A DNA stretch of 64,000 nt, from assembly GCF_001639105.2 (NCBI RefSeq), contig NZ_CP015285.1, forward strand, positions 1,976,501 to 2,040,500. The letters are read 5' to 3'. Every line of letters begins with the position of its first letter. Within the stretch, counting starts at the first letter, position 1. The notes under the pieces are model-generated. The model was not told where the DNA came from. It saw only the letters and a list, made by a program, of their open reading frames with translations, and did no database searches. The position numbers were made by a program, and so were the translations under genes. This document shows, one piece after another, positions 1 through 64,000 of the stretch. The stretch is from Azospirillum humicireducens (GTDB lineage Bacteria > Pseudomonadota > Alphaproteobacteria > Azospirillales > Azospirillaceae).

Positions 1-1695
1 ATGGACGAGCTTAACGATCGGCCGATTCCCCCTCCCCAGTCGGTGGATGAGGCATTGGACAATGCCCATCGCTACCGCGCATTGCTGATCGAGACGATGC
101 CGGGCCTGATCGTTCACCGCAACGGCCGCGTGCTCTATTGCAACACCGCGCTGGCCAATCTTCTCGGTTATCCGACGACACGCGAAATCCTGGCATTGTC
201 GAACGTGCTGTCCATCGTGCCGGAGGACGCGCTCCATGCCGAAGAAAAGGCCTATGCCCGATGCCTTGGCGGCCAGCTGCGGCTGGAGGCCCGTCGGGTA
301 AAGCGTTACCGCGCCGATTCCAGCCTACAGTGGTTCGACCAGCTGCTGGAAACGGTGGAGTGGGCAGACGGTCCGGCGATCATGGAAATGCTGACCCAGA
401 TGCGTCCCCATCCGGCGAACGCCGATCTGCCGCGCCAGGGGCAATTGCTTCAGGCCGCGATCGACGCCATGCCCAACGGCGTCCTGATGCTGGACAAGGA
501 TTTGCGGCTGGAGGGTGCAAACAGCGAATATTTCAGACTTTGGGACTATCCTCCGGGAATGTTCCCTCCGGGCACGCCAGTATCCGCGACTCTGGACTAC
601 AACCACAGCCGGGGAGATTATGGCGACGTTCCCCGACATGAAACGATCCAGGCCCTGTGCGCGAAGCTGCGCGTCAAGGGCGTGGCCAATGCCGAGCGGG
701 AGGTGCCGAACGGTCGAACTCTGGATATCCGAACCGCTCCACGCGCCGACGGCGGGTACGTCATCACTCAATATGACATCACCGATCGGAAGCGGATCGA
801 AACCGAGCTGCGTGAAGCCAAGGAAAGAGCAGAGTCGATCCTGCGGGAACTGCGGGAAACCCAGCAGCAGTTGATCGTTCAGGAGAAAATGGCCTCTCTT
901 GGCCAGCTCACGGCCGGAATCGCACACGAACTAAAGAACCCGCTGAATTTCGTCAATAATTTCGCCGACTTGAGCGGCGAGCTTCTCGATGAACTTCTCG
1001 CCTTCCTGAATCCGCTGAAATCAGGTCTTCCTTCCGAAGCCGGGATCGAGGTGGATGCCCTAATCAAGGATCTGCAAAGCAATCTGCGCAAGATCGGAGA
1101 GCACGGCAAACGGGCCGACCGCATCGTCAAGAGCATGCTCGATCATTCCCGTGGTGGCGGCGGCGAATGGCAATCCGTCGATCTCAACGCCTTGGTCGAC
1201 GAAGCTCTTATGCTTTCCTATCAGGCAAGCAGAACCCAGGATTCCAGTTTCAATGCAACGCTTGAGCGGGACTTCGATCCGACATTGGGGGAACTGGACC
1301 TGGTGCCTCAGGACATTTCCCGTGTTCTGGTGAATTTGTACACCAACTCTTTTTATGCTCTCCGACGTCGGCAGCTCATCTGCGGCGACCCGCAATATTC
1401 TCCCACACTGAAAGTTGCCACCCAGGGACGCAGCGACGACGCAGAAATCAGGATTAGAGACAATGGAATTGGAATCCCGCCCTCTTTGATTGAGAAAATA
1501 TTTACGCCATTCTTCACCACAAAGCCCGCCGGCGAAGGGACAGGTTTGGGTCTTTCCCTGAGTTATGACATCGTGGTACATCAACACAGGGGTCATTTCG
1601 ATGTGTCCAGCATCGAAAACCAATACAGCGAGTTTGTGATTTCGCTGCCGCGCAAATCCGTGGCGGCCAATCCAGGGGAGCGGCGCAAACCATGA
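1..1695 (+). CDS. PAS-domain sensor histidine kinase
   Basis: Two-component sensor kinase of 564 residues. Two PAS-like sensory regions (about residues 22-140 and 150-260) precede a short coiled linker. The HisKA dimerisation helix has the phospho-acceptor His at about residue 309 (GIAHELKNPLNF). The HATPase domain shows an N box (VNLYTNSFYAL), a G1 box (DNGIGIPP) and a G2 box (GTGLGLSLS). No membrane segment is seen, so it is probably a cytoplasmic sensor; the signal is unknown. The stop overlaps the start of the following response regulator by four bases (ATGA), so the two are translationally coupled partners. The window begins exactly at its ATG, so the upstream region is not visible and an earlier start cannot be excluded. 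Confidence 0.9.
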   Translation: MDELNDRPIPPPQSVDEALDNAHRYRALLIETMPGLIVHRNGRVLYCNTALANLLGYPTTREILALSNVLSIVPEDALHAEEKAYARCLGGQLRLEARRVKRYRADSSLQWFDQLLETVEWADGPAIMEMLTQMRPHPANADLPRQGQLLQAAIDAMPNGVLMLDKDLRLEGANSEYFRLWDYPPGMFPPGTPVSATLDYNHSRGDYGDVPRHETIQALCAKLRVKGVANAEREVPNGRTLDIRTAPRADGGYVITQYDITDRKRIETELREAKERAESILRELRETQQQLIVQEKMASLGQLTAGIAHELKNPLNFVNNFADLSGELLDELLAFLNPLKSGLPSEAGIEVDALIKDLQSNLRKIGEHGKRADRIVKSMLDHSRGGGGEWQSVDLNALVDEALMLSYQASRTQDSSFNATLERDFDPTLGELDLVPQDISRVLVNLYTNSFYALRRRQLICGDPQYSPTLKVATQGRSDDAEIRIRDNGIGIPPSLIEKIFTPFFTTKPAGEGTGLGLSLSYDIVVHQHRGHFDVSSIENQYSEFVISLPRKSVAANPGERRKP

Positions 1696-2087
1696 CATTG
1701 GGAATTCTCGTTGTAGACGATGAGCCGGATGTCGAGGATCTGTTTCGTCAACGTTTCCGTGCGGAACTGCGCAGGGGCGAACTGGTGTTGCACTTTGCGG
1801 TTTCGGCGGAACAGGCCCTGCGCAACCTTAACGAAGGGCTGCAGCCTGAGGCCGTGCTTGTTCTGAGCGACATCAACATGCCCGGAATGAGCGGACTTGA
1901 GTTCTTGCAGCATGTGAAAGCCAACCTGCCGCAAGTTCCGGTGATCGTGGTAACGGCCTATGGGGATGCGGAAAACCGCCGACGCGCCCTGGACATCGGC
2001 GCGACCGAACTGGTCACCAAACCCGTCGACTTCGTTGCCCTGAAAAAGCTGGTCAGCAGCGTGATCGAACAGAAATTCGCGGCCTGA
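1692..2087 (+). CDS. Single-domain response regulator
   Basis: Receiver domain only (131 residues) with no output domain. Acidic pocket residues D9/D10, phospho-acceptor Asp at about residue 60 (LSDINMPGMSGLEF), the conserved Thr (VVTAYGD) and Lys (VTKPVD) are all present. It overlaps the upstream PAS kinase by four bases and is its obvious cognate partner. It probably acts by protein-protein interaction or as a phosphorelay intermediate. It converges on the minus-strand peptide-modification operon, with 57 bases between stop codons, so there is no direct evidence that it controls that operon. Confidence 0.9.
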   Translation: MTLGILVVDDEPDVEDLFRQRFRAELRRGELVLHFAVSAEQALRNLNEGLQPEAVLVLSDINMPGMSGLEFLQHVKANLPQVPVIVVTAYGDAENRRRALDIGATELVTKPVDFVALKKLVSSVIEQKFAA

Positions 2088-2144
2088 ACCCCGTCGGGCC
2101 GCGATCATACGCCAAATCCCACCCGGTGCTGGCGCCCCGCCCTC

Positions 2145-3302
2145 TCATGCGCCACAGACGGCGGACAGATCGCGCAGTTCGGGATTAACGCCGGAACAGC
2201 ACGGACAATCGGGATCCACCGGCACCGCAAGCTCGTTGAATTCGCCGCGCAACCCGTCATACATCAGCAGACGCCCCGACAGCGAAGTCCCGAGAGTGAG
2301 CAGAAGCTTGATCGTCTCCGCGGCCATGATTGTCCCGATGACTCCCGGCAAAATTCCCAGAACTCCGGCTTCGGCGCAGGACGGTGCATATTCCGACGGC
2401 GGCGGTTCCGGAAACAGACAGCGATAACAGGGACGCTCCCCCGGCGCGGCAGCCCCTCCGAACACGGAAACCTGTCCCTCGAACCGGAAGATCGCGCCAT
2501 AGACGACAGGGATTCCCAGGCGCAGGCAGGCGTCGTTCACCAGATAGCGCGTGGGCAGGTTGTCGGAGCCATCGACCACCACATCATGCCCTGCCAGGAG
2601 ATCGAGCACGTTGGCAGCCTCCACGCGTTGCTTCCGCGTCTGAACCTCGATGGTCGGATTGAGGTCGAGCAGCGCCATGCGTCCGCTCTCCACCTTGTCC
2701 TGACCCAGACGGCTTTCCGCATGAAGGATCTGGCGCTGCAGATTGCTGCGCTCCACCCGGTCGTCATCGATCAGCGTCAGGCGTCCCACACCGGCGGCGG
2801 CGAGATACAGGGCGACCGGCGACCCCAATCCGCCGGCGCCGATCAAGGCCACGCTGCTTCTCAGCAGGCGATGCTGACCGGCTTCGCCGACCTCCGGCAT
2901 CGTCAGATGACGACGGTAACGTTCGCGCTGGCCGGCATCCAGGCGGGGCGGCACCTCCACCGGCAACCCGGCGGCCTTCCAGGCGGAAAAGCCTCCGCTG
3001 ACCGACCGCACATCGGCATATCCCAAATGCAGCAGGTCTTCGGCCGCCAGCAAGGAGCGCGTTCCACCGGCACAGATCAGAAGGAGCGGACGCGCCGGAT
3101 CGGGCACATGCTCCTCGATGCGCAGTTCCAGAAAGCCGCGCGGCAAACGCAACGCCCCGGCAGGAATGCCGACCGCCGTCTCCTCTTCCTCCCGCACGTC
3201 GATCAGAATGGCACCGCTCTGCTGCAGGCCGAGGACGTCGGACACGGCGATCTCCGGAATCCGGGCACGCAACTCGCTCAGCCTCTGGTCCTTCAAGCTC
3301 AT
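2145..3302 (-). CDS. Rhodanese-ThiF/MoeB-type E1 activating enzyme
   Basis: Fusion protein predicted to adenylate the C-terminal glycine of the adjacent sulfur carrier and transfer sulfur to it. An N-terminal rhodanese domain (about residues 10-105) has an active-site loop with Cys (LLICAGGTRS). The E1-like domain (about 115-380) shows the ATP loop GAGGLGSPVALYLAAAGVG, SNLQRQILH, DGSDNLPTRYLVND, and two zinc-binding CxxC motifs (CYRC and CPCC). MoeB/MOCS3-type proteins usually carry rhodanese at the C-terminus; here the order is reversed. The start at 3302 has AGGAG ahead of it; an in-frame ATG at 3317 overlaps the previous gene. As last gene of the YcaO-TfuA operon it is inferred to supply sulfur for thioamidation rather than molybdopterin or thiamine. 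Confidence 0.85.
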   Translation of the reverse strand: MSLKDQRLSELRARIPEIAVSDVLGLQQSGAILIDVREEEETAVGIPAGALRLPRGFLELRIEEHVPDPARPLLLICAGGTRSLLAAEDLLHLGYADVRSVSGGFSAWKAAGLPVEVPPRLDAGQRERYRRHLTMPEVGEAGQHRLLRSSVALIGAGGLGSPVALYLAAAGVGRLTLIDDDRVERSNLQRQILHAESRLGQDKVESGRMALLDLNPTIEVQTRKQRVEAANVLDLLAGHDVVVDGSDNLPTRYLVNDACLRLGIPVVYGAIFRFEGQVSVFGGAAAPGERPCYRCLFPEPPPSEYAPSCAEAGVLGILPGVIGTIMAAETIKLLLTLGTSLSGRLLMYDGLRGEFNELAVPVDPDCPCCSGVNPELRDLSAVCGA

Positions 3303-3313
3303 GCACCGTCTCC

Positions 3314-3592
3314 TCAACCACCCGCCAGGGCAACCATCACCGTCAGGGTGGCGCCGGCCGGCAAGGCCGTTTCAAGTCCGCCCAACCGGCGCACATCGTC
3401 ACGCCCGAGATAGACGTTCACGAAGCGCCGCAATTCACCGTCGGCGGCGAACAGGCGCTCGTGGAACGCATCCTGACCGGCGGTCAACGCCAGCAAAACC
3501 TCGCGCACCGTACCGCCGGGCACCGCCACCTGATCCCGCCCGCCGACGAAGCCACGCAGCGGGGTCGGCAAACGGATTGTCACGTCGGTCAA
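3314..3592 (-). CDS. ThiS/MoaD-like ubiquitin-fold sulfur carrier
   Basis: Small protein of 92 residues with a beta-grasp pattern (VTIRLPTPLRGF ... VPGGTVREVLLAL ... RFVNVYLGRDDVR ... ATLTVMVALAGG). It ends in the diagnostic Gly-Gly used for adenylation and thiocarboxylate formation. The marked start is TTG at 3592, overlapping the tfuA stop, with GAGGAG upstream; a GTG at 3583 with AAGGA nine bases upstream is equally plausible and would give 89 residues. It lies between the TfuA and E1 genes. In the characterised methanogen system TfuA hydrolyses thiocarboxylated ThiS to release sulfur for YcaO, so this is the predicted sulfur donor for the cluster. Confidence 0.85.
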   Translation of the reverse strand: MTDVTIRLPTPLRGFVGGRDQVAVPGGTVREVLLALTAGQDAFHERLFAADGELRRFVNVYLGRDDVRRLGGLETALPAGATLTVMVALAGG

Positions 3593-4998
3593 TCCTTCAT
3601 CTCCTCTTCAAGCGCGGAATGGCTGGCTGCAACCTCGCGCAGCGCCGACTCGGCTTCCGCGGCGAGGTCGCGGACGAGGTCGCGCACCTTCTTGGCCCGA
3701 ACCAGGTCGATCCTGAGATCCAGGACATCCTTGAACCCGAATTCATAAGCCCAGACGTCGAGCGGAGCATCGATCCGGCAGGGGGTGTGAGCGAGGTGAT
3801 CCAGGATCAACTCTTCGGTCGTCTCCTGCGATTGCTGGGCGGTCCCGCCGAAATGCAGGTCCGACACACGTTGCATGAAGGCGGCCTCCTCCGCGATTGT
3901 CTGATAGAGGCCACGCAACCGCAGTTCATTCAAGACGGGCTTCGTCGTCCGTGCAAGGAAACGCCGGGAAATCATCCAGTGACGCATCGCCCGCTCGGTG
4001 GCCAACTCGGCGATCAGCGCGTCGAACTCCTCCTCCGTCAGATCGTTGCTGCGGCACCAGCGCAGCAAGGCCTCCGTGGAGCTGATGCCACGGGCCACGC
4101 AGAAGCGCCGGGCCTCGGCGGCGATGGCTTCGGCATCCGCCTTCACCCCGACGGCTTCGGCCAGTTGCAGCGCCAGCAGACGGCCAAGCGCGGCATTGTT
4201 GATCTCGGCGAAATCCGGCCGGTGCAGGGCGGCATGTAGGGCGATGTCCGACAACGGAACGGTGTTGTCGCCATGCTCCACCCGACGATCGCGTTCATAC
4301 AGCACGTCGAAATAATGCGACGCGTTGAAGACGAAGGGCGCCGGGCGCGACGGAGTGACCAGACTTGCCAGATGGCCAAGCAGCGATTCCGCATCGCGGC
4401 GCTTCTGATCGACCGCGCCGGCGGCAAGAAAATCCTCCAGCCGCTCGATTTCCGCGACAGCCAGCGAGGCCTCGGTCCAAATCCGGTCGCGCGTCCGTTC
4501 GGGAAAATAGCAGCGTTTGGCGGCCGCGATCACCCGGTCGTGCAGTTCCGCAGTGATGACTCCGGCACCCAGGGCCGCCGCCAGGCTGGCACGCAGATTC
4601 ACCAGCGGTTCGGACAGCGGGAGATAGCCGTCCTCAGGGCCGGCATGGGCCAGCGCCACCTCGTCGTCGCCGGTCAGGCGTCCATCGATGTACTGCCGCG
4701 CGACCTCGCCAACCGGAATCATGCCGAAGCCATGGCATTCAGCCGCCCTCAGCGCACCCATGCTGGATGCGCCATAGACCGCGACCCCCCTGGAGAGCGC
4801 GAACAGGATCTCCTTGTGCCAGACCGACAGCGACTGGCCGAAGACGCCGTCGATCAGGGCGATCACATCCGGCCGGTGAATGGTCATGGCGCTGAGGATG
4901 TCGGCCTGAGCGGCCGGAGGCAGATACACCGCATCCGGCAGGATCACTCTGGCGTCCTCGACGGCCATGGTCGGACCAAGGAAAACACATATCTTCAT
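3589..4998 (-). CDS. tfuA: TfuA-family thioamidation partner protein
   Basis: Protein of 469 residues. The N-terminal half carries family landmarks: MKICVFLGPT, ILPDAVYLPPA, ALIDGVF, WHKEILFALSRGVAVYGASS, MGALRAAE, DDEVA and LSEPLVNLRA. The Ser-rich GASSMGALRAAE loop is a likely location of the hydrolase serine; known TfuA uses a Ser-Lys dyad to hydrolyse thiocarboxylated ThiS and helps YcaO bind its substrate. The C-terminal half (about 240-469) is helical and not typical of minimal TfuA; its role is unknown. An upstream ATG at 5028 overlaps the ycaO stop (ATGA) and adds ten residues; ATG 4998 is preceded by AAGGGCGGG and begins with the family N-terminus, so it was preferred. Confidence 0.85.
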   Translation of the reverse strand: MKICVFLGPTMAVEDARVILPDAVYLPPAAQADILSAMTIHRPDVIALIDGVFGQSLSVWHKEILFALSRGVAVYGASSMGALRAAECHGFGMIPVGEVARQYIDGRLTGDDEVALAHAGPEDGYLPLSEPLVNLRASLAAALGAGVITAELHDRVIAAAKRCYFPERTRDRIWTEASLAVAEIERLEDFLAAGAVDQKRRDAESLLGHLASLVTPSRPAPFVFNASHYFDVLYERDRRVEHGDNTVPLSDIALHAALHRPDFAEINNAALGRLLALQLAEAVGVKADAEAIAAEARRFCVARGISSTEALLRWCRSNDLTEEEFDALIAELATERAMRHWMISRRFLARTTKPVLNELRLRGLYQTIAEEAAFMQRVSDLHFGGTAQQSQETTEELILDHLAHTPCRIDAPLDVWAYEFGFKDVLDLRIDLVRAKKVRDLVRDLAAEAESALREVAASHSALEEEMKD

Positions 4999-5024
4999 AC
5001 GCCCGCCCTTGCCCGAAGCCCCTG

Positions 5025-6362
5025 TCATGCCGTGCCCCCACCGGCGGCCATCCGCATTCTGACCGCTTCGGCAAAGCTGTGCGAGCGCGATCCCGGCGCG
5101 TAGAAATCGGAACGATAGCCTTCCAGGCCGGGAACGATAACCCGGACAACCGGTATCCCGATTTCGGCCTGGGTCAGATCGAAGACAAGAACCTGCGACA
5201 GTCCCGCCCGTTGCAGCATTCCCAGCAGCACGGCGATGTCGCCCTCGAATGTCGGTGTGGACAGATCGGAATGACGACGCCCATCGACAACGGCCGGCTG
5301 AGCTTCCAGAGCCGCGATTCCGGACGCTCCATCGGCATTCTGGTTGCGGATCATGTCCCGCCGGAAAAAATCGTCGCGGGAGCCGGCGATCATCACCAAC
5401 CGGGCTTGAACCGCCTCGGTCAGAGCGCGGCACATCGCGACGGCCGGTTCCAGGTGGCTGCCGTAACCGCGGCTCATGCCCATGTTCCGCACATCGCGAT
5501 CGTAAACCAGCGCCATGTAGGTGGGCAGGCCGAGATCGTTGGTGACGTCGAACAGCAGCGGGCGGACCCCGGCCTCATCGAAGCGGCGCAGGAGGTCACG
5601 GACCGTCGGATACTCGATGGTGGACAGATCGACCTGCGGAGTCGGTATCTGCAACTCGTCGCAGGCCCTGCTCCAACAAGAAACCGCATCGCGCTCCATC
5701 ACTTCGCAAAGTCCGGAGGCAACGGCTTCGAGGATGTGATTGCCGCTGGCTAAGCCATTGGTGTCCGCAGAATAGAAGCTGCGCGGCCCCGGTCTGGCGC
5801 CCGCGACGCTGTGCAGTCCCACAGCGGTCCAGGGAGCAGCAACCGAACGGCCGCCGATCAAATCCCAACCCCAGGTCCAGAATTCCGGCCTGTCCGGTTG
5901 AAACGCACAGTCCTTACTGCCCTGAAGCCGGTCGGACGGAATGCGCCCGTCTTCAGGCAGGTCGTTCCAGGCGGCTTCAATATGCGGCAGACGCATCGTC
6001 TCCGCATGGTAGCATTCGATGCCCTCCATCGCAGCCGACACTGTGGCAGCCACGAGACTGAAGCCCTTTCCGGCGCTTCCCGCCAGGGTTGAACTGTTCG
6101 GACGATGGCCGAGCACGGTGTGGATGCCGACCCGGTCCAGACCCGTCACATCGGCCAGCCTGGTGATCCCGCAGCGCCCCAGATGAGGAGTGATGCGCGC
6201 CAGCGTCTCTTCCGGCGTCGCCGTGCGGTGGGTGCCGGTGAAAAACTTCTTCGCAGCGGTGTGGATGGTATCCCCCAACCTGATGCCAACTGCCGAACGC
6301 GGCGGATCGGCGGAAAGCGGGTCGGTTTGACCGGGCACTGCCGGGTGTGTCGAGGCCTGCAT
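5025..6362 (-). CDS. ycaO: YcaO-domain ATP-dependent peptide-backbone modifying enzyme (predicted thioamidase)
   Basis: Protein of 445 residues with YcaO ATP-binding signatures: SAGKGFS with a following EGIECYHAE, the SGLCEVMERDA segment (ExxExxR-like) and ALTEAVQARL (ExxQ). The C-terminus ends AAGGGTA and lacks the PxPxP tail typical of azoline-forming cyclodehydratases. YcaO proteins use ATP to activate a backbone amide; when paired with TfuA the known product is a thioamide. The gene sits directly downstream of the repeat-bearing precursor and overlaps or abuts tfuA. No RiPP-recognition (ocin-ThiF) partner is seen, consistent with thioamidation rather than azole formation. The substrate assignment is inference. 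Confidence 0.88.
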   Translation of the reverse strand: MQASTHPAVPGQTDPLSADPPRSAVGIRLGDTIHTAAKKFFTGTHRTATPEETLARITPHLGRCGITRLADVTGLDRVGIHTVLGHRPNSSTLAGSAGKGFSLVAATVSAAMEGIECYHAETMRLPHIEAAWNDLPEDGRIPSDRLQGSKDCAFQPDRPEFWTWGWDLIGGRSVAAPWTAVGLHSVAGARPGPRSFYSADTNGLASGNHILEAVASGLCEVMERDAVSCWSRACDELQIPTPQVDLSTIEYPTVRDLLRRFDEAGVRPLLFDVTNDLGLPTYMALVYDRDVRNMGMSRGYGSHLEPAVAMCRALTEAVQARLVMIAGSRDDFFRRDMIRNQNADGASGIAALEAQPAVVDGRRHSDLSTPTFEGDIAVLLGMLQRAGLSQVLVFDLTQAEIGIPVVRVIVPGLEGYRSDFYAPGSRSHSFAEAVRMRMAAGGGTA

Positions 6363-6373
6363 CCTCAGCTTCC

Positions 6374-6413
6374 AAAAAATTGCAGTGGGGCCGGCCTCGC
6401 GGGAGACCGGCCC
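6374..6413 (-). terminator. Hairpin plus U-run between precursor gene and ycaO (possible attenuator)
   Basis: On the minus strand a GGGCCGG/CCGGCCC stem (6407-6413 with 6388-6394) is followed about eight bases later by six T residues (6374-6379), all inside the 60-base gap between the precursor stop and the ycaO start. The spacing to the U-run is longer than in a textbook terminator, so it may be leaky. It would let the precursor be made in excess of the enzymes, as in other RiPP operons. Confidence 0.45.
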
Positions 6414-6422
6414 TGACGCAAA

Positions 6423-7709
6423 TCAGGCGATGGTGTCCTTGCCAGCATCGGCCGCCGGCCCCGCATCGGCCTGCGTCTCCGAAGACGAAGTCGCCTCAAC
6501 CGACGGAGCCGCGGATGCCGGGACGCCGAACAAGGAAGACAGGCTGGCGACGGCGGCGGGAACCGAGAACAGCGAAGCCGTCTGAGCGGTGGCCGGAACC
6601 GCGAACAGCGACGACAGGCTTGCAACCGCAGCCGGATGTGCCTGCAGCGAGGCGCCGGACGCAGGCGCGGACGGAGCAGACGGAGCGGCAGGTGCCGTGA
6701 ACAGCGAGGCCGCCTGCGCAGCGGCAGGAACCGCGAACAGCGACGACAGGCTCGCAACCGCAGCCGGATGTGCCTGCAGCGAGGCGCAGGCCGCAGGCGC
6801 GGACGGAGCAGACGGGCTGGCCGGCGCCGTGAACAGCGAGGCCGTCTGAGCGGTGGCCGGAACCGCGAACAGCGACGACAGGCTCGCAACCGCAGCCGGA
6901 TGTGCCTGCAGCGAGGCGCAGGCCGCAGGCGCGGACGGAGCAGACGGGCTGGCCGGGGCCGTGAACAGCGAGGCCGCCTGAGCGGTGGCCGGAACCGCGA
7001 ACAGCGACGACAGGCTCGCAACCGCAGCCGGATGTGCCTGCAGCGAGGCGCAGGCCGCAGGCGCGGACGGAGCAGACGGGCTGGCCGGCGCCGTGAACAG
7101 CGAGGCCGCCTGCGCCGCGGCGGGAACCGCGAACAGCGACGACAGGCTCGCAACCGCAGCCGGATGGATTTGCAGCGAGGCGTCGGCCGCAGGCGCGGAC
7201 GGAACAGACGGACTGGCCGGCGCCGTGAACAGCGAGGCCGCCTGCGCCGCGGCAGGAACCGCGAACAGCGACGACAGGCTCGCAACCGCAGCCGGATGTG
7301 CCTGCAGCGAGGCGCAGGACGCAGGCGCGGACGGAACAGACGGACTGGCTGGTGCCGTGAACAGCGAAGCCGCCTGCGCAGCGGCCGGAACCGCGAACAG
7401 CGACGACAGGCTCGCAACCGCAGCCGGATGGATTTGCAGCGAGGCAACGGCGGCCGGAGCCGCAGCCACCGAGGAGGCGGCCATTGCGATCGACTCGGCG
7501 GCCAGACCCGAATTCACCTCGCCATTTCCGGCAAGCGCGCCGAATGCCTGGGCGGCGACGGAGCGCACATCTTCCGCCGTGACATCGCCGTAGCCGCTTT
7601 GAGCGAGGATCGCCTGCTTGCCGGCAGCGTCCGCGCCGTTAAGCCGGTCCCGGAAAGCACTGTCAGTAGCAAGGCTCTTAATCAGGTCGAGCGCCTTCTC
7701 GTTGGCCAT
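6423..7709 (-). CDS. Nif11-like leader peptide with seven tandem 44-residue repeats (predicted RiPP precursor)
   Basis: Protein of 428 residues. Residues 1-60 form a Nif11-like leader (MANEKALDLIKSLATD, FRDRL, AILAQSGYGDVTAEDV). From about residue 89 to 395 there are seven near-identical 44-residue units, each with LQ(A/I)HPAAVASLSSLFAVP, AQ(A/T)ASLFTAP and a Ser/Pro/Ala linker, then a partial eighth SLSSLFGVP unit and an acidic Ala/Ser tail. Cys occurs in four of seven linkers and is not conserved, whereas ASLSSLF and VP are. A strong AGGAGAGG site precedes the ATG. The operon position before ycaO-tfuA and the leader shared with the 89-residue peptide argue that this is the modified substrate. 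A repetitive surface or structural protein is the alternative. Confidence 0.75.
   Translation of the reverse strand: MANEKALDLIKSLATDSAFRDRLNGADAAGKQAILAQSGYGDVTAEDVRSVAAQAFGALAGNGEVNSGLAAESIAMAASSVAAAPAAVASLQIHPAAVASLSSLFAVPAAAQAASLFTAPASPSVPSAPASCASLQAHPAAVASLSSLFAVPAAAQAASLFTAPASPSVPSAPAADASLQIHPAAVASLSSLFAVPAAAQAASLFTAPASPSAPSAPAACASLQAHPAAVASLSSLFAVPATAQAASLFTAPASPSAPSAPAACASLQAHPAAVASLSSLFAVPATAQTASLFTAPASPSAPSAPAACASLQAHPAAVASLSSLFAVPAAAQAASLFTAPAAPSAPSAPASGASLQAHPAAVASLSSLFAVPATAQTASLFSVPAAVASLSSLFGVPASAAPSVEATSSSETQADAGPAADAGKDTIA
6533..7449 (-). repeat. Tandem 132-bp coding repeat, seven units plus a partial
   Basis: A landmark block (gcgaacagcgacgacaggct on the plus strand, slightly diverged in places) recurs at 6601, 6733, 6865, 6997, 7129, 7261 and 7393, exactly 132 bases apart. 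The period equals 44 codons and every unit stays in frame with the precursor gene. Units differ by a handful of mostly conservative codon changes (Ala/Thr, Ala/Ile, Val/Ala), which suggests recent expansion or gene conversion. The copies are contiguous, not separated by unique spacers. Confidence 0.95.
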
Positions 7710-7831
7710 CTGCCTCTCCTATGCTGTCTGCAAATTCGATTGCGTCTGAATCATATGACTGCTTCGACCAATAACATAGGCAATCCGAAAAAATGCTACC
7801 CGAAAATCGCATTAATCGACTTGAGAATAGA

Positions 7832-8107
7832 TTATTTAATTTCGATTACGCAATCCGCTCCCTCAGGTTGGAGTGGCAGCTGATTTCCAAAATAAAAATA
7901 TGCATACGAAAGACCCTCGAAGAACTTGAGAGGTCTTCCGTATAAGAATGCCAATCGCAGCCAAAAACTCGCCATGATCTCGGAAGCGGCGATTCCCGAT
8001 CCCCTATGTATTTGGAAAGCCAGCCTGAAGAAGGCGATTTCGCCCTGCCGCACACCGTCACTCAACCTTATGAAGCGGAAGGAGGTCGTATCCTCAACCG
8101 ATCGCAA
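7832..8107 (-). CDS. Small ORF of unknown function inside the RiPP operon
   Basis: A 91-residue reading frame starts with TTG nine bases after the stop of the 89-residue precursor and has AAGGA five bases before the TTG. The product is rich in aromatic and hydrophobic residues (ASFWLRLAFLYG, LSYAYFYFG) and resembles no family I know. The region is lower in GC than its surroundings, so codon bias does not help. It could be an immunity or accessory peptide, or a chance ORF in the leader region of the repeat-precursor gene. Confidence 0.35.
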   Translation of the reverse strand: MRSVEDTTSFRFIRLSDGVRQGEIAFFRLAFQIHRGSGIAASEIMASFWLRLAFLYGRPLKFFEGLSYAYFYFGNQLPLQPEGADCVIEIK

Positions 8108-8116
8108 GCAGGTCCT

Positions 8117-8386
8117 TCACATGGCGACTCGCGAAACGGCGGCCGTGGAGATGCCGGCAGACGAATTCGCCGCCCGGTCGACTGCGGAATGGTCGGCCTG
8201 CATCACAGTGTTTTCAGTGGAGGACGATTGCGCCATCGCGCGCAGATCGGCGACCGTGACCTTATCGAATCCGTGACGGGCGAGCACATCGCGTTTCGCA
8301 CCCATATCGCGGCCTCCGAGCACGCCCCGAAAAGATGGATCGGTGGCAAGACGCTTGATCAGCTTGATCGCACTGGTCGCAGCCAT
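8117..8386 (-). CDS. Nif11-like precursor peptide, short form (predicted RiPP precursor)
   Basis: Peptide of 89 residues whose first 54 residues align without gaps to the leader of the repeat-bearing precursor: shared positions include LIK.LATD..FR..L.G.D, K...LA..G, VT..D.R. The remaining 35 residues (from about SSSTENTVMQADHS onward) are Ser/Ala/Thr-rich with no Cys and share nothing obvious with the repeats, so the two leaders would present different cores to the same enzymes. The upstream Shine-Dalgarno is weak and the promoter region is AT-rich. It is the first gene of the minus-strand operon. Confidence is good for the leader family, moderate for its being a substrate. Confidence 0.7.
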   Translation of the reverse strand: MAATSAIKLIKRLATDPSFRGVLGGRDMGAKRDVLARHGFDKVTVADLRAMAQSSSTENTVMQADHSAVDRAANSSAGISTAAVSRVAM

Positions 8387-8547
8387 AAGAAAATCTCAAT
8401 CAATTGACGATATGGGAAACATACTACTCTCGATGCATTATGATAGCCGATAATCCGGGATTCTAACAAGAGAACTTGTCGCCAATTACAACCCGCAAAA
8501 CGTGAAACCCAGCGTAATGCCGCTCCTTGGGAAGCTCACCTTCCCTT

Positions 8548-9117
8548 TCAAGATCGCGGATGGCTACGCCACTCATCCCGCGTTTGACGCCAGAATTCCG
8601 CCATCGGCTGGGCCATGGGTTCGGGCAACGGCGCAAGGCCGCTCATATGCCCGCCCAGCCGCCGCGCAACCGCCTTGGATGCGAGATTTTGCGGGTTGAT
8701 CGTGTGAAGCACATCCTTCCAGCCAAGCGTATCGAAGGCCCAATCGATGGCTGCGGTTGCCGCCTCCACGGCATAACCTCGCCCCCAATGACTGCGCAAG
8801 ATCGCCCAGCCGACCTCATTTCCGGGCCAACCTTCCGGAACCCAGGGGCCGACTCGCCCCACCCAAAGGCCGGTGGATTTCTCGATCACGGAAAACATGG
8901 AAAAGCCCTGGATCATCCAGGCTCCGGCGACTGCGACGAATCCACGCCAGGCGATGGGACGCGACTGCGCGCCGCCGATATGCCTCGTCACCTCCTCGTC
9001 CGCCATCATGACGGCCCAGGGTTCGAAATCTTCCGCCCTGGTCGGACGCAGGAGCAACCGAGGGGTTTCCAGGATCGGGTCCGCGACCGACCGTATGTTC
9101 TGCTGCACCGTCGACAA
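8548..9117 (-). CDS. GNAT-family N-acetyltransferase (RimJ/RimL-like)
   Basis: Protein of 189 residues with the GNAT pattern: N-terminal ILETPRLLLRPTRAEDFEPW, central VGRVGPWVPEGWPGNEVGWA, and the acetyl-CoA loop region SHWGRGYAVEAATAAIDWAF followed by NLASKAVARRLG. Such enzymes acetylate protein N-termini or small molecules. It starts with TTG, with GAAGGG eight bases upstream. It lies on the same strand 160 bases before the first RiPP precursor. Whether it belongs to that cluster (for example N-terminal acetylation of a product) cannot be told; independent transcription is equally likely. Confidence 0.8.
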   Translation of the reverse strand: MSTVQQNIRSVADPILETPRLLLRPTRAEDFEPWAVMMADEEVTRHIGGAQSRPIAWRGFVAVAGAWMIQGFSMFSVIEKSTGLWVGRVGPWVPEGWPGNEVGWAILRSHWGRGYAVEAATAAIDWAFDTLGWKDVLHTINPQNLASKAVARRLGGHMSGLAPLPEPMAQPMAEFWRQTRDEWRSHPRS

Positions 9118-9521
9118 CTATATTGCCCTTCTACATTCGAACCCGCCGACGACCTTCCGCAACGCGAAGGGACGGTCACTGATATAGCCAGATAATGATG
9201 GACCGCCTACCTTAGAGAAATGTTTCATCGGATCTCCAAGGACAAAAACGGGAGCCATCCAACCACATCCACCAGGAAAAGGGAGCTAACACCGAGAAAT
9301 GCTCGCCGATTCGGAAACGATGGATTGGTTGCCAATTCCATTCGACAGGGTTTAGCTCGAACTCTCTAGCCGGTCTGGCCTAAGGCAACCCGGCCCCTTA
9401 GACACTATATGGCTTGAACGCGAGTGGAGCGATCGATCGCGGCGGAAGGATGGACGCGAGGCCCTTTCGTCGGTTTCGTTTGCCGACCATACGCCCGAAA
9501 GACAAGTCACAAGAACGGAGT
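9118..9521. other. Intergenic region without a recognised gene
   Basis: About 400 bases between the divergent acetyltransferase and secreted-protein genes, moderately AT-rich. It must hold both promoters, but I could not assign clear -35/-10 boxes. An in-frame extension of the downstream gene begins at 9414 but lacks a signal-peptide-like N-terminus and was not used. Confidence 0.5.
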
Positions 9522-9977
9522 ATGAAGATGTTGCGGTTTCGGATGGCCATCCTGGCCCTGGCGGCGGTGAGCGGTGCAACCCTCGCCCTCTCCGGCTTCA
9601 GCGGCGGGGCCGCAGCCCAGTCCAAGCTGGATTCCTCGGGCCAGCCGGTGTGGGACGAAAGCCACAACCAGCGCCCGACCGCGGCAAGCGACCGCGCGCT
9701 GCCGGCCGGCGTGGTCACCCTGCGCACGGCGACCTCCGCCCCCGGCCTGCTCGGCGTCTATGCCCGCAACGGCCTGCCCTTCGACATCGTGCTGACCCGT
9801 GTCGATGCCAGCCAGTGCGTCAACATCCTGCCGGAGGATTGCGGCCTGCTGGGCACCGACGTGCGCGTCGCCACCGGAGCGGAAGTTCTCGTGCGCAGCC
9901 TGCGTCAGGCCGACATGACCCGCACCTATGGCGTCACCCCGGTCTACAGCTGGCGCCCGGCCGTCGCCGCGAAGTAA
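9522..9977 (+). CDS. Small secreted protein of unknown function
   Basis: Protein of 151 residues. The N-terminus MKMLRFRMAILALAAVSGA followed by a small-residue AAAQS site is a convincing Sec signal peptide (cleavage near residue 35). The mature part contains VVTLRTATSAPGLLGVYARN and two Cys (QCVNILPEDCG) that could form a disulfide in the periplasm. The family is not recognised. The ATG at 9522 follows GGAG closely and gives the signal peptide. A GC-rich hairpin follows the stop. Confidence 0.7.
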   Translation: MKMLRFRMAILALAAVSGATLALSGFSGGAAAQSKLDSSGQPVWDESHNQRPTAASDRALPAGVVTLRTATSAPGLLGVYARNGLPFDIVLTRVDASQCVNILPEDCGLLGTDVRVATGAEVLVRSLRQADMTRTYGVTPVYSWRPAVAAK

Positions 9978-9991
9978 GCGGCGGGTCCGAC

Positions 9992-10021
9992 GGGCCGCCG
10001 CCCCATCGGGGACGGCGGCCC
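9992..10021 (+). terminator. GC-rich hairpin after the secreted-protein gene
   Basis: Perfect GGGCCGCCG/CGGCGGCCC stem extended by an inner CCCC/GGGG helix, fifteen bases past the stop codon. There is no strong T-run, so it may be a transcription terminator or an RNA-stabilising hairpin. Confidence 0.5.
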
Positions 10022-10093
10022 TCCCCTTCCCTATTCCCTTGACTTCCCGTCGCCCGCGGGCTGAATGCGCGCAAAGCAGACGGGTAGCCGGCG

Positions 10094-10375
10094 ATGATAT
10101 CCTTGTCCAAGATTCTTCTCCTTGCGCTGGTGATCGGCGTCGTGTGGTTCGGCTGGCGCTGGATCAACCGCGTCCAGGCCATCGGCCGCGCCCGCACCGC
10201 CCCCCGCCGGACGGAGGGCCGCCGCGACGCCGCCGCCGGCCCGTCGCCGCGCGAAACCCGGACTTCCGCCGCCGCTGAGGCGGAGGATATGGAGAAGTGC
10301 CCGGAATGCGGCGCCTATGTCGCCCCGCGCTCCGCCGTGTCCTGCGGCCGCCCGGCCTGCCCCTACGGCCGCTGA
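10094..10375 (+). CDS. Small membrane-anchored protein with zinc-ribbon-like tail
   Basis: Protein of 93 residues. An N-terminal transmembrane helix (ILLLALVIGVVWFGWRWI) is followed by a basic, disordered linker and a C-terminal CPECGAYV...CGRPACPYG cluster, which could bind a metal ion. The layout matches small PP0621-type conserved proteins often annotated as hypothetical in proteobacteria. It stands before glyQ on the same strand, but with 130 bases between them. Confidence 0.7.
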   Translation: MISLSKILLLALVIGVVWFGWRWINRVQAIGRARTAPRRTEGRRDAAAGPSPRETRTSAAAEAEDMEKCPECGAYVAPRSAVSCGRPACPYGR

Positions 10376-10507
10376 CGGCGGCACGCGCTCTCCCCTGGTC
10401 CCCGACACGACGCCGCCGCGGCGCGATTTGCCGCGCTGCGGCTTGATTTGACGGTGACGCCCGCCTATCGTGCGGCGCGTTTTCAACATTTCTATTGTGG
10501 ACCGTCC

Positions 10508-11404
10508 ATGGCCTCCCAGATCGGGACTTCCGACGGCGGGAATTCCGCCGACCGCCGCGGCCTGTCGTTCCAGGCCCTGATCCTCACGCTCCACCAGTTC
10601 TGGTCGGAGAAGGGTTGCGTGATCCTGCAGCCCTACGACATGGAGGTCGGCGCCGGCACCTTCCACCCCGCGACCACGCTGCGCGCGCTGGGGCCCGATG
10701 CCTGGAAGGCGGCCTATGTCCAGCCATCGCGCCGGCCGAAGGACGGCCGCTATGGCGAGAACCCGAACCGCCTGCAGCATTATTACCAGTATCAGGTCAT
10801 CATGAAGCCCTCGCCGGCCAACGCGCAGGAGCTTTACCTGGACAGCCTGCGCGCCATCGGCATCGACCCGGCGCTGCACGACATCCGCTTCGTCGAGGAC
10901 GACTGGGAAAGCCCGACGCTGGGCGCCTGGGGCCTGGGCTGGGAAGTGTGGTGCGACGGCATGGAGGTGACGCAGTACACCTATTTCCAGCAAGTCGGCG
11001 GCATCGAATGCGATCCGATCGCGGTCGAGCTGACCTATGGTCTGGAACGCCTCGCCATGTATGTGCAGGGCGTGGAGAATGTCTACGACCTCGACTTCAA
11101 CGGCCAGGGCGTGAAGTACGGCGACGTGTTCAAGCGCGCCGAGATCGAATACTCGAAGCATAATTTCGAGTTCGCCAACACCGACATGCTGCTCCAGCAT
11201 TTCAAGGACGCCGAGGCCGAGTGTCAGGCGCTGGTGGCGCAGAACCTTGCGCTGCCCGCCTATGACCAGTGCATCAAGGCGTCGCATCTGTTCAACCTGC
11301 TGGACGCCCGCGGCGTGATCAGCGTTGTCGAGCGCGCCGCCTATATCGGCCGCGTGCGCACGCTGGCCAAGGCCTGCTGTGAAGCCTGGACGGGGGCGAA
11401 GTAA
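10508..11404 (+). CDS. glyQ: Glycyl-tRNA synthetase alpha subunit
   Basis: Catalytic subunit of the bacterial alpha2-beta2 glycyl-tRNA synthetase, a class II enzyme that charges tRNA-Gly. The 298-residue product has hallmark segments [51 protein letters not shown] and [15 protein letters not shown](Y)TYFQ. Length and start (MASQIGTSD) match the family. A longer in-frame start at 10448 lacks support. It is followed four bases later by glyS, so the subunits are made from one message. Confidence 0.97.
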
Positions 11405-11408
11405 TCCC

Positions 11409-13496
11409 ATGACCGAACTCCTGATCGAATTCTTCTCAGAAGAAATCCCCGCCCGCATGCAGGCGCGGGCCGCCGACGACCTGAAGCGCCTCGTCACCGA
11501 CAAGCTGGCGGCGAACGGCCTGACCTTCACGACGGCCAATGCCCATTCCACCCCGCGCCGTCTGGCGCTGGTGGTCGACGGGCTGCCGGAACGCACCGCC
11601 GACGTGCGCGAGGAGAAGAAGGGTCCGCGCGTCGGCTCGCCGGAGCAGGCGGTCGCCGGCTTCCTGAAGTCGGCCGGCCTCGACAGCCTCGACCAGTGCG
11701 AGCAGCGCGACACCGGCAAGGGCGTCTTCTACTTCGCGGTGACCGAGAAGAAGGGCCGCGAGACCGCCGAGGTGCTGGCGGAGATCATCCCCGCCGCCAT
11801 GGCCGAGCTGCCCTGGCCGAAATCGATGCGCTGGGGCACCGGCACCGTGCGCTGGGTCCGTCCGCTGCACTCGATCATCGCCCTGTTCGGCGGGCGCGTG
11901 CTCGACGGCGGCTATGACATCGGCGGCACCCAGGGCCGCATCGCCTTCGGCAACGCCACCCGCGGCCACCGCTTCCTGGCGCCCGACGCCTTCACGGTGG
12001 AGAGCTTCGCCGACTACAAGGAGAAGCTGCGCGCCGCCAAGGTCGTGCTCGACCGCGAGGAGCGCAAGGCAAAGATCAAGGCCGATGCCGAGGCGTTGGC
12101 CGCCGCGCAGGGCCTGACCCTGTCGCCCGACGACGCGCTGCTGGAGGAGGTCGCCGGCCTCGTCGAATGGCCGGTCGTGCTGATGGGCGGCATCGACGAG
12201 AGCTTCATGGACGTGCCGTCGGAGGTCCTCATCACCTCCATGCGCACCCACCAGAAGTATTTCGCCGTGCTGGACGCCGCCGGCAAGATGGCGCCGCGCT
12301 TCATCGTCGTGGCGAACACCGAGACGCTGGACGGCGGCAAGGCCGTCGTCGCCGGCAACGAGCGCGTTCTGCGCGCCCGCCTGTCCGACGCCAAGTTCTT
12401 CTGGGACCAGGACCGCAAGACCAAGCTGGAAGCCCGCGTCCCGGCGCTGGAGAAGATCACTTTCCACGCCAAGCTGGGCACGGTGGCCGAGAAGGTCACA
12501 CGCGTGCAGCTGCTGGCCGCCGAGATCGCCCGCGCCATCGGCGCCGACAGCGACGCCGCCAGCCGCGCCGCCCTGCTCTGCAAGGCCGATCTGGTGACCG
12601 AGGTGGTCGGCGAGTTCCCCGAGGTGCAGGGGATCATGGGCCGCTACTATGCGCTGGGCCAGGGCGAGAGCGCCGACGTCGCCAACGCGATTGCCGACCA
12701 CTACAAGCCGCTGGGTCCGTCGGACAGCTGCCCGACCGCCCCGGTTTCGGTGGCGGTGGCGCTGGCCGACAAGATCGACACGCTGGTCGGCTTCTTCGCC
12801 ATCGACGAGAAGCCGACGGGCTCGAAGGACCCCTACGCGCTGCGCCGCGCCGCGCTGGGCGTGATCCGGCTGGTGCTGGAGAACGGCCTGCGGGTAAAGC
12901 TCTCCGAGGTGTTTGCAGCGGCTCACGGCGCCTACACGGTCAGCGGCTTCGCCCCGGCCGGCAGCGTCGGCGGCGACCTGATGTCCTTCTTCGCCGACCG
13001 CCTGAAGGTGGTGCTGCGCGAGCAGGGCGTCCGTCACGATCTGGTGGATGCCGTGTTCGCGCTCGGCGGCGAGGACGATCTGGTGCGGCTGCTGGCCCGC
13101 GTGAAGGCTCTGCAAGCCTTCGTCGGCTCCGACGAGGGCGCCAACCTGGCAGCGGCCTACAAGCGCGCCTCCAACATCGTCCGCATCGAGGAGAAGAAGG
13201 ACGGCGCGAGCTTCGATCAACCGGTCGATGCCGCCCGTCTGGCCCAGGACGAGGAAAAGGCGCTGTTCGCCGCGCTGAACGAGGCCTCGGCCGCCGCCAA
13301 GCCGCTGCTGGACGCGGAGGACTTCACCGGCACCATGGCGGCGCTGGCGAAGCTGCGCGGTCCGGTCGACGCCTTCTTCGACAAGGTCACGGTGAATGCG
13401 GAGGACAAGGACCTGCGCGCCAACCGCCTGCGCCTGCTGACGCAGATCCGCACGACTCTGAACGCGGTCGCCGACTTCTCGAAGATCGAGGGCTGA
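11409..13496 (+). CDS. glyS: Glycyl-tRNA synthetase beta subunit
   Basis: Large subunit (695 residues) of the tetrameric glycyl-tRNA synthetase, needed for tRNA-Gly recognition. It begins with the diagnostic [17 protein letters not shown] and contains [10 protein letters not shown], the HD-domain-like [19 protein letters not shown] segment and [14 protein letters not shown], with the anticodon-binding region toward the C-terminus. It starts four bases after the glyQ stop, so translation is coupled. A hairpin typical of a terminator follows the stop. Confidence 0.97.
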
Positions 13497-13503
13497 GTGC
13501 GGA

Positions 13504-13521
13504 GGGGGCGCTCGCGCCCCC
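13504..13521 (+). terminator. Terminator-like hairpin after glyS
   Basis: GGGGGCG-CTCG-CGCCCCC perfect stem-loop followed by TTCTG, seven bases after the glyS stop. The tail is a weak U-run, so efficiency is uncertain. Confidence 0.55.
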
Positions 13522-13663
13522 TTCTGCCCGTTTGCGCCGGCAAATCCGCACAAATGCGTGCGTCACAAGGCCGCCGATACAGGCGGGCGGCCATTTAACC
13601 TCTTCCCCGTTCCGCGTTGCCCTCCCATTTGCTAGACAGACAGGAGACCAACCGGAGAGCCTG

Positions 13664-15034
13664 ATGACCGTTTCGCCGAACGACCAGCACCGGACGGATC
13701 CGTCCGGGGTCCTGAACCTGCTGGACGACCTGATCGCCAAGGCGCGCGCCGCCGGGGCGGATGCCGCCGACGCCGTGCTGTTCGACAGCGCGTCCGTGTC
13801 CCTCGCCCAGCGGCTGGGCAAGACCGAAAAGCTGGAGCGGTCCGAATCCGGCGACCTCGGCCTTCGGGTGTTCGTCGGCAAGCGGCAGGCCATCGTCTCT
13901 TCCACCGACCGCAGCGCCAAGGCGCTGGGCGAACTGGTCGAGCGCGCCATCGCCATGGCCCGCGTCGTGCCGGAAGACGGCTTCGCCGGCATCGCCGATC
14001 CCGAACAGCTGTCCCGCAGCTGGCCCGACCTCGACATCTGCGACACCGAGGAACCGTCCTCGGAAACGCTGATCGAGCGCGCCCGCATCGCCGAAGAGGC
14101 GGCGATGGCGGTCGAGGGCGTCACCAATTCCGAAGGCGCCGATGCCAGCTGGAGCCGCTCGACCATCGCGATTGCCGCGTCCAACGGCTTCGCCGGCAGC
14201 TATGGCGTGTCGCGCCAATCACTGTCGGCCTCGGTCATCGTCGGGACCGGGACGGGGATGGAGCGCGACTATGATTATGACAGCAAGGTCTATGGCGCCG
14301 ACCTGCGCGATGCCGCCGAGATCGGCCGCGAGGCCGGCGAGCGTGCCGTCCGCCGCCTGAACCCGCGGCGGGTCAAAAGCTGCAAGGTGCCGGTGTTCTT
14401 CGACCCGCGGGTGTCGCGCGGCCTGCTCGGCCACCTGACCGGCGCCATCAGCGGCCCCAGCATCGCGCGGGGCACCAGCTTCCTGAAGGACAAGATGGGG
14501 CAGCGCATCTTCGCGCCCTCCATCACCATCATCGACGATCCGCATGTGAAGCGCGGCCTGCGCTCCCGCCCCTTCGATGCGGAAGGCGTCGAGGTGACGC
14601 GCCGCACCCTGATCGAGGACGGCGTGCTGACCACCTGGCTGCTCGATTTGCGGTCGGCCCGGCAACTCGGCCTGCAGACCACCGGCCACGCCGCCCGCGG
14701 CACCTCCGGCCCGCCCGGCCCGGCCCCGGCCAACGTCTATATGGCCGCCGGCAAGCGCAGCCGCGCCGACATGCTGGCGGAGATCAAGGACGGCTTCTAC
14801 GTCACCGACCTGATGGGCATGGGCGTCAACGGCGTGACCGGCGATTACAGCCGCGGTGCAGGCGGTTTCTGGATCGAGAATGGCCAGCTCGCCTATCCGG
14901 TCAACGAGATCACCATCGCCGGCAACCTCAAGGACATGTTCCTGAACATGGAGGCCGCCGACGACCTGGAGCTGCGCTTCGGCATGGATGCGCCGACCGT
15001 GCGCATCGACGGCATGACCATCGCGGGCATGTAA
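13664..15034 (+). CDS. pmbA: Metalloprotease PmbA/TldE
   Basis: Member of the TldD/PmbA (TldE) family, 456 residues, the partner half of the TldD-TldE protease that degrades unfolded peptides and matures some modified peptides such as microcin B17. Recognisable features include RGTSFLKDKMGQRIF, HVKRGLRSRPFDAEGV, GVLTTWLLDLRSARQLG and the C-terminal GMGVNGVTGDYSRGAGGFWI. It lacks the HExxxH zinc motif of TldD, as expected for TldE. The start at 13664 has GGAG upstream; a much longer frame reading back through glyS is an artefact. It is about 5 kb from the RiPP operon, so a role as its leader protease is only a possibility. Confidence 0.93.
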   Translation: MTVSPNDQHRTDPSGVLNLLDDLIAKARAAGADAADAVLFDSASVSLAQRLGKTEKLERSESGDLGLRVFVGKRQAIVSSTDRSAKALGELVERAIAMARVVPEDGFAGIADPEQLSRSWPDLDICDTEEPSSETLIERARIAEEAAMAVEGVTNSEGADASWSRSTIAIAASNGFAGSYGVSRQSLSASVIVGTGTGMERDYDYDSKVYGADLRDAAEIGREAGERAVRRLNPRRVKSCKVPVFFDPRVSRGLLGHLTGAISGPSIARGTSFLKDKMGQRIFAPSITIIDDPHVKRGLRSRPFDAEGVEVTRRTLIEDGVLTTWLLDLRSARQLGLQTTGHAARGTSGPPGPAPANVYMAAGKRSRADMLAEIKDGFYVTDLMGMGVNGVTGDYSRGAGGFWIENGQLAYPVNEITIAGNLKDMFLNMEAADDLELRFGMDAPTVRIDGMTIAGM

Positions 15035-15108
15035 ACGGCCGGGCGGAGAATATCTCCGCCCGCCTCTTCATCACTTGGCATCGTTCTTGCGCAGACAGCG
15101 GGCAACCC

Positions 15109-15130
15109 AAGGCGGGTTCGCCCGCTTTTT
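15109..15130 (+). terminator. Rho-independent terminator after pmbA
   Basis: AAGGCGGG-TTCG-CCCGC followed by five T residues, about 75 bases downstream of pmbA. A compact stem, stable tetraloop and U-run make this a convincing plus-strand terminator. Confidence 0.75.
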
Positions 15131-15239
15131 GTGCTGCATTTCCGCCACGACGCCTACCCAAACGTCAGCCACGCCCTTGCGCATATCCGCCCAATCTGAT
15201 AGCAATTTGCCGCTTTTTTGGGCGGCTTGCTGAAGGTTT

Positions 15240-16472
15240 ATGCAAATGGATGCGACAAAGACGGGTGGCGACGTCCTTTTCGTGCTGATGGGCGCGGTGA
15301 TGGTGCTGGCGATGCACTGTGGCTTCGCCCTGCTGGAGGTCGGGACGGTCCGGCGCAAGAATCAGGTCAACGCGCTGGTGAAGATCCTGTCGGACTTCGC
15401 CATGTCGACCATCGCCTATTTCTTCATCGGCTACACCGTCGCCTACGGCATCGACTTCTTCACCGACGCCCACACGCTGGTCGGCAAGGGAAGCGGCGGA
15501 TTCGCGGCCTACGGCTACGATCTGGTGAAGTTCTTCTTCCTGGCGACCTTCGCCGCCGCGGTGCCGGCCATCGTGTCGGGCGGCATCGCCGAGCGTGCCC
15601 GCTTCTGGCCGCAGGCCGGAGCAACGCTGGCGCTGATCGCGCTGTTCTATCCGCTGATGGAAGGCACGGTGTGGGGAACCCGTTTCGGCCTGCAAAGCTG
15701 GATGACGGCGACCTTCGGCCAGCCCTTCCACGACTTCGCCGGATCGGTGGTGGTCCATGCCTTCGGCGGCTGGGTGGCGCTGGGTGCCGTGCTGAATCTC
15801 GGCAACCGCCGCGGCCGTTACCGTGCCAACGGGTCGCTGGTCGCCATTCCGCCGTCGAACATCCCCTTCCTGGCGCTGGGCGCCTGGGTGCTGTGCGTGG
15901 GCTGGTTCGGCTTCAACGTGATGAGCGCGCAGGTGTTGGACGGCGTGACCGGTCTGGTCGCGCTGAATTCGCTGATGGCAATGGTCGGCGGCATCGTCAC
16001 CTCGCTGGTCATCAGCCGCACCGACCCCGGCTTCGTCCACAACGGCGCGCTGGCCGGTCTGGTGGCGGTCTGCGCCGGCTCCGATGTCATGCACCCGCTG
16101 GGCGCTCTGATCACCGGCGGCGTCGCCGGCCTGCTGTTCGTCTGGGCCTTCAACAAGTGCCAGATCGACTGGAAGATCGACGACGTTCTGGGTGTCTGGC
16201 CGCTGCACGGGCTGTGCGGCCTGACCGGCGGCCTGCTGGCCGGCGTGTTCGGGCAGGAGGCGCTGGGCGGCCTGGGCGGGGTGTCGATCCTCAGCCAGAT
16301 CGTCGGGACGCTGGGCGGCGCCGGCTTCGGATTCGCCGCCGGTCTGGCGGTCTACGGCCTGCTGCGCGTCACCGTCGGCATCCGCCTCGACCCCGAACAG
16401 GAGTACAAAGGCGCCGACCTGTCGTTGCACCACATCACCGCCTACCCGGAAGAGGATGCGCCGGGTATGTAA
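15240..16472 (+). CDS. amt: Ammonium transporter (Amt family)
   Basis: Inner-membrane ammonium channel of 410 residues with about eleven hydrophobic segments. Functional residues of the Amt/AmtB pore are in place: the DFAGS...H segment and the twin histidines in [13 protein letters not shown] and [13 protein letters not shown]. The [17 protein letters not shown] loop is also typical. Start is ATG at 15240, or ATG at 15246 two codons later. No glnK (PII) gene is adjacent, unlike the usual glnK-amtB pair, so it may be a secondary Amt paralogue. It occupies the position before purQ where purS is often found. Confidence 0.93.
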
Positions 16473-16584
16473 TGCGCGGCGCACAACTCCGCCGCCCCTT
16501 GGCCGACTCTTGCTTTGCCGGGGCGGCGGCTTTAGTGTCCGGCGCGAACTCCTCCCCCTCACGACGCCGGATTTTGACCGCCCC

Positions 16585-17270
<686 letters not shown>

Positions 17271-17274
<4 letters not shown>

Positions 17275-19496
17275 GCGCTGAAGCTACCAAGGCGCAGGAG
17301 CGTCCGGTCACCGTCGAGCTCGCCAAGGAGTTCGGCCTGTCCGCCGAGGAATACCGGAACGCCCTGGACATCCTGGGCCGCACCCCGACCTTCACCGAGC
17401 TGGGCATCATCTCGGTCATGTGGTCGGAGCATTGCTCCTACAAGTCGTCCAAGGTGTGGCTGAAGACGCTGCCGACCACCGGCCCGCAGGTGATCTGCGG
17501 CCCCGGCGAGAATGCCGGCGTGGTCGACATCGGCGACGGCGACGCCGTCATCTTCAAGATGGAAAGCCACAACCACCCGTCCTACATCGAGCCCTTCCAG
17601 GGCGCGGCGACGGGCGTCGGCGGCATCCTGCGCGACGTGTTCACCATGGGCGCCCGGCCCATCGCCAACATGAACGCCCTGCGCTTCGGCTCGCCCGACC
17701 ATTCCAAGACCCGCCATCTGGTGTCGGGCGTGGTCGCCGGCATTGCCCATTACGGCAACTGCGTCGGCGTGCCGACCGTGGGCGGCGAGACCAACTTCCA
17801 CCCGGCCTTCAACGGCAACATCCTGGTCAACGCCATGACCGTGGGTGTCGCCAAGACCGACAAGATCTTCTATTCGGCCGCCGCCGGCATCGGCAACCCG
17901 GTCGTCTATGTCGGCTCCAAGACCGGCCGCGACGGCATCCACGGCGCCACCATGGCGTCGGCCGAGTTCACCGAGGATTCGGAGGAGAAGCGCCCGACCG
18001 TGCAGGTCGGCGACCCCTTCACCGAGAAGCTGCTGATCGAAGCCTGCCTGGAGTTGATGGAGACGGACGCCATCGTCGCCATCCAGGACATGGGTGCCGC
18101 CGGCCTGACCTCCTCCTCGGTCGAGATGGCCGGCAAGGGCGGCCTGGGCATCGAGCTGACGCTCGACACCCTGCCGATGCGCGAACAGGCGATGACGCCC
18201 TATGAGATCATGCTCTCCGAAAGCCAGGAGCGCATGCTGATCATCCTGAAGCCCGGCCGCGAGGAGGTGGCGAAGGCCATCTTCGACAAGTGGGAGCTGG
18301 ACTTCGCCGTCATCGGCCACCTGACCGACACCGGCAACCTCGTCATCAAGATGTATGGCGAGACCTGGTGCGACATGCCGATCGCCCCGGTCTCCAACGC
18401 CGCCCCGGAATACAACCGCCCGTGGGAGCCGACGCCGAAGTCTTCGGATGTCGACGACGGTGTGCTGGCCGGCTATGCCGCCGACCTCGGCGACACGCTG
18501 GCCACGCTGTTCGGCTGCCCCGATCTCGCGTCCAAGCGCTGGATTTGGGAGCAGTATGACAGCCTCGTCGGCGGCGACACCCGCTTCATGTCGGGTCAGG
18601 CCGACGCCGCGGTCGTCCGCGTGCCGGGCCAGACCAAGGCGGTCGCCATCACCACCGACTGCACCCCGCGCTACTGCCTCGCCGATCCCGTCGAAGGCGG
18701 CAAGCAGGCCGTGGCCGAGGCGTGGCGCAACCTGTCGGCGGTGGGCGCCCTGCCGCTCGCCATCACCGACAACATGAACTTCGGCAACCCCGAGAAGCCG
18801 CGGATCATGGGCCAGTTCGTCGGCGCCGTCCAAGGCATCGGCGAGGCCTGCAAGGCGCTGGACTTCCCGGTCGTGTCGGGCAACGTCTCGCTCTACAACG
18901 AGACGAACGGCGAAGCGATCCTGCCGACTCCCGCCATCGGCGGCGTCGGCATCATGCCGGACGCGATGATCGCCGTCGGCATCGCCTTCCGAGGTGAAGG
19001 AGACGTGATCCTCGGCGTCGGCGAGACGAAAGGCCATCTCGGCCAGTCGATCTTCCTGCGCGAGATCCTCGGCCGCGAAGAGGGGGCTCCCCCGCCGGTC
19101 GATCTGGCGGTGGAGCGCCGCAACGGCGACTTCGTCCGCGGCCTGATCCGTGAGGGTCTGGTGGTGTCGAGCCACGATGTGGCCGATGGCGGCCTGATCG
19201 TCACCATCGCCGAGATGGCGCTGGCCGGAGGCGTCGGCGCCTATCTGACCGGCTTCGACGGCGCGTCCCCGCGCGTGCTGTTCGGCGAGGACCAGGGCCG
19301 CTACGTCCTGGCGGTCCGTCCGGATGTCGCCGCGGCGGTGCAGGAGAAGGCCAAGGCGGCCGGCGTTCCGGTCACCGTGCTGGGCGAGACCCGCGGCACG
19401 GCGCTGTCGGGCCGCGGCGGCGACATCGTGTCGCTGAAGCGCCTGCGCGACGCCAACGAACGTTGGCTGCCCGATTACATGGCCGCCGAGCTGTAA
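17271..19496 (+). CDS. purL: Phosphoribosylformylglycinamidine synthase subunit II
   Basis: Synthetase subunit (741 residues, the small-PurL form used with PurQ and PurS) that converts FGAR to FGAM with ATP and ammonia. Family landmarks are [29 protein letters not shown](L)[10 protein letters not shown] and GNVSLYNET. Starts with GTG whose last bases overlap the purQ stop. A perfect 15-base-pair hairpin follows the stop. Confidence 0.97.
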
Positions 19497-19501
19497 GACC
19501 A

Positions 19502-19535
19502 GAAAGGGGCTGCTTCGGATGAAGCAGCCCCTTTC
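19502..19535. terminator. Bidirectional terminator between purL and dedA-like gene
   Basis: Perfect 15-bp stem (gaaaggggctgcttc with gaagcagcccctttc) and a four-base loop, lying between two convergent genes. The A-rich and T-rich flanks would serve either direction. Confidence 0.7.
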
Positions 19536-19596
19536 GATTCGCGGATCTTTTTGGAACCTCTGATGGACGCCCCCAACCTTCTCCGGCTAGGACGTT

Positions 19597-20184
19597 TCAC
19601 TCTGCCGGGTTGGTAGCCGCCAGAGCACGTCGGCGGACCCACAGGATGCTCTTGACGGCAATCACCAGGGCGCCGATGCCCAGAGCAGAGAGCACCAGGA
19701 TCTTCGGACCATCCTCGCCGATGGCGCCGGCAGCTTCGCCAAACAGGTAACCGGCACCGGCGAAGCTCCAGGCCCAGATGCCGGCAGCGATGAAGTTCCA
19801 GAACAGGAAGCGCGACCACGGCATGCGCGAGGTGCCGATGGCGACCGACGCGATGTTCCGCACGCCGTAAAGGAAGCGGAAGACCAGAATGAAGGCGACG
19901 CCATATTTTTCGAGCCAGCGCAGCACACGGCTGGCATGGACCTCGGCCGACGGGAAGCGCGCAAGCGCCTGGTTGCCCCAGCGGCGACCAAGCCAGAACC
20001 AGAGCTGATCGCCCAGGAAGCTGCCGATCCAGACGGTTCCAACCAACCAATACAGATTGAAGATCCCGAGCTTTGCACCCATCCCGCCAAAGATTACAAA
20101 TGTTTCACCTTCAAAAAAGGCCCAGACAAAGGCCAGCGGGTAAAAGGCGTTCCCCCATTCCTGCAACCAAGTGATCCAGTCCAA
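19597..20184 (-). CDS. DedA-family inner-membrane protein
   Basis: Membrane protein of 195 residues with four or five hydrophobic segments. DedA signatures include FFEGETFVIFGG, GSFLGDQLWFWLGRRWG and the FRFLYGVRNIASVAIG region with conserved Arg. DedA proteins are implicated in lipid carrier recycling and membrane homeostasis. The start is TTG at 20184 with GGAGG upstream; no in-frame ATG gives a better N-terminus. Monocistronic on the minus strand. Confidence 0.88.
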   Translation of the reverse strand: MDWITWLQEWGNAFYPLAFVWAFFEGETFVIFGGMGAKLGIFNLYWLVGTVWIGSFLGDQLWFWLGRRWGNQALARFPSAEVHASRVLRWLEKYGVAFILVFRFLYGVRNIASVAIGTSRMPWSRFLFWNFIAAGIWAWSFAGAGYLFGEAAGAIGEDGPKILVLSALGIGALVIAVKSILWVRRRALAATNPAE

Positions 20185-20360
20185 AGCCCCCTCCGGGAGA
20201 CGTCGCTTGTGGGTTCGGCGGGCCCAAGGGCGTTCAGCGACCGCTATATTGTGCGATGCGGCAGATAAAACGCGGGCTGAGGACGATCATGACATAAAGG
20301 CGCGTCGTTTGTCTCGGAAACTTTCTTGACTAAGGAGTGGCCCCAGGGACGCCCTTCCGA

Positions 20361-20810
20361 TCAGAAATCGTCCCCCGACAGCTCACCAACCGCCTGTCTT
20401 GCGGCACGCAGCAAAGCCGGATTCGGCTCCTGCGGCATATCGCCGTCATCCCCGTCCGGATCGCTGCGGTCGGGTGCCGCACGGCGTTTCAATTCCCGCG
20501 CAGCCTCGATCAGCAGATGCGCCAGCCGCTGGTCAGGCAACGCCTGCACCAGCGCCCGCAATTCCGGATTGGAGAGCGCGGCCGGATCGAATGGCGGGGG
20601 GGGGGGAGGCGGGGCAGGCGGGGCGAGCGGCAGGGTGGCGACCCCGGCGGCGAGAACCGCAGCCCTGGGCAGAGGGGCGGCTTCCCGCACCATGTCGACC
20701 GCCACCTGGGCGGCCATGGTCGCCGCGACGCCGGCCGGCCGGCTGCGGCGCGGCTTTCGCGCCGGTTCCGTCGCCGGCAGATCGTCGAACAGAAGCCGTT
20801 GGACGCTCAT
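20361..20810 (-). CDS. Hypothetical protein with poly-proline tract
   Basis: Protein of 149 residues, not recognised. It is Ala/Arg-rich at the N-terminus (MSVQRLLFDDLPATEP), has a run of about seven prolines encoded by eleven consecutive C residues, and a more ordered C-terminal half (LRALVQALPDQRLAHLLIEAARELKRR). The ATG at 20810 was chosen over a GTG at 20831. It follows the PIN-domain gene on the same strand by about 145 bases. Length change in the homopolymer would frameshift the C-terminal half. Confidence 0.55.
   Translation of the reverse strand: MSVQRLLFDDLPATEPARKPRRSRPAGVAATMAAQVAVDMVREAAPLPRAAVLAAGVATLPLAPPAPPPPPPPFDPAALSNPELRALVQALPDQRLAHLLIEAARELKRRAAPDRSDPDGDDGDMPQEPNPALLRAARQAVGELSGDDF
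20596..20606. repeat. Homopolymer of eleven G (plus strand)
   Basis: An uninterrupted G11 tract inside the proline-rich hypothetical gene. Tracts of this length are prone to slippage in vivo and to sequencing error. Confidence 0.9.
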
Positions 20811-20955
20811 CGCTGCAGATGCTCCCTGCACTCAACCGTCGGTGCGGCGTCACCATCGCCGCAGCCATTCCTGTTCACTCGCAGTTTGCGATGTGTTCCC
20901 TTTTCATTCTAGGAAGAGCATCCGGTTTGTCGAGTGGATTCTGTGGAGTGACCGA

Positions 20956-21456
20956 TCAGCGCACCTCGTCCAGGGCATCCAGGAACCGTTCGGGCCGCAG
21001 CACTTTCGTTTCCCCGGCCCGGCGCACCGACAGCAGCTGACGGTCGACGGTCACCAGCCAGGGCACGGACCCGCCGACGGCCGCGGCCAGGAACATGTCG
21101 TCCTCCGGGTCACGGCACAGGCGGCCGACCGCCGCCGGCACCACCAGAACGGTCTCCGCCCTGATCCGGTCTAAGAAGGCGCGGCGATCGGATGAGGAGC
21201 GGTAACGGTCGAAGGTGGGTCGCATCAGCACCTCTTCCAGTTCCGCCAGCGTTTCGCGGCTGCCGGTCAGCCCGCCATCCCCACGCACCCGCTCCACACA
21301 GCGGCGGATCGCATCCTGACGCCGGATCGCGGTGTCGCCCAGCAACGCATAGGCCACCAGGATGTTGGTATCGAGAACGGCACGGACCGGGGCGGAGACC
21401 CGGGCGGAGTTCGGCGGGCGAACCAGCGCTGGATTTGCGTTGCTGCAGGTGAACAT
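20956..21456 (-). CDS. PIN-domain protein (putative RNase toxin)
   Basis: Protein of 166 residues with the PIN nuclease core: VRAVLDTNILVAYAL (first acidic site), a central Glu-rich helix (SRETLAELEEVLMRP) and CRDPEDDMFLAAAVGG plus LVTVDRQLL (later acidic sites). This arrangement is the PIN type annotated as a putative toxin component. The start codon is uncertain because the ATG at 21456 has no clear ribosome site; internal GTG codons just before the conserved core are alternatives. No recognised antitoxin is adjacent. Confidence 0.8.
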   Translation of the reverse strand: MFTCSNANPALVRPPNSARVSAPVRAVLDTNILVAYALLGDTAIRRQDAIRRCVERVRGDGGLTGSRETLAELEEVLMRPTFDRYRSSSDRRAFLDRIRAETVLVVPAAVGRLCRDPEDDMFLAAAVGGSVPWLVTVDRQLLSVRRAGETKVLRPERFLDALDEVR

Positions 21457-21584
21457 TGATATATTGGAATTCTGTAAAGGTTGAAGAACTCAGGCCCTTT
21501 GCGAGGCCTCTGTTGTGGGCCGCAACGGTTTGCGGTAAGAAGCCCGCGAGGTCTGAACGGAATCTTTAGGACGGAATCATCGGC

Positions 21585-21944
21585 ATGACCAGCATCCTCG
21601 TCGTCGACGACAGCCGACTGGCGCGCAACATGGTTTCCAGCGTCATCGCTTCGCTGCGGCCCGACTGGGCCATCGTCACGGCCGCAAGCGGTGAAGAGGC
21701 TCTGGAGATCGTCGGGACTGTGCCGCCGGCTGCCGCCATCGTCGACTACAACATGCCGGGCATGGATGGTCTGGCGCTCGCCGAACTGCTGAAGGAGCGC
21801 TTCACCGGACTTACCATCGGCCTGCTGACCGCCAACGTCCAGGACGCGCTGCGGCGCAAGGCCGAGGCGCTGGGCGTCCGTTTCATCGCAAAGCCGATCA
21901 CCTCGGACAAGATCCGCGACTTCCTCGCCGCGGCCGGGCAGTGA
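21585..21944 (+). CDS. Single-domain response regulator (CheY-like)
   Basis: Receiver domain of 119 residues: acidic pair in ILVVDDSR, phospho-acceptor Asp in AAIVDYNMPGMDG, Thr in LLTANVQ and Lys in IAKPITSDK. Overlaps the downstream CheC-like gene by the GTGA arrangement, which implies a regulator-phosphatase pair. The input kinase is not encoded here. Confidence 0.92.
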   Translation: MTSILVVDDSRLARNMVSSVIASLRPDWAIVTAASGEEALEIVGTVPPAAAIVDYNMPGMDGLALAELLKERFTGLTIGLLTANVQDALRRKAEALGVRFIAKPITSDKIRDFLAAAGQ

Positions 21945-22576
21945 CGCCGATGGCAATGCCCGCATCGGGGGATCCCTTTCGCCTGGACGCCGACGAAGCC
22001 GACGCCATCGCCGAACTGTTCAACATCGGCATGGGCGAACCGGCCGCCGCTCTCAGTTCCATGCTGGGGGAGGAGGTGCTTCTGTCGGTGCCGTCCTTCG
22101 CCGTGTCGACCCGAGCCTGCATCACCCAGGAGGTGAGCGGCGATCTGGAGGGCGACCAGCCGGTCTGTGCGGTCCGCGGCGCCTTCACCGGCCCCTTCAC
22201 CGGGGAAGCGATGCTGATCTTCCCGGAACGCGGCACGCTGGCTCTCGTCGGTCGGCTGGTCCCCGTCGATCCCGCCGCCGAAGCGCCGGGCGAGATGGAG
22301 CAGGATGCGCTGACCGAGATCGGCAACATCATTTTGAACGGCTGCCTCGCCAGCCTGTCGAACCTGATCGGCGGCGAATTGTCGGGCGCGGTTCCGGGCT
22401 ATGGCGCGGGCGCCCCCGCGACGGTCATCGGCTCAGCCGCAGATCCCGTGCTGTTCGTCCGCATCGACATGGCGCTGGCGGCGGGCGACGCCCGCGGGCA
22501 TGCGCTGTTCCTGCTGGACATCGCGTCGCTGGATGCCTTCCGCGAAGCAATCCGCCGGGCATTGGCAGATCTGTAA
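21941..22576 (+). CDS. CheC-like phosphatase of a response regulator
   Basis: Protein of 211 residues with two copies of the CheC/CheX/FliY active-site helix: DAIAELFNIGMGEPAAALSS and DALTEIGNIILNGCLASLSN, each with the E-x2-N pair. Such proteins dephosphorylate CheY-type receivers. Start is GTG at 21941 overlapping the receiver gene; ATG at 21950 is a close alternative. The two-gene unit is not linked to other che genes here. Confidence 0.85.
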   Translation: MTPMAMPASGDPFRLDADEADAIAELFNIGMGEPAAALSSMLGEEVLLSVPSFAVSTRACITQEVSGDLEGDQPVCAVRGAFTGPFTGEAMLIFPERGTLALVGRLVPVDPAAEAPGEMEQDALTEIGNIILNGCLASLSNLIGGELSGAVPGYGAGAPATVIGSAADPVLFVRIDMALAAGDARGHALFLLDIASLDAFREAIRRALADL

Positions 22577-22581
22577 CGAAA

Positions 22582-22606
22582 AGGGGGCGGCGGCACTGCG
22601 CCCCCT
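22582..22606 (+). terminator. Terminator-like hairpin after the CheC-like gene
   Basis: AGGGGGCG/CGCCCCCT stem with a nine-base loop six bases past the stop, followed by a C/T-rich tail. Confidence 0.55.
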
Positions 22607-22648
22607 CCCCCATTCCGCTCATCGTCGGGTTTCGTCCGCGTTCGCTGA

Positions 22649-23083
22649 TCAGGCCGGTTCGTGCCGGCCGGCGGCGGGGGTGCCCAGCGCCGGAACCTTC
22701 ACCGCGAAAACGCCATCACCCAGAAGCGACTGAACGACCAGCAGAACCGTCCAGAAGGCCGGAAACTCCCAGCCGCCACCCTGCGCGCTGAACACCCAGC
22801 CATTGCCGGCATGCTGCAACGTGGCGCCGATCATGATCGGCAGCAGGGCCAGCGCTATCCAGCGGGTATAGACACCGGCGATCAGCAGAAGCCCGCCGCC
22901 GATTTCGCCCAGGATCACGAGATAGGCGAAGACGCCGGGATAACCGATGCTCTCGAAAAAGCCGACGGTGCCGGGAATGGTGAAGGTCATCACCTTCAGT
23001 ACCAGGCCGTGGGCAAGGAACAGCAGGCCGAGGCCGACGCGCAGCAGGAAAGCGGCGTAGGGAGCGGTGCGAGTGTCGATCAT
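22649..23083 (-). CDS. DoxX-family membrane protein
   Basis: Small membrane protein of 144 residues with four hydrophobic helices. It shows the DoxX pattern LLRVGLGLLFLAHG near the N-terminus, IPGTVGFFESIGYPG and EIGGGLLLIAGVYTRWIAL. DoxX proteins are associated with quinone or thiol redox at the membrane; the role here is unknown. A strong AGGAG site precedes the ATG. Confidence 0.85.
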   Translation of the reverse strand: MIDTRTAPYAAFLLRVGLGLLFLAHGLVLKVMTFTIPGTVGFFESIGYPGVFAYLVILGEIGGGLLLIAGVYTRWIALALLPIMIGATLQHAGNGWVFSAQGGGWEFPAFWTVLLVVQSLLGDGVFAVKVPALGTPAAGRHEPA

Positions 23084-23239
23084 GGGGAAGGTCTCCTCTG
23101 TCAGGCGGTCGGTTTGGGCCGCGTTTCGTCTGAAGAGGAGATTAGCCGGATCGATGTGCGCGATAATCCGCCGAGTTGATGAAGGTTTGTTGCGCCCACA
23201 GCAACAATGGGGAGGGAGGACACTCTCCCGGCTTTGTAA

Positions 23240-23260
23240 CCCTCTCCACGGGGGAGAGGG
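23240..23260. repeat. CCCTCTCC palindrome
   Basis: CCCTCTCC/GGAGAGGG inverted repeat with a five-base loop just downstream of cysS (minus strand). A closely similar palindrome occurs at 47317-47344, so this may be a dispersed element used as a terminator. Confidence 0.5.
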
Positions 23261-23274
23261 GGGCGTTCACCGGT

Positions 23275-24651
23275 TCACCCCCGCTTCCAGGTCGTGCCCT
23301 GCGGGCCATCCTCCAGAACGATGCCCTTGTCGGCCAGTTCCTTGCGGATGCGGTCGGCCTCGGCGAAGTTCTTCGCCGCACGGGCCGACTTGCGGTCGAC
23401 GATCAACTGTTCGACATCGGCGTCGCTCAGCCCCCCGGCCCCACCGGTCGGTGCCCAGCGGAACCATGCCTCCGGGTCCTGCTGCAGCAGGCCGAGCTGT
23501 TGCCCCGCCGCCAGCAGCGCGCCCTTGGCCGCGGCCTTCTCGGCATCGCTCTTCGCCTTGTTCACCGCGGTGGCCAGTTCGTGCAGATGCGCGATGGCGA
23601 GCGGGCTGTTCAGGTCGTCCTCCAACGCGGCCAGCACGTCGAAGGGCAGGTCCGCCGCCGCCGGTGCAGGCTCGCCGCGCAGGGCCTGATACCAGCGGTC
23701 GAGCGCGCCCTTGGCCTGCCGGATGCCCTCGCGGGTGAAATCCAGCGGCTGGCGGTAGTGGGCGCTCAGCAGGGTCAGGCGGATCGCCTCGCCAGGGAAC
23801 TCGTCCAGCAGGTCATGAACGGTGAAGAAGTTGCCGAGGGACTTCGACATCTTCTCGCCTTCGACCGTCACGAAACCGTTGTGAACCCAGGTACGGGCCA
23901 GCCGATCGGTGCCGTTGGCGCAGCAGCTCTGCGCAATCTCGTTCTCATGGTGCGGGAAGATCAGGTCCAGCCCGCCGCCATGGATGTCGAAGGTGGCCCC
24001 CAGATGCTCCTTCGCCATGGCGGAGCATTCGATGTGCCAGCCCGGACGGCCACGGCCCCAGGGGCTGTCCCAGCCGGGCTGGTCCGGCGTGCTGGGCTTC
24101 CACAGAACGAAGTCGGAGGCGTCGCGCTTGTAGGGAGCCACCTCCACCCGCGCCCCGGCGATCATGTCCTCCAGCGAGCGGCGGGACAGTTGGCCGTAGC
24201 TGGGCATCGACGGGACGGAGAACAGCACATGCCCTTCCGCCGCATAGGCGTTGCCGCGTTCGATCAGCGTGGCGATCAGCGCGATCATCTGGCCGATATG
24301 CTGGGTCGCCCGCGGCTCGATGGTCGGGCGCAGCGCGTTCAGCGCATCCATGTCGGCATGGAACAGCTCGGTGGTGCGCGCGGTCAGCGCGTCGATCGGC
24401 TCGCCGCTGTCGCGGGCGCGGTCGATGATCTTGTCGTCCACATCGGTGATGTTGCGGACATAGGTCACCGCCGGATGGAGCCGCGACAGCAGCCGGAACA
24501 GCAGGTCGAACACCACCACCGGCCGGGCATTGCCGATATGGGCGGTGTCATAGACGGTCGGACCACAGACATACATGCCGACATGGTCCGGGCGAAGCGG
24601 CTCGAAGCGCTCCTTACGGCGGGTCAGCGTGTTGTAGAGGTCCAACGGCAC
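23275..24651 (-). CDS. cysS: Cysteinyl-tRNA synthetase
   Basis: Class I aminoacyl-tRNA synthetase (458 residues) charging tRNA-Cys. HIGH-type motif in [17 protein letters not shown] in [12 protein letters not shown], and zinc ligands in YVCGPTVYD plus the HIECSAM segment. Starts at GTG 24651 with GGGAG eight bases upstream. Lies 46 bases downstream of gltX on the same strand and is probably co-transcribed with it. Confidence 0.97.
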
Positions 24652-24697
24652 GGTCCGAACTCCCGATAAATAAGAGATGTCAGGATTAAGAATGGCT

Positions 24698-26041
24698 TCA
24701 GGCGGTTTCGCCGGCCAGTCGCCGGAGGCTGCGCGCCCGTCCGATCAGGGGTAGCAGGTTCTTCAATTCCGGTCCATGGTCGCGCCCGGTCAGCGCCCGG
24801 CGCAGAGGAAGGAACAGCTCCTTGCCCTTGCGACCGGTCGCCCCCTTCACCGCGTTGGTCCAGGCGCTCCAGGTGCCGAGGTCCCACGGCTCATCCGGCA
24901 GCAGCGCCGCCGCCTGGGCCAGGAAGCCGGCATCCTCGACCAGCGGCGTCACCGGCGCGTGGGTCACCGCCCACCAGTCGCACGCGTCATTCAGCCGCGC
25001 CAGATTGGGCCGCACCGCCTCCCAGAAGGCGGCATCGGCGCCGGTCAGACCCAGCGCCTCCAGCCGGTCGGCCACGGCGTCGAAGGGTGTCAGGTGCAGG
25101 ATGCGGGCATTCAACCGCCCCAACTCCTCCGGATCGAACTTCGGCGTGCCGCGGGCGACCTTCGACAGGTCGAACTCCGCAACGAGTTCGTCAAGCGTCA
25201 GACGGGCTTCAATCGGGTCGGAGGTGCCGAGCTTCGACAGCAGGCTGTTCACCGCCATCGGCTCGATGCCGTCCTCGTCGCGCAGGCTGCCGACCGACAG
25301 GCTGCCCAGCCGCTTCGACAGCCCCTGTCCGCCGGCATCGGTCAGCAGCGGCAGATGGGCGAAAGCCGGCACCACGGCACCGAGCGCCTCGAAGATCTGG
25401 ATCTGCACCGCGGTGTTGGCAACATGGTCCTCGCCGCGGATGATGTGGGTGATGGCGAAATCGGCGTCGTCCACCACGCTGGTCAGGGTGTAGAGCGGCC
25501 GGCCATCCTCGCGGATCAGCACCGGGTCGCTCAGCGCCGTGCCCTCGAAGCGCACCGGCCCGCGGACGAGGTCGGTCCATTCCACCGGAGTCGGGTTCAG
25601 CTTGAAGCGCCAATGGGCTTTGCGCCCCTCCCCTTCCAGGCGGGCGCGGTCCTCGTCGGTCAGGCGGAGCGCCGCGCGGTCGTAGATCGGCGGGCGTCCC
25701 TGCGACACCAGACTGGCGCGCTTGAGGTTGAGCTCTTCCGGTGTCTCGTAGCAGGGATAGAGCCGCCCGGCGGCCTTCAGCGTGGCCGCAACCTCGTCAT
25801 AACGCGGGTAGCGGTCGCTTTCGCGGGCGAAACGATCCCAGGTGAGACCGAGCCAGGTCAGGTCGGCGGCAATGGCGTCGGCGAATTCCTGGGTGGAGCG
25901 CTCCTCGTCGGTGTCGTCCAGCCGGAACATGAAGGTGCCGCCGGTCTTGCGCGCGAACAGCCAGTTGACGAGCGCCTGGCGCACATTGCCGACATGGATG
26001 CGGCCGGTCGGGCTGGGAGCGAAACGGACAGCGGTGGACAT
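24698..26041 (-). CDS. gltX: Glutamyl-tRNA synthetase
   Basis: Class I synthetase of 447 residues. HIGH-type motif [20 protein letters not shown] and KMSKS-type motif [11 protein letters not shown] are clear, with [11 protein letters not shown] between. It is discriminating or non-discriminating GluRS; alphaproteobacteria often carry two GltX copies and the sequence alone does not say which tRNAs (Glu or Gln) it charges. Directly upstream of cysS. Confidence 0.96.
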
Positions 26042-26222
26042 TGGCTGGACTCGATCTGCGGACGGGACAGGCGGGCAGTCCTAGCACGGCCGGCGCGCCT
26101 TCCGAAAGCGGTGCGAGACCGATGCATCCGCGCAACAGGTGGGGCCTCGCGTCGGTTGGCATGGTAGGCGCGGCCGTCCGCCTGCGTTAGCTTGGCGGCA
26201 AATCCAATCTCGGAGGCATCCT

Positions 26223-26891
26223 ATGGCGGACAAGAGCTTGCGCATCGGCGTCGTGCTGTCGGGTTGCGGCGTGTATGACGGCGCGGAGATCCACGAGGCG
26301 GTCTGCACCCTGCTGGCAATCGCCAGGGTCGGCGCGGTCGCGGTGTGCTATGCCCCCGACATCACGCAGGCCCATGTCGTCAACCACCTGACCGGCAAGG
26401 AGACCGGAGAGAGCCGCAATGTGCTGGTCGAATCGGCCCGCATCGCCCGCGGCAAGATCACCGCGCTCAGCGAATTCTCGGCCGGCGATGTCGATGCGCT
26501 GATCTTCCCCGGCGGATTCGGCGCCGCCAAGAATCTCAGCGACTTCGCCTTCAAGGGGGCCGATTGCTCGGTCAATCCGCAGGTGGTCGCCGCCGTCGCC
26601 GCGATGCGCGCGGCAGGGAAGCCGATCGGCGCACTGTGCATCGCGCCGGCCATCCTCGCCAAAATCCTGGGCCAACAGGGGGTGGAACTGACCATCGGCA
26701 ACGATCCAGGCACCGCCACCGCACTGGAGACCATGGGCGCCATCCACCGCACCACCACCCATGGCGAGATCGTGGTCGATCCGGGGCTGAAGATCGTCAC
26801 CTCCCCCTGCTACATGCTGGATGCCAATCTGCTCCAGATCGCCGAGGGCGCAGAGAATACGGTCAAGGCTCTGGTCGATTTGGCGAAGTGA
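26223..26891 (+). CDS. elbB: ElbB/DJ-1-PfpI-type glyoxalase
   Basis: Protein of 222 residues of the class I amidotransferase-like (DJ-1/PfpI) fold. Typical ElbB features: VVLSGCGVYDGAEIHEAV, ESARIARGKI, ALIFPGGFGAAKN and the nucleophile elbow GALCIAPAI. Family members have glyoxalase activity on small dicarbonyls and were linked genetically to isoprenoid synthesis. The ATG at 26223 follows GGAGG. Divergent from gltX. Confidence 0.9.
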   Translation: MADKSLRIGVVLSGCGVYDGAEIHEAVCTLLAIARVGAVAVCYAPDITQAHVVNHLTGKETGESRNVLVESARIARGKITALSEFSAGDVDALIFPGGFGAAKNLSDFAFKGADCSVNPQVVAAVAAMRAAGKPIGALCIAPAILAKILGQQGVELTIGNDPGTATALETMGAIHRTTTHGEIVVDPGLKIVTSPCYMLDANLLQIAEGAENTVKALVDLAK

Positions 26892-27026
26892 CAAAGAGAA
26901 ACGATGACAGAGGGGGTAGAGATACCTCCTTTTTCATCCACAATGTCACAAAGCCGGGCAATAATTCATTAACCGGCTTCACACACCCTTTGCCTCGGTT
27001 TTGTATCTATCGGGCGAGGGCTGGCG

Positions 27027-27596
27027 ATGACCTGCATTGTGGGATTGGTGGACGGTGACCGGGTGTGGATGGGCGGCGACAGCGCCGGGGTGAACGGCCT
27101 GGACATCACGGTGCGCGCCGACACCAAGGTGTTCCGCAATGGCGATTGCCTGATCGGCTTCACCAGTTCCTTCCGCATGGGCCAACTGCTGCATTACCGT
27201 TTGGAAGTGCCGTCGCGTGACGGCGATGTCGACCTGTTCCGTTACATGGTGGTTGACTTCGTCGATGCCGTCCGCGGCTGCCTGAAGGACGGCGGATACG
27301 CCCACCGCTCCAACGATGTCGAGACCGGCGGCACCTTCATGGTGGGGCTGGAAGGCCGCCTGTTCACCGTGCAGTCCGACTATCAGGTCGGCGAGGCGGT
27401 GCGCGGTTATCACGCCATCGGCTGCGGCTCCGACTATGCGCTGGGCTCGCTCGCCTCGACCGCCGGGCAACCGCCGGAGGAGCGCGTGCTGAAGGCCCTG
27501 GAATGTGCCGAACTGTTCAACGGCGGCGTCCGCGCACCCTTCACCATCCAGTCCGGCCTGCGCCGCCCACAATTGGCGCTCACCGAAGCTGCATAA
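27027..27596 (+). CDS. Stand-alone proteasome-fold (HslV-like) Ntn hydrolase
   Basis: Protein of 189 residues. After removal of Met the N-terminus is TCIVGLVDGDRVWMGGDSAG, so Thr1, Asp17 and, further on (RADTKVF), Lys33 fall at the exact positions of the catalytic triad of HslV and proteasome beta subunits. This supports an N-terminal-threonine hydrolase. No hslU or other ATPase is adjacent, and the sequence is not ordinary HslV. The substrate is unknown; similar stand-alone proteins occur in bacteria and phages. Confidence 0.7.
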   Translation: MTCIVGLVDGDRVWMGGDSAGVNGLDITVRADTKVFRNGDCLIGFTSSFRMGQLLHYRLEVPSRDGDVDLFRYMVVDFVDAVRGCLKDGGYAHRSNDVETGGTFMVGLEGRLFTVQSDYQVGEAVRGYHAIGCGSDYALGSLASTAGQPPEERVLKALECAELFNGGVRAPFTIQSGLRRPQLALTEAA

Positions 27597-27723
27597 CCTT
27601 CGACCAAAGTCGAAAGCAGAGGCCAAGGCTGGGCTCTGGTCATCCAAAGCATCGTGGCGTATGAACCAATGTCCTGCCGCAGTGCGGGATGGATAATAAC
27701 CACAAAAATCTTGGGTGATAGAG

Positions 27724-27948
27724 ATGACGGACCAAGCGGTTACCGCCGATGCTTATTTCGGTGAAGACGAGAACCCGGCCGGGTTGCTGAACAACTGGGG
27801 CAACTCTCCCTATCTCGTCTTCCCGGCCATGCTGCTGATTTTCATCATGCCGCTGGCGATCCTCTTCCATCCGACCTGGATCGTGCTGCCGGCCGTGCTG
27901 TGGAGCTTCGGCATGATCGCCACGATCATCAAGCTGACCCGCGGCTGA
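27724..27948 (+). CDS. Small two-helix membrane protein
   Basis: Product of 74 residues: a polar N-terminus (MTDQAVTADAYFGEDENP), then two hydrophobic segments (LVFPAMLLIFIMPLAILF and WIVLPAVLWSFGMIATII) ending LTRG. Not recognised. The ATG at 27724 was preferred to an in-frame GTG three codons earlier. Good codon bias supports it being real. Confidence 0.6.
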   Translation: MTDQAVTADAYFGEDENPAGLLNNWGNSPYLVFPAMLLIFIMPLAILFHPTWIVLPAVLWSFGMIATIIKLTRG

Positions 27949-28025
27949 CGCCCGGCCCGGCAGAAGGAACCGGCAGAAGGAAAGGGTGACGGGGGACCCT
28001 GCGCTCCCCCTCCCCGCCCCTCACC

Positions 28026-29681
28026 TCAAGCCAGATCGATGACACCGCCGCCGACCGGTAGGCGCCGCAGGCGCGCAGCGGTCCGCCGCGAAACACGCGG
28101 TCCCGGTGGCGCCCGACGGCGGTCCGCTTCCGCCCGGACCACCATCCGCCAGACGGACTCCACCGTTCCGGCCGCATGCCCGCGCGCGACGAGATCGCCC
28201 GGCGAAAGGCCATCGTCGAGCAGACCGCCCAGCAGATCGTCCAGCGCCTCCACCGGCGGCAGCCCGACCGGCGTCGCGGCCTTCAGCCTGCGCGCAAGCA
28301 CCCGTTCCGGAATCACCCGGCCGGCCGGCCCGCGCGATCCCGCCGGTTGGTTCCCGTTGCGCCAGCGGGCCAAGTCCAGCACCAACGCCTTCGGCACATC
28401 GGCCAGCACAGCATAGCCGCAACCCGACTCCTCGGGCACGAGGACAAGCAGCCGGTCGGTGCGGTCGGCGGTCGACAGAAGCAGCGCGCCCATCCGCTCA
28501 GCCAGCGCCGCCAGGGTCGCGGCGCGCAGACGAGCGTGCAGCCGGTCCGCAGCCGCGGCCGAGTCGCGCCCGGCAAAGGCGGGGGCCAGCAGCGAGTCGG
28601 CCGCCTTCAGCACCGGAGCGAGTGCAACATTGTCCAGGCGACATCCCAGCAACTCCACGATCTCGGCCGCATCGTCCAGGCTGTCCGCCAGCGCTTCGCC
28701 CTCGCCGCCCGGCAGCGGGGCGCGGACCGTCAGCACCCGCTCCGGCCCGAGCGCATCGACGGCGATGGCCGCGGTCAGCGCCGAGTCGAGGCCGCCGGTC
28801 AGGCCGACCACCACACCCGGTACACCGCCTTTCGCCACCGCGTCGCGCAGCCCCAGCATCAGCGCGCTGTAGAGCGCCTCGTCTCCCTCGGCCGGCGCAA
28901 TCATTTCGGCTTCGGAACTGCTCCAGGACTCGTCGTCGCCACGTTCCCAGCGGGACAACAGCAGATGTTCGGCAAACAGCGGTGCCTGGGCGACCAGCCG
29001 GCCGCCCGGTGCGAGTGCGAAGCTGCCGCCGTCGAACACCCGCTCATCCTCGCCGCCAACCGCATTCACGGCGACCAGGGGCAAGCCGCACTCCACCACC
29101 CGCGCCACGGCGGCCTGCACCCGCTCGTCGGCACGGCCAGGGGCGAAGGGGCTGGCCAGCAGCGCGACCAGCAATTCGGCGCCGCTTTCGGCCAGCGTTT
29201 CCGCCACGTCGGCGCTTGCCAGATCGCCGCCGACCAGCAGACCGATACGCACCCCCCGAACATTCACCGGTCCCGGCATTGGACCATTATCGAAACGATC
29301 ATCCTCGGTCGAACCGATCTCGCCGCGATCCGTTTCGGCTTGGTAACGAACTGCTGCGATCCTGCCCGCATCCAACAACAAGGCTGCATTGTGCCGCTTG
29401 GTGCCGTCACGCCACGGGGCACCGATCAGCAAGGCCGGTCCACCATCGGCTGTATCCGCCGCCAGCGCCTGTGCCGTCGCCTCCACGGCATCGAGGAAGG
29501 CGGGCTGAGCGATCAAATCCAGCAGAGGAAGGCCAGACAGCGCGCCGGCCGGACAAGCGACGAGGTCGGCGCCGCGGGCCGCGGCCTCCGCCCGGGTGGC
29601 GCGGATGAGGTCGGCGTTGGCGGCGAGGTTGCCCGCAGCCGGACCGGCCTGGGCGAGCGCGATGGAAAGGCGGTCGGTCAT
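28026..29681 (-). CDS. Degenerate NAD+ synthetase (NadE)-like protein
   Basis: Protein of 551 residues that follows the two-domain NadE architecture end to end: an N-terminal nitrilase-like amidase domain and a C-terminal ATP-pyrophosphatase domain (VVGLTGGLDSALTAAIAVDA, DVPKALVLDLARWRN). All three glutaminase residues appear lost: the FPE glutamate reads CPA, the lysine segment reads RYQAETDRG, and the ICED cysteine reads VGGD. In the synthetase half SGGIDS is TGGLDS and the TTGNKSE and GYATLYGD segments are replaced. The open frame and strong codon bias say it is maintained. I infer a pseudoenzyme or a diverged enzyme, not a functional NadE. The ATG at 29681 has AAGGGA upstream. Confidence 0.7.
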   Translation of the reverse strand: MTDRLSIALAQAGPAAGNLAANADLIRATRAEAAARGADLVACPAGALSGLPLLDLIAQPAFLDAVEATAQALAADTADGGPALLIGAPWRDGTKRHNAALLLDAGRIAAVRYQAETDRGEIGSTEDDRFDNGPMPGPVNVRGVRIGLLVGGDLASADVAETLAESGAELLVALLASPFAPGRADERVQAAVARVVECGLPLVAVNAVGGEDERVFDGGSFALAPGGRLVAQAPLFAEHLLLSRWERGDDESWSSSEAEMIAPAEGDEALYSALMLGLRDAVAKGGVPGVVVGLTGGLDSALTAAIAVDALGPERVLTVRAPLPGGEGEALADSLDDAAEIVELLGCRLDNVALAPVLKAADSLLAPAFAGRDSAAAADRLHARLRAATLAALAERMGALLLSTADRTDRLLVLVPEESGCGYAVLADVPKALVLDLARWRNGNQPAGSRGPAGRVIPERVLARRLKAATPVGLPPVEALDDLLGGLLDDGLSPGDLVARGHAAGTVESVWRMVVRAEADRRRAPPGPRVSRRTAARLRRLPVGGGVIDLA

Positions 29682-29893
29682 GATGGCAGGTTCCCTTCTC
29701 GCGGGTCCTTCTGCCATCAGGGTAGCAGTCCCCCTGGCCAGGCGAAAGCCGCCCTTCGCCGCAGGTCGTCACGCAGTCGGAACAAGTGGCTGAACAATGG
29801 TCTAAAGCGTAGAGGCAGAAACAGAAAGTCTTTGATACTTAGTTAGCTAAGGAAGTTGCCTGGAACTTTCGAAGAAATGTCCGAAATTAACAA

Positions 29894-30946
29894 ATGGTAA
29901 AGGTTGTCGGCGTCATGCTTCCTCTTGCAGACAAACTACGCGATGCGGGGGCATCCATGTATTACGCGGAGCTCAGCGGCCCGAACGGCAAACCGTCGGT
30001 GCTGTCCACGGCTGTGCAGAACGGCTCGTCAAAGACGGTCGGCACGGCGAAGGACGCGCTGGCCAAATCGGACGCGAAATCGGTCGATGCCGACAAGGCG
30101 GAAAAGAAGAGCCAGTCGCCGGCCTACACCATCAGCCAGTCGATGGAATCGCTGCTGGACAGCATGACCGGCAAGGGCGGCGCCCAGGCGGCGGGCGGCG
30201 GCGCCCTGTCGGCAGGCAACAGCGGCGTCGACCGCGCCAAGCAGGCGCAGTCACTGATGCAGTCGGCGCTGGACCACGGCAACGACCTGGCCGGCATGTT
30301 CGGCAAGGGCATCGACGCGCTGAAGCAGGGGCTCGGCGACACGCTGAGCATGCTGGGCGTTCCGAAGAACCGCATCGACGACGCGGTCAGCGGCTTCGGC
30401 GACAAGCTGAAGTCCAAGCTGGACGGCATGAACCTCAGCGACCTGTCGGTGGACATGCAGGCCACCCAGTCGCAATGGTCGATCGAATCCCATGGGATCG
30501 AACTGGAGATCCAGGACGGCGACCGCAGCGTCCGCATCTCCTTCGCCAAGTCGACGCTGGACTTCCGCCGCGACGACCAGCGGCTCCAGGCCTCGCTGGG
30601 CAAGGGCGGAGATATGGCGTTGAGCGCCACCGGCATGACCACCACGGCCACCGGCAAGTCCACCGGCATGATCGTCCGCTCCGAAGGCTTCAGCGACGAC
30701 GAGATCAAGGACATCCTGGGCAAGCTGAACGACATGGCCTCCAAGGCTGGCGGCGACGGGATGAAGGGGCTGGCGGTGCTGAAGCCGACGACCTCCAAGA
30801 ACGGCGTCACCCACCTGACGCTCGACCTGTCCGCCCCGGTGCCCGGACTGTCCGGCGGCACGGACGGCGCGGCGGTGAAGGAGGCTGCTGCGAGCACCAG
30901 TTCGTCCTCGACCGCCAAGCCGCAGAGCGTCAACCTGACCGCCTGA
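29894..30946 (+). CDS. Hypothetical Ser/Ala-rich protein
   Basis: Protein of up to 350 residues, family not recognised. No signal peptide. An amphipathic, Ser/Lys/Ala-rich N-terminal half contains a SLLDSM...MQSALDHGNDLAGMFG region; the C-terminal half holds an ordered beta-rich stretch (IELEIQDGDRSVRISFAKS) and a low-complexity Ser/Thr tail. Start uncertain: ATG 29894, or ATG 29957, which gives MYYAELSG. Strong codon bias indicates a real gene. Confidence 0.6.
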   Translation: MVKVVGVMLPLADKLRDAGASMYYAELSGPNGKPSVLSTAVQNGSSKTVGTAKDALAKSDAKSVDADKAEKKSQSPAYTISQSMESLLDSMTGKGGAQAAGGGALSAGNSGVDRAKQAQSLMQSALDHGNDLAGMFGKGIDALKQGLGDTLSMLGVPKNRIDDAVSGFGDKLKSKLDGMNLSDLSVDMQATQSQWSIESHGIELEIQDGDRSVRISFAKSTLDFRRDDQRLQASLGKGGDMALSATGMTTTATGKSTGMIVRSEGFSDDEIKDILGKLNDMASKAGGDGMKGLAVLKPTTSKNGVTHLTLDLSAPVPGLSGGTDGAAVKEAAASTSSSSTAKPQSVNLTA

Positions 30947-31100
30947 AGCGGGGTTTCGAGCAGCCAACTTGTCACAGCGCCGGTCCGAACCCCACTGGAC
31001 CGGCGCTTGCCCATGCCGGATGGCTTCATTACAAGCGGACTGACGCCGGCCAGCCAGCCGTGCCTCACCCGTTCCCGGAACCATCGCCCGGACAGAAGTC

Positions 31101-31511
31101 ATGACCGACCGCGACACGCTGCTGGCCCTCAATCAGGCTTTCTACCGCGCCTTCACCAACCGCGACACCGCCGCGATGGAAGCGCTGTGGGCGGAGACGT
31201 TGCCCGTGTCCTGCATCCATCCCGGCTGGACCGCCCTGTTCGGCCGCGATGCCGTGCTGACCAGCTGGCGCGATGTTCTGCGGGCTCCAAGCGGCATCAC
31301 GGTCGAGGCGCGGAACGAGCGCGTCACCCTGCATGGGGACACCGCCCTGGTGGTCTGCGAGGAGACGCTGGGCGGTGCCGTTCTGGCTGCCACCAACCTG
31401 TTCGCGCGGGAAAACGGCGGTTGGCGGCTTGCCCACCATCAGGCCGGTCCGATCGCCCAGGCGCGCGCCGATGTGGAGATCCCCGCCAAGGCACCCCGCC
31501 GCCTGCATTGA
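31101..31511 (+). CDS. SnoaL/NTF2-fold protein
   Basis: Protein of 136 residues with the alpha+beta NTF2-like pattern seen in SnoaL and DUF4440 proteins: LALNQAFYRAFTNRDTAAME, VSCIHPGWTALFGRDAV, SWRDVL and the closing FARENGGWRLAHHQAGP. Such domains bind or isomerise small molecules; the ligand is unknown here. Confidence 0.8.
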   Translation: MTDRDTLLALNQAFYRAFTNRDTAAMEALWAETLPVSCIHPGWTALFGRDAVLTSWRDVLRAPSGITVEARNERVTLHGDTALVVCEETLGGAVLAATNLFARENGGWRLAHHQAGPIAQARADVEIPAKAPRRLH

Positions 31512-31553
31512 TTCCCTGCGCAGCCAGGGCAGGCCGCCCCGCGGCAGCCCCGG

Positions 31554-32786
31554 TCAGGGCAGGCCTGCCACCTCCGGCCGGGTCTCCAGATGGCGGACGA
31601 GGTCGATCACGACCCGGTCGGCGGTTACCTGCTCGGGATCGCTGTTGGTCAGCGCCACCACGCCCCAGCGATGAGCCTTCGAAAAGGCAATGTAGGCGTT
31701 GAACCCGCCGGTCGAGCCGGAATGCCAGTGGATCGGCGTTCCATCCCCCGCCCGGGCGACGAACCAGCCGAGCGCCATGGCCCCGGCCCCCAGGCTTCCC
31801 GGATCGGCAAGGGTCCGGCCATCGACCTGCACCGCCTGCGCCAGCGCCAGGGTCGCCGACACCGCCGGGGCGCAGCCCTGCCCATCGGGACCGGCGCCGC
31901 GACCGGGGCAATCGCCCAGGTTGGCAGACAGCCATCGCAGCATGTCGTCGGCAGAAGAATAGAGACCGAAGGCCGGTAGCATCGCCGGCGCCTCCCAGTC
32001 GGGCACGGTCCGCCCGCGGGCATGGCCGGCCGCCTTGCGCGCCCGCTGCTCCGCCGTCGGTTGCAGGGTGGTGTCGCGCAAGCCGAAACGGTCGGTCACC
32101 ACCCGCTTCAGCAGGACTTCATAGGATTGGCCGGCTGCGGCGGACAACGCCTCCCCCAGCACCGCCATCCCGGCATTGGAGTAGCTGAAACGCCCGCCCG
32201 GCGGCACAGAGAGCCGATAGCCGGACAACCATAGACCCAGTTCGGCACGCGACAGCGGCTTGTAGGGGTTGCGGGGATCCTCGAGCCTGTTCCAGTTGAA
32301 GCGCGGGGTCTCCGGCACGCTGGGCAGGCCGGCGGTGTGGGTGGCGAGGTCGCGCAGGCGGATGCGCAGGCCGTCATGGTCCGGCACATGGGCGATCTGC
32401 ACCGGGCCGACACGCCGCAGATGCCGCTCCAGCGGATCGTCGGCTGCCAGGCGTCCCTCCCGCACGAGTTCCGCCATGATGGTGCCGGTGAAGGGCTTGG
32501 TGAGGGAGGCGATCTGGAACAGCGTGCGCCCGTCCGCCGGACCGCCGTCCGCACGCCCGGCGCCGCCGCGCCCAACCACCAGCGACCGGCCGTCGCGGAT
32601 CACGCCGACGACCAGACTGCCCGCCCCGGCCGGCGGCTGGAGGTTCTCCACCGCACGGGTCACCAGGTCTGCCAGCGGATCGCCAATCCGATCACTTGAT
32701 CGGTCCAGTCCGATGGCCCCGGTCGGGCTGAAAGGAACACCCCACAGCAGCAGACATAGAACACCCGACAGCAGCCTGCGCCGCAT
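31554..32786 (-). CDS. Beta-lactamase-fold serine hydrolase (class C-like)
   Basis: Secreted protein of 410 residues. The N-terminus MRRRLLSGVLCLLLWGVPFS is a signal peptide. Serine-hydrolase motifs: S-x-x-K in QIASLTKPFTG, Y-x-N in RFSYSNAGMAVLGEAL, and a C-terminal HSGSTGGF (KTG-like box). The family includes esterases, D-aminopeptidases and PBP4*-type proteins, so antibiotic resistance should not be assumed. Confidence 0.87.
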   Translation of the reverse strand: MRRRLLSGVLCLLLWGVPFSPTGAIGLDRSSDRIGDPLADLVTRAVENLQPPAGAGSLVVGVIRDGRSLVVGRGGAGRADGGPADGRTLFQIASLTKPFTGTIMAELVREGRLAADDPLERHLRRVGPVQIAHVPDHDGLRIRLRDLATHTAGLPSVPETPRFNWNRLEDPRNPYKPLSRAELGLWLSGYRLSVPPGGRFSYSNAGMAVLGEALSAAAGQSYEVLLKRVVTDRFGLRDTTLQPTAEQRARKAAGHARGRTVPDWEAPAMLPAFGLYSSADDMLRWLSANLGDCPGRGAGPDGQGCAPAVSATLALAQAVQVDGRTLADPGSLGAGAMALGWFVARAGDGTPIHWHSGSTGGFNAYIAFSKAHRWGVVALTNSDPEQVTADRVVIDLVRHLETRPEVAGLP

Positions 32787-32949
32787 CCCCGCCTCCGCCC
32801 GGCCTCCGAATCGCAGGTTCGGAGAGTGGGGGGAGGTCCGGCCGGCGGACAGGGCCGCGAAGGGTGATCCGGCTAAAGACGGCGGCGGCGCGGTCGGGGG
32901 TACTCCCCGGCCGCACTCCCCATACTCGCCCGGTCATCCGGTCGGGCAG

Positions 32950-34710
32950 TCACTCGGTAGGAACGTCGGCCTTGGGCGGGCGGCGGTCCTTGACGATGGA
33001 CAGCGGCACATCGTCGGCTGCGATCTCAAGGATCGGGTGGCCGTCCAGCAGCGACGGACAGCGCTTGACCTGGGTGAAGGCCAGGAAGAAATCGGCCTTG
33101 CGCCAATCCGGCTCGATCCCATTGACCAGACGCAGCCAGGGCGGCAGTTCAAACCGCACCGCCAGCGTGTTGCCGCAGACGGTCAGGGTGTACTGCCGCG
33201 GCGGCGGGCGGCCGTCATTCTCGCGCTCGACATACTCGATCAACTCCTGAAGCGCCTCATGCAGGGAGTTGCCCCAGTAGTCCAGTTCGAACTTGCCGTC
33301 GGCGCCCCGTACGCCCCCGACGAACTGGTTGTAGTACACGTACTGGTTCGGGTGCATGGCGCCCAGCTGCCACGCGTACACCACCGCGACCACGGTCATC
33401 GCGGCGGCGAAGCCCTGCCCGAGAGCCCGTCCGCCGCGCTGGCACAGCGTCCACAGCCGGTCGGTGGCGATGGCGGCCATCACCACGAAGGGCGGCACCA
33501 GGAACAGGAAATGGCGGATGCCGTTGTAGACCGACGGCCGCATCAGGATGAACAGCAGAATCGGCAGGAATCCCGCCAGCGCCAGCGGGGTGTAGCGCAC
33601 CAGCGTGAAGGCGCCGGTCCGCCGCCAGCCGCCGCGGGCAAGCCAGATCGCGGCCAGCACCACCGCCGCGGCGACGCCGATCACCACCGCTTCCGGCAGC
33701 TTCACCGCCAGATAGACCGGAAGGTACAGGGCGGGCGGGTCGTTGGAATGGACCAGTTCGCCCATGAACAGGGTCTGGATGTCGATGGGAAAGTGCGAGA
33801 CGACGCGCAGCGCCTCCAGCGGATTGCGCAGCGGCCTCTGCACCACCCAGGGCCAGAACACGGCCATGATCGCGTAGGCGACGGGAATCGCCGGCCACAA
33901 GGACAGGAAGGCGCGGCGCGCATCGACGAGCGCCCAGCGATGCCCTTCCTGCTGCGTCACCAGCGCGAAATGCAGCGCCATGGCGACCGCCAGATAGAAG
34001 CCAGCCAGCACACCGCCGACGCGGATCGCCAGCGTCAGGCCCAACACCAGACCGAACTTCAGCACCGCGCTGCGGCTGGGCCGCGGCAACTGCTTCAGGA
34101 TGCGGGTGGCGAAATAGAGCGTCCACACCATGCCGGCCGCGAAGGGCACGTCCTTGGTGTTGTTGAACATGGCTCCGTAATAGACGCCGCTCAGCGAGAG
34201 CAGCGCCGCGGCGATGAAGCCGGCGCGCGGGCCGGCGAGCAGCCGGGTGTAGCGCCATGTCCCGGCAATGCCGAGAACGCCGACCAGCGCGCAGAGCAGA
34301 TGCCGCGTCTCGTACTCCTCGAAGGGGGAAAAGGGCACGATGACGGCGGTGACGAGATCGAACAGGCCGCCGTAATAGGCCAGATCCTTGAAATGAAAGG
34401 CGGACCGATCCTGGAAGAAGCTGGTGTAGTAGGACAGCAGCTTCTTGCCGTAGATGTGCTGCACCTCCTCGTCCGTGCTGATGCCGTAGCTGAGGAAGGT
34501 CAGGGCGGCGAGGATCAGCAGCCCCAGCAACAGCGCGCGCGACAGCCCGTCCCACAGTGCGGCCTCACCGTGTTGCAGCGCAAAGCCGGAGGCGCTGGCG
34601 GGCCTCCCGGCGGCCGAGGATGATGCGGCGGTTCCGGAAGGGCGGCGAGCGGCGGGAGTCCCGTCACCGGCGTCTTCGTCGCCGGTGCGCGGGCGGGTCT
34701 CGATGCTCAT
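32950..34710 (-). CDS. Family 39-type membrane glycosyltransferase
   Basis: Integral membrane protein of 586 residues with about ten to twelve hydrophobic segments. The early loop TDEEVQHIYGKKLL contains acidic residues typical of GT39/PMT-like enzymes that use a polyprenyl-phosphate sugar, followed by long loops ending in a soluble C-terminal part. It starts at ATG 34710, four bases overlapping the stop of the GT2 gene, so both enzymes likely serve one pathway: the GT2 makes the lipid-linked sugar and this protein transfers it to a surface acceptor. Confidence 0.8.
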   Translation of the reverse strand: MSIETRPRTGDEDAGDGTPAARRPSGTAASSSAAGRPASASGFALQHGEAALWDGLSRALLLGLLILAALTFLSYGISTDEEVQHIYGKKLLSYYTSFFQDRSAFHFKDLAYYGGLFDLVTAVIVPFSPFEEYETRHLLCALVGVLGIAGTWRYTRLLAGPRAGFIAAALLSLSGVYYGAMFNNTKDVPFAAGMVWTLYFATRILKQLPRPSRSAVLKFGLVLGLTLAIRVGGVLAGFYLAVAMALHFALVTQQEGHRWALVDARRAFLSLWPAIPVAYAIMAVFWPWVVQRPLRNPLEALRVVSHFPIDIQTLFMGELVHSNDPPALYLPVYLAVKLPEAVVIGVAAAVVLAAIWLARGGWRRTGAFTLVRYTPLALAGFLPILLFILMRPSVYNGIRHFLFLVPPFVVMAAIATDRLWTLCQRGGRALGQGFAAAMTVVAVVYAWQLGAMHPNQYVYYNQFVGGVRGADGKFELDYWGNSLHEALQELIEYVERENDGRPPPRQYTLTVCGNTLAVRFELPPWLRLVNGIEPDWRKADFFLAFTQVKRCPSLLDGHPILEIAADDVPLSIVKDRRPPKADVPTE

Positions 34711-35846
34711 CGCTGCGGCTCCTGAGCCGCGGGATCGCCGACCGGATCGAATCCGTGCCCGTGCTCCTCGTCCGCCGCGCCGAAGCCGTGGGCGGAGCGC
34801 ACGATGAACAGCGGCCTGCCCTTCACCTCGGCGAAGACGCGGCCCAGATAGTCGCCGATGATCCCAAGCGTGATGAGCTGGATTCCGCCCAGGAACAGCA
34901 CCGCGACCAGCAGCGATTCATAGCCGGGCACGTCGACCCCATGGATCAGCGTGCGGACCAGCCGGATCAGGATGTAGATGAAGGCGACGCCCGACACGGC
35001 CATGCCGACCAGGCTCCACACCCGCAGGGGGAAGGTGGAGAAGGCGGTCAGACCGTCCAAGGACAGGCGCAGAAGCTTGACGAAACCCCACTTGGTGTCA
35101 CCGCCGGCGCGCTCCCCCTGTTCATAGGGGATGGCGGCCTGCCGGAAGCCGACCCAGGCGAAGATGCCCTTCATGAAACGGGTGCGCTCCGGCATCCGGT
35201 TGATGACCTCGACCACACGGCGGTCCATCAGGCGGAAATCGCCGACCTCGCGCGGCAGCTTGATCTCCGACAGATGGTCGAAGACCCAGTAGAACAGCTT
35301 GGCGAACAGCCGGTGCTTCAGGCTCTGCCCGACACGGGCGTGCCGCACGGCGACCACCACGTCGAAGCCCTCCCGCCACTTGGCGATGAAGGCCGGCAAC
35401 AGCTCCGGCGGATGCTGCAGGTCGGCATCCATCGGCACCACGGCATCGCCGGTGGTGTGGCTGAGCCCGGCGGACAGCGCCAGTTCCTTGCCGAAGTTGC
35501 GCGACAGGTCGACCACCTTCACCCGCGGCTCGCGGTCATGGACGTCCAGCAGCCGGTCGACGGTGTCGTCGCGGCTGCCGTCGTTGACGCAGACCACCTC
35601 CCAATCCATGCCCAACCCGTCCAGCACCGGGGTGAGCCGGGCGAACAGGGCGTCGATGTTGGGACCTTCGTTGTAGAAGGGGATGACCACCGACAATCGT
35701 CCGTGTCGTGGGCGACACAACCGATCAGTCGTGGGCCGGCCAGTCGTGGAGCGGCCGGCCGGTGGCCGGGAATCGCCGGTATGGCGTGCGGAAGGGGTGC
35801 GAACATCCGAAGAGGCCGCGGAAATGGGCGCGTCGGGAATGGACAT
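34707..35846 (-). CDS. Family 2 polyprenyl-phosphate glycosyltransferase (ArnC/GtrB-like)
   Basis: Protein of 379 residues. GT2 domain: LSVVIPFYNEGPNIDALF, VVCVNDGSRDDT, MDADLQHPPELLP and GDFRLMDRRVV, then two transmembrane helices (VWSLVGMAVSGVAFIYILI and LLVAVLFLGGIQLITLGIIG) and the GDYLGRVFAEVKGRPLF tail typical of ArnC/GtrB/DPM1-like enzymes. ATG 35846 gives a short disordered N-terminus; a longer frame to 36179 lacks support. Forms a coupled pair with the GT39 gene. Confidence 0.88.
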   Translation of the reverse strand: MSIPDAPISAASSDVRTPSARHTGDSRPPAGRSTTGRPTTDRLCRPRHGRLSVVIPFYNEGPNIDALFARLTPVLDGLGMDWEVVCVNDGSRDDTVDRLLDVHDREPRVKVVDLSRNFGKELALSAGLSHTTGDAVVPMDADLQHPPELLPAFIAKWREGFDVVVAVRHARVGQSLKHRLFAKLFYWVFDHLSEIKLPREVGDFRLMDRRVVEVINRMPERTRFMKGIFAWVGFRQAAIPYEQGERAGGDTKWGFVKLLRLSLDGLTAFSTFPLRVWSLVGMAVSGVAFIYILIRLVRTLIHGVDVPGYESLLVAVLFLGGIQLITLGIIGDYLGRVFAEVKGRPLFIVRSAHGFGAADEEHGHGFDPVGDPAAQEPQR

Positions 35847-36268
35847 GGCCAGCCGTCGGGTCAAAGCGTCAGAGACCGGGAGGATGAGGGATCGGCGACG
35901 ACCCCGGACGGCCGCTGCGCCCTTTGGCATATACCACGATAGCAGTGGATGTTCAAAATGCCTCTCCTGTGACCGCCGCGGCACAAAAAATGGTCTTTCC
36001 GCCCGTGAAAGTGACCAAGGGACGGCAGCCCACGGCCCCACGCAACGGGCAAACATGCAAGGCCTGCGATTATTCCACACCCGCCGCCCGTCGCTTTCCC
36101 CTGCGTCAGCCGGGGGATCCCGGGGGACCCTCGGGCTGCAAGCTCCTGAAGGCTGACCATACCGGGGAATGTGGCACACTTCCTGAAACCGGTCGTGGAG
36201 GCTGACCTTTTCCTGGTCGCCCTGACCAAGCGCTGAGCAGCGACCCTGTGCCGACGGAGGCCTCGACC
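35847..36268. other. Intergenic region without a recognised gene
   Basis: About 420 bases between divergent glycosyltransferase and chemotaxis-receptor genes. I see no credible ORF. It should contain both promoters; clear boxes were not identified. Confidence 0.5.
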
Positions 36269-38278
36269 ATGAGCCTTTTCAATCGCTTTTCCGTGGGTTC
36301 CAAGATCACGGCGGCCAGCGCCGGCATCCTGGTGTTCCTGGTGCTGATCGGCGGCATCGGCGTGGTGGGCCTGTCCGATGCCGGCGGCGCGGTGGAAACC
36401 TACCGGCGGCTCGGCCAGCAGACCAACGAGGCCGGGCGTATCCAGGCCCTGATGCTGGAGATGCGCCAGCAATCCACCCGATTCCTGCTGACCGGCGAGC
36501 CGGAGGTCGGCGCAACTGTCCGCCGCCTTGCCGGCGAGGCGGCGCAGGCCATCGACAAGGCCCGCAGCCTGTTCGCCGACCCGGCCCTGCTGCAGACCGT
36601 CAACCACATGTCGCAGGAGATCGCGCAATATCAGGAGGCCTTCGCCGCGACGATGGAGTTGCAGGCGGAGCGCAGCAAGGCCATCGCCGAGTTGGACGAG
36701 ATCGGACCCCGGCTGGAAAGCGCACTGGACAAGATCATGGACAGCGCCAGTTCCGCCGGCGACACCGATGCCGCCTATCTTGCGGGCATGGCCCTGCGCC
36801 ACATGCTGTCCGCCCGCATCTCGGCCACGCGCTACAACGTCGACGGCTCCCCGGCGCTGGCAAGCCAGACCCGCTCGCAATTCACCGACGCCGCCAGCCG
36901 CGGCGGGGCGATGATGGCGAGGCTGACCGACCTGGAACGGCGCAAGATGGCGATGTCCTACACCGCGATGCTGCGCGTCTACACCACCGGCTTCAATGCC
37001 GTGGTCAAGGCGACGACCGAGCGCGACCGGCTGGTGACCGAGGTGCTGATCCCCGTCGGCGACTCCATCGCCACCGAGGCGGAACAGCTGACCGTCGCCA
37101 GCGTCGAGCATCAGAAACACCTGGGCGAGGAAACCGGCGCCTTCATCACCAAGGCGCTCACGGTGATGATCGTCGCGTCTCTGGTCGCGGTGGTCCTGGG
37201 GCTGGCCACTGCGCTGCTGATCGGGCGAGGGCTGTCGCGCCCGGTGGTGGCGATCACCGACCGGATGACCCGGCTGGCCGGTGGCGACCGCAGCGTCGAC
37301 ATCCCCGGCCGGGACCGTGCCGACGAGATCGGCGGCATGGCCAGGGCCCTGCAGGTCTTCAAGGACAGGCTGATCGAGAGCGACCGGCTGGCCGAGGTTC
37401 AACGTGCCGACCACGAGGCGCGCCGGAACCGCGGTGAGCGGATCGACCGGCTGACCCAGGAATTCGACCGGCTGGTCCTGGCGGCGCTGGGCCGGGTTTC
37501 GGCGGCGGCGACGCAGCTGCAGGCGACCGCCCAGACCATGTCCGCCACCGCCGAGCAGACCACCCGGCAGGCCGACGCCGTCGCCAGCGCCTCCCATGAA
37601 GCCACCGGCAATGTGGAAACGGTGGCCGCAGCGACCGAGGAGCTGACCGCCTCCATCGCCGAGATCGGCCGGCAGGTGGCCGAGAGCACACGCATCGCCG
37701 GGCAGGCGGTCGCCACCGCCGAGAAGACCGACGACACCGTCCGCGGGCTGGTCGATGCCGCCCAGCGCATCGGCGAGGTGGTGCAGTTGATCACCGACAT
37801 CGCCAGCCAGACCAATCTTCTGGCGCTGAACGCCACCATCGAGGCGGCACGGGCGGGCGAGGCAGGCAAGGGCTTTGCCGTGGTGGCGTCGGAGGTCAAG
37901 AACCTCGCAAGCCAGACCGCCAAGGCGACGGAGGAGATTGGCAACCAGATTTCCGGCATCCAGGAGATCAGCCGGCAGGCAGCCGGGGCCATCGCCGAAA
38001 TCGGCCGGGTGATCGCCGAGATCAACCACATCTCCACCACCATCGCGGCTGCAGTGGAGGAGCAGGGTGCCGCCACCAAGGAAATCAGCCGCAACGTCCA
38101 GCAGGCGGCGCGCGGCACACAGCAGGTGTCCGGCAACATCGCCGGCGTGTCGGAGGCCGCGGCATCCACCGGTGACGCCTCGCGCGAGGTGTTGACAGCT
38201 GCCGATGGGCTGAACCATGAGGCGACCGACTTGCGCGGCTTCGTGTCGCGCTTCCTGACCGATATGCGGGCTGCGTAA
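36269..38278 (+). CDS. Methyl-accepting chemotaxis protein
   Basis: Receptor of 669 residues. An N-terminal transmembrane helix ([21 protein letters not shown]), a roughly 270-residue all-helical periplasmic region resembling HBM/4-helix sensors, a second helix ([19 protein letters not shown]), a HAMP domain and a signalling domain. The highly conserved hairpin tip reads [20 protein letters not shown]. The ATG at 36269 follows GGAGG; a GTG seven codons upstream is possible. The C-terminus has no NWETF-type CheR-binding pentapeptide. Confidence 0.94.
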
Positions 38279-38438
38279 GAAACACCATCGAACTTCGGCG
38301 CAGTCGTTACAGATGTGGCGCCGGCAGACCCCCAACAGATCGGGTCTTGCCGGCGCCCTTCTTCTGGCGGGCAGCCCTGCTCTTTTGCCGCGTTACATTC
38401 CTCTTGCGCCCGAACGCCCCCTTGGGCACATAGGCGCC

Positions 38439-39101
38439 ATGATCCTGACCCCCATCGCCATCGACGACATGCCGAAGGCCATCGCGGCCTTCGACGCCCA
38501 TCTGGACGGCCATGCCCAAGCGCGGGCCGCCTTCCGCCGGATCGCCGCAACCTGGCCCGTGCGGCCGGAGGCCGAACCCGGCGGCGGTGTCAACACGCCG
38601 GCCCAGCGGGCCGAGGCGGTGCGGCTGGCCCATGCCCATGGCATCGACACGCTGGACGAGCCGCCCAGCCGCTCCTTCATGTGGGACGGGCAGGTGATCC
38701 GCACCGATGTCGAGGCGACGGTGATCGTGCATGAGGTGGCGCACTGGCTGTGCGCAGCGCCGGAGCGGCGGACGCTGATCGATTACGGTCTGGGCCCCGG
38801 CCCGGAGACCACCGCCCGCAAGGAAGCCCGCGCCGACAAGCGCCTGTGCTTCGAGGACTGCATGCATGAGGAGCAGCAGACTTCGCTGCTGGGCGTGCTG
38901 TGGGAGGTGGAACTGGACCAGCCGGGAATCCTGGCCTTCCTGGAACAGAACTGGATGGAGCATTGGGAGCGGCCGAGCACCGCCGCCTTCTTCATCCGCC
39001 ACGCCGAGGAACTGTTCACCCGCGGCCTGATCGACGCTGGCGGCCGCCCGACGACTGCGCGGGAGTGGGCGGATGCGCGCAAGGGCGTGCTGGTGGGGTA
39101 A
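38439..39101 (+). CDS. HExxH-motif protein, EpmC-like
   Basis: Protein of 220 residues with a metal-site-like TVIVHEVAHWLCAAPERRTLIDYGLGPGP segment (HEVAH). The HW...RR..(I/V)DYG spacing resembles elongation factor P hydroxylase EpmC, an iron enzyme, more than typical zinc proteases. The C-terminal half contains ARADKRLCFEDCMHEEQQ and is otherwise unassigned. The ATG at 38439 was chosen over longer upstream frames. The EpmC link is tentative; epmA/epmB/efp are not nearby. Confidence 0.55.
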   Translation: MILTPIAIDDMPKAIAAFDAHLDGHAQARAAFRRIAATWPVRPEAEPGGGVNTPAQRAEAVRLAHAHGIDTLDEPPSRSFMWDGQVIRTDVEATVIVHEVAHWLCAAPERRTLIDYGLGPGPETTARKEARADKRLCFEDCMHEEQQTSLLGVLWEVELDQPGILAFLEQNWMEHWERPSTAAFFIRHAEELFTRGLIDAGGRPTTAREWADARKGVLVG

Positions 39102-39150
39102 GGCGTCGGCTTCCGATCGCAGCCGATTGTTCCTAAAAACCACCGCCCCA

Positions 39151-39190
39151 AAAAGAAACGCCCTCCCCTGTACATCACAGGAGAGGGCGT
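39151..39190 (-). terminator. Rho-independent terminator for the minus-strand chemotaxis receptor
   Basis: A 14-bp stem with one mismatch (acgccctcccctgt with acaggagagggcgt) and a five-base loop lies 19 bases past the stop. On the minus strand it is followed by TTTCTTTTT, a good U-run. Confidence 0.75.
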
Positions 39191-39208
39191 CGTCGTCTCA
39201 TTCCACCG

Positions 39209-40906
39209 TCACGCCGCAGTGATGCGGGCGATGAAGGCTTCGATCTCGTGGTCCAGGCGGTTGAAGCTGCGTGACAGCTCTTCCGTGGTGTTCTGCACCG
39301 AGCCGGCGGAATGGCCGGTGGTTTCAGCAGCCTGCTGGACCAGACGCATTTCCTGCATCACCGCCATGGTGTCGACGGCGGCGCGCTGGGACCGGGCGCT
39401 GATGTCGCGGGTGGCGGCATCCTGCTCCTCCACCGCGGCGGCGACGGTGCCGAGCGATTCGTCGACCTGACGGATGGTGCCGACGATGGCACGGATGGCG
39501 CCGACCGCGGCATGGGTGGCGGCCTGGACCGCGGCGATCTCCGCACCGATTTCCTCGGTCGCCTTGGCGGTCTGGTTGGCCAGGCTCTTCACCTCCTGCG
39601 CAACGACGGCGAAGCCCTTGCCGGCCTCGCCCGCCCGTGCCGCCTCGATGGTGGCGTTCAGCGCAAGCAGGTTGGTCTGGCCGGCGATCGACTGAATGAG
39701 ACCGACCACCTCCTCGATCTTGCGGCTGGCCTCGCTCAGGCCCTGGACGATGCTGTCGGTGCGGCCGGCTTCCTCCACCGCACCGCGGGCGAGCTGCGCC
39801 GACTGGCTGATGGAGCGGGTGATCTCGTCGATCGACGCACGCAGCTGCTCGGCGCCGGCCGCCACGCTCTCGACCTCGCTGGTCGCTTCCTGCACGGAAT
39901 GGGCGACGCTGTCGCTGTGGTGGCTGGTCTGCTTGGCATTGTCGAGCATCGAATTGGCTTCGTTGCGCATCGACGTGGCGGACCGCACCACCTCGCCCAT
40001 CATCGCCTTGACCGAAGCCTCCAGGTCGTTGGCGAGCGCCGACATCGCCTGACGCCGCTCCTGGTCGTTGCGGACGCGCATCGCCTCCTGCTCGCGGGAC
40101 AGTTCCTGCACCCGGACGGCATTCTCCTTGAACACCTGGACGGTACGAGCCATCTGACCGATCTCGTCGCCCCGGTCCGCGGCGGGGATGTCGGCCTCCA
40201 GGTTGCCGCGGGCCAGCCGTTCCATCACGTCGGTCAGGCGCACGATGGGCCGGGCGATGTTCATGCCGATGAACAGGGCCACGCCGACCGTCACCAGCAG
40301 TGCGCCTCCCGCCACCAGCATGAAGGCCTGGGTCGTGTTGTCGACCGACGCGTTGACCTGGGTGTAGGCGTCCGTGGAGACCTTGCGCTTGTAATTCAGA
40401 TAGTCGCGACTGGTGCTCTGAAGACGGGTGTAAGCCGATTGAACCTCCTGCAGGAAGTCCAGCGGATCGACACCCATCTTAAGCAGATCGAGGAAACTTC
40501 CCACCTTTGCAAGATAAGTCGCGGCGTCGCTGCCGAACCGCTCGAAATACTTTGCTTCCTCGTCGGTCTCGGCGGTGGCGCCCTTCAATGCCTCCGATTG
40601 GCCCTTCAGCTTGTCGAGCTGTGCGTTGAGGGCCTTCATCTCCTCTTCCACCGCCTTGGGCGAGGCGTTCGCACTGCTGAGGATCACGGTCCGGTACATG
40701 CCGGCGTGGGCCACCGTCAAGGTGTCGGTCAGCCCCTGGATCTCCGCCTCCCGGGTAAAGGAGCGGTTGAACAGCGTGTCGAGCAGCGTCGACTGCTGGG
40801 TGATCGCCGACCAGCCGAGCAGCGCGATCACCAGCATGCCGATGATCGCCGTCGTCGCCGGAATGGCCATCTTGACGGGGATGTGGAAGTTGTTGAGGAG
40901 GGTCAT
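39209..40906 (-). CDS. Methyl-accepting chemotaxis protein
   Basis: Receptor of 565 residues: N-terminal transmembrane helix ([20 protein letters not shown]), periplasmic helical region of about 150 residues, second helix ([21 protein letters not shown]), HAMP, then the signalling domain with tip sequence [19 protein letters not shown]. It is shorter in its sensor part than the receptor at 36269. The ATG at 40906 gives a standard N-terminus; longer frames upstream are not supported. Confidence 0.93.
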
Positions 40907-41563
40907 GGGGCACCTGCGTCGGCCGCCGGTCCGTGGTGCGAACCATCCGGCATGGCATTGGGGCGGAGGAACGGGCAGCAGTCGCGCGACGCCGACGGCA
41001 CGATAGGAGCCGCCCTGCGTTCCGCCATCGCCGGACCGCTCTGCGATACGTGGTTGGAACGTGAACCCTGTGCGGGTTCGCTTTCGGGGCGGCCAGCCCG
41101 CCGGCACGACCACCACCGCGCCATATCACCCCGGAAATCTTTTTCAATGATTAACGGGATTTCTTTAATCGGAATATTTGATCTGTCATAATCATTTGCC
41201 GTCCCGTTGACATATTTCTGCATGCAATTCTCTGACATACTGGCATATGCGCAAAGGTTTGATGGATTTGTCTTGCCCAGTCCGAACCCGGCTGACCACC
41301 ACCTCACCTACGGCGAATTCCCCGTTTCCTTGCTTTTTCCGATCAGCACGCAGCCATAACGCAGTATGTATGCTTCACAACTCATACAATTAGAGGCTAA
41401 CAGGATTTTACTCTCGCATCAATGGCGTGAATCGGGGTCATACTGCCGCATGCAGGCGTAGACACCCATCCATGCCCGCCAGGCGCACCGCCTGGAACCC
41501 CAAAGTCACTTCTTTGAATTTACAAAGATATGATAAGTAGACGCTCAGCCTTGGAAGGCCGAC
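40907..41563. other. Intergenic region without a recognised gene
   Basis: About 650 bases, noticeably richer in A+T between 41140 and 41540 than the coding DNA. No ORF with credible codon use or ribosome site. It holds the receptor promoter and the 3' region of the AEC transporter gene. Confidence 0.5.
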
Positions 41564-42508
41564 TCAGCCCGCGGCCGAAACCATGAAGGCAATGGAGATC
41601 GACACCGGCGAGAGCAGCGTGGAGATCAGCAGCGACATCGACACCACGTCCCGCCCGGCATTGTATCGTTCGGCGAAGACATAGGCGTTGATGCCGATCG
41701 GCAGGGCTGCGGCGGTCACGGCCGGGGCGACCCACACCGGAGGCAGGTCGAAGACATGTGTGGCCAGGAGCCAGGTCAGCAGCGGATGGAGCCCGGTCTT
41801 CAGCAGGGCCACGACCGTCGCGGGCAGCACCGCGCCTGAAGCCGGGCTGAGCGCCAGAGACGCACCCAAGGTGAAGCAGGCACAGGGAAGCACCGTCTGG
41901 GCCATCATGGTGAAACTCTTCATCACCATGGGCGGAATCGGCAGATGAATCAGGTTGGCGGCCAGCCCTAGGATGACCGACATCACCAGCGGGCTGGTCA
42001 GCGTCGCCTTGGCCGCCCCCAGCGTCGCCTGGACCGGTCGCCCGGACCGGCCGCCGCGCGCCGACCGTTGAGTCTCCGCCAGCATGGTTGCGGAAGTGAA
42101 CAGCAAGGGCGACTGGAAGACGATCAGCAGCATCACCGGCACCGCCACCGTCGGCCCATAGGCCTCCATGATGATGGGAGAGCCGAGAAGCGCGATGTTG
42201 GAAAAGGAACTGGCGAGGCCGATGGGGGCGATCTGCTCCCGCCGGCCCGCCATCCGCATCCACAGCCCGCCCACCAGGAAGACCGCCACAGCCGCAATGT
42301 AGAAGGACCCCAGCACCGCCCATTCCAGAGGATCGGGAATGTCCGCCCGCGCCATGTTGGAAAACAGCAGCGCCGGCAGGGCATAGATGCCGAGGAAACG
42401 GGAAAGCCCCTGGACCATCGCATTGCTGAACCCGCGGTAGCGTGCCGCCCAATAGCCAAGGGCGATCAAGCCGAACATCGGCAGGACGATCTGGAAAATC
42501 AGCGACAT
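41564..42508 (-). CDS. AEC-family transporter (auxin efflux carrier type)
   Basis: Membrane protein of 314 residues with about ten hydrophobic helices: MSLIFQIVLPMFGLIALGYWAAR, a central GLASSFSNIALLGSPIIMEAYG motif (N-rich, typical of AEC proteins) and a C-terminal VTAAALPIGINAYVFAERYN segment. Members export malate, malonate or related acids in bacteria. ATG 42508 was chosen over GTG 42514. It is 72 bases downstream of the gene for an RraA-like protein on the same strand, so the two may act together on carboxylic acids. Confidence 0.85.
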   Translation of the reverse strand: MSLIFQIVLPMFGLIALGYWAARYRGFSNAMVQGLSRFLGIYALPALLFSNMARADIPDPLEWAVLGSFYIAAVAVFLVGGLWMRMAGRREQIAPIGLASSFSNIALLGSPIIMEAYGPTVAVPVMLLIVFQSPLLFTSATMLAETQRSARGGRSGRPVQATLGAAKATLTSPLVMSVILGLAANLIHLPIPPMVMKSFTMMAQTVLPCACFTLGASLALSPASGAVLPATVVALLKTGLHPLLTWLLATHVFDLPPVWVAPAVTAAALPIGINAYVFAERYNAGRDVVSMSLLISTLLSPVSISIAFMVSAAG

Positions 42509-42580
42509 GGACACGGCACCATGTGGGCGGGGTCGGCCGGGCGGGCCGACGATGCGGGGGCTTTCCTTACACCGACCCGC

Positions 42581-43249
42581 TCATTCGGCGGGAACGATCT
42601 CCAGCGGCGGGACCCCCAGCACGTCCACCAGGGTGGCGCCGGCCTCGATCTGCTCGGTCCACTGGCGCTCGCGTTCCAGCAGGGCCAGGCTCTGGGCCAG
42701 AGCGGCATCGGCGAAGGCCAGCGGCACCACCACCACGCCGTCCTCGTCGCCCAGGATCAGGTCGCCGGGATTGACCGGCACGCCGCCGATGGCCGCGGTG
42801 ACGTCCATCTTGCCGCCGAAATTCTTGTGCGGGCCGCGGGCAACCGCTCCCTTGGCGAACACCGGCAGGCCGAGTCCGCGGATTTCGTGCAGGTCGCGGA
42901 CGGAGCCGTCGACCACCAGCCCACCCAGCGCCCGGCGCTTGCAGCAGCGCACCACCCATTCGCCCGCCAGCGCCACATCGTCCAGACCGCCGCCAGCCAC
43001 GACGACGACGTCGCCCGGCTCGGCCAGACTGACTGCATGATGAACCATGCTGTTGTCTCCGGGCATGGTGACGACAGTGCGGGCCTGACCGCAGATGCGC
43101 ATGCCCGGCACCATCGGCTTGATCCGCGAATCCATGCTCTGGCAGCGGTTCAGCGCGTCGGAGGCGACGCTGCTGGGCACCGACGACCATTTGGCGAGGG
43201 TGTCGGTCGACAGCCGGCGATAGTCGACGAGATAGCGTTGCATGGCCAT
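42581..43249 (-). CDS. RraA-like protein (oxaloacetate decarboxylase / HMG aldolase family)
   Basis: Protein of 222 residues of the RraA/methyltransferase-like fold. Family signatures: GQARTVVTMPGDNSMVHHAV, GDVVVVAGGG, ALGGLVVDGSVRDLHEIR, PVFAKG and PGDLILGDEDGVVVVP. Many relatives are 4-hydroxy-4-methyl-2-oxoglutarate aldolases or oxaloacetate decarboxylases rather than RNase E regulators. ATG 43249 has GAAAGGA upstream. Probably co-transcribed with the AEC transporter gene. Confidence 0.86.
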   Translation of the reverse strand: MAMQRYLVDYRRLSTDTLAKWSSVPSSVASDALNRCQSMDSRIKPMVPGMRICGQARTVVTMPGDNSMVHHAVSLAEPGDVVVVAGGGLDDVALAGEWVVRCCKRRALGGLVVDGSVRDLHEIRGLGLPVFAKGAVARGPHKNFGGKMDVTAAIGGVPVNPGDLILGDEDGVVVVPLAFADAALAQSLALLERERQWTEQIEAGATLVDVLGVPPLEIVPAE

Positions 43250-44023
43250 GGCGGGGTCCTTTCTTCGGTCTGGTCTTCGTGTCTGGATCGGCTTCGGAGG
43301 GGGCGTGAGGGCGGTGACGGTTCCGGCGCAGGCCAATCCCAAAGGCGGCAGCCCCGACAAGGCAACCCCGACATGCCTGACCCGTCCGCCATGCCGCCGG
43401 ATGACCGGCACGGGCGCACGCGTCAAGCGATCAGGGCGTCCTTATACGGGAATGAGCGGGACTTCGGCGCGATCCTTCGCGGAACTTCAGCGAGCGGCAC
43501 AACCCCCGGAGATTTTGGCGCTATTTGTTTAGATTTTGAAGTGTACCCGCATAAGCCGTCATACGCAAGGAGGTTGACAATCTGTAAATACGTCATAGGA
43601 AATTTTTATCCCGTATCGATAGTCGTTTTCAAGCAATGCGCGCCTCAGGCGGGAGATTGCGAGGCAATCACCAGCTATGTTTCGACGCTTCACAACTGCT
43701 GTTGCCAACCTTGGGCATTGGGAGAAATGTACAAAAAGGCGCCCACGCCTTAGCCGGCGCGCAGGCCTACGATTGTATGACGCCGAGAGTTTGTCGTTGC
43801 GCAATTTTTGATTGCCAATATAGGCCGTTCATTCGACCCGAGAAACAGGTTGCCGGCACAAGGCTCAAGGTCGGAGGAAAGTGCAGAAGTATCGAGACGG
43901 CAGGGAGGGACGGCTGGCCGAAGATGGCAGGCGGGCAAATGCAAATGCCAAAATGCGAAAGGCCGGCACCCGAAGGTCCGGCCTTTTGAGATCGCATGCC
44001 CCAGCAGAAAAGCTGGAGGAAAT
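43250..44023. other. Intergenic region without a recognised gene
   Basis: About 770 bases between the RraA-like gene and tRNA-Gly. The central part (about 43500-43850) is lower in GC and holds only short ORFs with poor codon use and no ribosome sites. A hairpin at 43958-43986 lies near the right end. I see no other feature. Confidence 0.55.
43958..43986 (-). terminator. Hairpin downstream of tRNA-Gly
   Basis: AAAGGCCGG/CCGGCCTTT inverted repeat with an eleven-base loop, about 40 bases past the 3' end of the minus-strand tRNA; followed on that strand by CGCATTTT. Probable terminator of the tRNA transcript. Confidence 0.55.
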
Positions 44024-44098
44024 TGGAGCGGGCGAAGGGATTCGAACCCTCGACCCCAACCTTGGCAAGGTTGTGCTCTACCCCTGAGCTACGCCCGC
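44024..44098 (-). tRNA. tRNA-Gly (anticodon GCC)
   Basis: Cloverleaf of 75 bases including an encoded CCA. Acceptor stem GCGGGCG/CGCCCGC, discriminator T, T-loop GGTTCGAATCC, anticodon loop with GCC reading GGC/GGU glycine codons. Confidence 0.95.
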
Positions 44099-44243
44099 GC
44101 TCCGCACCGTCATTCGGCAGCCAGTGTCTGCCGTCCGGCGGTGTGCGGCGGACTATACTCATCGGCCGACGCTTTGCAAGCGCCTTGTTTCAGTTTTCTT
44201 CACCGGCTGGACGATTTTCCGCACGCCCGGTACAAGGGCTGTC

Positions 44244-44789
44244 ATGGACACCGCATCGACCTCCCTTCCGGATCAGGCGGCGCCGCTGCCGACCTCGCCG
44301 GACCAACTGCTGGCGCGGCTCGACGCGCTGGGCATCCAGGCAACCACGCACAGCCACCCGCCGCTGCACACGGTGGAAGAGAGCAAGGCCCTGCGCGGCG
44401 CTCTGCCCGGCGGCCATTGCAAGAACCTGTTCCTGAAGGACAAGAAGGACCAGCATTGGCTGGTGGTGGCGCTGGAGGATGCGAGGGTCGACCTGAACCG
44501 GCTGGACAAGGCGATCGGCTCGGCGCGTCTGTCCTTCGCCTCGGCCGACAGGTTGTGGCGCGTCCTCGGCATCCGGCCGGGATCGGTCACGCCCTTCGCC
44601 CTGATCAACGACACCGGGCACAAGGTACGCGTCGTCCTGCAGAAGGCGATGATGGAGCATGACCTGCTGAACTATCATCCCCTGTTGAACGACCGTACCA
44701 CGGCGATCCGGCGCGATGATCTGCTGCGCTTCATCCATGCCTGCGGGCACGAGCCGGCGATCGTCGAGTTCGGCCGCACTGGGGATTGA
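44244..44789 (+). CDS. YbaK/ProX-type prolyl-tRNA editing protein
   Basis: Protein of 181 residues of the free-standing editing domain family that hydrolyses mischarged tRNA-Pro (for example Ala-tRNA-Pro). Characteristic segments are SHPPLHTVEESKAL, GGHCKNLFLKDKKDQ, the LSFASADRLWRVLGIRPGS core and VTPFALIND. ATG 44244 starts after a tRNA-Gly gene transcribed in the other direction. Confidence 0.9.
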   Translation: MDTASTSLPDQAAPLPTSPDQLLARLDALGIQATTHSHPPLHTVEESKALRGALPGGHCKNLFLKDKKDQHWLVVALEDARVDLNRLDKAIGSARLSFASADRLWRVLGIRPGSVTPFALINDTGHKVRVVLQKAMMEHDLLNYHPLLNDRTTAIRRDDLLRFIHACGHEPAIVEFGRTGD

Positions 44790-44966
44790 CCGGCTCCGGC
44801 GGTTCCACTCAATGCTTGCCCACGCAATGCTTGCTTGAGCCGCCTTGCACGCTCACATATGTCGGCAACGATCAGGATCCGGACCGGCAACGGCCGGATC
44901 GGCAACACCATGGCCCACCGGGATGTCCTACTGGGCCAGGCATCACCAACGGGACCGAAACACGCC

Positions 44967-45929
44967 ATGTTCTCCATGCCCCCCGCCAACGGGTCCAAGC
45001 CCGCCGCTCCCGCCGCCGGTGCCGCCGCCGGTGCCGCTGACGTCGTCAAGGACAGCAGCGACCGCGCCTTCATGGCCGACGTGATCGAGGCCTCGCGCGA
45101 CGTTCCGGTGATCGTCGATTTCTGGGCGCCCTGGTGCGGCCCCTGCAAGCAGCTGGGTCCGATCATCGAAAAGGTGGTCCGCGCCGCCAAGGGCGCGGTG
45201 CGCCTGGTGAAGATCGACACCGACGCCAACCCGATGATCGCCTCGCAGCTGCGCGTGCAGTCGATCCCGGCGGTCTACGCCTTCTTCCAGGGTCGTCCGG
45301 TCGATGGCTTCATGGGCGCCCTGCCCGAATCGCAGGTGAAGGCTTTCGTCGACAAGCTGGTGGCGCTGGCCAAGCAGGCCGGCGCCGGCGGCGGGGCCGG
45401 TGACCTGCTGGAGGAGGCCTTCGCCCAGGCCAAGGAACTGATGGAGGGCGGCGACCTGCAGGGCGCGCTCGACCTCTACAGCCAGATCATGCAGGCGGAG
45501 CCGGAGAACGCCCAGGCCTACGCCGGCATCGTCCGCTGCCTGATCGCCGCCGGCGACCTGGAGAATGCCAAGCAGATGCTGGCCCAGGCCCCGGAAGCCA
45601 TCGCCAAGGACAAGGAGCTGGCCAACGTCCGCGCCTCGCTGGAGGTGGCGGAGCAGGCCGCCAACGCCGGCCCGATCCCGGAACTGATGGAAAAGGTCGC
45701 CCACGATCCGAACGACCATGCTTCGCGCTTCGACCTCGCCATGGCGCTGTTTGCCGCCGGCAAGCGGGAAGCGGCGGTGGACGAACTGCTGGAAATCTTC
45801 AAACGTGACCGCAACTGGAACGAGGATGGCGCCCGCAAGCAGCTGGTGAAGTTCTTCGAGGCGTTCGGCCAGACCGACCCGCTGACGGTGAAGACCCGCC
45901 GCCGGCTGTCGACCATGATGTTCAGCTGA
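44967..45929 (+). CDS. Thioredoxin-like co-chaperone (CnoX/YbbN family)
   Basis: Protein of 320 residues. N-terminal thioredoxin domain (about 20-140) with active site FWAPWCGPCKQLGP and the cis-Pro segment QSIPAVYAF, then a C-terminal TPR-like helical domain (LYSQIMQAEPENAQAY, DLAMALFAAGKREAAVDELL) ending MMFS. This is the CnoX arrangement of a stress-linked holdase/thioredoxin; alphaproteobacterial members keep a redox-active CGPC. ATG 44967 chosen; ATG 44910 is possible and adds 19 residues. Confidence 0.88.
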   Translation: MFSMPPANGSKPAAPAAGAAAGAADVVKDSSDRAFMADVIEASRDVPVIVDFWAPWCGPCKQLGPIIEKVVRAAKGAVRLVKIDTDANPMIASQLRVQSIPAVYAFFQGRPVDGFMGALPESQVKAFVDKLVALAKQAGAGGGAGDLLEEAFAQAKELMEGGDLQGALDLYSQIMQAEPENAQAYAGIVRCLIAAGDLENAKQMLAQAPEAIAKDKELANVRASLEVAEQAANAGPIPELMEKVAHDPNDHASRFDLAMALFAAGKREAAVDELLEIFKRDRNWNEDGARKQLVKFFEAFGQTDPLTVKTRRRLSTMMFS

Positions 45930-45986
45930 CGTTTTTCAGGACACCGGACGGCTGTTCCACCGGCGAAGGGGTTCTATCTGATTGGC

Positions 45987-46667
45987 ATGACCAGGAACCC
46001 CACCAGAAACCCCTTCGACCCGGATTTCGCCCAGCTTCCGGGGATGCTGCCGATCTTCCCGCTGGCAGGCGTCCTGTTGCTGCCGCGGGCAAGGCTGCCG
46101 CTGAACATCTTCGAGCCGCGCTATCTCGCAATGGTCGAGGACGCGCTGGGCAACGGCCGCATGATCGGCATGGTCCAGCCGCTCGACCCCGCGGGGCGGG
46201 AGCGCGAGCCTGCCGTGTATGACTGCGGCTGTGCCGGCCGCATCACCAGCTTCGCCGAGACCGACGACGGCCGTTTCCTCATCACCCTGACCGGTATCTC
46301 CCGCTTCGAGATCGGGCGGGAGGTGGAGGGTGCGCGCGGCTACCGCCGGGTGGTGCCCGACTGGCGCCCCTTCCGCGCCGACCTGGAGCCCGAGGCCTGC
46401 GGCGACATCGACCGCAACCGTCTGCTCGGCGCGCTGAAGAGCTATTTCCGCGTCCAGGGCCTGTCGGTCGACTGGAAGTCCATCGAATCGACGCTGGACG
46501 AACGGCTGGTCAACTCGCTCGCCATGATCTGCCCCTTCACGCCCGGCGAGAAACAGGCGCTGCTCGAGGCCCCGACCCTGGCGGAGCGCGGGAAGCTCTT
46601 GATCGGACTGGTGGAGATGGCCATTCTCGACAGCCATGACGGGGACGGTCCGCCGCCCAGGCATTGA
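45987..46667 (+). CDS. Lon N-terminal-domain (LAN) protein
   Basis: Protein of 226 residues with the Lon substrate-binding domain but no protease: [42 protein letters not shown] and [14 protein letters not shown]. It commonly sits in this neighbourhood next to thioredoxin and Trm112-like genes. Function unknown, possibly a chaperone or substrate adaptor. Confidence 0.9.
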
Positions 46668-46696
46668 TCCTTACCTTGACGATTGCGAGACACGAC

Positions 46697-46927
46697 ATGG
46701 CGACGCCCGAGGACAAGAGCAGCGAATCGAAAACCAGCGCGCGGGTCGACCCGAAGCTGCTGGAAATCCTGGTCTGTCCGCTGACCAAGGGCCCGCTGCG
46801 CTACGACGCCGAACGCGGCGAGCTGGTCAGCGAGCGCGCCGGGCTGGCCTACCCGATTCGCGACGGCATTCCGATCATGCTGATCGACGAGGCCCGCAGC
46901 CTGGACAAGGCGGGGGCGTCGCGATGA
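46697..46927 (+). CDS. Trm112-like zinc-binding protein
   Basis: Protein of 76 residues with the Trm112/YcaR pattern: [17 protein letters not shown], a beta strand pair ([14 protein letters not shown]) and [14 protein letters not shown]. Trm112 proteins partner and stabilise methyltransferases in eukaryotes; bacterial members are mostly uncharacterised. ATG 46697 was chosen over TTG 46664. Overlaps the next gene by ATGA. Confidence 0.88.
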
Positions 46928-47307
46928 CTGGCGATGACTTCGGAACGGTCCACTGGCCGACCGAGATCCGCCTGAAGAAGGAGGAGAAGCGGCTGGAGGT
47001 CGATTTCGACGATGGCGGCACCTTCTCCTACCCGGCGGAGTTCCTGCGCGTCGTCAGCCCGTCCGCCGAGGTGCAGGGTCACAACCCCAGCCAGAAGCAG
47101 ACCGTCGCCGGCCGCCGTCATGTCGGCATCATGCGGGTGGAACCGGTCGGCAACTACGCCGTCCGCATCGTCTTCGACGACCTGCACGACAGCGGCATCT
47201 ACACCTGGAAATACCTCTACGAGATCGGCACCGGGCAGGAGAGCCTGTGGAACGAGTATCTGGAGGAACTGCAGGCCAAGGGCCTCAGCCGCGACCCGCG
47301 GCGGTAG
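46924..47307 (+). CDS. DUF971 protein (gamma-butyrobetaine hydroxylase-like N-terminal domain)
   Basis: Protein of 127 residues: [56 protein letters not shown] and [11 protein letters not shown]. This domain alone occurs widely near iron-sulfur (mrp/apbC) or Lon-N genes and is often annotated as DUF971. The ATGA overlap with the Trm112-like gene indicates coupled translation. A palindrome follows the stop. Confidence 0.9.
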
Positions 47308-47316
47308 TGTACAGGC

Positions 47317-47344
47317 CCCTCTCCCGACCCTGGTCGGGAGAGGG
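47317..47344. repeat. CCCTCTCCCGACC palindrome
   Basis: Perfect 13-bp inverted repeat (CCCTCTCCCGACC with GGTCGGGAGAGGG) around CT, between two convergent genes. It has the same CCCTCTCC core as the palindrome at 23240. May act as a bidirectional terminator. Confidence 0.6.
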
Positions 47345-47358
47345 TGGTCATCGTCACC

Positions 47359-48885
47359 TCATTTCCAGATCGGTTTCCCGCTGCCCGGCAGGCCGTAGAG
47401 GTCCCACTTCCGGCTGACCTTCTCCACGACATCGTCGGTCATGTGGAGCTTCTCGCCCCATTCGCGCTTGGTCTCCGGCGGCCATTTGTTGGTGGCGTCC
47501 AGGCCGACCTTGCCGCCCAGGCCCGATTCCGGGCTGGCGAAGTCGAGATAGTCGATCGGCGTTCCTTCGATCACCGTGATGTCGCGGGCCGGATCCATGC
47601 GGGTCGAGATCGCCCACATCACATCCTTCCAGTTCCGCGCGTCGATGTCGTCGTCCACGACGATCACCCATTTCGTGTACATGAACTGGCGCAGGAAGGA
47701 CCAGACACCCATCATCACCCGCTTGGCGTGGCCGGGATAGGCTTTCTTCATGCTGACCACCGCGATGCGGTAGGAACAGCCTTCCGGCGGCAGCCAGAAA
47801 TCGACGATCTCCGGGAACTGCTGGACCAGCAGCGGGATGAAGACCTCGTTCAGCGCCTCGCCCAGCACCGACGGTTCGTCGGGCGGACGGCCGGTGAAGG
47901 TCGAGAGATAGATCGGCTTGCGCCGCATCGTCATGGCGGTGACGGTGAAGACCGGGAAGGGCTCGACCGAGTTGTAATAGCCGGTGTGATCGCCGTAGGG
48001 CCCCTCATCGGCGTATTCGTCGAGGCTGACATGGCCTTCCAGGACGATTTCCGCCTGGGCCGGCACCTTCAGCGGCACCGTCTTGCACTCCACCAGCTCC
48101 ACCTTCTTGCCGCGCAGCAGGCCGGCGAACTGGTATTCCGACAGGGTGTCGGGCACCGGTGTCACCGCGGCCAGGATGGTGCCCGGATCGGCCCCCAGCA
48201 CGACGGCGCAGGGCAGCGGCTCGCGCTTGCCGCCCTTCTTTTCTTGATGGGCGGCCCAGCGGTGATGATGCTGGGCGCCGCCGCGGTGCTTCAGCCAGCG
48301 CATGATGGTCTTGTTCCTGCCCAGCACCTGCATGCGGTAGATGCCGAGGTTGAAGTCGTCCTCGCGCTTGCCCGTCGGCCCCTTGGTCACCACCAGCGGC
48401 CATGTGATCAGCGGTGCCGGTTCGCCCGGCCAGCAGCCCTGCACCGGGAGGCGGCCGAGGTCGATGTCGTCGCCGGTCAGCACCACCTCCTGGCAGGGGG
48501 CCGAGCCGACCGTCTTCGGCTTCATCGACAGCACGGTCTTGGCGAGCGGGATCAGCTCCAGCGCCTCGCGGAAGCCGCCCGGCGGCTCCGGCTGCTTGAG
48601 GAAGGCCAGCGTCTCGCCGACGGCGCGCAGCTGGTGCGGCTCGCGGTCCATGCCCCAGGCGACCCGCTCCACCGTGCCGAACAGGTTGACCAGCACCGGC
48701 ATCTCCGAGCGCGTGCCGTCGGCCTTGATGACATTCTCGAACAGCACCGCCGGGCCGTTTTCGGCCAACAGGCGGGTCTGGATCTCCGTCATCTCCAGCA
48801 CGCTAGACACCGGCTCCTTCACCACCACCAGCCGCCCCGTCTTCTCCAGCCGGTCGATGAAGTCGCGCAACGAGGTGTAGGGCAT
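47359..48885 (-). CDS. ubiD: UbiD-family decarboxylase
   Basis: Protein of 508 residues of the prenylated-FMN-dependent decarboxylase family, typically 4-hydroxy-3-polyprenylbenzoate decarboxylase in ubiquinone synthesis. Features: [32 protein letters not shown] (prFMN-site region), [12 protein letters not shown]([12 protein letters not shown]) and [21 protein letters not shown] 48885 preferred to 48912. No ubiX is adjacent. The substrate could be an aromatic acid other than the ubiquinone precursor. Confidence 0.92.
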
Positions 48886-48970
48886 CGCAGGGTGTCCAAT
48901 GTGGTGGTGCATCCGAAACGGACGATAACCTTCAACTCGGCGGCCGGTCCGTCAAGTGCGGCGGGGGCTG

Positions 48971-49040
48971 TTTCAAAAACAAAAACCCCTTCCCCGCCCC
49001 CCGGCGGACCAAGGGTCCGGCCGGGCGCGGGAAAGGGGCT
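48971..49040 (-). terminator. Rho-independent terminator after phaB
   Basis: Long GC-rich hairpin (outer arms CCCCTTTCCCGC and GCGGGGAAGGGG on the minus strand, inner GGACCCTTGGTCC) followed by TTTTTGTTTTTG, about 40 bases beyond the phaB stop. Confidence 0.8.
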
Positions 49041-49082
49041 TCGTCATGATTCACGAACCGGGGTGCGAGACCCGACGCGGGA

Positions 49083-49805
49083 TCAGTACATGTGCTGGCC
49101 GCCGTTGACCGACAGGGTCGAGCCGGTCATGAAGCCGTTGTCGTCGTCAACAAGGTACAGCACGGCCTTGGCGATCTCCGACGCGCGGCCCAGGCGGCCG
49201 ACCGGGATGCGGGCGACGATCTTCTCCAGCACGTTGGCCGGCACCGCGCGCACCATGTCGGTGTCGATGTAGCCGGGAGCGATGGCGTTGACGGTGATGC
49301 CCTTGGCCGCGCTCTCCTGCGCCAGCGCCTTGGTGAAGCCATGGATGCCGGACTTCGCCGCGGCGTAGTTGACCTGACCGTACTGGCCGGCCTGGCCGTT
49401 GACCGAGCCGATGTTGACGATGCGGCCGAAACCGCGCTCGCGCATGCCGTCGATCACGTTGCGGCACATGTTGAAGCAGGAGGACAGGTTGGTGTGGATC
49501 ACCTTCTCCCACTGGTCGTAGGTCATGCGGTGCATCACGCCGTCACGGGTGATGCCGGCGTTGTTGATGAGCACGTCGACCGGGCCCAGGTCGGACTCGA
49601 TCGCGGCGATCCCCTTCTTGCAGGCGTCGAAGTCCGCGACGTCGAACTTGTAGGTCGGGATGCCGGTGCGGGCGGTGAACTCCTCGGCCGCCTGATCGTT
49701 GCCGGCATAGTTGGCGGCGACCTTGTAACCGGCATTCTTCAGGGCGACGGCAACCGCCTCGCCGATGCCGCGGGTGCCACCAGTGACGACTGCAACACGA
49801 GCCAT
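49083..49805 (-). CDS. phaB: Acetoacetyl-CoA reductase
   Basis: NADPH-dependent short-chain dehydrogenase of 240 residues, making (R)-3-hydroxybutyryl-CoA for PHB. SDR signatures: cofactor loop VVTGGTRGIGEAVAV, NNAGITRDGVMHRMTYDQWE (family-specific), catalytic Ser in NIGSVNGQAGQYGQ with YAAAKSG (Tyr-Lys). The start has GGGGAG upstream. It follows phaA by about 150 bases on the minus strand and ends at a strong terminator. Confidence 0.96.
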   Translation of the reverse strand: MARVAVVTGGTRGIGEAVAVALKNAGYKVAANYAGNDQAAEEFTARTGIPTYKFDVADFDACKKGIAAIESDLGPVDVLINNAGITRDGVMHRMTYDQWEKVIHTNLSSCFNMCRNVIDGMRERGFGRIVNIGSVNGQAGQYGQVNYAAAKSGIHGFTKALAQESAAKGITVNAIAPGYIDTDMVRAVPANVLEKIVARIPVGRLGRASEIAKAVLYLVDDDNGFMTGSTLSVNGGQHMY

Positions 49806-49955
49806 AGTTCTTCTCCCCAGATTTTGTGATGATTGGTTGGTTTCTTTGAATTTTTGTTGTTGGGCATGGGACACCCCCCGCAGGTCCGGCGGGTGTTCCA
49901 AACCTTCAAGCGAAGCGGACCGCTTGCCGGATCGGAAAGCGGTCCGTTCGGTATC

Positions 49956-51131
<1,176 letters not shown>

Positions 51132-51244
51132 TGAACGCTCCTCGAAATAGGACAGTTTTATTATAGCGCTGGTGGGACGCTCGGAGTGGTGGTTACCTTA
51201 AGTCGAGGACTGTGACGGGTGCAAGCTGGCTGAAGGTCGCGGCG

Positions 51245-52471
51245 CTAACCTGTCGCAGCAAGCCATTCGGCCAGCGGACTCCACACTCCGCTCTCGGCGC
51301 CGGCACTCACCACCATTCCGATATGGCCGAGCGGCGGACGCAAAGTCCGGGCGGCAGGGATGGCCGCGGGCAGCGCAAGGGCGGATGCGGGCGGAACGAT
51401 GCGGTCGCGCTCCGGGATCAGGGCGAGCGTGGGCACGCGGATGGAGGCGGGATCGACCGGCAGGCCGGCGACCATCCAGGCCCCCGCCACCGTGTCGTTG
51501 CGCCCGTACCAGCCGGCCAGGGCGTCGCGCGCCACCCCGGCCACCAGCGGCACCCCATCGTTCAGCCAGTCCTCCAGCGCGACGAAGGCCGCGGCGGCGC
51601 GTGACTCCGGCGCCATGCGGGCGAAGCTGCTGAACTTCTTCAGGGCCAGCAGCGGGTCGAGTTGGGCGAACAGCGCCTGCAGCGCATCGGTCGGCAACTC
51701 GCCCCAGCGCTCCAACGCCGGCCCCCAGGGCTGGATGAAGGCCGCCACCCGGCGGGCGGTGGCCGCATCCTCCGCGTGGAAATCCCAGGGCGTGGCCATC
51801 AGACCGAGCCCGGCGAGCGAGCGCGGCCGGCGCTGCGCCAGCGCCGCGGCCAGCAGCCCGCCCATGCAATACCCCACAACCGGAACCGGCCGCCCCACCG
51901 CTTCCACCACCACATCCAGCGCACGTTCCAGCCGTCCGGCGATGTAGTCGGTCAGGGTGAAGCGGCGCTCCAGCGGCCCCGGTCTGCCCCAGTCCAGCAG
52001 AAGCGGGCGGAAGCCGCGCGCCGCCAGCCAGCGCATCAGGCTCTTGTCACGCGACAGGTCGAGGATATAGGCGCGGTTGACCAGCGACGGCACGAACAGA
52101 ACCGGCCGACCGCCGTCCCCGTCCCCATAATCGAGCAGGCGCGATCCGCCCTCGGTCCAGACCGCCGGCGGGTCGGGCAGATCACGGACATAGGGGTGAC
52201 GGCGGTAGCGCTCGATCCCGGTCAGAACAGCGTCGATGCGGTGCCGGACCTCGCGGTCAACTTCCCGGCCCAGCCGGTCGCCGCCGCCCGGCTCTGCGTG
52301 GCCCTGCAGCCGGTCGGCCCGCGACATGTCCTCCCTCAGCGCCGCCGCCCGCTCCCTCAGCGCCGGATTCCAGGGCAGCGAGCCGTTCCTCAAGAGCGGC
52401 AATGCGGCCGATGAGCTGAGCAAGCTGCCCAGTGCCGCCGTCAGATGCAGGCCCAGCGGACGAGGCCCCAT
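51245..52471 (-). CDS. phaC: PHA synthase, class III PhaC-like
   Basis: Alpha/beta-hydrolase of up to 408 residues that polymerises (R)-3-hydroxyacyl-CoA. The synthase lipase box is VVGYCMGGLLAAAL with the nucleophilic Cys, plus Asp in LIPERDRIVPP and His in PLGHIGMVVSAG. It is shorter than class I PhaC (about 580-600) and nearer the class III form that needs a PhaE partner. Start uncertain: ATG 52471 lies inside the PhaE-like region; ATG 52327 would give a 360-residue protein. Codon bias in this frame is strong from about 52400 onward. Next in line are phaA and phaB. Confidence 0.85.
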   Translation of the reverse strand: MGPRPLGLHLTAALGSLLSSSAALPLLRNGSLPWNPALRERAAALREDMSRADRLQGHAEPGGGDRLGREVDREVRHRIDAVLTGIERYRRHPYVRDLPDPPAVWTEGGSRLLDYGDGDGGRPVLFVPSLVNRAYILDLSRDKSLMRWLAARGFRPLLLDWGRPGPLERRFTLTDYIAGRLERALDVVVEAVGRPVPVVGYCMGGLLAAALAQRRPRSLAGLGLMATPWDFHAEDAATARRVAAFIQPWGPALERWGELPTDALQALFAQLDPLLALKKFSSFARMAPESRAAAAFVALEDWLNDGVPLVAGVARDALAGWYGRNDTVAGAWMVAGLPVDPASIRVPTLALIPERDRIVPPASALALPAAIPAARTLRPPLGHIGMVVSAGAESGVWSPLAEWLAATG

Positions 52472-52532
52472 GCGGCGGGGCGTCCCCCCGCTTCCCCTTT
52501 TCCCCCGTCCTGTCCTGTGGGCGCTCGCTCAT
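52257..52532 (-). CDS. Out-of-frame ORF with coiled coil, possible PhaE C-terminus
   Basis: A 91-residue frame (MSERPQDRTGEKGKRG...) ends in GQLAQLIGRIAALEERLAAL, a heptad coiled coil typical of the C-terminus of PhaE-like proteins. Its first 25 codons have a strong G/C third-position bias while the PhaE-like frame at 52441-52830 loses bias in the same interval. This suggests either two overlapping genes or one PhaE gene split by a frameshift near 52535-52560. It overlaps the start of phaC. Confidence 0.3.
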   Translation of the reverse strand: MSERPQDRTGEKGKRGDAPPHGASSAGPASDGGTGQLAQLIGRIAALEERLAALESGAEGAGGGAEGGHVAGRPAAGPRRAGRRRPAGPGS

Positions 52533-52830
52533 CGGAAGGCCGTCCGTAATGGGGAGAGACGTTGTGGAAGAAGGACGCCGGGCGGGGATCCCAACCGCTG
52601 CCGGGGATACCGCCGCCACCGAATCCGAACCCGGCAGGCCCGAAGGCGAAGGGGGCTGCGGCGGTTATTCCCTGCCCCATCATCTGGAACATCCGGGCCA
52701 TCATGTCCGCCATCTCGGGATCGGCGGCGCTCGCCGTCCAATGGTCCTGCCACAGGTCCAGATAGCGGCGCGCCAGCGATTCATAGGAAGGCGGATCGGA
52801 AGGGGGGTCTGGTTGCGACGGGTCGGCCAT
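52441..52830 (-). CDS. phaE: PhaE-like PHA synthase partner, N-terminal part
   Basis: Protein of 129 residues beginning MADPSQPDPP. The segment SYESLARRYLDLWQDHWTAS and the Met-rich MADMMARMFQMMGQGI resemble the N-terminus of PhaE subunits and phasin-like proteins, then a Gly/Phe-rich stretch. Its last third has poor codon bias and no similarity I recognise, and the coiled coil expected of PhaE appears in another frame. The gene is immediately upstream of phaC and divergent from phaR. The assignment rests on position and weak similarity. Confidence 0.45.
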   Translation of the reverse strand: MADPSQPDPPSDPPSYESLARRYLDLWQDHWTASAADPEMADMMARMFQMMGQGITAAAPFAFGPAGFGFGGGGIPGSGWDPRPASFFHNVSPHYGRPSDERAPTGQDGGKGEAGGRPAAWGLVRWACI

Positions 52831-53103
52831 GGGCGGATTATAAGGGCTGCAGGGGCGGATTGACCAGCACGGCATGCCTCCCCACCTGTCCTTCCGGGTA
52901 TCGTCGGAGGCTGTCCGCTTGGGTCTTTCGTCGCCGTCCGCGCCGCGCCTCGGACCGCAACCGCGGCGCTATGCCGCGGCGCAACGCTGGACAAATTGCT
53001 ATTCCTTCGAGTAGTCCTAATGACGGAACAATTTCCGCCGCAATGTCCCCGTATTCTGGAATATGATGGTTCCGGAATATGTCCCTTCTTGAAAGAGTCC
53101 GCG

Positions 53104-53745
53104 ATGGCCGACAAGGAAGACCAGAAGTCCGCTCCGATCACGATCAAGAAGTACGCCAACCGGCGGCTCTACAATACCGCCACCAGCAGCTATGTCACGC
53201 TGGACCATCTCTGCCAGATGGTGAAGGACGGGCTGGACTTCGTGGTCTATGACGCCAAGACGGGGGAGGACATCACCCGCTCCGTCCTGACCCAGATCAT
53301 CGTGGAGGAGGAGAGCAAGGGACAGAATCTGCTGCCCATCAGCTTCCTGCGCCAGTTGATCGGCTTCTACGGCGACAACATGCAGTCGGTCGTGCCGCGC
53401 TATCTGGAATATTCGATGCAGGCCTTCTCCCGCAATCAGGAACAGATGCGCGATTACTTCCAGAACACGCTGGGCGGCATGTTCCCGTTCGGCCGCCTGG
53501 ACGAGGTCAGCAAGCAGAACATGGCGATGTTCGAACGCGCGATGCGGATGTTCACGCCCTTCGGCGTCGCCGGCGCCCCGGACGATGTCGCCGTCCAGCG
53601 TCCGGCCAGCCAGCCGGGCACCACGACGTCTCCCGCCCCGGTTGCGGCCGGCGCCACCTTCGACGAGTTGCAGAAGCAGATCGACGAACTGCAGAAGCAG
53701 ATCGCCAGCATCGCAAAGCCGCCAGGCAAGACTGACGCGAAGTAG
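53104..53745 (+). CDS. phaR: Polyhydroxyalkanoate synthesis regulator PhaR
   Basis: Transcriptional repressor and granule-binding regulator of 213 residues. The DNA-binding region ITIKKYANRRLYNTATSSYVT is diagnostic, followed by DFVVYDAKTGEDITRSVLTQ and NLLPISFLRQLIGFYG, with a C-terminal coiled coil (FDELQKQIDELQKQI). PhaR senses PHB and represses phasin and often its own gene. It is divergent from the phaE/phaC genes. The ATG at 53104 is the family start. A perfect terminator follows. Confidence 0.95.
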   Translation: MADKEDQKSAPITIKKYANRRLYNTATSSYVTLDHLCQMVKDGLDFVVYDAKTGEDITRSVLTQIIVEEESKGQNLLPISFLRQLIGFYGDNMQSVVPRYLEYSMQAFSRNQEQMRDYFQNTLGGMFPFGRLDEVSKQNMAMFERAMRMFTPFGVAGAPDDVAVQRPASQPGTTTSPAPVAAGATFDELQKQIDELQKQIASIAKPPGKTDAK

Positions 53746-53782
53746 CCGGTCTGCATCAGGTTCCGGAGAACGGTCAGCACGG

Positions 53783-53807
53783 AAGGCGGGGTCATACCCC
53801 GCCTTTT
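53783..53807 (+). terminator. Rho-independent terminator after phaR
   Basis: AAGGCGGGGT-CAT-ACCCCGCCTT stem followed by TTT, about 40 bases past the stop. Confidence 0.85.
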
Positions 53808-53995
53808 TCATTGCGCCGGCCGGATCGGGCGCGCAGGCTTCGGGCCACGCATGGATCGGATCGCGTGGGAGCGAACGCGATTTGAAGCGCGACTCCGATC
53901 GCCGAACTCCAGAGGGCACCTTCTCGTCCACGGTGCCGGTCCGGCGGCTCCGCCGCGTGGATTCGGGCCGTCCATCCGTCAGGAGGGAACCGACC

Positions 53996-54214
53996 ATGAC
54001 CACCGAACTGACCGTCTCCATCACCCTGGCCAGCGACGATCCGCGGGAGGTTTCGCGGTTCGAGGACATGCTGCGCGACTGGCTCGACCATCAGCCGGGC
54101 GTCGCCGGGTTGGCCATCGCCGACCGCGGCACCGATCTGGCGACCGAGAACATCTGGCGCGCAGCCCGCAAGGCCACCTTCGGCCCGGCGCTGAAGAACC
54201 CCTTCGCGCCCTGA
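53996..54214 (+). CDS. Small protein of unknown function
   Basis: Product of 72 residues (MTTELTVSITLASDD ... RFEDMLRDWLDHQPG ... RGTDLATENIWRAARK) with AGGAGG ideally spaced before ATG and good codon bias, so it is probably real. No family recognised and no membrane or signal segment. Not obviously linked to PHB metabolism, although it follows phaR. Confidence 0.6.
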   Translation: MTTELTVSITLASDDPREVSRFEDMLRDWLDHQPGVAGLAIADRGTDLATENIWRAARKATFGPALKNPFAP

Positions 54215-54234
54215 CGGGCCGATCCCGCGAGCGA

Positions 54235-55410
54235 TCAGCCCCTGAACAGGTGCGGGACCATCGCCCAATCCGGGCCGCCGCCAAGGCCTAGCCGCGGATC
54301 GGCAGATTCCCGCACCCCCATGCCCAGGCACTTGTCGCCGACGATCCAGGCCTGCAGGACGGCGCGGGTATCCTCCTCGCGGAAGCAGGACGGGGTTTCC
54401 AGCCACACCGCCCCGTGAGCGGCGACGTCGCCGCCGATCTCCGGCCCGTCGTCGGCAATCACCGCGCCATGGTCGATGACGCGGCTTGGCGCGCCGTCCA
54501 GCCCGTGGAAGGCCCGCACCGTCACCCTCTCCGCCCCGTCGATGCCGCTGGGGTCCAGCGCCGCACGGCACAGGTTGGGGTGGCGCGGATACAGCGAGGA
54601 CAGCACCGCCAGCAAGCCATGGTTCGACCACAGCCAGCACCACAGCGGCGACAGCACACTCATGCCGCTGCTGCGCAGCCGCTGCAGGAACCCGTCGTCG
54701 GCCAACCCGTCCCAGGGATAGAGCTTCGCCAACCAGGAGATCGCCTGCCCCTCGTCGTCGAGGAAGCGCCGGCCATCCCAGGCGATGGCATGCAGCGGCA
54801 GCAGCCGGGTGTCGATGCCGGCCTCCGCCGCGGTGGCGGCCAGATAGACCAGTTCGCCCTCGCGCACCGGGTCGGGGGTGGCGCAGGTCGCATGCATGCG
54901 CCCGCGGCCGGGCACGCCCGCCGCCATCTCCTCCCAGCGCTCCACCAGGGCTTCGTGAAGACCGTTGAACTGGTTGGCATCGGGGGCCATCGCCTCCCGC
55001 CAGTTGCGCTGGATGATGGAGGCGGCGAACAGCCCCTCGCCGGTGTCGTAATTGCAGCCCAGCAGCTTGATGCTGTCGCGCCCGTCATAGGCCAGCGTCA
55101 GCCGGCCGGCGAGCCCGCCCGCCCGCTCGTTGCGCCGCCCGCCGGCCCAGTAATCGGCCCAGGACGCTTCCAGCATCCGCGCCAGATCGCCACGGATACC
55201 GAGCGCGGCGAACAGCTTGTGCTCCACCACATGGCGCACGGCGACGGCGATCATGCTGTGCAGTTCGTCCGCAACGCTTTCGATCAGGTCGATCTGCGAG
55301 GCGGTGAATTCATAAACGGTGTCCTCCCGCCAGCCGGCCCCGGCCGACATGGCGCGCACGCCATAAGGATATTTGCGGAGACCCGGGCGCCAATCGGCCC
55401 GCGGTTTCAT
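54235..55410 (-). CDS. Glutathionylspermidine synthase-family protein
   Basis: Protein of 391 residues with the ATP-grasp-like pattern of the GSP synthase family: EDTVYEFTASQIDLIESVADE, GRLTLAYDGRDSIKLLGCNYDTGEGLFAA, a central VYLAATAAEAG and a C-terminal SSLYPRHPNLCRAAL plus GAVIADDG and WIVGDKCLGMGVRES segments. Bacterial members often lack proven glutathionylspermidine activity and may ligate other amines. ATG 55410 gives the family N-terminus; 55425 is possible. Confidence 0.78.
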   Translation of the reverse strand: MKPRADWRPGLRKYPYGVRAMSAGAGWREDTVYEFTASQIDLIESVADELHSMIAVAVRHVVEHKLFAALGIRGDLARMLEASWADYWAGGRRNERAGGLAGRLTLAYDGRDSIKLLGCNYDTGEGLFAASIIQRNWREAMAPDANQFNGLHEALVERWEEMAAGVPGRGRMHATCATPDPVREGELVYLAATAAEAGIDTRLLPLHAIAWDGRRFLDDEGQAISWLAKLYPWDGLADDGFLQRLRSSGMSVLSPLWCWLWSNHGLLAVLSSLYPRHPNLCRAALDPSGIDGAERVTVRAFHGLDGAPSRVIDHGAVIADDGPEIGGDVAAHGAVWLETPSCFREEDTRAVLQAWIVGDKCLGMGVRESADPRLGLGGGPDWAMVPHLFRG

Positions 55411-55770
55411 CGTCGTCCTGCGCATGATTGTTCCGATCCCCTGCGTATCAGAACCGGGGAGCCGGACGGCACGCGGCGACGATTCGGCGCATGGAGGAGA
55501 TGACGGGCGGCAGGCTGGTCAACTGTCCACTGGGCAACGCACTACTCCGGGGGAGTCCAATCCGTAGAAGACGCGGATGCTCGCGACGCAATCGCTGCGG
55601 CGCAAGCATGCGCCTTGCGTATGTAACCCGCCCCGCCGCGGCGCGCCAGCACGCATCCGCGATGGCTCCCCCCCGATCGGACGGGCAGCGGAAACGGACC
55701 GGACCGCCGCGACGCAGGGCCGCAGCGGTCAAGTTCCGCAATTCTATGGATGTCGACTGGAAAAGCCCCC
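55411..55770. other. Intergenic region without a recognised gene
   Basis: About 360 bases between two minus-strand genes. ORFs on both strands here overlap and lack consistent codon bias. I see no supported feature. Confidence 0.45.
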
Positions 55771-56127
55771 TCAGACCAGACCAACCGAAGGACGCCGGGT
55801 GAGCGAACGCATCGCCCACACCGCCAGACGGCCGCGCCGCGGCTTCATCGCCACCGCCGGTCGGATCGGCGCCGCCACAAGCGCCGGCAGGTCGTCGCGC
55901 ACGCCGCTGCCAAGGCGCCGGATCCGACGGGCCGCGAGGATGATGCGCAGCACCTCTTCTTCGGACACGGTACGGCGTGCCGGGCCGGCGGCGAGGCTCG
56001 CCGCCTCGCACAGGGCCGCCCGTTCGGCCAAGAGCCCGGTCAGGCCCTTGGCAGCCGCCGTCAATGCAGCTTCATCGTAAAGGGCGAGGACAAGCGTCCT
56101 CAACCCGTTTTCCATCCGTGTGGACAT
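55771..56127 (-). CDS. Hypothetical protein
   Basis: Product of 118 residues, Ala/Arg-rich: MSTRMENGLRTLVLALYDEA, a helical AAKGLTGLLAERAALCEAASL and a basic C-terminus (RPRRGRLAVWAM). GGAG precedes the ATG. Not recognised. Confidence 0.5.
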   Translation of the reverse strand: MSTRMENGLRTLVLALYDEAALTAAAKGLTGLLAERAALCEAASLAAGPARRTVSEEEVLRIILAARRIRRLGSGVRDDLPALVAAPIRPAVAMKPRRGRLAVWAMRSLTRRPSVGLV

Positions 56128-56335
56128 GGCGGGCGCTCCGGATAAAACGGAATGGCGTGCGGATCGATGCCGGTGGATCGGCAGACGGGATTATCCGTGC
56201 GCGGCACCCGTTCGGCCATGCGCCCCAAGGTGGTAACACCCTGACTGAGGCTCCGTGATGCTGGAAAGCCACAGTCGGCGTCGCGATCAATTTTCGAGGT
56301 GTCTGCTATGGTCCGCACAGACAGGCGGCAAGAAA

Positions 56336-56411
<76 letters not shown>

Positions 56412-56444
56412 ACTATATTTCTTCTTGACCAACACAAGCAGTGT

Positions 56445-56531
56445 TGGTGCGCTTGGAGGGAGTCGAACCCCCACGGCCTTTCAGCCACTAGGACCTGAAC
56501 CTAGCGCGTCTACCAGTTCCGCCACAAGCGC
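56445..56531 (-). tRNA. tRNA-Leu (anticodon CAG)
   Basis: Cloverleaf of 87 bases including CCA, with a long variable arm (TGGCTGAAAGGCC) as in leucine tRNAs. Acceptor stem GCGCTTG/CAAGCGC and anticodon CAG in TTCAGGT. It lies 33 bases upstream of tRNA-Ala on the same strand, so the two may be co-transcribed. Confidence 0.96.
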
Positions 56532-56662
56532 GTCCGCGTTTCTTGGGGTCACGCGGGGCGCTCTATGTACCCAGACCGACCGCCGCGCTCAAGAGAAAAA
56601 ATGCAATCGCGCAAAAGTTTTTTCAGGGGGGAAGACGCATCATCGGCCGACACTCCCCGCCC

Positions 56663-57610
56663 CTACTCCGCCGGCTTGATCGCGTAGAACCGATAAACCC
56701 GCACGCCGGCCTCGATGGCGGCGACGCGGCGGGCCCAGAGTTCGACCTCCTCCATCACCGCCAGCTTGGTGGGGGTGTCGAGCTGGAACTTCTCCAGATG
56801 CTCGACCAGCCCCTGGATGGCGGACAGGATCAGGCCGCGGTGGGTGTCGGTGATGTCCTCGGCGATGCGGAGATCGAGGTTGCGCTGGGCGAAGGCGTTC
56901 GCCATGCGGTCCTTGGGCCACAGGTTCGGGGTCAGCGGTTCCTTGTCGCACCAGGTCTGGACCGCCTTGGCGGCCATCACGTCCGCTTCGGCGATGTAAT
57001 CGGTGATCAGCAGATGGCCGCGCGGCTTCAGCGCCAGTTCCATCCCATCGAACATCTGCTCCTTGTCGCGGACGAAGAACAGGCCTTCCTTGTAGACGAT
57101 GGCGTCGACGCGCTTGGGATAGCCGAAATGCTCGGGGTTGAAGGTCTCGATCGGTGCCTTCTTCTCCAGCCCCAGCTTGAAGGAGCGGACCATGCCTTCC
57201 TTCGCCAGCAGTTCCGACGCTTCCAGACCGGTTACCCAGCAGCCATACTTGCCCGCCATGGTGCGGCTGGTTCCCCCCAGCCCGGCGGCAAGGTCCAGAA
57301 CGCTCATTGCCGGGTTCAATCCCAGCGGCTTGACCAGATAGGGGATATGATCGGCGCCGCCGGGCGTGTTGAAGCCCTCGCCCCACATCTTCTCCGCCAC
57401 CTCGATGCGGGTGGCGGTCCACAGCGGCTTGCCCCAGCGGTTCATGCCTGGGCCGGGACCGGGGTTCGACTGCTGCGGCTCCGCCGACGCCTGCGGCGGC
57501 TCGTCACCCTTCCTGGTCTTCAGGCCGGACAGGTCATAGCCTTCCCACCAGGCATAAAGCCGCGTCTTCAGGCTCGGTCCGTGCCCGGACGATCCGTCCT
57601 TGTCCGTCAT
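56663..57610 (-). CDS. SAM-dependent methyltransferase
   Basis: Protein of 315 residues. After a disordered N-terminal 55 residues rich in Pro/Gln, a class I methyltransferase core appears: SVLDLAAGLGGTSRTMAGKYG (SAM loop), VTGLEASELL, FNPEHFGYPKRVDAIVYKEG and MELALKPRGHLLITDYIAEAD. The substrate cannot be inferred. ATG 57610 preferred to 57628. Confidence 0.85.
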   Translation of the reverse strand: MTDKDGSSGHGPSLKTRLYAWWEGYDLSGLKTRKGDEPPQASAEPQQSNPGPGPGMNRWGKPLWTATRIEVAEKMWGEGFNTPGGADHIPYLVKPLGLNPAMSVLDLAAGLGGTSRTMAGKYGCWVTGLEASELLAKEGMVRSFKLGLEKKAPIETFNPEHFGYPKRVDAIVYKEGLFFVRDKEQMFDGMELALKPRGHLLITDYIAEADVMAAKAVQTWCDKEPLTPNLWPKDRMANAFAQRNLDLRIAEDITDTHRGLILSAIQGLVEHLEKFQLDTPTKLAVMEEVELWARRVAAIEAGVRVYRFYAIKPAE

Positions 57611-57810
57611 CGCCGTCGTCCATCCCATCGGCCGATATGCGCCGCCGGCATCCTCCCGTTCGGCGCCGCACGGCGCATCATCCCCGCGGTTGTCTCGTCA
57701 CATCGAAACACACCACCCGCAAGAACCCCCGCAGTCTCAGGTTAGACTGACGCTAATTGCATGCAAGTGGAAAAATTTCCCTGCTGTAACGCCGCCTTTC
57801 GGGTGAGGCG

Positions 57811-58779
57811 TCAGCGCGCAACCTTGGCTGGCGCCGGATTCGCTTCCGGAAGGGAGGCCATGCGCGTGCCCGCCGCGTTCAGCACCGGAGCGCAGGCGGC
57901 GGGCATCTTTCGGACCACCCGCGGTTCCGGCTTGTAGCCCGGCGGCCGCTCGATGGCGGGGGAGGCGTTGCTCAGCCAGGACATCAACTCGTCGTCGCAG
58001 CCATCGCCGTCGGGCTGGGCCGTCTGCTGCTCGCACAGCGGGCTGCCGGCCGGACAGTTCAGGCGGATGTGCATATGGCCGTCATGGCCGTGCCAGGGCC
58101 GCAGCTTGTTCAGGAAAGCGCGGTCGGACCAGTTGCGCTGGCACATCGCCAGCTTGATCGCCGGGCTGACGAAGATGCGGGAAACCCGCGCGTCGCTGGC
58201 AGCGATCTGAACCATCTTCGCCTGCCGGTCCGACCAGTCCTCCGTCACGCTCATCCGGTCATAGTCGACGTATCTGATCTCTTCCAGCCGCTCACGGCCG
58301 GCACGCCCCATCGGCGGCAGGTCCAGCCGCAGCCAGACATCGGCATCGAGCCCGATCTGGTGGCTGGCATGCCCGGACGGCATCGGGCCGCCGCGCGCCT
58401 GCCCCATGTCGCCGATCAGCGCGGTGCCAAGCCCGGCGAGCGCCACCCGCTGACCGAAATCACGGAGCATGTCGACCAGAACCGGATGGCCGTAGTTGCG
58501 CTTGCGCGACAGGCGGATGACCTGATAGCCGACCCCTTCGGGCGGCAGGGCGCGGGCGCCGGCAACACATCCCGCGGCATAGCCGCCAATGGACTGCGCC
58601 GCCCCCAGCGACGGACCGGACACCGCCCCCCAGGCGACGCTGGTGGCATAGGCCGGGATCGGCGCCGGCTTCTTCTTCCGCTGCTTGGCATCGGCCCCAC
58701 CTGACGCCAGCAGGGTGACCGCCAATCCGACGCACAGGACACCCCTGAAGGCACGCCCCCCGAAAGCGCGAAATTCCAT
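57811..58779 (-). CDS. mepA: Penicillin-insensitive murein endopeptidase (MepA-like)
   Basis: Periplasmic LAS-type zinc peptidase of 322 residues cleaving D-Ala-mDAP peptide cross-links. Signal peptide in FRGVLCVGLAVTLLASGGADA. Zinc and catalytic motifs: GGPMPSGHASHQIGLDADVW and GHDGHMHIRLNCP. The C-terminal tail extends beyond the usual enzyme. ATG 58779 has GGGGAACGG upstream; ATG 58794 adds five residues. Confidence 0.9.
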   Translation of the reverse strand: MEFRAFGGRAFRGVLCVGLAVTLLASGGADAKQRKKKPAPIPAYATSVAWGAVSGPSLGAAQSIGGYAAGCVAGARALPPEGVGYQVIRLSRKRNYGHPVLVDMLRDFGQRVALAGLGTALIGDMGQARGGPMPSGHASHQIGLDADVWLRLDLPPMGRAGRERLEEIRYVDYDRMSVTEDWSDRQAKMVQIAASDARVSRIFVSPAIKLAMCQRNWSDRAFLNKLRPWHGHDGHMHIRLNCPAGSPLCEQQTAQPDGDGCDDELMSWLSNASPAIERPPGYKPEPRVVRKMPAACAPVLNAAGTRMASLPEANPAPAKVAR

Positions 58780-58941
58780 ATCCGTTCCCCGCATCGCCGC
58801 CAGCCCGCCACAGTTACGGCTATAGCGGAGTCGTGGTTAAGGAATGATGGAGGATGCATGCAGGCCGCACAACCGAACGGTCAGGCTCCGGTCCGGGCCA
58901 TCCGGGGTGCGCCCCTTGGCCGAAGTTGCGGCTCGCGGCGC

Positions 58942-60075
58942 TCAGTCCAGCGTCTGGCGGTAGCGTTTCAGCGCCACCACCGTCACCACCGTCAGGAACA
59001 GGAGAAGCGCCAGCACCTCCGCCGCGATCTCCGCCAGCCCGTTTCCTTTCAACAGGATGCCGCGGACGATCCGCAGGAAATGGGTCAGCGGCAGCAGTTC
59101 CCCCACCGCCTGCGCCCAGCCGGGCATGCCACGGAAGGGGAACATGAAGCCCGACAGCAGCATCGACGGCAGGAAGAAGAAGAAGGACATCTGCATCGCC
59201 TGCAGCTGGTTGCGGGCCAGCGTCGAAAAGGTGAAGCCGACGGCAAGGTTGGCGGCGATGAACAGGATCAGCACGGCGGACAGCAGGCCGAGGCTGCCGA
59301 CGATGGGAACGTCGAACAGCAGCCGCGCCGCCACCACGATCAGCAGCACCTGGACATAGCCGACGGCGACGAAGGGCACGATCTTGCCCAGCATCACCTC
59401 GAACGGCCGCACCGGCATGGCCAGCAGAGTCTCCATGGTCCCGCGCTCCCGTTCGCGGGTGACGGCCAGCGCCGTCATCATCACCATGGTCATGGTCAGC
59501 ACCACGCCCATCAGGCCGGGCACGACATTGTACTGGGTGATGCCTTCCGGGTTGTAGCGGCGGTGGACGCGCAGTTCCACCGGATCGGGATCGGGGCGCA
59601 AGGCCGACAATGGTCCGGTCAGGTCGGGGTTCAGCGCCTGCCGCGCGATGGTGGACAGGGCCGACAGCGCGTTGCTGGTCGCCGCCGGATCGGTTGCATC
59701 CGCTTCCACCAGCAGAACCGGTCGGGTGCCGCGTTGCAGGTCGCGGGCGAAGCCGGCGGGGATGGTGACGGCGAACTGCACCTCCCCCTCCGCCAGCAGC
59801 CGGTCGATCTCGGCCTCGGACCTCGCACCATGGGTGATCGCGAAATAGCGGGAGTTCTCCATCGCCGCGACGAGCGTGCGGGCGAAGGGGCTGGAGTCGG
59901 CGACCAGAACCGCGGTCGGCAGCGCCTTGGGGTCCGAGTTGATGGCGAAGCCGAACAGGATCAGCTGCAGGATCGGCACCCCCACCATCATGGCGAAGGT
60001 CAGCCGGTCGCGCCGCATCTGGATGAATTCCTTCACCATCACCGCCAGCAGGCGGCCCGCCGATATCCGCGCCAT
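58942..60075 (-). CDS. ABC-2 type transporter permease (YhhJ/YbhR-like)
   Basis: Inner-membrane permease of 377 residues: cytoplasmic N-terminus with KEFIQMRRDRLTFAM, a first helix, a large periplasmic loop, then five helices including the ABC-2 signature TRERERGTMETLLAMPVRPFEV and MLLSGFMFPFRGMPGWAQ. Such permeases work with a separate ATPase and an HlyD-type protein; neither is in the window, so the ATPase is elsewhere. It follows the ABC exporter gene by 66 bases and may be in one transcription unit with it. Confidence 0.88.
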   Translation of the reverse strand: MARISAGRLLAVMVKEFIQMRRDRLTFAMMVGVPILQLILFGFAINSDPKALPTAVLVADSSPFARTLVAAMENSRYFAITHGARSEAEIDRLLAEGEVQFAVTIPAGFARDLQRGTRPVLLVEADATDPAATSNALSALSTIARQALNPDLTGPLSALRPDPDPVELRVHRRYNPEGITQYNVVPGLMGVVLTMTMVMMTALAVTRERERGTMETLLAMPVRPFEVMLGKIVPFVAVGYVQVLLIVVAARLLFDVPIVGSLGLLSAVLILFIAANLAVGFTFSTLARNQLQAMQMSFFFFLPSMLLSGFMFPFRGMPGWAQAVGELLPLTHFLRIVRGILLKGNGLAEIAAEVLALLLFLTVVTVVALKRYRQTLD

Positions 60076-60141
60076 CGCACCGCCTCATAATCCTGGAGGT
60101 GGGCGGAGGGTAGCGCGGTCGGGCGAAGGCGTCGATTCCCC

Positions 60142-61977
60142 CTACAGTGCCAAATCCGCCCGGTCGAACTGCAGCGCCGCCAGCCTTGCATAGAGCCCGC
60201 CCTGTGCCACCAGTTCGCTATGGGTGCCGGTCTCCACCACGCGGCCCTTGTCCATCACCACGATGCGGTCGGCGTTGAGCACCGTCGCCAGCCGGTGGGC
60301 GACGATCAGGGTGGTGCGGCCATGCATCAGCCGGTCGAGCGCATCCTGCACCATCCGCTCGCTCTCCGCGTCGAGCGCACTGGTCGCCTCGTCCAGCAGC
60401 AGCACCGGCGGATCGCGCAGGATGGCGCGGGCGATGGCAAGACGCTGGCGCTGCCCCCCCGACAGCCGAACGCCCTTTTCGCCCAGGAAGGTGCCGAACC
60501 CCTCCGGCAGCGCGTCGAGGAAGTCCAGCGCATGGGCGGCCTCGGCGGCGGCGCGCACCTCGGCATCCGACGCGTCGGGGCGGCCATAGCGGATGTTCTC
60601 CCAGGCGTTGGCCGAGAAGACCACCGGGTCCTGCGCCACGAGGCCCAGCCGGCGACGCACCGCCACCGGATCGGCATCGCGCACATCGACGCCGTCGAGC
60701 CGCACCGCCCCGGCCTGCGGGTCGTAATAGCGCAGCAGAAGTTGGAACACCGTCGATTTGCCGGCCCCCGACGGGCCGACCAGCGCCACCCGCTCGCCCG
60801 GTTTCACATCCAGGGAGAAGCCCTCAAGCGCCGCCCAGTCGGGACGCGAGGGGTAATGGAAGCGGACATTGTCGAAGGACAGCGCCCCCGCCGCCGGGCT
60901 GGGCAGCGGCCTTGGCGCGGCCGGCGCTCGGATCTCCGACTCGATGGCCAGCAGGCCGAACAGCCGCTCGGTGGCGCCGGCGGCGCGCTGCAGGTCGCCG
61001 ATCACCTCGCTGATGGCGCCGACCGATCCGGCGACGACCACGGAGTAGATGACGAAGGCCGACAGCTCGCCCGGCGTCAGCCGCCCGGCCACCACGTCAT
61101 GGCCGCCGATCCACAGGATGATGCCGACGGCGCCGAACACCAGCACGATGACGATCACCGTCATCACCGCCCGCACCCGCACGCGGCGGATGGCGACGTC
61201 GAAGGCCTCCTCGACACGCTTGCCGAACAGGGCGCGGTCGATGGCCTCATGGGTGTAGGCCTGGACGGTGCGGATGGCGGCCAGCGTCTCCTCGACGAAG
61301 GAGCCGACATCGGCGATGCGGTCCTGGCTGTCGCGCGACAGCTTGCGCACCCGCCGGCCGAAGAACACGATGGGTGCGACCACCAGCGGAACCACCAGCG
61401 CCACCAGCCCGGTCAGCTTGGGCGAGGTGATCAGCAGCATGCCGGTGCCGCCCAGGAACAGCAGCGTGTTGCGCAAGGCGATGGAGGCCGACGATCCGAC
61501 CACCACCTGCAAAAGCGTGGTGTCGGTGGTCAGGCGCGACAGGATCTCGCCGGTCTTGGTCGTTTCGAAGAAACCCGGCGACAGGGTCAGCACATGGTCG
61601 TAGACGGCGCGCCGTATGTCGGCGACCACCCGCTCGCCGATCCAGCTGACCAGATAGAAGCGGCCGTAGGTCGAGGCCGCCATCAGCGCGATCACCGCCA
61701 AAAGCACCAGCAGCGCCCGGTCGAGCAGCGAGGTGTCGCCCCCGGCGAAGCCCTGGTCGATCAGCACCCGCATGCCCTGGCCCAGCCCAAGCACGGTGCC
61801 GGCGGCCACGGTCAGCGCCACCATGGCGCCCAGGATGCGCCATTTGTAAGGGAGCAGGAACGGCACCAGCCGGCGCAGGGGCGACAGATCGCGACGACGC
61901 TCCATCGCCTTCGGATCGACGGACTCGGAGGATTTGGACACGGCGGGAACCGGGCTGCTTGGAAGGGTGGCTGCCAT
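60142..61977 (-). CDS. ABC exporter half-transporter (MsbA/multidrug type)
   Basis: Fused membrane and ATPase domains, 611 residues. Six transmembrane helices in the N-terminal half and an ATPase with Walker A VGPSGAGKST, signature LSGGQRQRLAIARA, Walker B VLLLDEATSALD and the H-loop IVAHRLATV. Such half-transporters form homodimers exporting lipids or drugs. ATG 61977 was chosen; a much longer frame reading through the DUF418 gene is an artefact. Probably in a TetR-DUF418-exporter operon. Confidence 0.92.
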   Translation of the reverse strand: MAATLPSSPVPAVSKSSESVDPKAMERRRDLSPLRRLVPFLLPYKWRILGAMVALTVAAGTVLGLGQGMRVLIDQGFAGGDTSLLDRALLVLLAVIALMAASTYGRFYLVSWIGERVVADIRRAVYDHVLTLSPGFFETTKTGEILSRLTTDTTLLQVVVGSSASIALRNTLLFLGGTGMLLITSPKLTGLVALVVPLVVAPIVFFGRRVRKLSRDSQDRIADVGSFVEETLAAIRTVQAYTHEAIDRALFGKRVEEAFDVAIRRVRVRAVMTVIVIVLVFGAVGIILWIGGHDVVAGRLTPGELSAFVIYSVVVAGSVGAISEVIGDLQRAAGATERLFGLLAIESEIRAPAAPRPLPSPAAGALSFDNVRFHYPSRPDWAALEGFSLDVKPGERVALVGPSGAGKSTVFQLLLRYYDPQAGAVRLDGVDVRDADPVAVRRRLGLVAQDPVVFSANAWENIRYGRPDASDAEVRAAAEAAHALDFLDALPEGFGTFLGEKGVRLSGGQRQRLAIARAILRDPPVLLLDEATSALDAESERMVQDALDRLMHGRTTLIVAHRLATVLNADRIVVMDKGRVVETGTHSELVAQGGLYARLAALQFDRADLAL

Positions 61978-62036
61978 ATAGCAATGCGGCCGTGACGCGG
62001 CAAGCAGCCCGACCCCGTCGTGCCCCGGCCCAACCT

Positions 62037-63257
62037 TCAGGATCGGGCCGGGGCGGTTGGCCGGCGCCAGGACGGCCAGCGGGCGATGGTCAAGGCCCGA
62101 AGCGCCCATTCGACCGGACCATAGGCGAAACGCCCCAGCCACCAGCGGCTCCAGACGAGCTGTGCGGCGAACAGCGACAGGGCAATCCCGAGACAGGCCG
62201 CCGGCGGAAGCCGTCCGATCAGGCCGGCGCCGTAGCCGGTGAACAGCAGGGCGCAGACCAGCGACTGGCTCAGATAATTGGTGAGGGCCATCCGGCCGGC
62301 CGACGCCAACCATCCGGCGACGATCCGACCGCCTTCCGTCTGGAAGCCGAGCAGAATCGCCGAGCCATAGGCAGCGCTCAGCATCGGCGCCGTCAGCAAG
62401 CTCACCCCCAGCCCGATCGCCTCGCCCCCCGCATCTCCCACACTGCGAACCAGCCATTCCTTGGCCAGCATTCCAGGCAGGCCGATCAGCAGGCCCAGCC
62501 ATAGGATGCGCCGGAACAACGGGCCGTGGCGTTGTACCGAACGCAACAGGTCCCGCCGGCCGGCGACGAATCCCAGCAGGAACATCGCCAGGGCCGACGG
62601 CGCCTGGATCGCCAGCAATGCCACCCAGACCTGGGTCAGATCGTTCCAGCGCCGGACAATGATGGTCAGCGGATCGCCGCGATAGTCCCGCTGGACAGCC
62701 AGAGCCTCGGCGACGACGGCCGCCCGGTCGATGGTTCCGCCGGCCCACCATTGCAACAACCCCAGCGCCAGCCAGAGGCAGCCGCTGATCCCGATCAGCC
62801 ATCCGGCGATCCTCAGCGCCCGGAAATCGCTTCCACCGCGCATCGCCAGCAGGACCAACCCCAGCAGGGCATAGATCGTCAGGATGTCGCCATGGAACAG
62901 CAGCACGCCATGGGCAAGGCCGATCACCAGCAACCCCGCCTGCCGCCGCAGCATCCGGCCGGCCAGCGGCTCCCCCGCCCGCTCGGCGGCGGCCATCTGC
63001 AGGGTGAAGCTGTATCCGAACAGAAAGGAGAACAGCAGGTAGAACTTCATCTCCGCCAGTGCGGAGACCAGCAGACGGACCAGCCGGTCCCCCAGCGCCT
63101 GGAACGCCGGATCGGCAACGCCGGTGCCGTAGAAGGCCGAGGCGAAAGCCTGGATGTTGACGATCAGAATGCCGAACAGGGCAGCACCACGGAGCGCGTC
63201 GACATCGGCGATGCGATGGGCAGCCGCAACGGCAGGGGATGCGACCGGATCGCTCAT
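62037..63257 (-). CDS. DUF418 membrane protein
   Basis: Membrane protein of 406 residues with about nine or ten hydrophobic helices. DUF418 landmarks: RIADVDALRGAALFGILIVN at the N-terminus, an LLFSFLFGYSFTLQM segment and, at the C-terminus, GRMALTNYLSQSLVCALLF with FAAQLVWSRWWLGRFAYGPVEW. Often co-transcribed with regulators and exporters. Function unknown. The ATGA overlap with the TetR gene shows coupled translation. Confidence 0.88.
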   Translation of the reverse strand: MSDPVASPAVAAAHRIADVDALRGAALFGILIVNIQAFASAFYGTGVADPAFQALGDRLVRLLVSALAEMKFYLLFSFLFGYSFTLQMAAAERAGEPLAGRMLRRQAGLLVIGLAHGVLLFHGDILTIYALLGLVLLAMRGGSDFRALRIAGWLIGISGCLWLALGLLQWWAGGTIDRAAVVAEALAVQRDYRGDPLTIIVRRWNDLTQVWVALLAIQAPSALAMFLLGFVAGRRDLLRSVQRHGPLFRRILWLGLLIGLPGMLAKEWLVRSVGDAGGEAIGLGVSLLTAPMLSAAYGSAILLGFQTEGGRIVAGWLASAGRMALTNYLSQSLVCALLFTGYGAGLIGRLPPAACLGIALSLFAAQLVWSRWWLGRFAYGPVEWALRALTIARWPSWRRPTAPARS

Positions 63258-63865
63258 GGCGCAACCTTCCCGGCGGCCGGCGCCAGAAAGCGCATCACCA
63301 GCCGATGAATCATCGCACCCTGCTCCTGGGGACGGAAGGCGGGATCGAGCGACACCCGGTTGAACAGGCCATCGACCACCACCCCGATCCAGGCCGCCGC
63401 CGCCGCCGGATCGAGCGTCGGGTCGATCGCCCCGGATTCTGCGGCGGAGGCGAGCAGATCGCGCAGGGCGCCCTGCAGAATGCCGTCGCCGCGCGCCACC
63501 CGGACCGCCACGGCCGGATCACGGGAGGATTCGGCCGAAATCTCCAGCGCCAACCGGACATAGGCGCCATCGGCCGCAAGGTCGAGAATCAGATCCAGGA
63601 AACGGGACAGTCCATCCAGCGGCTCCATCTCCCGCAGCCCGGCGAAGAGGGCGGCAACCTCCTCCGCTTCGCGGTCGATGATGGCGGCGATGATGGCCTG
63701 CTTGCTGGGAAAGTAATGGAACAGATTGCCGGAACTGATCCCGGCCGCAGCGCAGATGTCCGCCGTGCTGGTCCGGTGGAACCCCTTCTCGCTGAAACAG
63801 CGCGCGGCGGCGGCCATGATCGCCCCCCGCCGCGCCGCATGCCTGTCCGGATCGACCGTACGCAT
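63254..63865 (-). CDS. TetR/AcrR-family transcriptional regulator
   Basis: Repressor of 203 residues. N-terminal helix-turn-helix: GAIMAAAARCFSEKGFHRTS, TADICAAAGISSGNLFHYFPS, KQAII. The C-terminal ligand domain is helical. ATG 63865 has GAGGAGAGG upstream; longer frames are unsupported. As first gene of the unit it likely represses itself, the DUF418 protein and the ABC exporter. A palindromic candidate operator lies just upstream. Confidence 0.9.
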   Translation of the reverse strand: MRTVDPDRHAARRGAIMAAAARCFSEKGFHRTSTADICAAAGISSGNLFHYFPSKQAIIAAIIDREAEEVAALFAGLREMEPLDGLSRFLDLILDLAADGAYVRLALEISAESSRDPAVAVRVARGDGILQGALRDLLASAAESGAIDPTLDPAAAAAWIGVVVDGLFNRVSLDPAFRPQEQGAMIHRLVMRFLAPAAGKVAP

Positions 63866-63902
63866 TCCCTCTCCTCGACGCCGCGAGCGGCGCCTCATTA
63901 AC

Positions 63903-63920
63903 AAACCACGTACTCGGTTT
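63903..63920. promoter_or_regulatory. Candidate TetR operator
   Basis: AAACCACGTACTCGGTTT, an 18-base imperfect palindrome with matching AAACC/GGTTT arms around GTAC, located 38 bases upstream of the TetR start. Size and position suit autoregulation by a TetR dimer. Assignment is inference. Confidence 0.4.
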
Positions 63921-64000
63921 ATATATGAGCAGCGACCGTGCCGCAAGGGCCGGGCGCGCAATGCGCCGCCCTGATGGTCCTGACAGAATTCGGAGACGGC

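Follow-up and report, generated by a model that had tools for sequence, protein, structure and literature searches.

A putative YcaO-TfuA thioamidation operon of Azospirillum humicireducens with its own sulfur-relay genes and a tandem-repeat precursor

A number of systems have been described in which YcaO acts with TfuA. In the thiovarsolin cluster of Streptomyces varsoviensis (PMC6511847, in the text examined), the two proteins accompany a precursor with a repeating core shown to be thioamidated, and there is no specific protease. Nif11-like precursors beside ycaO-tfuA were reported by Malit et al. (2021, PMC8120280), with MoeB and ThiS among the genes in the figures; the legends, in the portion examined, do not tie these two to the Nif11 cluster. 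The archaeal system for McrA thioglycine (PMC5589413; 6xp8), in the part of the text consulted, combines YcaO and TfuA family proteins with rhodanese-domain genes nearby. Thioamide-forming YcaOs outside high-sulfide habitats tend, according to the sections examined of PMC13063428, towards ThiS homologues and TfuA for sulfide delivery. The separate ingredients, namely Nif11-like precursors with TfuA, repeating thioamidated cores and sulfide delivery by ThiS and TfuA, are thus already known. In literature searches with most subscription papers outside their scope, nothing was found linking 'thioamidated' with Azospirillum, nothing was on topic by title for TfuA with SurA and RiPP or for Azospirillum with RiPP and YcaO, and Nif11 with tandem repeats yielded graspetides and methanobactins.

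The window, a stretch of 64,000 nucleotides from A. humicireducens, holds on its minus strand, between 2145 and 8386, two precursor genes with Nif11-like leaders followed by ycaO, tfuA and genes for a ThiS-like carrier and a rhodanese-E1. Open reading frames and family searches bear out this content, which a preliminary description made from the letters alone had proposed; ycaO and tfuA are adjacent. The features are as follows.

8117..8386, minus strand: PreA, an 89-aa precursor-like peptide with a Nif11-like leader and a short non-repetitive tail
6423..7709, minus strand: PreB, a 428-aa precursor with a Nif11-like leader, an ESIAxAA stretch, a tandem array and a charged tail
7530..7709, minus strand: PreB leader, residues 1-60, found in 24/45 Azospirillum genomes
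6519..7442, minus strand: seven 44-aa units of PreB, SLQ[AI]HPAAVASLSSLFAVPA...
5025..6362, minus strand: YcaO (PF02624 1.3e-76)
3589..4998, minus strand: TfuA, long form, 469 aa (PF07812 4e-42)
3961..4206, minus strand: SurA N-domain-like part of TfuA, about residues 265-346 (hhalign 6.9e-7)
3314..3592, minus strand: ThiS/SAMP1-like sulfur carrier, TTG start, C-terminal AGG (PF02597 2e-05)
2145..3302, minus strand: rhodanese-E1, N-terminal rhodanese plus ThiF/MoeB domain (PF00899 5.6e-78, Rhodanese 2.1e-11)
1692..2087, plus strand: receiver-only response regulator, a convergent neighbour (PF00072 6.3e-23)
1..1695, plus strand: PAS sensor histidine kinase, a convergent neighbour (PF12860, HisKA, HATPase_c)

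A small ORF at 7832-8107, which the preliminary description had placed in the operon, is unconserved; since it matches no family and nearly all of it, bar the last few bases, lies outside the blastn alignment to genome G004, it is not counted as a gene.

The operon probably represents a backbone-thioamide RiPP system whose substrates join a Nif11-like leader to a long, nearly charge-free tandem-repeat core. The nearest named families of its YcaO are of the McrA-thioamidation type (1.1e-65), although the score against TIGR03266, 222 bits, falls below the cut-off of 365 and NF033432 was likewise matched below cut-off only; the protein also aligns with MJ1094 (6pe3) over most of its length (1.1e-28). 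Formation of azolines or another YcaO product instead of thioamides might be suggested by the match to a SagD-type model (5.4e-36) and by the Ser and Thr common in the arrays, but the McrA-type model is the better one, 12 of the 14 main arrays are without Cys, and ycaO adjoins both a tfuA whose product has the solved fold of a thioamidation protein and dedicated ThiS and E1 genes, so that this outcome is very improbable.

The fold of TfuA is seen in a model whose residues 1-216 superpose on 6xp8 with Z 27.9 and an rmsd of 1.8 over 212 aligned residues. The gene probably starts at 4998, 26 nt after ycaO, though translation might instead begin at an in-frame ATG that overlaps the stop of ycaO. 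Unlike the archaeal protein, which in the partly consulted source has 217 residues and no C-terminal half, and acts on an enzyme subunit without a leader, the long form carries a C-terminal part that appears related to the N-domain of the SurA chaperone. The profile match is clear (hhalign 91.9%, 6.9e-7, 76 columns, score 47.5, in one comparison for which SurA was picked after the sequence and a fold list had been inspected); 60 column shuffles scored at most 15.5 and the positive control, SurA_N against SurA_N_3, 48.1 (1.5e-7). The fold matches of this half are weak (Z up to 7.2, Foldseek 0.38) and were obtained with it folded alone, the whole-TfuA model being uninformative on it, and in a Pfam scan of 23 members SurA_N_3 (0.063) and SurA_N (0.24) were each matched by one member at E-values that are not convincing.

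The carrier passes PF02597 (25.5 bits, cut-off 22.5) and ends in AGG in every one of the 24 listed Azospirillum loci, in which one genome is represented twice. Proteins of the Uba4/MOCS3/MoeZ type have E1 and rhodanese domains fused and pair with GG-ending ubiquitin-like sulfur carriers. The rhodanese-E1 here differs from them in that its rhodanese domain is N-terminal and in being confined to operon genomes among the 45 searched. The rhodanese Cys, GAGGLGS, SCAEAG and CYRC are present in 21/21 Azospirillum E1s, a second Cys pair varying in some; we take these to be, respectively, the rhodanese cysteine, the E1 nucleotide loop, the catalytic Cys and one of the Cys pairs. The enzyme passes NF006444 (573 bits, cut-off 449), a model that carries the name MoeB, and it could be asked if carrier and E1 are ordinary molybdopterin or thiamine cofactor genes that lie here by chance. 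This is very improbable: another E1 is retained in 45/45 Azospirillum genomes whereas the operon E1 is found in 22 of the 24 carrier genomes (G001 and G003 being without it) and in none of the others, which argues that it is not the housekeeping enzyme, and the carrier protein too, apart from a weak match in G032, is confined to the 24.

A route can be proposed in which the rhodanese domain would acquire sulfane sulfur, the E1 domain would adenylate the GG end of the carrier on the way to a thiocarboxylate, TfuA would free sulfide from the thiocarboxylated carrier, and YcaO would use ATP to exchange oxygen for sulfur at backbone amides throughout the repeat array. The SurA-like part may bind unfolded leader or core, substituting for the RRE of other YcaO systems. 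The sequences themselves show which genes are present and in what order, their motifs and domains, the co-occurrence and the change of repeat unit; thioamidation, with the number and position of its sites, we infer, and the product is probably a multiply thioamidated repeat. A compact thioamidation system seemingly equipped with its own sulfur donors would suit tests of how YcaO-TfuA finds its substrates when no RRE is involved.

An important consideration is the identity of the leaders, which the preliminary description called Nif11-like. The PreB leader scores 15.8 bits against PF07862 (cut-off 23.8) and 15.2 against TIGR03798 (cut-off 32.3), and PreA matches PF07862 at E=0.14, also below cut-off. 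The two belong together, PreA being found with the PreB leader as query (1.0e-7) and matching the leader HMM at 3e-26, though it was among the sequences from which that HMM was built. The Nif11-like name thus stands on relatives: among the 14 of 26 leaders scanned against families, Nif11 (Pfam) was matched by 9 and leader_Nif11 (NCBIfam) by 10 at E<=0.1, whilst two full Azospirillum precursors (L044, L118) scanned whole matched no NCBIfam model. The TfuA core forms a clade with those of Minicystis and Gemmatimonadota (support 100/99), and in those two the peptides just upstream of ycaO exceed the leader_Nif11 cut-off (33.9 and 51.3 against 32.3 bits); the L051 peptide is above both Nif11 cut-offs, and that of L052 is above TIGR03798 and just under Pfam's (22.3 against 23.8). 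ESIA is present in 14/14 main Azospirillum precursors. Malit et al. describe a GG motif, in other genera, in the partly examined text of PMC8120280, a paper whose main text contains neither 'repeat' nor 'Azospirillum', whereas no double-Gly cleavage site ends the leaders in the window, for which reason the precursors are termed Nif11-like and are not filed as Nif11 members. GG at residue 62-64 occurs in 4/14 main Azospirillum precursors and is not conserved, L052 having AVAGG. The operon encodes neither a protease nor an exporter, which, together with the lack of a conserved GG site, speaks against the thioamide RiPP reading in that maturation is unexplained.

The PreB array consists of seven 44-residue units, the seventh diverging part-way, and charged residues make up 0.9% of the 333 residues measured. 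Beneath the conserved leader the unit length changes with species (44, 25, 18/29, 15, 10 and 9 aa), so that several related species have kept the machinery and swapped the repeat unit for a quite different one, and the arrays, rich in Ala, Gly, Ser and Pro, reach hundreds of residues. At least six quite different units beneath one leader constitute natural experiments on the range of cores that the enzymes may accept. A general period of five residues suits many arrays (5, 10, 15, 20, 25) and fails for 44, 18/29 and 9. The PreB reading frame does not simply follow from the repeat, because differences from G004 in the leader fall at codon positions 1/2/3 as 4/6/27, those in the units as 266/152/748 (all between-species unit pairs summed, the pairs not being independent), and the leader shares its 24/45 genomes with the carrier. 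Other open frames cross the repeats on both strands, as expected for a period divisible by three. In A. cavernae, leader and array are in different frames.

How such an array would be used admits two versions of the thioamide reading. In one, which is a tentative possibility, the array would resemble thiovarsolin, with many cores, one thioamide spot in each unit and trimming by general proteases into many short peptides. Thiovarsolin likewise has a repeating core, YcaO-TfuA and no specific protease (PMC6511847, in part). That a core can become multiplied is indicated by a second YcaO-TfuA family, where L121 and L094 have one AGRF-type ending and L070 has 20 corresponding motif matches. However, the partly examined source gives thiovarsolin no more than five repeats, which are imperfect and have an APR core, other tailoring genes and, in that text, no ThiS or E1, whereas the arrays here extend over hundreds of residues with a unit differing between species; neither an APR nor a GPR core was found in the window repeats, no spacer common to different species' arrays was seen, and in 13 of the 14 main arrays, all except L046, which is frameshifted, charged residues amount to 0-0.9%. 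In the other version, which is doubtful, Azospirillum would encode a polythioamide in its genome: many backbone amides of a long repeat protein would be converted, the chain would be used whole as a polymer, and the SurA-like part of TfuA would act as a built-in chaperone. If so, the sequence could be replaced wholesale provided it stayed small-residued, uncharged and unfolded, uses such as metal binding, sulfur storage or surface material might be considered, and the intact chain would constitute a biological polymer of a new type.

The preliminary description had linked the peptides to ycaO and tfuA, and the idea survived comparison with relatives. Of 45 Azospirillum genomes, the same 24 have both leader and carrier, ycaO, tfuA and thiS stand together in 23 further Azospirillum loci (at least one genome counted twice), and the enzymes are 67-89% identical across loci; the long TfuA was found in 19 of the 37 members of the genus searched. 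Sequence, context and relatives support a YcaO-TfuA operon that has its own sulfur relay and precursors of Nif11-like type. The leader lies at most a few kb from the operon in 15/24 carrier assemblies. In 8/24 the two are on different contigs, the leader mostly at the end of its contig, and in G007 they are separated by 0.93 Mb; we read the separation as probable assembly breaks at repeats. A control gene of the window is present in 45/45 genomes, carriers being 85-96% and non-carriers 77-85% identical, with carrier G001 below two non-carriers. On the identities of this one gene, not a tree, carriers look like mostly one clade, so co-occurrence is partly descent. It might be argued that the repeats belong to a structural or surface protein of low complexity and that the adjoining YcaO-TfuA acts on another substrate. 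The Ala/Gly/Ser/Pro-rich composition would fit, 7/14 leaders match an IniB N-terminal model at E<=0.1, with 4.7e-4 as the lowest value, and no NCBIfam model matches the window leader better (7.2e-4; 19.4 bits, cut-off 40). Yet the leader is found in each of the 24 carrier genomes and in no other of the 45, leader matches number two in 14 of the 24, and in two distant clade members ycaO is preceded by peptides above the Nif11 cut-off, where IniB scores far lower, making a separate structural protein improbable. No leader match better than E=0.05 was found within up to 10 kb on each side of 61 other TfuA loci (L053-L113, among the 80 of 219 matches listed).

Three features go beyond the preliminary description: the species-dependent change of repeat unit, the SurA-like C-terminal part of TfuA and a co-occurring kinase. 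The kinase is in the same 24/45 genomes as the operon (E<=1e-120), confounded with clade, and the receiver gene belongs to an overlapping-ORF group common to 22/24 loci; both are possible regulators. A GNAT gene at 8548-9117 is present in 20/24 carriers and also in three non-carriers (E<=1e-40), and is therefore probably a mere neighbour. In G004 the PreA homologue has G/A/S/F-rich pentads in place of the short non-repetitive tail. By eye, a stretch lying some 55-75 nt ahead of PreB seems to recur in 7 of 10 selected upstream regions.

Judged from substitutions between species, PreB, a precursor-like peptide with a Nif11-like leader, is a real, translated and constrained reading frame. It is the second gene of the operon below, in which the four enzyme and carrier genes each matched the expected family.

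Genes of the operon, in operon order, with the convergent neighbours
8117-8386, minus strand: PreA, first in the operon, a Nif11-like precursor without a repeat array
6423-7709, minus strand: PreB, second
5025-6362, minus strand: ycaO
3589-4998, minus strand: tfuA
3314-3592, minus strand: ThiS-like sulfur-carrier gene
2145-3302, minus strand: rhodanese-E1 gene, last in the operon
1-2087, plus strand: PAS histidine kinase and receiver-only protein, convergent to the operon

PreB runs from a leader of about 60 residues through an ESIAxAA stretch into seven 44-residue units, the seventh departing from the repeat part-way, and ends in a charged tail. Its closest relative, in genome G004, carries six such units. 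Substitutions that separate these two sequences at codon positions 1, 2 and 3 number 4, 6 and 27 in the leader and 266, 152 and 748 in the repeats (summed over all between-species unit pairs), and it is because they fall mostly at third positions in both parts that the frame is considered translated and constrained. A stretch like GATTGCCTATGYTATTGGTTTA upstream of PreB (about 7764-7785, minus strand), which by eye recurs in seven of ten aligned regions, is a possible promoter. The PAS histidine kinase was also seen in genome G034, there on a separate contig.

When the 14 main (PreB-type) Azospirillum precursors were compared, some of them from close strains, the leader proved to be conserved but the repeat unit did not, and ESIA was present in all 14.

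Repeat units of the main precursors
44 residues: window and G004
25 residues: five loci, SASAVPAPAFSAVAAPASAFSAAAQ
18 and 29 residues: two A. oryzae
15 residues: A. doebereinerae and A. agricola
9 residues: A. soli
multiples of 5 residues: G003
10 residues: A. cavernae, locus L046:6395-8720, leader and GTIAAGQIAG-type array in different frames, with the array stop upstream of ycaO

In 13 of the 14 precursors alanine makes up 30-48% of the sequence after the leader; charged residues account for 0-0.9% of 13 of the 14 arrays, while the matching leaders contain 18-28%. The one array that departs from this low charge is that of A. cavernae, which runs in a different frame from its leader, reflecting either a frameshift or an assembly fault. 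The second precursor, found in 14 of the 24 genomes carrying the ThiS-like gene, is more variable than the main one, and its A. oryzae array is 13-15% charged, contrary to the low-charge rule.

The hydrolysis of thiocarboxylated ThiS by TfuA was reportedly worked out by Liu et al. in 2021. The E1 and rhodanese of the operon could charge the ThiS-like carrier and, since ThiS and TfuA parts are encoded together with them, backbone thioamides would be expected along the PreB array. According to one study, YcaOs forming thioamides in organisms outside high-sulfide settings tend towards a thiocarboxylated ThiS homologue plus TfuA (PMC13063428). The operon components have precedent (PMC8120280, PMC6511847, PMC5589413, PMC13063428), and another paper names four earlier classes of YcaO-TfuA RiPPs and adds one (PMC13174530).

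Among 45 Azospirillum genomes the ThiS-like carrier gave 24 strong matches and one weak one (1.8e-7, in G032), and the carrier, the PreB leader and the neighbouring kinase occur in an identical set of 24. The rhodanese-E1 was found in 22 of these and in no other genome, being absent from G001 and G003; the 22 include G064, where a contig end truncates the gene and the rhodanese part is not visible. Another E1, of 50-55% identity, occurs in all 45, three of these matches containing an internal TGA. The long TfuA was present in 19 of the 37 Azospirillum genomes searched, every one of them a carrier. Going by the identities of one control gene, the carriers seem for the most part to form a single clade; shared occurrence by itself is thus weak evidence, and more weight falls on gene order and on the distant relatives. 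In 15 of the 24 carrier assemblies no more than a few kb separates leader and operon; in eight the leader is on a different contig, mostly at a contig end, and in G007 it is 0.93 Mb away. Seven draft loci (L039-L041, L045, L047-L049) start at most some 750 bases upstream of ycaO, in several cases within the array, and the unit of the A. endophyticum array fragment (L041) matches the end of the G015 leader contig (L126). Both the contig starts near ycaO and the separation of leader from operon are read as assembly breaks at repeats.

A tree of 28 TfuA cores groups Azospirillum with Minicystis rosea (L051) and a Gemmatimonadota genome (L052), with support of 100/99. Both loci encode short-tailed Nif11-like peptides directly upstream of ycaO, the former ending TVFAVASAAVAGA and the latter having AVAGG and then the end RTAIWVIAISTTVLAAVSAL. 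These peptides, found by blastp with the window leader and afterwards built into the leader HMM, score 33.9 (L051) and 51.3 bits (L052) with leader_Nif11 (cut-off 32.3) and 24.2 and 22.3 bits with Pfam Nif11 (cut-off 23.8). Distant relatives over a Nif11 cut-off and a leader beside the operon in 15 of 24 assemblies weigh in opposite directions. In 61 other TfuA loci (L053-L113), drawn from the best 80 of 219 TfuA matches, the leader HMM found no match better than E=0.05 (27,403 frames, E scaled to 2,000 sequences). A strong-repeat scan of 90 loci flagged 25, the majority from Azospirillum and the rest being L051, L057, L058, L070 and L102. A sulfur relay encoded with the enzymes is not confined to Azospirillum, since ThiS and E1 also lie near ycaO-tfuA in L052, L066 and L108, and an E1 was noted in L110.

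TfuA, whose nearest named relatives among the matches listed are from Azospirillum (the window's own record possibly being omitted), is a protein of two parts. Over residues 1-216 its model matches the M. acetivorans TfuA structure 6xp8 (Z 27.9, rmsd 1.8, 212 aligned). The remainder, modelled by itself with a mean pLDDT of 89.2, gave nothing significant with Foldseek, SurA being top-listed at E 0.38; in a second fold comparison SurA, PrsA or PEB4-type proteins filled nine of the best 11 rows at Z 4.0-7.2, a range that helical models often reach by chance. The likeness to SurA is clearer by profile comparison: the tail profile scored 47.5 against 14 SurA_N domains (91.9%, 6.9e-7, 76 columns) and 39.4 against eight SurA_N_3 domains, where 60 column shuffles reached at most 15.5 and 14.7, respectively, and the reference comparison of SurA_N with SurA_N_3 scored 48.1. 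That profile takes in long TfuAs of 11 loci where no Nif11-like leader was detected, and the SurA-like tail is therefore not specific to such leaders. A literature search, with most subscription papers outside its reach, found neither a description of this SurA-like part nor a long array of changing units behind a Nif11-like leader.

The window's genome holds two more ycaO-tfuA loci outside the operon, and precursor-like or repeat-bearing frames were noted at ycaO-tfuA pairs both there and in other genomes.

Precursor-like and repeat-bearing ORFs at other ycaO-tfuA loci
L070:6859-7812, plus strand: precursor-like ORF in which a GR[FWY]-type motif is matched 20 times, within 26-residue repeats
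L121:10035-10244, minus strand: ORF in the window's own genome with one GR[FWY]-type copy at its C-terminus
L120 (G000:C5) 7511-7852, reverse-oriented: 113-residue ORF directly upstream of the third ycaO-tfuA pair, with LGATCY twice near its end
L057:12791-13435, plus strand: ORF ending in VSGSR-type simple repeats, in the neighbourhood of another pair
L102:8755-9924, plus strand: ORF ending in MMQSRA-type simple repeats, likewise

The repeat ORF of L070, an alphaproteobacterial MAG, lies directly upstream of a ycaO from a different YcaO-TfuA family from the window's. A single GR[FWY]-type copy also stands at the C-terminus of an ORF in A. halopraeferens (L094), and core repeat growth in the L070-type family seems, on these sequences, to have happened independently. 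The 113-residue ORF of L120 looks like another precursor.
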